This document shows positions 1-32,265 of a stretch of DNA of 32,265 nucleotides, in pieces; position 1 is the stretch's first letter; each line of letters starts with the position of its first letter. Location: positions 1 through 32,265 of the forward strand of contig JALEZD010000012.1 in the NCBI GenBank assembly GCA_022772735.1, in the 5' to 3' direction. Below the pieces are notes generated by a model. The model was not told the origin of the DNA and made no database searches. It saw only the letters and a list, made by a program, of their open reading frames with translations. The stretch comes from Erysipelotrichaceae bacterium (GTDB lineage: Bacteria > Bacillota_I > Bacilli_A > Erysipelotrichales > Erysipelotrichaceae). Both the position numbers and the translations under genes were made by a program.

Positions 1-140
1 GGATGGCAAAATGGAGTTGGTATTTTACACAAAAAACACCTATTTCATTTATTTTTTACGATTATATTACTAATTTATTTGATTTAACATTTAAAAAAGT
101 GATACTTTCATTTGAAAGTACCGCTTTGTCAACAAACTGA
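1..140. other. Left window edge, no assignable gene
   Basis: The + strand is open from base 1 to a TAA at 85-87 and would encode about 28 residues rich in Leu, Ile, Phe and His. This could be the 3' end of a gene that starts outside the window, or chance. No recognisable domain is present. The + strand terminator at 142-165 supports some transcript entering from the left. The rest is AT-rich spacer plus the hairpin at 93-122. Confidence 0.2.
93..122 (-). terminator. Rho-independent terminator after tpx
   Basis: Read on the - strand, GGTACTTTC pairs with GAAAGTATC across an AAAT loop (9 pairs, one G-U), followed by AC and six Ts. It lies 28 bases past the tpx stop and is the likely end of the APH-arsC-tpx transcript. 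Confidence 0.6.
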
Positions 141-141
141 A

Positions 142-165
142 GAGGAAATTTAATTTCCTCTTTTT
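142..165 (+). terminator. Terminator for transcript entering from the left
   Basis: GAGGAAA pairs with TTTCCTC around a 5-base loop and is followed by TTTTT on the + strand. The left arm and loop contain the tpx stop codon, so the hairpin is shared with the 3' end of the opposing gene. On the - strand it is not followed by a good T run, so it acts mainly on + strand transcription. Confidence 0.6.
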
Positions 166-644
166 AATGTGTTTAGTGCAGCTTCATAATTTGGATGATT
201 AGCATTTTCTTCCAAATATTCAGCATAAATAACTTTATTTTCTTCATCAAGTATAAATACTGCTCTATTCAACAATCTTAATTCTTCAATTAAAACACCA
301 TAAGATTGTCCAAAAGAAACATCTCTGTGGTCACTTAGTGTTACTATATTTTCCAAACCTGCAGCACCACACCACTTCTTAAAAGCAAATGGCAAGTCAC
401 AAGAAACTGTAATAACTACCACATTTTCAATTCCTGAACATTCTTCATTAAATTTGCGAGTTTGAAAATCACATACTCCTGTGTCAATAGATGGAATAAC
501 GCTAATAACCTTTATTTTCCCTAAAAAATCATTCAATTTAACATTTTCTAAAGAACTTGATAACAAATTAAAATCTGGTGCAATATCTCCTACTTTAACT
601 CTTTCACCAATAAGTGTAACTGGATTTCCTTTAAATGTTGCCAT
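150..644 (-). CDS. tpx: Thiol peroxidase (Tpx, atypical 2-Cys peroxiredoxin)
   Basis: A cytosolic peroxiredoxin that reduces hydrogen peroxide and alkyl hydroperoxides with thioredoxin as electron donor. The 164-residue length is normal for Tpx. The peroxidatic Cys58 lies in [16 protein letters not shown] and the resolving Cys92 in [11 protein letters not shown], matching the Cys61/Cys95 pair of E. coli Tpx. Two further Cys (69, 82) are not part of the known mechanism. The N-terminal [20 protein letters not shown] is typical of the family. Translation starts at an ATG six bases after GGGAGG. The gene is 64 bases downstream of the ArsC/Spx-like gene on the same strand and may be co-transcribed or use its own promoter (667-695). 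Confidence 0.95.
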
Positions 645-666
645 AATAAACCTCCCTATTAATTAA

Positions 667-695
667 ATTATATTATGTATAATCTTTATTAATAA
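667..695 (-). promoter_or_regulatory. Possible tpx promoter
   Basis: On the - strand a consensus TATAAT (667-672) lies 17 bases after TTATTA (690-695). The -10 is perfect and the -35 weak (4 of 6). It is 23 bases upstream of the tpx start, giving a short 5' UTR with the ribosome binding site. Confidence 0.4.
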
Positions 696-708
696 GTAAT
701 ATGCTCAA

Positions 709-1056
709 TTATTTTATAATTTCCCATTCAATCTCTTTAAATCCTAACAATATTTTATCTCCATTAATTATAATAGGTCTTTTAACAAGCATGCCATCTG
801 AAGAAAGAAGTTTTATCTTTTCATCATCAGTCATATCCTCTAATTTATTTTTTAAATCTAATTCTTTGTATTTCAAACCACTAGTATTAAAAAATTTTTT
901 CAAAGGGTAACCACTTAATTTATACCATTTGCATAATTCCTCTTCTGTAGGATTTTGTTCTTTAATATCCCTTTTTTCATATTTAATATTGTTGTTATCT
1001 AACCATTTTTTTGCCTTTTGACATGTAGAACATTTTGGATATTCAATAAATATCAT
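709..1056 (-). CDS. ArsC/Spx-family thioredoxin-fold protein
   Basis: A 115-residue protein of the arsenate reductase (ArsC)/Spx family. The active-site loop is YPKCSTCQKAKKWLD (Cys9, Cys12), a CxxC as in Spx and MgsR; many true arsenate reductases have a single catalytic Cys here. The C-terminal segment LVKRPIIINGDKILLGF matches the family's conserved RRPI region. Family members act either as glutaredoxin-coupled arsenate reductases or as disulfide-sensing RNA polymerase partners; the sequence alone does not decide. The start ATG overlaps the APH stop (ATGA) and its ribosome binding site GGAGG lies inside the APH reading frame, so translation is coupled. The downstream thiol peroxidase suggests a thiol or redox-stress context. 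Confidence 0.8.
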   Translation of the reverse strand: MIFIEYPKCSTCQKAKKWLDNNNIKYEKRDIKEQNPTEEELCKWYKLSGYPLKKFFNTSGLKYKELDLKNKLEDMTDDEKIKLLSSDGMLVKRPIIINGDKILLGFKEIEWEIIK

Positions 1057-1931
1057 ATTTTACCTCCATTATTTTTGTTATTATACCAAGTTGGTATAAT
1101 ACATTCCATATTATTAAACCATTTTAAAATCTCATTTGCCTGATTTTTCATGGATATAACTTCTTTTTCATTTATTGAAGTAGCCCAAGGTAAAGAACTT
1201 AACACGTTACTTGAAATATATAAACAAAGTAATTTCCAAAATTCACTTGGAACATCTTTTTCAAAGTATCCATCTATTATACCACTCGCAAAATCAAAAG
1301 AAATTTGTGCAGACCATACAATTCTATTAAATTCTTCCCACGGATCACCAAAATCAAACTTCTCAAAATCAATAATATAAATATCTTCTTTATTATCAAA
1401 CATCATATTATTAATGTGAAAATCTCCATGTTGAAATACAATCGGTCTACCTTTTAACAAATTTCTATTTTTTTGTATATAATCTATAAATATATAATCA
1501 TTATCATATTTTTCATTACATTCAATATAGTTTTTGATTTTTACATCTATTTTATTATTAAATTTTTTCTCCCAGTCTACATTTTTATCAACATTTATTG
1601 AATGTATTTTTTTCAGACTCTGTCCCATTCTATACCCATAGTCATATTTCATTTCATCAGAATATTTATATATTAAATCTTTTGCATCATGTCCATCTAT
1701 CCAAGAATATAATGTAAAAACGCTTTTATTATCAGTAAAGATTTTAATAGGTTCACACATTGAAACACCCTTTAAAAAACATTCTTCGCTATATTTAAAT
1801 TCCTGATTTTTTCTATTTAAAAATTCTATATTTGATTGTTTTAACAAATATACCTTTTTTTCAAAAATAACTTTATATTTCAAATCATTTGAATATCCTT
1901 TATCAATAACTTCTTTATATAAAAATTCCAT
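1053..1931 (-). CDS. Aminoglycoside phosphotransferase (APH)-family kinase
   Basis: A 292-residue small-molecule kinase of the APH/choline kinase fold. The Brenner motif HGDFHINNMMFD (residues 168-179) supplies catalytic Asp170 and a metal-binding Asn; the second metal ligand is Asp188 in IYIIDFEKFDFGDPWEE. The N-terminal lobe (1-75) carries a Lys-rich strand (VYLLKQ) and WIDGHDAKDL follows as the hinge. The substrate cannot be read from the sequence: family members phosphorylate aminoglycosides, choline, homoserine, thiamine or fructosamines, and chromosomal copies like this are often not resistance enzymes. GGAG lies ten bases before the ATG. It heads the unit with the ArsC-like gene and perhaps tpx. 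Confidence 0.8.
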   Translation of the reverse strand: MEFLYKEVIDKGYSNDLKYKVIFEKKVYLLKQSNIEFLNRKNQEFKYSEECFLKGVSMCEPIKIFTDNKSVFTLYSWIDGHDAKDLIYKYSDEMKYDYGYRMGQSLKKIHSINVDKNVDWEKKFNNKIDVKIKNYIECNEKYDNDYIFIDYIQKNRNLLKGRPIVFQHGDFHINNMMFDNKEDIYIIDFEKFDFGDPWEEFNRIVWSAQISFDFASGIIDGYFEKDVPSEFWKLLCLYISSNVLSSLPWATSINEKEVISMKNQANEILKWFNNMECIIPTWYNNKNNGGKI

Positions 1932-1947
1932 AATTTATTAACTCCAT

Positions 1948-1979
1948 AAAAAAATACTCTATATTAATTATAGAGTATT
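1948..1979 (-). terminator. Rho-independent terminator after pfp
   Basis: An 11-bp perfect stem (AATACTCTATA, 1953-1963, with TATAGAGTATT, 1969-1979) and a 5-base loop is followed on the - strand by a run of Ts (1948-1954). It sits directly after the phosphofructokinase stop at 1990. Confidence 0.8.
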
Positions 1980-1989
1980 CAAATATTAA

Positions 1990-3654
1990 TTACTCACCTT
2001 TTTCAAGTGCAAGCGTTCTTGTAGTTAAATCACAAATCTCAGATGGACCATAATATTGAATTGCCCCTGGATATGTATAAGCAGTTTCAACAGCCCATTC
2101 ATCTCTATTTGCTTCAAAGAATTTGAATGGTTTACCTTCAAGTTCAACTAACGCTTTTTTGATAACTGGTTTATCTTCACCATGTCTTCTTTCGATGTTC
2201 ATCATTTTTGTAATTGGCATACCACCAGCAATCCATTCATCAGCAGATTTAGAAAGATTCGAAACTTTTGATAAATATCCATTATAACCATATTGAATTA
2301 ACATAAAAGCATTATATCCAAGTGAATAGCAATAATCAGCATCAAAATTTGATGGGAATGCACATCTTCCTTCATATCCAAAGAAATGATGTAATGCATT
2401 AAATTTGCCTTTATATGTACCTGATTTCTTTCTACCATCTAAAACATCTTTTACAAGTGAAGAGAATAATTTTTCAGATTCAATTAATGAAACTTGAACA
2501 TTTCCATGTGGATCTCTTTCAAGGAATAATTGTTGTTGTATTCCTTCAGGAAGAATTGAGAATACATCCATAGATTCTTTTGTCAAACCTTTTTCAATAA
2601 ATGCATACTTTTCTTTCCAATTTGCTAAAGCGTTAAATGCATCAGCTTTACTTCCCGCAAGAAGTTCATTTATTTCATGAATTAAAACAGAAAATTCTGG
2701 TACAAATTCAACTACACCTTCTGGAATAATAGCTACACCAAAATTCATACCTTTAGCTGCTCTTTTTTCAACAGAATCTGCAATATAATTAGCTATTTGT
2801 GATAAAGACATCTTCTTTGCTGCAACTTCTTCAGAAATTAAACAAATATTTGGTTGAGTTTCTAAAGCACATTCAAGAGCAACATGCGATGCAGAGCGTC
2901 CCATAACCTTAACAAAATGCCAATACTTTTTAGCTGAGTTTGCATCTCTTTCAATATTACCAATTAATTCACTATAAGTTTTTGTAGCAGTATCAAATCC
3001 AAATGAACATTCAATATCTTCATTTTTTAAATCGCCATCAATTGTTTTTGGACAACCAATAACTTGTACATTTGCATCATGTGCTGCAAAATATTCTGCA
3101 AGAACTGCAGCATTTGTATTTGAATCATCACCACCAATAATAACTATTGCTGTTATACCATGTTTTTTACAAACTTCTGCAGCAACCGCAAATTGTGCTT
3201 CTGATTCTAATTTTGTTCTACCTGAACCAATAATATCAAATCCACCAGTATTTCTAAATTGGTTGATATATTCATCATCAAAAATTAAATAATCATCATC
3301 CAACAATCCACTTGGTCCATTTTTAAATCCATATAAAACATTTTCTTTATTAGTTGCTTTTAATGCATCATATAAACCGCACACAACATTATGTCCACCA
3401 GGTGCTTGTCCACCAGATAAAATAACTCCTACAACTTGTTTTTTAGCCTCTGATGTATTTTGTCCTTTTTGGAATGTAATTTCTTTTTTACCATATGTAT
3501 TTGGGAAAAGTGCTTTAATTTTTTCTTGATCAGCTACACTTTTTGTTTCTTCTCCCTCTTTTACACAAATTTCTGAAATACCATTTCTAAGCATTTTAGG
3601 TAGCTTAGGTTCATAAGTATATCTAGCTTTTTGAAGTGGTGATAATTTAGTCAT
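1990..3654 (-). CDS. pfp: PPi-dependent 6-phosphofructokinase, long form
   Basis: Catalyses the reversible phosphorylation of fructose-6-phosphate to fructose-1,6-bisphosphate with pyrophosphate in place of ATP. At 554 residues it belongs to the long PFP clade known from spirochetes, chlamydiae and plants. [10 protein letters not shown] (81-90) forms the phosphate-binding loop. [10 protein letters not shown] (161-170) has Asp166 where ATP-dependent enzymes have Gly, which is diagnostic for PPi use. PKTIDGD (192-198) holds the catalytic Asp, and [10 protein letters not shown] starts at 241. The ATG at 3654 is preceded by AAGGAG and begins [16 protein letters not shown]; the frame stays open 21 codons further upstream, but that extension is hydrophobic and overlaps the promoter. 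Monocistronic, with its own promoter and a strong terminator. Confidence 0.95.
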
Positions 3655-3688
3655 ATTTTTACTCCTTTTTTCATTTAACCATACAATT

Positions 3689-3717
3689 AGAATACCAAAA
3701 ATTACAAAAATAAACAA
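3689..3717 (-). promoter_or_regulatory. Likely pfp promoter
   Basis: On the - strand TTGTTT (3712-3717) and TATTCT (3689-3694) are separated by 17 bases. The predicted start of transcription falls about 30 bases before the pfp ATG at 3654. Confidence 0.45.
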
Positions 3718-3739
3718 ATATATACTGTACTATTTTTTG

Positions 3740-4075
3740 TTAATTATTAATACTACACCACAGTGAAATTTCTTTTATAAACTCTATTGGTAAATTATCT
3801 GAATATGGAATTTGAATTGCCCCTTTACTAAATTTATAGCCTTTTTCTTTTATTCTCAAAGCAAAATGTTCAATTGCTAATGCACCTGGATAAATTCCAA
3901 TATGGTTTTTATTAGAGGCAAAATGAATTATGTTTCTTTCCTTTTTAAATGTTGGCATTCCCCAAGAAATTTTTTCTTCACAAAATGGTAGTACTTCCTT
4001 AATCGCATTATAAACTTCAAACAAATTTTTTTGAACACTGCTATCTTGACTTAATATATATTCTTCTATTTTCAT
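3740..4075 (-). CDS. DUF1801/YdhG-like protein
   Basis: A 111-residue protein of the DUF1801 (YdhG-like) family. The core EEKISWGMPTFKKERNIIHF followed by KNHIGIYPG and the C-terminal GAIQIPYSDNLPIEFIKEI are characteristic. Related proteins in Bacillus include the frataxin-like iron chaperone YdhG (Fra), so a role in iron handling is possible but cannot be inferred firmly from the sequence. No transmembrane segment or signal peptide is present. GGGA lies before the ATG. It sits between pfp and the glycoside unit; the pfp promoter lies in the short gap downstream, so it is probably transcribed separately from pfp. Confidence 0.75.
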   Translation of the reverse strand: MKIEEYILSQDSSVQKNLFEVYNAIKEVLPFCEEKISWGMPTFKKERNIIHFASNKNHIGIYPGALAIEHFALRIKEKGYKFSKGAIQIPYSDNLPIEFIKEISLWCSINN

Positions 4076-4133
4076 ATATCCCTTTCTAATATTAAAAATA
4101 ATATTTTAAAATTACACTCTATATGCATCATAT

Positions 4134-5495
4134 TTAAATTGATTTTGATTTTTTAGTTTCTAAATCTTCTACTATTTTTTTATACATAATATCATCAAGT
4201 TTATAATATTTTCTATAGATGAAATACCCAAAAACAATAATTATAAGAGGTATAATCAACATTGAAGTTTTAAAAATATGAACATGTAAAACTGATAAAT
4301 CTTGCGGACCTGAACTATTTTTAATATTCGATAAAATTATAGTGATGCCTACTATACCTGAGGCAATTGCTGAACCCATCTTTGCAACAAAAGGTTGGAG
4401 CGATAAAGTAATTGAATCATTTCTACGCCCTAATTTCCATTCGCCATATTCAACACAATCTGAAATAAACATTAACATTAAAATTTGAATAAAACCTTCT
4501 CCAAAGAAAATAATAACACCTGATAGAGAAACAAAAATAATATTTTCAGAAAAGTAAAAACAAATATATCCTATACAAACTAAAATTGTCCCAAAACCAT
4601 AAAGCCATCTCCTTCCAAATTTAGAAGATAAATATGGAAAAGACATTAATGCAAGAAGTTGTGAAACACCCAAAATCCCTGCAAAAACACTATAAAAATC
4701 TTGATTACCAAAAATATATTGAAAATAATAAATCCCTAAAGATGTAGTTGTTGTATTTGCAATAGTAAATAAAACCATAGCTAAAACAACCCAAAGAAGC
4801 TGATCGTTTTTAAAAATAGTTTGGATAATATCTTTTAAACCCGCAGATTTTTGAATAGATCTTTCATCTCTATTTTCTTTTACAACTAACAACATTATTC
4901 CCAAACAAAATATCATTATTATTGAAACAATTATTGATAAACAGAAATATGCATTTTGCATGCCATTTAAAGCTTTTGACAACATTTGAGTTATTGGAAC
5001 AATTCCAATCACAACACTAAAAATACCTATATCAGCACAAATTTTAGCAATAGAGCCTATTTTCTCTTTAGCATTTTGATTTTTACTAAGCGATGGAAGC
5101 ATAGACCAATAAGAAATATCATGAGCTGTAAATGCTAATCCCCACAAAAGATAAACAATTGTAAAATATATTAAATAAACAGTTTCATTATCCGTAGGAT
5201 TAAAAAACAGTAAGATAGTCATCACTGCAGAAACTATACTTCCTCCAAATATCCATGGCTTAAATTTACCAAATCGTGATTTTGTATTATCAATCAAATA
5301 TCCCATTACAGGATCATTTAATGCATCAAAAATACGTAACAAAACCATAACCACTGTTATTATTCCTAACCCTTTAACACTTACCCCTTTAACATCTGTT
5401 AGATAATACATTAAATACATTGCAGACATGGCATAAACCATATCCCTACCAAGAGTACCAATACCATAAAACTTATTTAATTTTTCTCTTTTCAT
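4134..5495 (-). CDS. GPH-family sugar:cation symporter
   Basis: A 453-residue integral membrane protein of the glycoside-pentoside-hexuronide:cation symporter family (MelB/XynP/YicJ type, MFS fold) with about 12 hydrophobic helices. The N-terminal GIGTLGRDMVYAMSAMYLMYYLTD and the loop FDALNDPVMGYLIDNTKSRFGKFKPWI are family signatures; the Asp residues in the latter correspond to cation-coupling residues of MelB. It imports sugars without phosphorylating them. The ATG overlaps the stop of the GH1 gene (ATGA, 5492-5495), so the two are translationally coupled and the transporter probably brings in the glycosidase's substrate. No strong terminator follows; only a weak AT inverted repeat lies at 4090-4115. 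Confidence 0.9.
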   Translation of the reverse strand: MKREKLNKFYGIGTLGRDMVYAMSAMYLMYYLTDVKGVSVKGLGIITVVMVLLRIFDALNDPVMGYLIDNTKSRFGKFKPWIFGGSIVSAVMTILLFFNPTDNETVYLIYFTIVYLLWGLAFTAHDISYWSMLPSLSKNQNAKEKIGSIAKICADIGIFSVVIGIVPITQMLSKALNGMQNAYFCLSIIVSIIMIFCLGIMLLVVKENRDERSIQKSAGLKDIIQTIFKNDQLLWVVLAMVLFTIANTTTTSLGIYYFQYIFGNQDFYSVFAGILGVSQLLALMSFPYLSSKFGRRWLYGFGTILVCIGYICFYFSENIIFVSLSGVIIFFGEGFIQILMLMFISDCVEYGEWKLGRRNDSITLSLQPFVAKMGSAIASGIVGITIILSNIKNSSGPQDLSVLHVHIFKTSMLIIPLIIIVFGYFIYRKYYKLDDIMYKKIVEDLETKKSKSI

Positions 5496-6823
5496 CTTCT
5501 ATTCCTCAACTCTTTTTCACTTAACAAATCACTTAATATATTAATTTCACCATGATGATACTTTTGGATAGAAACATATTTTTCATAAGTCTTTTCACTC
5601 ACTGCTTTATCTTCAATTATCTGTTTGAAAAAATATCCACTATTTTTTATAGTTCTTTTTTGAGTATCATAATCAATATGTACTATACCAAATCTAGGAC
5701 GTTCTCCTTCTTTCCATTCAAAATTATCAGTAAAACACCAATGGTAATAATGCGTTACTGGAAGTTTTGTATCTATTATAACTTTTAAATGCTCGTATAT
5801 ATATCTACATCTAAATTCATCTCTATTATCGCAGGTACCGTTTTCTGTAATTCTAATTGGAAGTTGAATAATCTCATAAAGATTCTTACATGCCCATGAT
5901 AATCCTTCGGGATATATTTCCCAGCCTAAATCAGTTTTTTGTGTATTTTCTTTCGTAACATCTTGAAAGTTTTTAACAAGCCCTCGGGTATAATAATTAA
6001 TTCCTATACTATCTAAATATTTACCTTTAGGAAATTTCATTAAATTTCTAAAAGGAAATATAAACTCTCCTAAGGCAAAAGCTTTAAATATTCCATCCTG
6101 AAACAAAAATGACAATAACTTAGCCCCCACTTTATCTATTACTGAATTTGAGTATGGTTCAAAATATCTATAGTTTAATGCAAATGTAACAACAGGTTTA
6201 TTCAAACCTTTTTCCTTATAAAACTCATGTATAAATTTATAACAAGATATATGGCAAGCAACAAAAACATTCATTACCTGTATCGTTTTTAATAAATTTT
6301 TTTCTTCTTGAAGCCACTCCCCGAAAAAATATCCTTGTGTTGCATAAACATTGGGCTCATTAATTGTGCAATAATCACTTATCAAATCATATACATTTCC
6401 AATAACATACTTTACAAATCTAACGAAAATTTTTACATTGCTCTCTTTTTCAAATCCACCCATATCTTCAAACCATTGTGGATGACTGAAATGGTGAAGT
6501 GTTAATAAAATATTAATACCTCTTTTTTTCATCAGTTTGATTTCTTCAATATATCTTTCCATTGCCTCATAATTAAACCTTCCATTTTCAGGTTCAATTC
6601 TTGCCCATTCAACACTCATTCTATATTCTTTAATACCCAACTCACATAGTAAATCTATATCTTCTTCATAACGATTCCAGTGATCGGTAGCACGTTTAAT
6701 ATTGGAATTATCAATTATTTTCCCACAATCAGAATATTTATTCCAATTTGAATTAACCTCTCCACCTTCAATTTGTGCAGATGCAGTCGCAACCCCCAAT
6801 TTTAAATTATGTAAATCTAACAT
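5492..6823 (-). CDS. Glycoside hydrolase family 1 beta-glycosidase
   Basis: A 443-residue cytoplasmic retaining beta-glycosidase. The acid/base Glu156 is in CTINEPNVYATQGY and the nucleophile Glu327 in IRITENGTCD, both at the expected spacing for GH1. The +/-1 subsite segment reads TDNFEWKEGERPRFGIVHIDYDTQKR; the FEW Glu369/Trp370 pair is typical of enzymes acting on non-phosphorylated glucosides or galactosides, whereas 6-phospho-beta-glucosidases carry a Ser/Lys/Tyr phosphate pocket. This agrees with the coupled GPH symporter, which does not phosphorylate. The C-terminal HHGEINILSDLLSEKELRNRR is an extra tail past the usual barrel end. The start follows AGGAGGGG. Promoter and operator lie just upstream (6842-6893). 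The exact sugar is unknown. Confidence 0.9.
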   Translation of the reverse strand: MLDLHNLKLGVATASAQIEGGEVNSNWNKYSDCGKIIDNSNIKRATDHWNRYEEDIDLLCELGIKEYRMSVEWARIEPENGRFNYEAMERYIEEIKLMKKRGINILLTLHHFSHPQWFEDMGGFEKESNVKIFVRFVKYVIGNVYDLISDYCTINEPNVYATQGYFFGEWLQEEKNLLKTIQVMNVFVACHISCYKFIHEFYKEKGLNKPVVTFALNYRYFEPYSNSVIDKVGAKLLSFLFQDGIFKAFALGEFIFPFRNLMKFPKGKYLDSIGINYYTRGLVKNFQDVTKENTQKTDLGWEIYPEGLSWACKNLYEIIQLPIRITENGTCDNRDEFRCRYIYEHLKVIIDTKLPVTHYYHWCFTDNFEWKEGERPRFGIVHIDYDTQKRTIKNSGYFFKQIIEDKAVSEKTYEKYVSIQKYHHGEINILSDLLSEKELRNRR

Positions 6824-6841
6824 ATTCCCCTCCTTAATTTA

Positions 6842-6855
6842 TGTAAGCGCATACT
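6842..6855 (-). promoter_or_regulatory. cre/LacI-type operator before GH1-symporter unit
   Basis: TGTAAGCGCATACT (given on the + strand) matches the CcpA cre consensus TGWNARCGNWWWCA at all but the last position and has the central CG of LacI-GalR sites. It lies just downstream of the predicted promoter and 19 bases before the ATG, where a bound repressor would block transcription. Confidence 0.5.
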
Positions 6856-6864
6856 TTAATATAT

Positions 6865-6893
6865 ATTTTAAATTAATTAAAACATTTTGTAAA
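6865..6893 (-). promoter_or_regulatory. Promoter of GH1-symporter operon
   Basis: On the - strand TTTACA (6888-6893) and TAAAAT (6865-6870) are separated by exactly 17 bases, each one mismatch from the sigma-A consensus. Confidence 0.55.
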
Positions 6894-6908
6894 AATTAAT
6901 TCATATTA

Positions 6909-6943
6909 AAAAGATTGATTTTTCTGCATAAAACCAATCTTTT
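6909..6943 (-). terminator. Terminator after the surface adhesin
   Basis: A 14-pair stem with one G-U (AAAAGATTGATTTT, 6909-6922, against 6930-6943) and a 7-base loop. It lies 30 bases after the adhesin stop and isolates that gene from the glycoside operon. The following T run is short on both strands. Confidence 0.65.
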
Positions 6944-6972
6944 ATTTTCTATTTATGATTTATAAGATACAG

Positions 6973-9900
6973 TTACTTTCTTCTTTTAAAATTCACAAAA
7001 ACAATTCCACCCATTGCAACTATTAATAAAACAATATAAATTGCAATTGTATTTTTATCACCAGTATCAGGTACACGATATTCTCTAAGTGAAAATTGAG
7101 AATTAGTTTTTGTGATAGTTACATTTGGTTTTGATTTAGGAATGTAAGTATTTATTACTTTGAATCCATTAATTGCATCACCCTTAATTTCAATTTTATG
7201 TTCAGGCAAATTCATTTCTGTAAGTGTATATCTATTTAGGCTTATTTCATTTCCATTACCATCATACTTATTAACTTTAAAAAGTGCTTGCCAATTACCT
7301 GTTGCATTTACAGGTAATGAATCCACAACAACTCCATCTAAGAGCAAGTTAACTGTTGTACTTGGTAAAATTTTACCTATCCATTCTACACTCACAGGAA
7401 TTTCGACTTTTTCTTGAGAAATATTTTTTATCACAAAACCATCATTCATATTTCCACTTATATTAGCCTTATAATCAGGATTTTCCACTTCTTTTACAGT
7501 ATAGGAATACATGTTTCCATTTGAATCGTTCACTTCTAAATCTTCAAATGTATATTTCCAATTAGATGATGCATCAATTGTTTGAGTTTTAATTTCAACA
7601 TTGTTTCTTAAAAGTTTTACAACAACACTATTAAGAGAATTACCCACCCACTCTTTTTTTACATCAATGTATCTGTATTCAGGTAAATAATTTCTAACAG
7701 AATTTGTTGAACCAAAAGTAGTTGAACCAGAATATCTGACTTGAAAATTATTGATCGAAAACGCATTAGATAAAGCGATACTATCATATTCAGGTGCAGA
7801 CATATTCAAAATAATGTTTAGTTTCTCTCTTGAATTTAATTTCTCGTTAGATTTCATTACAATTTTAATTGCAGTTACTTTTGTATAGTCATCTACCTGT
7901 GTTTTCCAAATCTGGCTGTTTACTGCCACATTAGCATCTAAACTAGGATTTGCATCTGTCGTATAATAAATTACATATTTATTTGAAGCATCAACTGTAT
8001 TTTCTTTAATATCTACAATTGGTCCTAAAAGTTTATTTGAAAAAGCAGAATTTCTATTATCTCCTACAAATGGAAATACATCATAAATTTCTATTCCTGA
8101 CACTGCTATGGAAGTATTATTAGTAACTTCTAACTTATATTGAAATTTTCCTCCACTTACACCACTATCATAATTTGTATGTATTGCCTCACTCCATGAT
8201 TTATTAGTATCAATCGCATCATTTTTTGATGCACCTTCTAAACTTCTTATGTATTTTCTACTAAATACCATACTAGGCATTTGAACTTTAACTTTTGATG
8301 TTGCCTCTAAAATGTTATCGGATGTTGAGCCATCTAAATCAATGTCTAATGTATCAATAATTCTATTTGTTGAAGCTATATCAACATTATTTTGTATAGA
8401 ATCTACTTTTGTAAAATCTTCAAAAAAATACACATGATTATCGTTATTATAGCCAATAGAATCATTTTCTGCTTCTGCAGGTATTGCCTTTTCGTTAACT
8501 TGAATGTTGTAAATACCTAAAGATATTTTATATGGATTAGCTATATCTGTACTACTAAACTCTACTACTCTTGCGGTTTTTAATTTTATTTTAATAGCCG
8601 TTCTTCCTGTATTATTATAATTTTCAATATATTCAACAGACTCAATTCTATTTTTATCAAAAAATTCTCCAACTCGAGTATTTGGTGTGATATTTAATCC
8701 TGCAGGTAATAAATCAATAATGGTAGGGTTATTTAATAGTCTATTTTTACTTAACCAATTCAAATCAATAATCACATTAAATAAATTTATTATGCTGCCA
8801 GGTTTCAATGTTACATTAGAATTGGTTATTTTGTTCATACTAATTTTTTCTGATAGAGGAACAAAATATTTTGCGGCAGAAGCAATCGGTTCTATTTTTG
8901 TAGTTTGACCATTAACATTCTCAAATTCACCAGTTAATTGTGCTTTATTTACAATATTTCTAACATCTGAGTACTCTAATGCATAAGGATTTTTAAAATT
9001 CATCAAAACTTGTATAGAAAATGCTTCCGACGGTGATAAAGGAGTTCCATCTTTTCTCACAATTTTGACAATAGGAAATTCAATATCAGTTATAGTTGGA
9101 ACATTTTCAGGAGTTAGTGTTCCATTATTAACACTATCAACGTAGCCCTTAATTGTATTTTGAGTTGTAGTATTCAATTCATCACCAATCGCAAAAACCT
9201 GAGTACTTCCATCCGTACGAACTCCAACTATTTGATATAAATCATTTAAATTCTTATTTGTAGAATCAGAGATTTTAACTACTTTAGTTATATATAATCT
9301 AGAATCATATTTACTTGCATCTTCAATGATTTCGTAATTTTTTAAATTGTAAGGTAGATTGTTATTAATATTAATCAAATATTGTAATCTTTCTGCATGT
9401 AATCCATACTTATCAAAAACAACTGTATGATTAATATTCCCTTTACTTATTAAACCATTACCATTAACAGCAGTTGCATCTATTTTGAAAGAAACACTAT
9501 CATTTTGAGTATAAGTATCATTTCCATTAAAAGAACTTGATTCTATCGTAACTTCATTTACATAATCTTTATATTTACCATTTTCTTTTACAGGTGCATT
9601 AGGGAATGATAAATACAATCCTATTTTTACTAATTGATTTCTTGTATCAATTCTTGTTAAATCACCATTAAAACCAGATGTATCAACATTATATGTATAA
9701 GAAACAGCCTTTCCATCCGAACTTAAAACCCAACCAGGATTAATCGCAGGATTAAAATACGCAGTTTTCTCTTGTCCATTTGCATCAATATAAGTTGGCA
9801 ATGTATCAATAATGGTAGTTTTGTCATTTAGCCTTGCACCTTTTTGTCCTAGTGAACCGTAAGTTAAATCGTATGTAAAAGCCACATATTCTGCTTTTGC

Positions 9901-10881
9901 TGGATCAATATAATTAGTATTTCCAAAAGTTGCAGAACCACCTTGTATTATTGTTCCATTTGCTTGTATTCCATTGACTTTTTTTACAGCGACTCTTTCT
10001 TGATATTTCATTTTATATGTAGCATCAGTAGCGTCACTTATTAAATTCCCATCAGCTGTGTATGCTTTTACAGTTGGTGTTAAAGTATATCCATTAGGGG
10101 TTAATCTATCGGTAAAACTAAAGTTAAAAGGAATTGTTATCTCTGTAGAACTATCGACAGTTTTTAAATTGATTTTGTAAGAAGTTGTATTATTTGCTGA
10201 ATCAACTAAAAGCTCTGCACTATTTGCAACGTTTCCAATATTTACATTTAACAAATCTAAAAATTTATTAGTTATTATTTCTGTAGAATTTTCTTCTCTT
10301 AATAAAGTTGGAAAAGACAGTATTAAATATGCCCCTTCAATAGGTGAAGTAAGGGTTGTACCATCTACTTTGATTGAGTTTGTCAATTTATTTAAACCAT
10401 ATTCTTCAGTAACAGGTGGTGTAGTAAAACTGACAATAAATTTATTTTGTGTTGGTGCTCTTAATGCCTCAGGTTGATTTAAAGATGACACTGAAGCTGA
10501 AGTATCTCCTTGATTTTCTGATGATGTTTCTGATTTTACAATTTCACTAACATCAACAGATAATATTTCTTCAAATAATTCATCTACTTTTTTATATTTA
10601 ACTTTAAAATCGTATTTTTTGTTTTCAAACGCATTAAAGGTTGCAGATATCCCAGTAACCACTGAATCATCCGGCAACAATATCTCAGTAAATTCAAACC
10701 CTTCGTCAACAGTTACATTTAAATTAACTTTGACACTTTGCTTGTCTTCACTTACTTCTTTGACAAATTCATAACCTAGATTTGTACCACGCAATGTTTC
10801 AGCTTTCACAGATCCTATTGGCAATAAAACTAGTATGCAAAAAGTAGCTAAAAACACACTTAAAAGCTTTTTAAATATCAT
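6973..10881 (-). CDS. Sortase-anchored surface adhesin with Cna-B domains
   Basis: A 1302-residue cell-wall protein. The signal peptide is FKKLLSVFLATFCILVLLP, with cleavage likely after VKA. The C-terminus has the sortase motif VPDTG (1270-1274), a hydrophobic helix and the tail FKRRK. The body is a long series of beta-rich modules with Thr/Asn/Ser-rich spacers, as in Gram-positive adhesins. Two Cna-B-like domains precede the anchor. The first (from YIDVKKEWVG to GFVIKN) keeps the Lys, Glu (YTVKE) and Asn expected for an isopeptide bond. The second (from IPVSVEWIGK to GFKVIN) has Val where the bond-forming Lys should be. The ATG at 10881 is chosen because GGAG sits six bases before it; a TTG four codons upstream is in frame but would place that site inside the gene. 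No sortase gene is in the window; the ligand is unknown. Confidence 0.85.
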   Translation of the reverse strand: MIFKKLLSVFLATFCILVLLPIGSVKAETLRGTNLGYEFVKEVSEDKQSVKVNLNVTVDEGFEFTEILLPDDSVVTGISATFNAFENKKYDFKVKYKKVDELFEEILSVDVSEIVKSETSSENQGDTSASVSSLNQPEALRAPTQNKFIVSFTTPPVTEEYGLNKLTNSIKVDGTTLTSPIEGAYLILSFPTLLREENSTEIITNKFLDLLNVNIGNVANSAELLVDSANNTTSYKINLKTVDSSTEITIPFNFSFTDRLTPNGYTLTPTVKAYTADGNLISDATDATYKMKYQERVAVKKVNGIQANGTIIQGGSATFGNTNYIDPAKAEYVAFTYDLTYGSLGQKGARLNDKTTIIDTLPTYIDANGQEKTAYFNPAINPGWVLSSDGKAVSYTYNVDTSGFNGDLTRIDTRNQLVKIGLYLSFPNAPVKENGKYKDYVNEVTIESSSFNGNDTYTQNDSVSFKIDATAVNGNGLISKGNINHTVVFDKYGLHAERLQYLININNNLPYNLKNYEIIEDASKYDSRLYITKVVKISDSTNKNLNDLYQIVGVRTDGSTQVFAIGDELNTTTQNTIKGYVDSVNNGTLTPENVPTITDIEFPIVKIVRKDGTPLSPSEAFSIQVLMNFKNPYALEYSDVRNIVNKAQLTGEFENVNGQTTKIEPIASAAKYFVPLSEKISMNKITNSNVTLKPGSIINLFNVIIDLNWLSKNRLLNNPTIIDLLPAGLNITPNTRVGEFFDKNRIESVEYIENYNNTGRTAIKIKLKTARVVEFSSTDIANPYKISLGIYNIQVNEKAIPAEAENDSIGYNNDNHVYFFEDFTKVDSIQNNVDIASTNRIIDTLDIDLDGSTSDNILEATSKVKVQMPSMVFSRKYIRSLEGASKNDAIDTNKSWSEAIHTNYDSGVSGGKFQYKLEVTNNTSIAVSGIEIYDVFPFVGDNRNSAFSNKLLGPIVDIKENTVDASNKYVIYYTTDANPSLDANVAVNSQIWKTQVDDYTKVTAIKIVMKSNEKLNSREKLNIILNMSAPEYDSIALSNAFSINNFQVRYSGSTTFGSTNSVRNYLPEYRYIDVKKEWVGNSLNSVVVKLLRNNVEIKTQTIDASSNWKYTFEDLEVNDSNGNMYSYTVKEVENPDYKANISGNMNDGFVIKNISQEKVEIPVSVEWIGKILPSTTVNLLLDGVVVDSLPVNATGNWQALFKVNKYDGNGNEISLNRYTLTEMNLPEHKIEIKGDAINGFKVINTYIPKSKPNVTITKTNSQFSLREYRVPDTGDKNTIAIYIVLLIVAMGGIVFVNFKRRK

Positions 10882-10928
10882 ATTACACTCCAAAATTTCT
10901 ATATAATAATTTTTATTGAATCAAACTC

Positions 10929-10957
10929 ATTATAATGTATTTTTATATGAAGTGGAA
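10929..10957 (-). promoter_or_regulatory. Likely adhesin promoter
   Basis: On the - strand TTCCAC (10952-10957), 17 bases, then a perfect TATAAT (10929-10934). It implies a 5' UTR of about 40 bases ending in the GGAG site. The rest of the gene-free stretch 10958-11313 is AT-rich and holds only the fragment at 11150-11206. Confidence 0.45.
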
Positions 10958-11149
10958 CAATAATAATCGTACTTTATATAATATTTAATAAATATGGTGT
11001 TTTTTTATATATTTTCACTAAATTTTTTATAAGAAATTACTTAAAAATCATAAAAACTTATATATTTTACAAAATATAATTATTTAAAAATATGTTAGCT
11101 AATATTAGATTTATTACTTTTATAATGTTTAACCTAATTTTCTTTTATA

Positions 11150-11206
11150 TTATTTAAAGTTTGTCAATAAACAGATTGTTTCTACATGAGAATTTCTGTA
11201 CAAACC
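11150..11206 (-). pseudogene. Fragment resembling the 3' end of an RlmD-type gene
   Basis: The - strand reads GLYRNSHVETICLLTNFK then TAA. HVET(I/V)xLL is the signature end of RlmD/TrmA-type uracil methyltransferases, and the intact gene at 13.5 kb ends FFSHTVHVETIVLLSKR. The two copies share 15 identical bases (11174-11188 and 13536-13550). No open frame of length joins this piece upstream, so it is a remnant if real. Its shortness means chance or convergence cannot be ruled out. Confidence 0.4.
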
Positions 11207-11313
11207 CCTTATAATTCATTAACAATCCTCGTCCCTAAATCATTATTTTATCCAAAGTCAGATTATAAAACGAAATCATTAAGTAATTATATTCAAAATT
11301 TTTTATATCTTCT

Positions 11314-12393
11314 TTATAATTTCTTTAATTTCACATAAGAAAAATCAAATTGTAATTCTAAATAGCTTATTATCTTATCCGACAAATTGTGTAATTCCAC
11401 TAAATATCTTTGATAACTCATACCGTCAAAACAACTTTCTATAATTCCGTAAAATGGTTTATCTATATATTCAGGCATAATAACATTTGAACCATTAAGA
11501 TTGTAATGCATCATACAATTACGTAATTGTGTTTTAAAAATTTTTTCTCCTTCCTTAATTATTTCAATAAGTCCTTCCGTTTCAACATATTTATGCTTAT
11601 TACTTCTACAATAATTTTTAAATCGCTCCAATGCACGTAATGTGTAATACGATACAATATATTCCACTCTAAACATCCATGTATTCCCATCTGTCAATAG
11701 CGGTCTTAATATGTATTTTACAAAATTCATATTACACAATAAATGCAAGAAGAAAAGATTTAGTTCTTTTAATGTGTTTCGTAAAAATAATTTATTTTTA
11801 TTATTTGTGTTTATATCACAATAGTAATTTATTTTAATAGATTTATGTGGTCTTTCGACAACGAGATCATTTAAGAAATTTGAAAAGCCTTCGCGAACCG
11901 CTGCAACAAATGAACCTATTTGACAACCCATCTTATAACTCTTCTCTTCCAATGTAGGGTCGAACATATTTTTTACAGACAAAAAATCCGCTAATTGTTG
12001 CGTATTCCCTATAATAACTCCAGTATCAGTCCAGTAACTTCCAAGATTAAAATGAATATTTATATTTTTTAAAAAATTAAATCGAAGTTGATTTTTAAAA
12101 TATTCATTCTGAGTATCATCAACAAATGCTACTCTTTTCAAGGATTTTTCGAATCTTTCTGAATATGCTTTTATATGATTACGAATATCCTTAAAATTCT
12201 TTTGCATAGATTCCTGCAAAAAATTCTCACCCATATATTCTTGACACGACTGAACAAACAGAACATAGTATGGTATAATTCCCATAGCGAAAACAGCATC
12301 TCCTTCTGTTTGCAATAGAGAATATATGGTCTCAGCATCCTCTCGTATGAGAAGAGCTGTTATTAATTTTTCTAACGAAGATATTTCACACAT
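11314..12393 (-). CDS. Uncharacterised 359-residue protein with HEPN-like motif
   Basis: I do not recognise a named family with certainty. The protein is mostly helical in character, soluble, with no signal peptide or transmembrane segment. Near the C-terminus KTQLRNCMMHYNLNG contains Arg291-x4-His296, the RxxxxH arrangement of HEPN ribonuclease/nucleic-acid-binding domains, here with the common RN start. HEPN proteins act as toxins, abortive-infection RNases or CRISPR effectors, but some are inactive binding domains, and one short motif is weak evidence. The ATG at 12393 follows GAGGGGG by five bases; an upstream in-frame ATG at 12432 lacks such a site. The gene stands alone, without an antitoxin-like partner, between two decayed stretches, which suggests horizontal acquisition. 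Confidence 0.55.
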   Translation of the reverse strand: MCEISSLEKLITALLIREDAETIYSLLQTEGDAVFAMGIIPYYVLFVQSCQEYMGENFLQESMQKNFKDIRNHIKAYSERFEKSLKRVAFVDDTQNEYFKNQLRFNFLKNINIHFNLGSYWTDTGVIIGNTQQLADFLSVKNMFDPTLEEKSYKMGCQIGSFVAAVREGFSNFLNDLVVERPHKSIKINYYCDINTNNKNKLFLRNTLKELNLFFLHLLCNMNFVKYILRPLLTDGNTWMFRVEYIVSYYTLRALERFKNYCRSNKHKYVETEGLIEIIKEGEKIFKTQLRNCMMHYNLNGSNVIMPEYIDKPFYGIIESCFDGMSYQRYLVELHNLSDKIISYLELQFDFSYVKLKKL

Positions 12394-13240
12394 GTAGTCC
12401 CCCTCATTATAATCAATACTAAGAATGTGCAATATAGTATTCTTTATTATATAAAAATCTACACTTAAATCTTTTTGAGTTTCTATTTAAATCGATTTTT
12501 TAATTCCAATTTGTACAGCAACATCATTATCTACACAAACATAAGACTTCCGAAGCTTTCAGCTATTTATTCTTCAAAGTAGTCTGAATATACTAGCAGT
12601 AATATTAAAACCCAAAACGGATTAAAACTGCGAGAATTTATTACCTTTATACCATAAATCTTGACTAATATTTATATTGTTAATTCAATATTTTACTTTA
12701 AAAATAAAATCTATTAAATCATACTTTTCTTGATGTTTTGTTAATAGTAATAAATGTACCTACTTCTAATGCTTCACTTCTATAATTTTTTCTTAAGTAA
12801 AATAATCATTATAACAATATTTCTTTCACAGATATTGGATTTAGCCCTAAATAAATTTACATGTATTTTAGTGCCCATTCTTTGCACAAATTCATCAACA
12901 ATACCTTTATACAAATATTATTTAGGAATATTACAGCAAATTCACAGAATCAGCATTTTACTTTTTGGGGGTGTTTTAAACAAAATCCTTTATTTATTTT
13001 ATCTGAACATATAGAATAGATATTATTTTGAAAAAATTTTTTCTATGTTATATAGTTCAATAATTTCATTAATATTCATCCTTTTCACCCAGCTATAAAG
13101 TTACAAATAATATCTTCTATTCTCTTTGTATAATATCCGGCGCTTAAATCACTTGTAGAATAGTATTTTACTCTTAAAACATCATTTTCATCTATACAAT
13201 ATTGAACATATCAAATATAACTATACTTCACATAATTGTA
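12394..13240. other. Decayed, gene-free AT-rich region
   Basis: About 850 bases without a convincing gene. The - strand shows short protein-like runs cut by stops and frame changes: YLYKGIVDEFVQRMGTK and onward near 12.8-12.9 kb, LLLTKHQEKYDLIDFIFKVKY near 12.7 kb, a 41-residue piece at 13085-13210 containing YYSTSDLSAGYYTKRIEDII, and an 18-codon ORF starting 13079. This is what one or more inactivated genes, possibly a mobile element, would leave. None of the pieces matches a family I can name. A + strand ORF at 12754-13014 is low-complexity and probably a shadow. Confidence 0.45.
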
Positions 13241-13476
13241 TCAAATCATCTTAAAATACTTCAACGAACCAATATAGCTTCTTCTTTTTCAATTGAACAC
13301 TTCAACACTTTTTGATTCAAATTTTTAGATATATTATAGTGCTCCCTAATATCTAAGCCATACTTTTTCTTAACCTGAGCAATATAAAGTGTAGATACCT
13401 TAAATCCATACTTTTTAAAAACGTGATTTTGATTTTTTTCATAAATCAATTTACTTTCATTACTAGCTATATACAT
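13241..13476 (-). pseudogene. Frameshifted C-terminal tail of RlmD-type protein
   Basis: The - strand reads KKYGFKVSTLYIAQVKKKYG and continues to CSIEKEEAIL, then hits a stop at 13261. Shifting frame by one base there gives SLKYFKMI and a TGA at 13241. From memory, a tail of the form KVSxLYIAQVKxKxGL... EKExAIxxALKxFxMI is found after the methyltransferase domain of RlmD proteins in many Clostridia. Here it follows rlmD directly but in a different frame, with in-frame stops between, so it cannot be translated as part of rlmD. At least two frame changes separate it from an intact fusion. It is either a decayed rlmD extension or a leftover of a second, lost copy. Confidence 0.6.
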
Positions 13477-13499
13477 TTCATAAATTGGCAGTTATACAG

Positions 13500-14810
13500 T
13501 TATATACTTTTTTTATCTCGTTTAGAAAGCAACACGATTGTTTCTACATGTACTGTATGACTAAAAAAATCAATAGGAATTATTTTCTTAATCTTATATG
13601 ATTTTTTTAATTCATTTAAGTTTTTTCCTAAAGTAGAAGGATTACATGAAACATACACAATCTGTTTAATATTACTTTTTAATATACTTTCAATCATAGT
13701 ATTATCTAGTCCACTTCTAGGTGGATCTACAACCAAACAATCAATATCATCATATTTTGATAATACCTTTCCAGCATCACCACATACAAATTCTACATTT
13801 TTAATATTATTATTTTTGGCATTCACTTTTGCATTTAAAATTGCATCTTCAACACTTTCAACACCAATAACATTTTCAGCCTTTTTAGCAAGCATCAAAG
13901 ACATTACCCCAACACCACAATAAGCTTCAAAAATCTTATTACAAGGTTTAACCAATTCAAAAACAATCCTATACATCTTTTCTGCCTGGTTTTTATTTAA
14001 TTGAAAGAAAGATTTTGGAGATAAACTAACATTAAGATTATTTATATTAAAATCCAAATATTTACTACCACCCAGTATAACTTCTTTATCACCAAATATT
14101 TCAACACTTTTCTTATTAACATTTATATTTTTATACAAAGAAACAATATCTTTATTATTTAATATTTCTTGTATAAAAGCTTCACTATATTCATTATCCC
14201 CACCAACAAGTGTAACCTGACATTTATCATTTAAACATCTAATAACTAAATGTCTAATTCCCTTTTTACTCTTTATATCAAAAGACTTTATTTTATGCTT
14301 TATCAATAGTTTTAAAACGTATTTTTTAACATTTTCTAATTTTTTATCGTGTATCATACATTCATCAATTTTTATTAAATCATTTGTATTTGGCTTATAT
14401 AACCCTGTATATAATCCACCATCAAAACCTATAGGAAGTTTACACTGATTTCTATAGTTATAAATATTTTCATTGCCAATAATTTCATCTATTTTTTCTT
14501 TTTGAATACCTGCATACTTATATAAAGATTCACACAATACTTCTCTTTTATATTTTAGTTGTGCAGAATAATTTAATGTCATCAATGGACAACTACATTT
14601 TTCTTGATATTTACATTTTGAATTTATTCTTTCTGGATTCACATGTAAAAACTTTTTTAATTTTGCTTTTGCAAATTTATCAATTCTATCAAATTCAACC
14701 GCAACTGTTTCATTAGGAAACACACCATCAATAAAAACAGGCTTCTTTTCAAAATAACCTATACCTTCTCCATTTATTCCCATTTTTACACACTTAATTA
14801 TTTTTTTCAT
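13500..14810 (-). CDS. rlmD: 23S rRNA (uracil-C5)-methyltransferase, RlmD/RlmCD type
   Basis: A 436-residue SAM-dependent m5U methyltransferase. An N-terminal TRAM-like beta domain (1-60) is followed by the Fe-S Cys set Cys66, Cys72, Cys74 and Cys151; the spacing C-x5-C-x-C is one residue shorter than the usual C-x5-C-x2-C. SAM binding is at FEAYCGVG (294-301), DPPRSG at 362-367, the catalytic nucleophile Cys389 in YVSCNPSTLG, and the end HVETIVLLSKR is typical. The target is inferred from the family: U1939 or U747 (E. coli numbering), and Gram-positive RlmCD modifies both. The gene is complete without the extra tail, whose decayed remnant lies immediately downstream. No clear terminator separates it from that remnant. 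Confidence 0.9.
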   Translation of the reverse strand: MKKIIKCVKMGINGEGIGYFEKKPVFIDGVFPNETVAVEFDRIDKFAKAKLKKFLHVNPERINSKCKYQEKCSCPLMTLNYSAQLKYKREVLCESLYKYAGIQKEKIDEIIGNENIYNYRNQCKLPIGFDGGLYTGLYKPNTNDLIKIDECMIHDKKLENVKKYVLKLLIKHKIKSFDIKSKKGIRHLVIRCLNDKCQVTLVGGDNEYSEAFIQEILNNKDIVSLYKNINVNKKSVEIFGDKEVILGGSKYLDFNINNLNVSLSPKSFFQLNKNQAEKMYRIVFELVKPCNKIFEAYCGVGVMSLMLAKKAENVIGVESVEDAILNAKVNAKNNNIKNVEFVCGDAGKVLSKYDDIDCLVVDPPRSGLDNTMIESILKSNIKQIVYVSCNPSTLGKNLNELKKSYKIKKIIPIDFFSHTVHVETIVLLSKRDKKSI

Positions 14811-14840
14811 ATATTCACCTTACACAAATTAATTATACAA

Positions 14841-14867
14841 AATAAAAATGCCATTGTTAATGGCATT
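14841..14867 (-). terminator. Rho-independent terminator after pyrophosphatase-like gene
   Basis: AATGCCATT (14847-14855) pairs perfectly with AATGGCATT (14859-14867) around a 3-base loop, followed on the - strand by TTTATTTTG. The stem includes part of the stop codon of the upstream gene and lies 37 bases before the rlmD start. Confidence 0.8.
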
Positions 14868-15255
14868 AACCTGTTATTGCCCAAGATGGAAGCTCAGAAC
14901 CTCGTCTAACTATTATAGTTTTTTGAAAATCTGTTTGATTTAAAAACTTCAACACTTCAACTTCCTCATCTTCGCTACACCCTGATAAAAGCTTTATATC
15001 CAAATCCTTTTTCAAAATATCAACCGCAACAATAGCCGCAGTAACTCTATCAGAAGCTAAAGAACCTCTATATACGCTAACCTCATTATCATTACCACCA
15101 TTTGTTCCTGATAACCTTCCATATTTAACAGGATAAATTAGATTTTGATATTGAGCGTGTTTTTCCCCTTTTTCTTTAATAATTACAAGTTTGTTCGCAA
15201 GAAACAATGTATCTAATTTCTGCCAAAAAAAAGCGTTATTCTCAAATGACTTCAT
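14866..15255 (-). CDS. Inorganic pyrophosphatase-like protein
   Basis: A 129-residue soluble protein. Segments such as FWQKLDTLFLANKLVIIKEK, YQNLIYPVKYGRLSGTNGG, VDILKKDLDIKLLSGCSEDE and NQTDFQKTIIVRR recall a short Firmicutes family annotated as inorganic pyrophosphatase, which has IDRPKG, YPxxIYPVDYGYLKGT and GGGIDVW in the matching places. Here several acidic residues of those motifs differ (IIKEKGEKH, PVKYG, NDNEVSVYRG), so catalytic ability is uncertain. If active it would hydrolyse PPi, the phosphoryl donor of the pfp enzyme at 2 kb. It has its own promoter (15278-15305) and terminator, so it is monocistronic. The assignment is from family memory. Confidence 0.5.
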   Translation of the reverse strand: MKSFENNAFFWQKLDTLFLANKLVIIKEKGEKHAQYQNLIYPVKYGRLSGTNGGNDNEVSVYRGSLASDRVTAAIVAVDILKKDLDIKLLSGCSEDEEVEVLKFLNQTDFQKTIIVRRGSELPSWAITG

Positions 15256-15277
15256 TAATTTACCTCATATGTAGACT

Positions 15278-15305
15278 ATTATAACAAAGTTTCAAAAAAT
15301 GTAAA
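15278..15305 (-). promoter_or_regulatory. Promoter of pyrophosphatase-like gene
   Basis: On the - strand TTTACA (15300-15305), 16 bases, then consensus TATAAT (15278-15283), 23 bases before the ATG. Confidence 0.6.
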
Positions 15306-15309
15306 CAAA

Positions 15310-15333
15310 GAAAAAAATCTTGAAATTTTTTTC
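15310..15333 (-). terminator. Weak terminator-like hairpin after arsR
   Basis: A perfect inverted repeat, GAAAAAAAT (15310-15318) and ATTTTTTTC (15325-15333) with a 6-base loop, begins two bases after the arsR stop. The stem is nearly all A-T, so it may terminate only weakly. Confidence 0.35.
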
Positions 15334-15335
15334 AT

Positions 15336-15638
15336 TTATTCATTCACATGCTCATACGCCATATGAAAAATACTTTTAATATGATCATCAGATAATGTAT
15401 AAAAAACGCTCTTACCTCTCTTTTTGGATTTTACTAGTCTCATCTTTTTTAATGTGCTAAGTTGATGAGAAATCGCAGAATGAGTCATGCTCAATTTATC
15501 TGCAATTTCTTTTACACAACACTCTCCATCAAATAAAACACTTAATATTTTAAGTCTAGTACTGTCAGAAAACATAGTAAAAAGCATACTCATATTATAA
15601 AATTCATCTTCATTTATGTTTTTAAATTCCAATTCCAT
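15336..15638 (-). CDS. ArsR/SmtB-family metal-sensing repressor
   Basis: A 100-residue winged-helix transcriptional repressor that leaves DNA on metal binding. The recognition helix lies in CVKEIADKLSMTHSAISHQLSTLKKM, the wing in VKSKKRGKSVFYTL. The C-terminal helix has Asp84-x-His86-x10-His97-x2-Glu100, the exact spacing of the alpha-5 zinc/cobalt site of SmtB (Asp104, His106, His117, Glu120) and CzrA. Cys40-Cys41 sit at the alpha-3 'metal box' position but as CC rather than CxC. This points to a zinc-type sensor. The ATG shares one base with the stop of the membrane protein gene (TAATG). No metal exporter gene follows directly; its targets are elsewhere or include its own operon. Confidence 0.9.
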   Translation of the reverse strand: MELEFKNINEDEFYNMSMLFTMFSDSTRLKILSVLFDGECCVKEIADKLSMTHSAISHQLSTLKKMRLVKSKKRGKSVFYTLSDDHIKSIFHMAYEHVNE

Positions 15639-16084
15639 TATTTACCTCTTCTATTTTTCTCTTTATTTAAAGCATACTTTTTAAAATATGGAACAATTGT
15701 TGATTTTTTAAACGAATATACAGTCTCTATTGAATGGTCAACAAGTTCAATAACTAACTCATCCCTATCTGTTTTCCATTTGTACTGCCAACTCAAAATA
15801 TCATCCCAATAAATTAATTTACAATCATCTTTTTCACGACAATTATATACAATTGCATACTCATCAGTATATTCGATTATTTTTACATCAGGTAATATTA
15901 ATAGACAAAACAAACCAGTAACTACCATTAAAACACCTATCATTGATATTGAGTCATTAAAGAAAACTATAAAAACCCCTACAACAATAAGCAAAAAAAT
16001 TAAAAACATCGGTTTTACACGAACAGTTTTTAAAACAATAGGATATTGAGGAATATTTCTTTGTTTAATTACTTTACTTTTCAT
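15638..16084 (-). CDS. Small membrane protein with C-terminal beta domain
   Basis: A 148-residue protein of no family I can name. Two adjacent hydrophobic helices, FLIFLLIVVGVFIVFF (about 27-42) and ISMIGVLMVVTGLFCLLIL (46-64), form a hairpin in the membrane. The remaining 80 residues are beta-rich and cytosolic: DVKIIEYTDEYAIVYNCREK, LIYWDDILSWQYKW, ELVIELVDHSIETVYSF. This resembles the PH-like domains of bacterial YdbS/YcxB-type membrane proteins, which is a guess from pattern only. It is the first gene of a two-gene unit, translationally coupled to the zinc-type ArsR regulator, so a role in metal stress or envelope sensing is possible. Confidence 0.65.
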   Translation of the reverse strand: MKSKVIKQRNIPQYPIVLKTVRVKPMFLIFLLIVVGVFIVFFNDSISMIGVLMVVTGLFCLLILPDVKIIEYTDEYAIVYNCREKDDCKLIYWDDILSWQYKWKTDRDELVIELVDHSIETVYSFKKSTIVPYFKKYALNKEKNRRGK

Positions 16085-16149
16085 ATATTGATTATAACAT
16101 GTATTGTTATTGATTAAATATTTTTACTAAGTGGTGTATACTATTATAG

Positions 16150-17285
<1,136 letters not shown>

Positions 17286-17286
<1 letters not shown>

Positions 17287-18314
17287 TGAAAACTGAAGAG
17301 TTTAACTTTGAATTACCACAAGAGCTTATAGCACAACATCCTGTAGAAGATAGATCAAGTAGTAGACTTCTTGTGTTGCACAAAAACACTAAAGAAATAG
17401 AACACAAATACTTTTATGATATTATCAACTATTTAAAAAAAGGCGATATTTTAGTAAGAAATAACACTAGAGTTATTCCTGCCAGACTTTTTGGAATAAA
17501 AGAAGAAACAAACGCCCATGTTGAACTGCTACTTTTAAAACAAAATGGCGATATTTGGGAATGTCTTGCAGGTAATGCAAAAGTAATTAAAGTTGGCACA
17601 TTAATAAGATTTAACAATGGCGAACTAAAAGCTAGATGTATAGAAGTAAAAGAAAAAGGTATAAGAATCATGGAAATGATTTACGAAGGTGTATTTTTAG
17701 AAGTTTTAGAAAAACTTGGAAATATACCTTTACCACCATACATAAAAGAAAAGTTGGCAGACAAAGAAAAATATCAAACAGTTTATGCAAAAATAAATGG
17801 AAGTGCAGCTGCACCTACTGCTGGACTACATTTTACCGATGAAATATTTAAACAACTCGAAAAAAAAGGAGTAGAGGTTGTTGATATAACATTACATGTA
17901 GGTTTAGGTACATTTAAACCTATGGATACTGAAAATGTTGAAGAACACAAAATGCATTCTGAAATTTACATGATGGATAAAGAAGTTGCACAAAAGCTTA
18001 ATAACGCAAAAAAAGAAAACAGAAAAATCATAACTGTTGGAACTACTTCAACAAGAACTTTAGAAGCTATATATCAAAAATACGGTCAATTTGTAGAATG
18101 TTCTGGAGAAACAGATATCTTTATTTATCCAGGATATAAATGGAAAGTAGTTGACTGTATTATCACCAATTTTCATCTTCCTAAATCAACACTAATAATG
18201 ATGATTTCATCATTTACAGATAAAGATTTAATTTTAGAAACATATAAAGCAGCTATTAAAGAAAGGTATAGATTCTTCTCATTTGGAGATGCAATGTTTA
18301 TTACAAATGAATAA
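17286..18314 (+). CDS. queA: tRNA preQ1(34) S-adenosylmethionine ribosyltransferase-isomerase
   Basis: Transfers and isomerises the ribosyl group of SAM onto preQ1 in tRNA, giving epoxyqueuosine, the step between Tgt and QueH. At 342 residues it is full length. Family hallmarks are the N-terminal FNFELPQELIAQHPVEDRSSSRLL, NNTRVIPARL, the AAPTAGLHFT block, the HVGLGTFKP block and VGTTSTRTLEA near the C-terminus. The ATG shares one base with the tgt stop (TAATG), so translation is coupled. Confidence 0.97.
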
Positions 18315-18948
18315 AATAAATTACTATGAAAAAAGTATAGAAGAAATAGAAAAAATAAAACTTTTAAAACAAAAACCAAGCATTTTAATTCATGCCTGTT
18401 GTGCACCATGTAGTGCATTCCCATTAGAATTTTTAACTGAATATTTTGATGTTACGATATACTACAATAACTCTAACATCTATCCTGAATCAGAATATTA
18501 TCAAAGATTAAATGAACTAAAAGATTTTTTAAAAACAGACCACCCCGAAGTTAAAATTATTATACCTAAATACGAAAATGAAAAATACAATAAAATGTTA
18601 AGTGCTTTTGGTGCCATGCCTGAAGGAAGAGAAAGATGTTTTGCTTGTTATTCATTTAGAATGAATCAAGGATATAAATTCGCATTTGAAAATAATTTTG
18701 ACTACTATACTACAATAATGACAATATCTAGACATAAAAACAGTCAAAAACTAAACGAAATTGGTAGCCAACTAGAAAAAAAATATCCAAAAACAAAATA
18801 CTTCTATAGTGATTTTAAAAAGAAACAAGGATTAGAAAAAGGAAACAAAATCGCTAGAGAACATGATATGTATAGACAAGACTATTGTGGATGTGTTTAT
18901 TCATATAATGCAAGAAACATTATAGAAAAGGAAAATAACAATGAATGA
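18307..18948 (+). CDS. queH: Epoxyqueuosine reductase QueH
   Basis: Reduces epoxyqueuosine to queuosine in tRNA without cobalamin; it is the non-homologous replacement for QueG. The 213-residue protein has the DUF208 Cys signature: HACCAPCS (Cys31, 32, 35), ERCFACYSFRM (Cys111, 114) and YCGCVYS (Cys194, 196), which bind the Fe-S cluster and a further metal. The ATG at 18307 overlaps the queA stop; an upstream in-frame TTG at 18283 lies inside queA and is less likely. Translation probably depends on coupling, since no close ribosome binding site is seen. Confidence 0.93.
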   Translation: MNKINYYEKSIEEIEKIKLLKQKPSILIHACCAPCSAFPLEFLTEYFDVTIYYNNSNIYPESEYYQRLNELKDFLKTDHPEVKIIIPKYENEKYNKMLSAFGAMPEGRERCFACYSFRMNQGYKFAFENNFDYYTTIMTISRHKNSQKLNEIGSQLEKKYPKTKYFYSDFKKKQGLEKGNKIAREHDMYRQDYCGCVYSYNARNIIEKENNNE

Positions 18949-19555
18949 AATAACATACTTAATTATTCAAGCTGAAAAGTTTCTTGAAGAAAAAGAATAT
19001 GAGTTATGTGCTTCATATAACTTAGACACTTGGATTAGCCTTAAAGAATACATGATGCAAAATGATATGAAATCTTTGAACGATATATATTTCAAAACTA
19101 AAGAAGATACTAAAATAGTAAAAGACTGGTTTAAAAACTTTATAGTAGATGCAGTAAATGAAGCTCAATTTAAAACAAATATAGAAATAATATCTGGAAT
19201 AATTTCATATATGGAACTTTCAGACAAGGAATTAATAGAAAAAAATAGAGAATTAGCTGATTCATACTTTAATATAGGTGAATATGAAACATGTGAAAAC
19301 CTATATAAAACATATATTGAAAAAAATCCTAAAGTTCTTGAATACTACTATGGTTATGCATTAACACTAATAAATAGACAAGAATTTATTAAAGCAATAA
19401 ACATTTTAGAAGAAGGAATAGACAATTCATTCAAAGACGATTATTTCCTTAACCCTGCATTTGAAGTATTAATTGATACATATGAAAATATAAATGAATT
19501 TGAAAATGCAAATAAAACAAGAGAAAAACAAAACACTTTTAAGAAATTATCCTAA
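18941..19555 (+). CDS. TPR-like protein of the que operon
   Basis: A 204-residue soluble, acidic, helical protein. The second half shows tetratricopeptide-like repeats: ELADSYFNIGEYETCENLYKT, YYYGYALTLINRQEFIKAIN, and VLIDTYENINEFENANKTRE, each with the small-residue and aromatic pattern of helix pairs. The first half is helical without a clear repeat. No catalytic motif is visible, so a scaffolding or interaction role is likely. The ATG overlaps the queH stop by 8 bases, so it is the last gene of the tgt-queA-queH operon and is probably made with these enzymes; whether it takes part in queuosine formation is unknown. Its 3' end lies inside the terminator stem. Confidence 0.65.
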   Translation: MNEITYLIIQAEKFLEEKEYELCASYNLDTWISLKEYMMQNDMKSLNDIYFKTKEDTKIVKDWFKNFIVDAVNEAQFKTNIEIISGIISYMELSDKELIEKNRELADSYFNIGEYETCENLYKTYIEKNPKVLEYYYGYALTLINRQEFIKAINILEEGIDNSFKDDYFLNPAFEVLIDTYENINEFENANKTREKQNTFKKLS

Positions 19556-19567
19556 AAGTGTTTTTTT
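19530..19567. terminator. Bidirectional terminator between que operon and HAD gene
   Basis: AAAACACTTTTA (19530-19541) pairs perfectly with TAAAAGTGTTTT (19553-19564), with an 11-base loop. On the + strand the hairpin ends in seven Ts; on the - strand it ends in TTTTGTTTTTCTC. The two stop codons of the convergent genes lie within it. Confidence 0.85.
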
Positions 19568-20247
19568 ATTTCATTGATTAGTGAATTCATTGATCCAATA
19601 AACTCATAATTTTTTTCCTTGTTGTCACCTAATAAATCATCATTTACGATATAAACTTTAATACCTAAGCTATTTGCACCAGTATCTTCAAACAAATCAT
19701 TTCCAATCATTATTGTATTAGATACATCAAGATTATTTTTTTCAATAATTTCTTTAAAATAAAGTGGATTAGGCTTACAATAGTGATAATTTTCAAAAGT
19801 AGTTATTTCTATAAAATCTTCAATTTTTAAACCTGCCCATTTAATTCTAGTATAAGTTGCGATTTTAGGAAAAAGTGGGTTTGTTGCACATACGATTTGA
19901 TATCCCTTTTCCTTTAAAACATCAATTAGTATTTTTGATTCTTTTTTAATATAAGTATACTGTTGATATTTTAAAAAATCATTCAAATAAAAATCTTCAA
20001 ATTTTTTATCAAAATACTCTTTTTCAAATCCAATGCAATCACAAAAAACTTTCCAAAATTTCTCCTCATTGCTTTGTATACCATTATTTGCATACATTGC
20101 CTCAATACCCTTTTTTAAAGAGCTAATAAATAATGCTGAATCAATTTCACTAAATTTAGACAACAACCCTTTGAAATAATGTTCAACAAATTCATTTTGA
20201 TTCATTCCTAATAGTGTTCCATCTAAATCAATTAATGCACATTTCAT
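19552..20247 (-). CDS. HAD-superfamily hydrolase (subfamily I)
   Basis: A 231-residue phosphatase-like protein. Motif I is LIDLDGTLLG (nucleophile Asp7, acid Asp9), motif II the Thr in IVCATNPLFP, motif III Lys in HYCKPNPLYFKEI, motif IV MIGNDLFEDTGA. A helical cap of about 85 residues between motifs I and II marks subfamily I (PpaX/Gph-like fold). The substrate is not readable; family members dephosphorylate phosphoglycolate, nucleotides, sugar phosphates or PPi. The ATG overlaps the YitT-family gene by four bases (ATGA). Last gene of the ppi-yitT-HAD operon; its end lies in the bidirectional terminator. Confidence 0.85.
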   Translation of the reverse strand: MKCALIDLDGTLLGMNQNEFVEHYFKGLLSKFSEIDSALFISSLKKGIEAMYANNGIQSNEEKFWKVFCDCIGFEKEYFDKKFEDFYLNDFLKYQQYTYIKKESKILIDVLKEKGYQIVCATNPLFPKIATYTRIKWAGLKIEDFIEITTFENYHYCKPNPLYFKEIIEKNNLDVSNTIMIGNDLFEDTGANSLGIKVYIVNDDLLGDNKEKNYEFIGSMNSLINEIKKHF

Positions 20248-21119
20248 ACAAGCCTCTTTTCAAAACCACCTGTAACCTTGGTTGAATTCATAATAATAAA
20301 TGCTTGAGGATCTAATTCTTGAATCATTTTCTTTATTCTAATAGATTCTAGCTTAGAACATACTGTTACCATCACTTCTAAATCTGTATTTGTATATGCC
20401 CCATAACCTTCCCAATAAGTAACTCCACGCATAAATTTCTTCATAATTACATCTTTAACTTCTTTATTTTTAGTAAATACCATTAAACTAATTTCAATAT
20501 TTTGATAGTGGAAATAATCCATTGCCATTGAAGCAATTGTAGAGTAAATAATCGAATATATCGCAATACCCACATCAAATAAAACTGCACATGTTGCATA
20601 AATAAAAAAGTTAATAATCATTGACAGTCCACCAACACTAAAATTCGATTTTTTTATGCTTGAATAAACCCCAATAATATCTAATCCGCCAGTACTAGCA
20701 CCACTAAGTAAAACAATTCCACAACCAGCTCCAGAAATAATTGCCCCAATTATTATATTTGAAAGCATATCATCAAGAATTGGAGATTTTGGTATAGGTA
20801 CAATTGTAAAAAATATAGTTTGCAAAACAACAGAAATTAGCGTTCCAAAAAAGAATTTTCTAGATAAGTTTTTATAAGCCATATATAAAAGAGGAATGTT
20901 TATTCCCATATTTATTATTCCTGCAATGTCAAATTTAAATGAGATTTTTAATATATCATATAATAATGTTCTTATAAGTTGTGAAGTACCAATTATTCCA
21001 CCATTATATATTCCAATTGGAACAATAAATACATTCACTCCCACAACAAATAAAATTGAACCAAGAATAAGAGTAACATAATCCTTTATTACAGGATGAA
21101 CATTTTCTAAAACCTTCAT
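20244..21119 (-). CDS. YitT-family membrane protein (DUF161/DUF2179)
   Basis: A 291-residue membrane protein with five to six hydrophobic helices (about residues 10-205) and a cytosolic C-terminal DUF2179 domain (about 206-285). Hallmarks are the helix-1 region FVVGVNVFIVPIGIYNGGI, the glycine-rich LLSGASTGGLDIIGVY, and MRGVTYWEGYGAYTN of DUF2179. The molecular function of YitT proteins is not established; a transport role has been proposed. It is coupled at both ends: one shared base with the cyclophilin stop (TAATG) and an ATGA overlap with the HAD gene. Confidence 0.88.
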   Translation of the reverse strand: MKVLENVHPVIKDYVTLILGSILFVVGVNVFIVPIGIYNGGIIGTSQLIRTLLYDILKISFKFDIAGIINMGINIPLLYMAYKNLSRKFFFGTLISVVLQTIFFTIVPIPKSPILDDMLSNIIIGAIISGAGCGIVLLSGASTGGLDIIGVYSSIKKSNFSVGGLSMIINFFIYATCAVLFDVGIAIYSIIYSTIASMAMDYFHYQNIEISLMVFTKNKEVKDVIMKKFMRGVTYWEGYGAYTNTDLEVMVTVCSKLESIRIKKMIQELDPQAFIIMNSTKVTGGFEKRLV

Positions 21120-21556
21120 TATCCTAGCAACTCTACTTTACTAATTACATCACCATTTTTCATTTTTAAAACTGCTTCAATGTTATTAGTAACTTGTCCA
21201 AAAACAGTATGCACTCCATCTAAATGTGGTTGTGGATTATGACATATAAAAAACTGACAACATCCTGTATTTTTACCTGCATGTGCCATACTCATAGTAC
21301 CTAAAATATGCTTATGAATATTTTTTTCTGTTTCACATGGTATTGTATATCCCAAACTTCCTGTACCATTCCCATAAGGACATCCCCCTTGTGAGACAAA
21401 CCCAGGTATAACTCTATGAAATGTTTTTCCATCATAATATCCATCATTTATTAGTTTTACAAAATTGCTTACAGTTATTGGAGTTTCATCTGGATATAGT
21501 TCAAATAAAATCTCTTCACCATTTTGCATTGTAATTTTACCATTTATTAATTTCAT
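21119..21556 (-). CDS. Peptidyl-prolyl cis-trans isomerase, cyclophilin type
   Basis: A 145-residue single-domain cytosolic cyclophilin that speeds proline isomerisation during protein folding. Core motifs are [13 protein letters not shown] (catalytic Arg), [17 protein letters not shown] and [11 protein letters not shown]. No signal peptide or lipobox is present, so it is the cytoplasmic form (PpiB-like). AGGAG lies nine bases before the ATG and a good promoter is at 21580-21608. It is the first gene of a three-gene operon with the YitT-type membrane protein and the HAD hydrolase. Confidence 0.93.
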
Positions 21557-21579
21557 ATCTGTAATCTCCTTTTATACGT

Positions 21580-21608
21580 ATTTTAAAGATACCTATTTAT
21601 AATATCAA
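21580..21608 (-). promoter_or_regulatory. Promoter of ppi-yitT-HAD operon
   Basis: On the - strand TTGATA (21603-21608), exactly 17 bases, then TAAAAT (21580-21585), each close to the sigma-A consensus, 23 bases before the cyclophilin start. Confidence 0.6.
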
Positions 21609-21663
21609 TAATATTAATATAAATACACAAAAATGTTTAGTGTTTTTTTATTATTTTTTCAAA

Positions 21664-21698
21664 TAAAAAACCACATATTTATTATTTTTATATGTGGT
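21664..21698 (-). terminator. Rho-independent terminator after tetR unit
   Basis: ACCACATAT (21670-21678) pairs perfectly with ATATGTGGT (21690-21698); on the - strand the hairpin is followed by TTTTTTATTT. It lies 20 bases past the stop of the small helical protein gene. Confidence 0.8.
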
Positions 21699-21718
21699 CT
21701 TATTTTTGTATTAATTTA

Positions 21719-22021
21719 CTATTTTTCTAAATCCTTTAATTGAATATTTAAAAGTTCAACAACTTTTTTGTTTGATTTTATAACTTCAACAATAGTATTT
21801 GATTCTTCAGAAGCTTCATTACCAATTAAACTATTAAAGTATATTTCTCCAAGCTTTGTATAATGTTGTCTAATAACTCTTTCATGATTTCCAATTTGAG
21901 ATTTTAATTCAAGTTTTTTTGCTTCTAAATCAAGTTTACTACCTAATTTATTTACTCCTTCTTCAAATTGTTTAACTGTAGTATTTAAAATACCTTCAAC
22001 ATCTTTCATAAAATCATTCAT
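21719..22021 (-). CDS. Small helical (coiled-coil) protein downstream of tetR
   Basis: A 100-residue, Lys/Glu-rich soluble protein predicted by eye to be almost wholly helical: TTVKQFEEGVNKLGSKLDLE, then KLELKSQIGNHERVIRQHYTKLGEIYF and a C-terminal EVIKSNKKVVELLNIQLKDLEK. The central block (LELKSQIGxxERVIRxxYxKLGEIYF) resembles a small family common next to regulators in Firmicutes, whose function I do not know; related proteins often carry a zinc ribbon at the C-terminus, absent here. Its ATG lies inside the end of the TetR gene (8-base overlap), so the two are co-translated and it is probably controlled by that repressor. Confidence 0.65.
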   Translation of the reverse strand: MNDFMKDVEGILNTTVKQFEEGVNKLGSKLDLEAKKLELKSQIGNHERVIRQHYTKLGEIYFNSLIGNEASEESNTIVEVIKSNKKVVELLNIQLKDLEK

Positions 22022-22580
22022 CTTTTTTCTCCTTTTTAACTAGATTGTTAACAATATTTTTTATTTCATCTACATCCTTCATACCTTGAGATATTAAATC
22101 ACTAATACCCCCGACAATAATCTTTGCATAATATTCAGGACTTTTTATGTTTAGCTTCTCATCAGCATTCCCTTTTTCAAGTATTTTTGTTAATTCTTCA
22201 CTAGCAATTTTCTTTGCATCTTCGATTGTTTTGGTTGTAAGTTGTACCATATCATTTGCGCTATCTTTATCAAACTTATCCCAAAATTCCTCAAATGAAT
22301 TACTAATATTTTCTACAAAGGTATTAAGTTGAGTTTCAAAATCACAGTTTTTAAGATCTTTTTCTATGCCTTGTTTAAAATCTTTATTGTATCTTCTTAC
22401 AAGTTCATCAATAACATCATCTTTAGATTTGAAATAATAATAGAATAGACCTTGAGCTATATTTAATTCCTTAACAATTGCACTAACAGCCGTATTGGCT
22501 ATTCCATTTTTTGCGAACAATTTCTCTGCAACATCAATTATTTCACTTTTTCTTTCTTCACTATCTTTACTGATACGCAT
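22014..22580 (-). CDS. TetR/AcrR-family transcriptional repressor
   Basis: A 188-residue regulator. The N-terminal helix-turn-helix runs through EIIDVAEKLFAKNGIANTAV, then IVKELNIAQGLFYYYFKSKDDVIDELV, the typical TetR pattern. The C-terminal helical ligand domain is not classifiable; the inducer is unknown. The ATG at 22580 follows AGGAGGTGG; an upstream in-frame start at 22628 would lie in the promoter. The promoter -35 is embedded in a 23-base palindrome (22610-22632), so the gene represses itself, and the divergent rlmA-type gene may be affected too. The downstream partner is the small helical protein. Confidence 0.9.
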   Translation of the reverse strand: MRISKDSEERKSEIIDVAEKLFAKNGIANTAVSAIVKELNIAQGLFYYYFKSKDDVIDELVRRYNKDFKQGIEKDLKNCDFETQLNTFVENISNSFEEFWDKFDKDSANDMVQLTTKTIEDAKKIASEELTKILEKGNADEKLNIKSPEYYAKIIVGGISDLISQGMKDVDEIKNIVNNLVKKEKKDE

Positions 22581-22599
22581 CTTTCCACCTCCTATATTT

Positions 22600-22628
22600 A
22601 ATATACATCTTGACTGACTGATTGTCAA
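22600..22628 (-). promoter_or_regulatory. tetR promoter
   Basis: On the - strand a perfect TTGACA (22623-22628), 17 bases, then TATATT (22600-22605). This is the best promoter match in the window. Confidence 0.75.
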
Positions 22629-22632
22629 TCAA
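22610..22632. promoter_or_regulatory. TetR-type operator palindrome
   Basis: TTGACTGAC, five bases, GTCAATCAA: nine-base arms with a single mismatch. It covers the -35 and spacer of the tetR promoter and ends about 8 bases from the putative -35 of the divergent gene, so it could act on both. Confidence 0.7.
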
Positions 22633-22639
22633 ATATTTC

Positions 22640-22668
22640 TTTTGAATTTTTTTAATATTTAATATATT
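22640..22668 (+). promoter_or_regulatory. Putative promoter of rlmA-type gene
   Basis: TATATT (22663-22668) with a weak TTTTGA (22640-22645) 17 bases upstream. Transcription would begin at about 22675-22677, which is the ATG itself. Confidence 0.35.
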
Positions 22669-22676
22669 CTTATTGT

Positions 22677-23459
22677 ATGAAAATACTTTGTCCAATTTGT
22701 AAACATGAACTCTTAAAAAATGAAAAAACTTATTCATGTATTAATAAGCATTGTTTTGATATTTCAAAATATGGTTATTTAAATATTGATATTAAAAATT
22801 CTCCATCAGGTGATAATAAAGAAATGGTTAATTCACGAACAAGTTTTTTAAATCAAAATTATTATCTACCATTAAAAACTGAATTAAATAATATAATAAA
22901 AAATTTAAATAAAAACACTATTTTAGACTTAGCATGTGGTGAAGGCTACTACACAAAAGATTTTCCAGTAAAACAAAAATTTGCGATAGACCTATCTAAA
23001 GAAGCAATTAAACATGCATCAAAAAGCGATAAATCTACCCAATATATTATTTCATCTATATACAACCTTCCATTTGAAAATTCTACCTTTGATCTAATAA
23101 CAACTATCTTTGCCCCAATTTCATTTGATGAAATAAATAGAGTATTAAAAAATGATGGCTATTTTATACTTGTTTCACCAAATAAAAATCATTTAATTGA
23201 ACTTAAAAATGTATTGTATGATACTCCATACTTAAATCAGGATACAACTATTGAACAATTTAATTTATTATCAACAAATAATATAGACTACACATTTACA
23301 GTTGATAACACAATGTTAAAAAACTTATTTAAAATGACACCTTATTATTATAAAACAAGTAAAAAAGATGCAGATAAGTTAAATGACATAAATACCTTAA
23401 CAATCAGTGCATCTTTCAATATTTCTGTTTATAGTAAAATTTTACCAATACAAGTATAA
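22677..23459 (+). CDS. rlmA: 23S rRNA (guanine-N1)-methyltransferase, RlmA type
   Basis: A 260-residue SAM-dependent methyltransferase for m1G at 23S position 745 or 748 (E. coli numbering; the Gram-positive RlmA(II)/TlrB form targets 748). An N-terminal zinc ribbon has Cys5, Cys8, Cys21 and His25, then FDISKYGYLNID, the characteristic link. SAM binding is at DLACGEGYYT (84-93), with IDLS and SIYNLPFENSTFD following. The start ATG has no ribosome binding site and sits where transcription is predicted to start, so it may be leaderless. The gene is convergent with the nadD fusion and overlaps it by 31 bases at the 3' end. Which guanine is modified cannot be decided here. Confidence 0.85.
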   Translation: MKILCPICKHELLKNEKTYSCINKHCFDISKYGYLNIDIKNSPSGDNKEMVNSRTSFLNQNYYLPLKTELNNIIKNLNKNTILDLACGEGYYTKDFPVKQKFAIDLSKEAIKHASKSDKSTQYIISSIYNLPFENSTFDLITTIFAPISFDEINRVLKNDGYFILVSPNKNHLIELKNVLYDTPYLNQDTTIEQFNLLSTNNIDYTFTVDNTMLKNLFKMTPYYYKTSKKDADKLNDINTLTISASFNISVYSKILPIQV

Positions 23460-24685
23460 CCTTCAAGAGTTTCAGAATCAGTTTCAAAAACAAATTCGAA
23501 ATTCTTTTTTTCATTTTCAAAGGCGATTGCTGTATTCGCAAGTGATATTCCAATATCCAAATCCGTTAATGAATAAAACATATTCATAATTTTATTTTCC
23601 TTTTTAAATACATAAATAAAATTATTTTTTTCTAGAAAATACCACGGTTGTCCATTCAAGCCAGATTGAGCTAATCTTGTTGCCTCAAAAAATTTTAAAT
23701 TTCCATTATAAATTTCAGAAACATTTTTTCTTTTAAACTCTTCATTTCTAAAAAGATTTCCAGCTGCATACCCAAACCCAATAACGATAATTGTATCTTT
23801 TTCATATTTCGTATCAGCTAATCCCAACCATACACTTCCTAATCCTATTGACGCAAGCCATAGTGTCCATTTTTGCAAAATGTAGCCGATATTAACTAAA
23901 TTAGTTTGATTTTTTTTACCACTAACAACCAAATAATGTGGCGCCCTTGCAAAATTAAAACCCTTTAATTCACTATAACCTTTTAAAGAAATACTAAACT
24001 CCACACTATTTGATACACCAGAATATAACTTTACCTTTTCTAAGACATAATCAACATTTTCAATTTTTTTATCTAAAAATTTCCTTATGCTTTTTCTTTT
24101 AAAAATAAAATCATATAAATTTTCCTTATATAAATCATGCTTTAAAATATAACTTTTTACAGCTTCATCTATTTTATTACTATTTCTATTTGATTTTAAA
24201 TTTTCTCTAATCTCACTAGATGATACATCTTCTTTTTCTAAATTGGTATATATTATATTATTCTTATAATCAGATAAAAAATCTAAGAGAACATCATCAT
24301 TTCTACTAATAACTAATAGCTTATAATTATTTAAAATATACTCATAGTTTTTCCACTTATTAAAATAACTTAAATTATCAAATCCTAAAACAAAATATAT
24401 CTCATCATTAGGATATTGACTTTTAAAATAATCTAATGTTTCATATGTGTATTTCAAACCATTTTTAACTTCGTAATCCGAAACTAGAAGGTTATCTTTA
24501 TCACAAATTAATTTAAGCATATTATATCTGTGTATTCCATCAATCAAATCTTTTTTTTGATAATCATCTCCCGTTGGAACAAATATCAATTTATCAATAT
24601 ATCCATTTTCTAATAATTTATCTGCAATTTTTTTATGTTTAACATGTGGAGGGTTAAAACTACCCCCAAAAATTCCTATTTTCAT
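23429..24685 (-). CDS. nadD: NadD fused to TM1586-type nitroreductase domain
   Basis: Two domains in one 418-residue chain. Residues 1-190 are a complete nicotinate-nucleotide adenylyltransferase (NaMN + ATP to NaAD + PPi): GIFGGSFNPPHVKH (4-17) with His14 and His17, and VSSSEIREN (154-162). Residues 191-418 match the putative nitroreductase family of TM1586: FIFKRKSIRKF (193-203), NIGYILQKWTLWLASIGLGS with WLG, GFGYAAG, and RLAQSGLNGQPWYF (337-350). The usual NadD is about 190-210 residues and stands alone or is fused to an HD domain; this fusion is unusual. The ATG overlaps the nadE stop by four bases. Last gene of the fum-mae-NAD operon; no terminator hairpin seen, and the end overlaps rlmA. 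Confidence 0.85.
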   Translation of the reverse strand: MKIGIFGGSFNPPHVKHKKIADKLLENGYIDKLIFVPTGDDYQKKDLIDGIHRYNMLKLICDKDNLLVSDYEVKNGLKYTYETLDYFKSQYPNDEIYFVLGFDNLSYFNKWKNYEYILNNYKLLVISRNDDVLLDFLSDYKNNIIYTNLEKEDVSSSEIRENLKSNRNSNKIDEAVKSYILKHDLYKENLYDFIFKRKSIRKFLDKKIENVDYVLEKVKLYSGVSNSVEFSISLKGYSELKGFNFARAPHYLVVSGKKNQTNLVNIGYILQKWTLWLASIGLGSVWLGLADTKYEKDTIIVIGFGYAAGNLFRNEEFKRKNVSEIYNGNLKFFEATRLAQSGLNGQPWYFLEKNNFIYVFKKENKIMNMFYSLTDLDIGISLANTAIAFENEKKNFEFVFETDSETLEGYTCIGKILL

Positions 24686-26586
24686 ATTTCAATGTTTTCC
24701 AAATCATTCAACCAAATTTCATAATCAGCGTCACTTGGCATTCTTAAATCACCTCTAGGTGACAATGACACACTACCAACTTTAACGCCATCAGGCATAC
24801 AATTACGTTTAAATTGTTGAGTAAAAAACCTTCTAACAAAAACCTTTAGCCATTTTAAAATTGTTTCATTATCAAATTCATCTTTAAATGTATTACATGC
24901 AATATAATAAATTTTGCTTGGTTTAGCACCATATCTTAAAAAATGATATAAGAAAAAGTCATGTAATATATATGGTCCAACATTATCTTCTGTTTTTTGA
25001 GCAATATTTCCATTTGAGTCTGGAGGCAATAATTCAGGAGAAATAGGAGTATTTAGTATATCATTTAATACATCTTTACACTCTGTGTTATGCTCTTTAA
25101 AATAACCAATTAAATATTTAATTAATGTTTTTGGAATCGAGCTGTTTATTGCATACATACTCATATGATCACCATTATAAGTACACCAACCAAGTGCAAG
25201 TTCACTCAAATCACCCGTACCAATAACAAGCGCATTCTCTTTATTAGCAACATCCATTAAAATTTGTGTTCTTTCTCTTGCTTGAGAATTTTCATATGTG
25301 ACATCATGTATATTTACATCATGTTTAATATCTTTAAAATGTTGTAAAACTGCATCTTTAATGCTTATTTCTTTTAATGTTGCGTTAAATATTTTTGCCA
25401 AATTTAATGCATTTTCATAAGTTCTATCTGTAGTACCAAAACCTGGCATTGTAATTGCAATAATATTTTTATTGTCAATATTTAATATTTTATTTGCTTT
25501 AACAATAATTAAGAAAGCTAAAGTTGAATCTAGCCCACCTGATAAACCAAGTACCGTCTTTTTACAATTTATTTGCATCATTCTTCTTGCAAGTGCATAA
25601 CTTTGTATATTAATTATTTCTTCAAAAGTTTTTTCTTGATTAACTTCAGGTACAAATGGAGTTTTACTGTAATATCTAGCTAAATTTTGCGATTTATCAA
25701 ATAATGTAAAATTAACATATCGATATTTACTTTCTAATTCAAATGTAGTATTTTTACTTCTTTCATTTATTAACCTTTCAACATCAATATCTGCATAAAT
25801 TATTTCACCATCAAAATTGAATCTTTCACCTTCACATAATAAACTACCATTTTCATATATATATGTTGCGCCAGAAAATAATAAATCACTACTACTTTCA
25901 CAAACGTTATTTGAAGCATATACATATGCGCAAATATTTTTTGCACTCTGTATTTTTATTAAATCTTTTCTATATTCATTTTTACCAACAAGTTCATTAC
26001 TAGATGATAAATTAAATATAATATTTGCACCATTTGAAGATAAATCTGTACTCTTAGGTTTAACACTCCATAAATCTTCACAAATTTCTATTCCGAAACA
26101 AACTTTTCCACTTTTAAATAATAAATCATCTCCAATAAAAACATTATGTCCATTTAATAAAATTTCACTTTTATTTAATTTTTCACTAGAAACAAACCAT
26201 CTTTTTTCATAAAATTCATTATAATTTGGTATAGACTTTTTACAAGTAACTCCTAAATACTTCCCATTTTCAATAACAATAGCACAATTAAATAATTTAA
26301 AATCTATTTTTAAAACACTTCCTACAATTATAGTGATAGGTTTATTAACACTATATTTTCTAAGTTGCTCTAATACAAAATTACACTCCTCAATTAATAT
26401 ATCTTGAAAAAATAAATCACCACATGTATAACCACATAAACTAAGTTCTCCAAAACTAATAATATCTACCTCTGATTTTATCGCATCATCAATTTTCTTT
26501 TTTAAATCTATTAAATTATATTTAGGATTTGCGATTTTAAGCTTGTTATTTGCACTAGCGACTCTTATAAAACCATATTGTTTCAT
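24682..26586 (-). CDS. nadE: Glutamine-dependent NAD+ synthetase
   Basis: Converts deamido-NAD to NAD with ATP and glutamine. The 634-residue length fits the two-domain form. The N-terminal nitrilase-fold glutaminase has the triad Glu47 (SFGELSLCGY), Lys117 (KKSIPNYNEFYEKRWF) and Cys169 (CFGIEICEDLWS). The C-terminal synthetase has the PP-loop SGGLDST (349-355) and later GTGDLSELALGWCTYNGDHM, typical of NadE. The start shares one base with the pncB stop (TAATG). The ammonia is thus supplied internally from glutamine. Confidence 0.97.
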   Translation of the reverse strand: MKQYGFIRVASANNKLKIANPKYNLIDLKKKIDDAIKSEVDIISFGELSLCGYTCGDLFFQDILIEECNFVLEQLRKYSVNKPITIIVGSVLKIDFKLFNCAIVIENGKYLGVTCKKSIPNYNEFYEKRWFVSSEKLNKSEILLNGHNVFIGDDLLFKSGKVCFGIEICEDLWSVKPKSTDLSSNGANIIFNLSSSNELVGKNEYRKDLIKIQSAKNICAYVYASNNVCESSSDLLFSGATYIYENGSLLCEGERFNFDGEIIYADIDVERLINERSKNTTFELESKYRYVNFTLFDKSQNLARYYSKTPFVPEVNQEKTFEEIINIQSYALARRMMQINCKKTVLGLSGGLDSTLAFLIIVKANKILNIDNKNIIAITMPGFGTTDRTYENALNLAKIFNATLKEISIKDAVLQHFKDIKHDVNIHDVTYENSQARERTQILMDVANKENALVIGTGDLSELALGWCTYNGDHMSMYAINSSIPKTLIKYLIGYFKEHNTECKDVLNDILNTPISPELLPPDSNGNIAQKTEDNVGPYILHDFFLYHFLRYGAKPSKIYYIACNTFKDEFDNETILKWLKVFVRRFFTQQFKRNCMPDGVKVGSVSLSPRGDLRMPSDADYEIWLNDLENIEI

Positions 26587-28025
26587 TATTCAACACCTGC
26601 ACTTTTTTTATGTTCTAAAATCATTTTCTTCTTTAAATCAAGTAAATTTCTACTTAAATCAACATAATATTTATGTGGTTTAACTAAACGCTTTATTTCA
26701 GGATAAATTGTTCCAATTTGCACATTACAATATATTTGTTTTGTAAATATATCTGGATCCTCATAAACAAGTTTACCATCTTTAAATAACTCTACTTGTA
26801 ATTCTTTTACAATATAATCTTTAATAACTGTTGTATTAAATTCATTAAGTGGATCTATTAATGTGAATGTATCTTCAGGAATTATTTCATCATGCAATGC
26901 CATTACATCTCCTAATGCAAATCCAGTTTTTTTATCAAAAAATCTATAAAGTTTTTTATAACCCGGATTGATAATTTTAATTGCATCATTACTTATTTTT
27001 ATTCTAGGAATAATATGTCCTTCTTTTTCAACTGCAACAAGTTTGTAAACTACTCCAACCCTCTCTTTTGGTGCTGCAATATTATCACCTGCACCAATCA
27101 AATCAAACTTAGAACCTTGTATTCTCAAGGCATTTATTGTATGTGGATCAATACCATTAGATATTGTTATTTTACAGTCTTGCATTCCTGCTTCATCAAG
27201 TATTTCTCTAACTTTTTTTGATAAATATGATAAGTCACCACTATCAATACGAACACCTTTTAACCTGTACCCATTTGGAATCAAATAATCATTCGCAACT
27301 TTAATCGCATTAACAACTCCACTTTTTATTGTGTCATATGTATCAATTAAAAACACAGAATCATTTGGAAATGACTTCGCAAATTTCAAAAATGCTTCAT
27401 ATTCACTTTCTTCTGCAGAAACCATAGAATGTGCCATTGTTCCCATAACAGGAATTCCATATTCTTTAGCTGCCATTACATTAGAAGTACCAACACACCC
27501 AGCAATATATGCACATTTACTTGCCAAAACTGCTGCCTCTGGCCCATCAGCTCTCCTTGCGCCAAATTCTAAAATAGGTATGCCATTAGCTGATTCAACC
27601 ATTCTTTTTGCAGCAGTTGTAAATTTTATACAACTATTTAAATATGAAAGTATAGTTGTTTCAATAAGCTGTGCTTCAATTAAATTAGCTTTAACACTTA
27701 TAAGTATTTCATTATCAAAAATAACTGTACCATCAGGCACAATCCAAATATCACCTCTAAATTTAAAATTTCTTAAATATTCTAAAAATTTTTCATTAAA
27801 TCGTTTTGTACTTCTAAGATATTCTATATCTTCATCTGTAAATTTTAAATTTTGTATATATTGAATGATATTATCCACACCACCCATTATTGCATAACCG
27901 CTACCAAATGGAATATTTCTAAAGAAACCATCAAAATATGCAACACTATCTAATGCATTATCATCAAAATATGCTTGAGCCATAGTTAACTCATACAAAT
28001 CCGTCATCATTGTTTTATTTTCCAT
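26586..28025 (-). CDS. pncB: Nicotinate phosphoribosyltransferase
   Basis: Salvages nicotinate: nicotinate + PRPP + ATP to NaMN, ADP, Pi and PPi. The 479-residue enzyme starts TDLYELTMAQAYF and has the family's EFGARRADGPEA, GTSNVMAAKEYG, PVMGTMAHSMV and RIDSGDLSYLSKKVR motifs. AGGGG lies five bases before the ATG. It overlaps the malic enzyme gene by 11 bases and nadE by one base. With nadD and nadE it forms a complete Preiss-Handler route from nicotinate to NAD; no nadABC is present here. Confidence 0.97.
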   Translation of the reverse strand: MENKTMMTDLYELTMAQAYFDDNALDSVAYFDGFFRNIPFGSGYAIMGGVDNIIQYIQNLKFTDEDIEYLRSTKRFNEKFLEYLRNFKFRGDIWIVPDGTVIFDNEILISVKANLIEAQLIETTILSYLNSCIKFTTAAKRMVESANGIPILEFGARRADGPEAAVLASKCAYIAGCVGTSNVMAAKEYGIPVMGTMAHSMVSAEESEYEAFLKFAKSFPNDSVFLIDTYDTIKSGVVNAIKVANDYLIPNGYRLKGVRIDSGDLSYLSKKVREILDEAGMQDCKITISNGIDPHTINALRIQGSKFDLIGAGDNIAAPKERVGVVYKLVAVEKEGHIIPRIKISNDAIKIINPGYKKLYRFFDKKTGFALGDVMALHDEIIPEDTFTLIDPLNEFNTTVIKDYIVKELQVELFKDGKLVYEDPDIFTKQIYCNVQIGTIYPEIKRLVKPHKYYVDLSRNLLDLKKKMILEHKKSAGVE

Positions 28026-29202
28026 AAATACCCCTTATATTTTTAGACTTAATACATGCTTTTTTTACTGCTTCACAAACAGTATTACATACTCTATCAT
28101 CAAATGCTGAAACAATTACATTTTCTTCATTTAGTTGCGAATAATCTATTAAACTTGCAATCGCAACACTAGCAGCCATTTTCGCATCATCATCAATTTT
28201 TGTGGCTTTAGCCTCTAAAGCTCCTTTAAATATTCCAGGAAATGCCAATAAATTATTAACTTGATTTGGTCTATCAGATCTACCAGTACCAACAATATAT
28301 GCTCCTGCATCTTTTGCATCATCATATGAAATTTCAGGTTCAGGATTTGCCATCGCAAATACAATAGATTTTTCATTCATCTTTTTTATCATTTCTTTAG
28401 AAACAATTCCTTTTGCAGATACTCCAACAAAAATATCAGCATTTTCAAAAGATAGTTCAAAACTAAAGTTTTTATCATCTAAATTTACATATTCTAATAA
28501 CTCTTTTTTCAAATCATCATAAATTTCAATATCTTTTTTAGTTAAAATTCCATCTTTATCAAATGCATATATTTTTCTAAAACCATACTTATACATCATT
28601 CTAATTATAGAGCTTCCTGCTGCACCTGTACCACTAACAATAACTTTACATTCACTTGCAGATTTTTCAATCAGTTTAAGACTATTAATTAAAGCAGCTA
28701 AAACTACTATTGCAGTTCCATGTTGATCATCATGGAAGACAGGAATGTTCATTTCATTTATCAATCTTCTTTCAATTTCAACACAGCGAGGTGCACTTAT
28801 ATCTTCAAGATTTATTCCACCAATTCCACATTCAATAGATTTGCATATTTTAATAATTTCTTCACTATCTTGAGTATTTAAAACCAAAGGAAATGCATCT
28901 ATTCCAGCAAATTTCTTCATAAGCATTGCTTTACCTTCCATTACAGGCAAAGAAGCACCACCACCAATATTTCCTAATCCTAAAACTGCACTTCCATCAC
29001 TGATTATCGCAACAGTGTTTCCTCTATTTGTATATTTGTATGAATTATTTTCATCATTATAAATTTCTAAACAAGGTGCAGCAACTCCTGGTGTATAAGC
29101 TAAAGATAAATCATCTTTATTTTCACAAGGAACTTTTATTTTTATTTCAAGTTTACCCTTATTTTCTTCATGTAGCTTTAAAGCTTTTTTATAAATGTCC
29201 AT
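28015..29202 (-). CDS. NAD(P)-dependent malic enzyme
   Basis: Oxidatively decarboxylates malate to pyruvate and CO2 with reduction of NAD(P). The 395 residues match the short bacterial malic enzymes (about 390-410). Seen are LAYTPGVAAPCLEI, MEGKAMLMKKFAGIDAFP (catalytic Lys), VFHDDQHGTAIVV, the Rossmann motif VSGTGAAGSSII, and FAMANPEPEI. Cofactor preference is not certain; Asp in IYAFDKDG at the end of the second beta strand favours NAD. It follows fumB after nine bases and overlaps pncB by 11, so it is co-transcribed with fumarase and NAD-synthesis genes. Confidence 0.95.
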   Translation of the reverse strand: MDIYKKALKLHEENKGKLEIKIKVPCENKDDLSLAYTPGVAAPCLEIYNDENNSYKYTNRGNTVAIISDGSAVLGLGNIGGGASLPVMEGKAMLMKKFAGIDAFPLVLNTQDSEEIIKICKSIECGIGGINLEDISAPRCVEIERRLINEMNIPVFHDDQHGTAIVVLAALINSLKLIEKSASECKVIVSGTGAAGSSIIRMMYKYGFRKIYAFDKDGILTKKDIEIYDDLKKELLEYVNLDDKNFSFELSFENADIFVGVSAKGIVSKEMIKKMNEKSIVFAMANPEPEISYDDAKDAGAYIVGTGRSDRPNQVNNLLAFPGIFKGALEAKATKIDDDAKMAASVAIASLIDYSQLNEENVIVSAFDDRVCNTVCEAVKKACIKSKNIRGIYGK

Positions 29203-29211
29203 ATAGTTCTC

Positions 29212-29733
29212 CTATTTATAAATATCATTACCATTTACATCAATTCCCACAAATACTGGAAAATCTTCAACATATAACTCATAAACTGCTTCACTTAATA
29301 AATCTTCAAACGCGACTAGTTTACTTTTTTTTATACACTTTGCAAGCAAAGCACCTGCGCCTCCTATCGCAACAAAATAACATGCCTTATTTTTTACAAT
29401 AGAAGCTTTTACCTCATCAGATCTAAATCCTTTACCTATCATACCTTTTAGACCATTATCTAACAATATAGGTGTAAACTTATCCATTCTTGATGATGTT
29501 GTTGGACCAGCACTTTCAAATTTATTTAATTCACTGTTTATCGTTGGACCAACATAATAAATTGTTTGATTTTTAATATCAAATGGTAATTGTTCATTTC
29601 TTTCCATCAACTCTACAAACCTTTTATGTGCAGCATCTCTTGCAGTATATATAACTCCATTTAAATATACTTGTTCGCCCGCAACTAAATCTAATATATC
29701 ACTATCTTTTAATGGTAAATATAATTTTTTCAT
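29212..29733 (-). CDS. fumB: Class I fumarate hydratase, beta (C-terminal) subunit
   Basis: The 173-residue beta subunit of the heteromeric [4Fe-4S] fumarase/tartrate dehydratase. Motifs are GVIYTARDAAHKRF (catalytic-site loop), YYVGPTINSELNKFESAGPTTSSRMDKF and MIGKGFRSDEV. It partners the alpha subunit encoded three bases upstream. The family also includes L-tartrate dehydratases, so fumarase is inferred from the neighbouring malic enzyme rather than proved by residues. The name follows the two-subunit convention, not E. coli FumB. Confidence 0.92.
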   Translation of the reverse strand: MKKLYLPLKDSDILDLVAGEQVYLNGVIYTARDAAHKRFVELMERNEQLPFDIKNQTIYYVGPTINSELNKFESAGPTTSSRMDKFTPILLDNGLKGMIGKGFRSDEVKASIVKNKACYFVAIGGAGALLAKCIKKSKLVAFEDLLSEAVYELYVEDFPVFVGIDVNGNDIYK

Positions 29734-29736
29734 AAT

Positions 29737-30582
29737 TTAAAACTCCAACTTAACATGCCTTAAAGCATGACAACAAATACTAACTGCACATGGTAAGCCA
29801 GCTATATGTGTTGGATAATGCTCAATCATAACTTTTAAAGCTGTAGTTTTACCCTTCAATCCTAGAGGTCCTATATTCAAATTATTTATTTCTTCAAGTA
29901 ATTCTTGTTCAAATTCAGCATATCTTTCATCTGTATTTTGTGTATTTAAATCCCTCAATAATGCTTTTTTCGCAAGAAAAGGTGCATATTCAAAATTACC
30001 ACCGATACCTATTCCAACAACAATAGGTGGACACGCATTTGGACCTGCCAATTTTATTGTTTCAATAACGAAATCCTTTACACCTGATTTACCATCACTA
30101 GGCTTAAGCATTGTCATTTTTGACATGTTTTCTGAACCAAATCCTTTTGCAGTAAGAATTATCTCTAATTTATCCCCTTCGTTTATATCAACATATATCA
30201 ATACAGGTGTATTATCTTTTGTATTTACTCTATCAAATAGTGGATCACAAACTATTGATTTTCTTAAAAAATAATTTTTGTATCCTAATGACACACCTTT
30301 ATTAATCGCATCATTTAAACTTCCACCATCTATCACAACATTCTTTCCAATAGATACATATGCACTAACCATACCTGTATCCTGACAAATTGGTACTTTA
30401 TTAGTTTTTGATATTTCAGCATTTTCCAATAAAATTCCCATTACTTTTCTACTACGGTCAGTGTCTTCATTTAAATAACCATTTTTAAGTTTGTCATATA
30501 CATCTTTTGGATATTCACTAGAAAGTTTTAAACACGCATTTTTAATACTTTCAACAATCAAATCAAAATTTATTTTCTTCAT
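29737..30582 (-). CDS. fumA: Class I fumarate hydratase, alpha (N-terminal) subunit
   Basis: The 281-residue alpha subunit that holds the [4Fe-4S] cluster. Three ligand Cys are at PICQDTG (Cys66), GPNACPPIVVGIGIGG (Cys184) and SICCHALRH (Cys270 or 271). The oxygen-sensitive cluster fits an anaerobe. It heads the operon fumA-fumB-mae-pncB-nadE-nadD. In this context fumarate (for example from aspartate or purine metabolism) would be hydrated to malate and passed to the malic enzyme. The divergent RpiR-type regulator starts 124 bases upstream. Confidence 0.93.
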   Translation of the reverse strand: MKKINFDLIVESIKNACLKLSSEYPKDVYDKLKNGYLNEDTDRSRKVMGILLENAEISKTNKVPICQDTGMVSAYVSIGKNVVIDGGSLNDAINKGVSLGYKNYFLRKSIVCDPLFDRVNTKDNTPVLIYVDINEGDKLEIILTAKGFGSENMSKMTMLKPSDGKSGVKDFVIETIKLAGPNACPPIVVGIGIGGNFEYAPFLAKKALLRDLNTQNTDERYAEFEQELLEEINNLNIGPLGLKGKTTALKVMIEHYPTHIAGLPCAVSICCHALRHVKLEF

Positions 30583-30654
30583 ATAACCTCTTTAATAATT
30601 TTAACACAGTAATTGATAAGAATAACTTTAATATAGTAAAAATAGCTTATGTGC

Positions 30655-30667
30655 CAAATAATATTTG
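30655..30667. promoter_or_regulatory. Palindrome in fumA-rpiR intergenic region
   Basis: CAAATA-A-TATTTG, perfect 6-base arms, lies between the divergent genes. It overlaps the region before a TAAAAT (30673-30678) that could be the -10 of the regulator gene, so it is a candidate operator. AT-rich palindromes also occur by chance. Confidence 0.35.
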
Positions 30668-30705
30668 TGTGTTAAAATAGTAAATATAATTATCAAGGAG
30701 TCATC

Positions 30706-31518
30706 ATGAACATAAAACTATTAATAAATTCATACATACCATCACTTACAAAATCAGAAAAAAAAGTTGCAGAATATATTCTTGATAGTAATGACGAAAT
30801 TTTATATTATACACTACAAGATATTTCTAAAAAAACTGGTGTCGGAGAAGCAACAGTTATGAGATTTTGTAACAAAATAGGTTTTGAAAAATTCGCAAAC
30901 TTAAAGCTGTTAATCGCAAAAGAAACAATTGACAACACAATAGATGAAAACTTAGATACAACAACTTTTGTAAAAGAATCATTAAATCAAACAATAAATA
31001 ATACAAGTTCATTACTTTCAACTGAAAGTTTAAATAAAGCTGTTAATCTAATTGAACAAACTAAAAGAATTTGGTTTTTTGGAGTTGGTTCTTCAGGATT
31101 ATCTGCACTTCAAGCAGAAGCCAATTTTGCACGTATTGGTATTCTCTCCAAAGCAATTTCAGATCCTCATTTTCAAGCAATGAGCTCATCATGCTTCAAC
31201 AAAGATGATTTAGTTATCGCATTTTCTATTTCTGGTTCAACAAAGGATATTTATGATTCACTCATTATCGCAAAAGATGCAAATGCAAAAATAATAGTAA
31301 TCACAAATTACATAGAATCTCCATTATCGCTACTTGCGGATTGTACATTGTTAACTGCCGCAAAAGAAAATTTATTAAAAGGTGGTTCCGTTTCTGGTTC
31401 AATATCACAATTAATGGTAATTGATGCATTAAAAAGTGAATATATTAAAAGAAATGAAAAAATTGTTAAGCAACGTCAGGAAAAAACTGCAAAATCAATT
31501 TTAAACAAATCATTATAA
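30706..31518 (+). CDS. RpiR/MurR-family transcriptional regulator
   Basis: A 270-residue regulator with an N-terminal HTH domain (about 1-77: SLTKSEKKVAEYILDSNDEI, then LQDISKKTGVGEATVMRFCNKIGFEKFANLK) and a C-terminal SIS sugar-phosphate-binding domain (about 120-250: IWFFGVGSSGLSALQAEA, AFSISGSTKDIYDSLIIAKD, IVITNYIESPLS). Such proteins sense phosphosugars. AAGGAG lies seven bases before the ATG. It is divergent from the fumA operon and may control it, although no sugar-phosphate gene is nearby. Its 3' end overlaps the convergent DUF624 gene by six bases. Confidence 0.93.
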   Translation: MNIKLLINSYIPSLTKSEKKVAEYILDSNDEILYYTLQDISKKTGVGEATVMRFCNKIGFEKFANLKLLIAKETIDNTIDENLDTTTFVKESLNQTINNTSSLLSTESLNKAVNLIEQTKRIWFFGVGSSGLSALQAEANFARIGILSKAISDPHFQAMSSSCFNKDDLVIAFSISGSTKDIYDSLIIAKDANAKIIVITNYIESPLSLLADCTLLTAAKENLLKGGSVSGSISQLMVIDALKSEYIKRNEKIVKQRQEKTAKSILNKSL

Positions 31519-32112
31519 ATATTTTTCAATAACTTTTTTCAAAATTAAAGTATTTAAATAAATATATAATCCAAACCCAAATAGAAGATATATACCAATA
31601 CTAATATAAAATGTTAAAGATGTATAAAAAGTAATATATAAAGTTAGAACCATTATTAATGATGTTAAAATGGTTCTTTTTATATTCATCACAAATAATA
31701 TAAATGCATTTTTTAATGATAATAAAAAGTTATTCTTAAATTTAGATTCAATTAAAAAATACATATTAAATACACTATTTAGTAAAATAATTAAAAAAAT
31801 TATCACAACTTGAAATACTTTATTACTGAAGATAAATAAATAAATTATTAAAGATAAATTAATTAATACATTTAAAACAAAAGATAATATAGTTCTTTTT
31901 ATATTTAATTTATATGATAAAAAATAATCTTGAATTATTGAATTACCACTGTTATCAATAAATTTTAAACATGCGTAATATGTACTAGACAAACTTGTCC
32001 CTATCGTAATAATACCTAAACTTCCAAATATAAAACAAAAATTCAAAATTATTATATTCGCAATAAAATTTAAACTTTTATACAAAAAACCTTCTTCTTT
32101 TATAAATGCCAT
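31513..32112 (-). CDS. DUF624 (YesL-like) membrane protein
   Basis: A 199-residue integral membrane protein with about five hydrophobic helices. The N-terminal pattern FIANIIILNFCFIFGSLGII with TIGTSLSSTYYACLKF is the DUF624 signature; GSLGI(I/F)TIGxSxTALYY is usual. Family members such as YesL are often found beside carbohydrate-uptake genes, and their function is not known. GGGG lies five bases before the ATG. It is alone between the 5S rRNA and the RpiR gene, with a possible TATATACT promoter element just upstream. Confidence 0.78.
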   Translation of the reverse strand: MAFIKEEGFLYKSLNFIANIIILNFCFIFGSLGIITIGTSLSSTYYACLKFIDNSGNSIIQDYFLSYKLNIKRTILSFVLNVLINLSLIIYLFIFSNKVFQVVIIFLIILLNSVFNMYFLIESKFKNNFLLSLKNAFILFVMNIKRTILTSLIMVLTLYITFYTSLTFYISIGIYLLFGFGLYIYLNTLILKKVIEKYL

Positions 32113-32145
32113 AAATACCCCACAACTAGTATATAATACACCAAA

Positions 32146-32180
32146 GGAAAAGAAAAAGATACCCGAAATAATAGGGTATC
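32146..32180 (-). terminator. rRNA operon terminator
   Basis: GATACCC (32158-32164) pairs with GGGTATC (32174-32180) around a 9-base loop, followed on the - strand by TTTTTCTTTTCC. It begins about five bases past the 5S rRNA 3' end. Confidence 0.85.
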
Positions 32181-32185
32181 TAATA

Positions 32186-32265
32186 AACCTGGCAACTTGC
32201 TACTTTCACTATGGCAGGCATAGCTATCATCACCGTAAAGATGCTTAACTTCTGTGTTCGGAATG
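32186..32265 (-). rRNA. rrf: 5S ribosomal RNA, 3' part
   Basis: The - strand reads CATTCCGAACACAGAAGTTA and AGC, the conserved 5S loop, and continues to GTAGCAAGTTGCCAGG at the 3' end. About 80 bases are in the window; the 5' part and the 23S/16S genes should lie beyond the right edge. The 3' end is estimated to within a few bases. Confidence 0.93.

Follow-up and report, generated by a model that had tools for sequence, protein, structure and literature searches.

The nadD locus and its gene neighborhood

The window analyzed here is a 32,265-nucleotide stretch of contig JALEZD010000012.1 from an Erysipelotrichaceae bacterium, and its source assembly is a draft of 27 contigs. Towards one end lies a tightly packed run of minus-strand genes in the order fumarase alpha subunit, fumarase beta subunit, malic enzyme, pncB, nadE, and, as the last gene, a nadD gene whose frame continues into a reductase. 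The features of this region are as follows.

22677 to 23459, plus strand: rlmA-like 23S rRNA methyltransferase gene, convergent (PF21302 and PF08241; NF008300 at 217.9 bits, cut-off 303)
23429 to 24685, minus strand: nadD-nitroreductase fusion gene, 418 amino acids, ATG start, stop codon at 23429-23431
23432 to 24121, minus strand: TM1586-type nitroreductase domain, residues 189-418 (PF14512, conserved motifs, fold)
24110 to 24136, minus strand: joint between the halves, ...D184 L Y K E188 / N189 L Y D192... (alignments and joint simulation)
24122 to 24685, minus strand: NadD domain, residues 1-188 (PF01467 and TIGR00482 over cut-off, fold, motifs)
24682 to 26586, minus strand: nadE, glutamine-dependent NAD synthetase (NF002730, 822 bits), overlapping the fusion gene by 4 bases
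26586 to 28025, minus strand: pncB, nicotinate phosphoribosyltransferase (NF006695, 567 bits)
28015 to 29202, minus strand: malic enzyme gene (PF00390 and PF03949)
29212 to 29733, minus strand: fumarase C-terminal-type (beta) subunit gene (PF05683, 186 bits)
29737 to 30582, minus strand: fumarase alpha subunit gene, first of the run (PF05681, 352 bits)

An earlier note on this DNA had described an operon with pncB, nadE, and malic enzyme; all three genes are present, and the operon starts further upstream with the two fumarase subunits. The coordinates that it gave for the fusion gene, 23429-24685, are exact, and the strand, absent from that description, is minus: the frame of 418 amino acids is uninterrupted by stops on this strand, and the plus strand over the same interval contains many. 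The 3' ends of rlmA and the fusion gene overlap by 31 bases. The two halves of the fusion gene have similar, host-like compositions (GC 22% and 27%; window, 27%). Neither an NAD riboswitch nor any other known RNA was found in the window at Rfam thresholds.

Two enzyme domains on one chain

NadD converts NaMN and ATP to NaAD, the penultimate step of NAD synthesis, and the N-terminal half of the fusion protein has the sequence and predicted fold of this enzyme. PF01467 matches residues 5-162 with 81.6 bits (cut-off 21), and the NCBIfam NadD model TIGR00482 matches residues 5-186 with 140.2 bits against a cut-off of 112.45, over profile positions 1-194 of 194. The NadD motifs are present, namely GGSFNPPHVKH at residues 7-17, which includes the HxxH nucleotidyltransferase motif, D103 and W111, and SSSEIR ending at R160, and in our alignment H14, H17, S155, S156, I159, and R160 are invariant between the fusion and the NadD proteins of its congeners. 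In a search of solved structures this part of the chain matched NadD enzymes (1kam at E 7.5e-26), and its AlphaFold2 model superimposed on solved NadD/NMNAT structures with Z scores of 20-24. The presence of pncB and nadE next door agrees with NaMN, rather than nicotinamide mononucleotide, as the predicted preferred substrate. A family-by-family search of the genome detected the fusion as the sole NadD; the remaining NadD matches were short frames of 141 and 165 amino acids and a partial match in a 381-amino-acid frame. Thus no second NadD that would render the fusion dispensable was detected, and the YqeK gene retains a shrunken NadD part only. The N-terminal half would thus be the cell's working NaMN adenylyltransferase.

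The C-terminal half shows strong similarity to nitroreductases of the TM1586 type, as the earlier note had proposed. PF14512 (TM1586_NiRdase) matches residues 189-383 of the fusion with 93.3 bits (cut-off 27; profile positions 1-209 of 215), and the C-terminal domain alone scores 95.6 bits. The canonical nitroreductase family PF00881 barely exceeds its cut-off of 23.5, at 23.7 bits in the fusion and 26.7 bits in the domain alone, and no single stretch passes. The domain carries the motifs FKRKSIRKF, GLGSVWLG, SGLNGQPW, and DIGI, the columns of which are conserved in 17 homologues. It retains the columns invariant among 18 homologues, R10, G80, L88, W99, N157, Q159, D190, G192, and I193 (domain numbering) and the nearly invariant columns S12, G96, G101, R132, S154, and W161, the sole departure among these columns being P153 to Q in the APSxxNxQPW motif. 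A search of solved structures with this part found TM1586 itself (1vkw) at E 1.3e-7, and at E 3.7e-22 when a profile of 18 relatives was used. AlphaFold2 modeled both domains confidently and in agreement with the expected solved structures. The whole chain, with a 24-row alignment as input, reached a mean pLDDT of 86.8 and a pTM of 0.77, and the C-terminal half alone reached 88.9 and 0.90. This half superimposes on 1vkw with a Z score of 22.0 (rmsd 2.3 over 194 residues, 24% identity), and its first 144 residues match FMN nitroreductases such as 8cqt with a Z score of about 14. Overall, both of the Pfam domains named in advance (PF01467 and PF14512) lie over their cut-offs in one ATG-started frame that reads from NadD into the reductase with no stop between them.

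The order of the motifs in the reductase half is that of TM1586. The fusion and TM1586 (1vkw)/PF14512 are alike over the whole C-terminal half, with RKSxR, GLGxxW, PSxxNxQPW, and DIGI in succession. The FMN nitroreductases of PF00881, for example BT_1316 of Bacteroides thetaiotaomicron (8cqt), share the fold of the first part and the flavin-site motifs; in these canonical enzymes only a short distance separates RxSxR from PSxxNxQPW, both being near the N terminus, whereas in TM1586 types RKSxR and GLGxxW come first and PSxxNxQPW follows in the same chain. This arrangement suggests that the reductase is a tandem pair of half-domains forming one flavin site within a single chain, in which case the tandem halves would replace the usual nitroreductase homodimer. 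Judging from its family and motifs, the C-terminal half probably binds FMN and oxidizes NAD(P)H. In the literature that we searched we found neither biochemistry of the TM1586 family nor an assigned physiological role for reductases of this type. The reductase domain is diverged, and its closest relative among the matches listed is a standalone reductase from the same family of bacteria (L059; 35-38% identity), which pairs with it in the tree with support of 96/89 on long branches, the branch to the fusion's reductase measuring 1.45 changes per site.

The two halves meet with no linker. The NadD proteins of the congeners end with ...YILKNKLYI or ...YIIENKLYE, at a residue that aligns with about K187 of the fusion, and standalone nitroreductases start at about N189. 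In the fusion, the C-terminal helix of the NadD half closes with ...YILKHDLYKE and continues directly into NLYDFIFKRKSIRKF, which aligns with the N-terminal start of standalone reductases, for example (M)DLFDYIHKRKSCREY in L059. Most of these relatives start no more than five codons before, and no in-frame ATG, GTG, or TTG occurs near that site in the fusion. To this extent the fusion differs from the TM1586 relatives inspected, which are standalone except for one (L039): its reductase has no start of its own and is attached to NadD. The exception (L039:1704-2915) consists of a TM1586-type reductase preceded by an N-terminal part of about 165 amino acids that has no Pfam match.

Origin of the fusion and the partners of NadD

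The gene order around the fusion is shared with two congeners (G001 and G002), in which malic enzyme, pncB, nadE, and nadD are followed by convergent rlmA. In both, NadD is an unfused protein of 191 amino acids and rlmA is directly next, overlapping nadD by 4 bases or abutting it. Because the congeners keep this order with nothing between nadD and rlmA, the reductase appears to have entered at the nadD/rlmA junction in the lineage of the fusion. One lineage of the genus would have received a reductase gene in the interval from nadD to the convergent rlmA and would have lost the stop and start codons that separated nadD from the newcomer. A misplaced contig was considered and rejected, synteny being conserved on both flanks. 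G002 encodes a different TM1586-type protein at another locus (L036).

The best-known NadD fusion is NadD-YqeK, as in JCVI-Syn3A 0380, and YqeK hydrolyzes NaAD analogues, a proofreading role having been proposed for it in the fused protein (PMC9426524). NadD-YqeK (NF005519/PRK07152) resembles the present protein in having an N-terminal NadD with a second enzyme directly behind its C-terminal helix and in occurring in Gram-positive bacteria; it differs in its partner, an HD phosphohydrolase rather than a flavin-type reductase. On the present fusion, NF005519 scores 152.4 bits (cut-off 315) over the NadD part only, and PF01966 (HD) has no match. The NadD half is 55-59% identical to unfused operon-type NadD and about 33% identical to that of NadD-YqeK. 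In the fusion genome the YqeK gene occupies its usual place in the order yqeH-yhbY-yqeK-rsfS (L186), and in this genome and in both congeners a shrunken NadD part precedes YqeK (L186:1486-2265, L195:1135-1968, and L196:1117-1962). This remnant has about 100 residues in all three; that of the fusion genome starts with MRIGVCKNKFDPI, ends with VDYIYKNRLY, and resembles a NadD missing its middle. The fusion genome's gene scores 155 bits with NF005519 against 100 bits for YqeK alone and has no PF01467 match, and HxxH and SSxxIR are missing from the NadD part in all three genomes. We therefore read it as an ancestral NadD-YqeK fusion with a decayed NadD half. Since the YqeK-linked NadD is shrunken and lacks these motifs in all three genomes, the essential step must fall to the operon NadD. 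In this genus YqeK is thus no longer coupled to a working NadD, and the operon copy, on which the genus depends, has gained a reductase in the fusion species.

A survey of this architecture across genomes found it in one genome only. The full fusion was used as query against 145 genomes of relatives, 272 of the family, 395 of the class, 392 of the phylum, and 243 of the family of its closest NadD relatives, and among the matches listed in these overlapping sets (about 1,450 genome searches in all) none other spanned both halves. Named genomes scanned with the whole fusion as query yielded no relative, and a second scan with the NadD half returned 80 loci, none with both domains. The long NadD frames were examined in part and among the matches listed, and a very diverged second case could have been missed. 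We found no paper on a NadD-nitroreductase fusion in the literature searched. It is the combination of NadD with a TM1586-type reductase that is absent elsewhere in the survey; NadD fusions as such are known.

The earlier note had held that the partner in known NadD fusions is an HD-type hydrolase domain. This stands for the best-known case, YqeK (PMC9426524), and for the scanned members of the many 340-390-amino-acid NadD frames in the fusion's family, which were NadD-HD; it does not hold for the class, in which we found other partners. A NadD-NrtR protein of 483 amino acids (Nudix plus NrtR winged helix; L077:757-2205), in which an enzyme of NAD synthesis shares its chain with the NAD repressor, has some eight apparent counterparts with frames of 470-483 amino acids (including G525, G549, G561, G567, G618, G628, and G653), so that the architecture is apparently conserved in one family, one member having been scanned and the remainder assigned by frame length. 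NadD is joined to glutamine-dependent NadE in an 859-amino-acid protein (L048:1800-4376), so that consecutive reactions of NAD synthesis reside in a single protein, and to a PncC/CinA-type NMN deamidase domain in a protein of 353 amino acids (L155:3027-4085). Several genomes of one genus carry a fusion to DUF2804 (477 bits; L062:463-2055, 531 amino acids, and L065:1471-3093), its gene following pncB and nadE. At L050:2-1693 a pyridine-nucleotide FAD oxidoreductase (Fer4_20 plus Pyr_redox_2, GltD-like) is joined to NadD; this is the only other redox flavoprotein among the NadD fusions found, and it lies on the N-terminal side of NadD, whereas the reductase described here is C-terminal. Most of the partners in these other fusions act in NAD metabolism or are neighbors in the operon. 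The occurrence of NrtR, NadE, PncC, DUF2804, and FAD oxidoreductase fusions in the same class suggests that NadD fuses readily.

Possible roles of the fused reductase

Taken as a whole, the data are best explained if two complete enzymes have recently become joined in a real fusion, and we consider this explanation likely. The product is most likely a two-enzyme protein, in which an NAD-supply operon would yield a NaMN adenylyltransferase and a putative FMN/NAD(P)H reductase at the same time. The chain would hold two active sites that work independently of each other, produced in equal amounts under a fumarase/malic enzyme/NAD-synthesis operon, and co-expression may be the reason for the fusion. 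The possibility that an assembly or base-calling error has joined two adjacent or overlapping genes, which the earlier note had raised for a sequencing error, is very improbable in our estimation. In favor of an error, the assembly is a draft, the fusion is a single instance, and nadD is a separate gene in the congeners. We simulated all single-base changes at positions 541-620 of the gene: no substitution divided the frame into two genes that each had a proper start, the stop-making ones leaving the reductase with no start, and some insertions of one base around codons 182-198 terminated NadD and provided the reductase with an ATG that was out of frame and overlapping. A missed stop or frameshift at the joint is thereby rejected for substitutions and not for some insertions, so that the fusion is probable and not proven against one missing base. 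Against an artefact, the joint residues NLYDFIFKRKS match, in frame, the starts of standalone reductases, no start codon lies at the relatives' position, and a misassembly would require two break points, both exactly intergenic, with synteny kept on either side. The fusion is therefore probably real.

A real fusion may still be a neutral one, in which a chance insertion behind nadD led to read-through, the joining brings no benefit, and the reductase may be losing its function. The single occurrence in the survey is consistent with this explanation, as are the several unrelated genes joined to NadD in the class, as if its C terminus tolerates additions, and the long reductase branch. However, the frame is intact over 230 codons and nearly all conserved columns are kept, which a decaying passenger would be unlikely to preserve for long, and we regard neutral read-through as unlikely. 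Functional coupling, for which the earlier note had suggested NAD(P)H sensing, substrate channelling, or a redox partner role, seems to us rather more doubtful; in it the flavin domain would sense NAD(P)H/NAD(P)+ and tune NadD or would repair or reduce the dinucleotides that NadD makes. It has a precedent in YqeK, a NadD-fused domain that acts on NadD products (PMC9426524). In this genus YqeK has been uncoupled from the working NadD, and a new partner may serve a related need; in addition, the fusion gene is the last in an operon that also encodes fumarase, malic enzyme, and other enzymes of NAD synthesis. On the other hand, we know of no TM1586-family chemistry acting on NaAD, the fetched loci of standalone reductase relatives have no adjacent nadD, and the fusion occurs in one species only and therefore offers no conservation that would show selection. 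Still more speculative, and a slim chance at best, is the idea that the flavin domain takes the place of the uncoupled YqeK partner and controls or cleans the output of NadD by reading or correcting the redox state of pyridine dinucleotides or damage to them, which would make this step of NAD synthesis redox-gated or self-repairing.

The locus also records an exchange of partners within one genus: the NadD of NadD-YqeK decayed, the operon NadD replaced it, and the latter then acquired a reductase. Fusions hint at function, and the attachment of this domain to the sole NadD of the cell links at least one TM1586-type reductase to NAD supply. If the two halves interact, a redox sensor or repair function would be integral to NAD synthesis in this organism.
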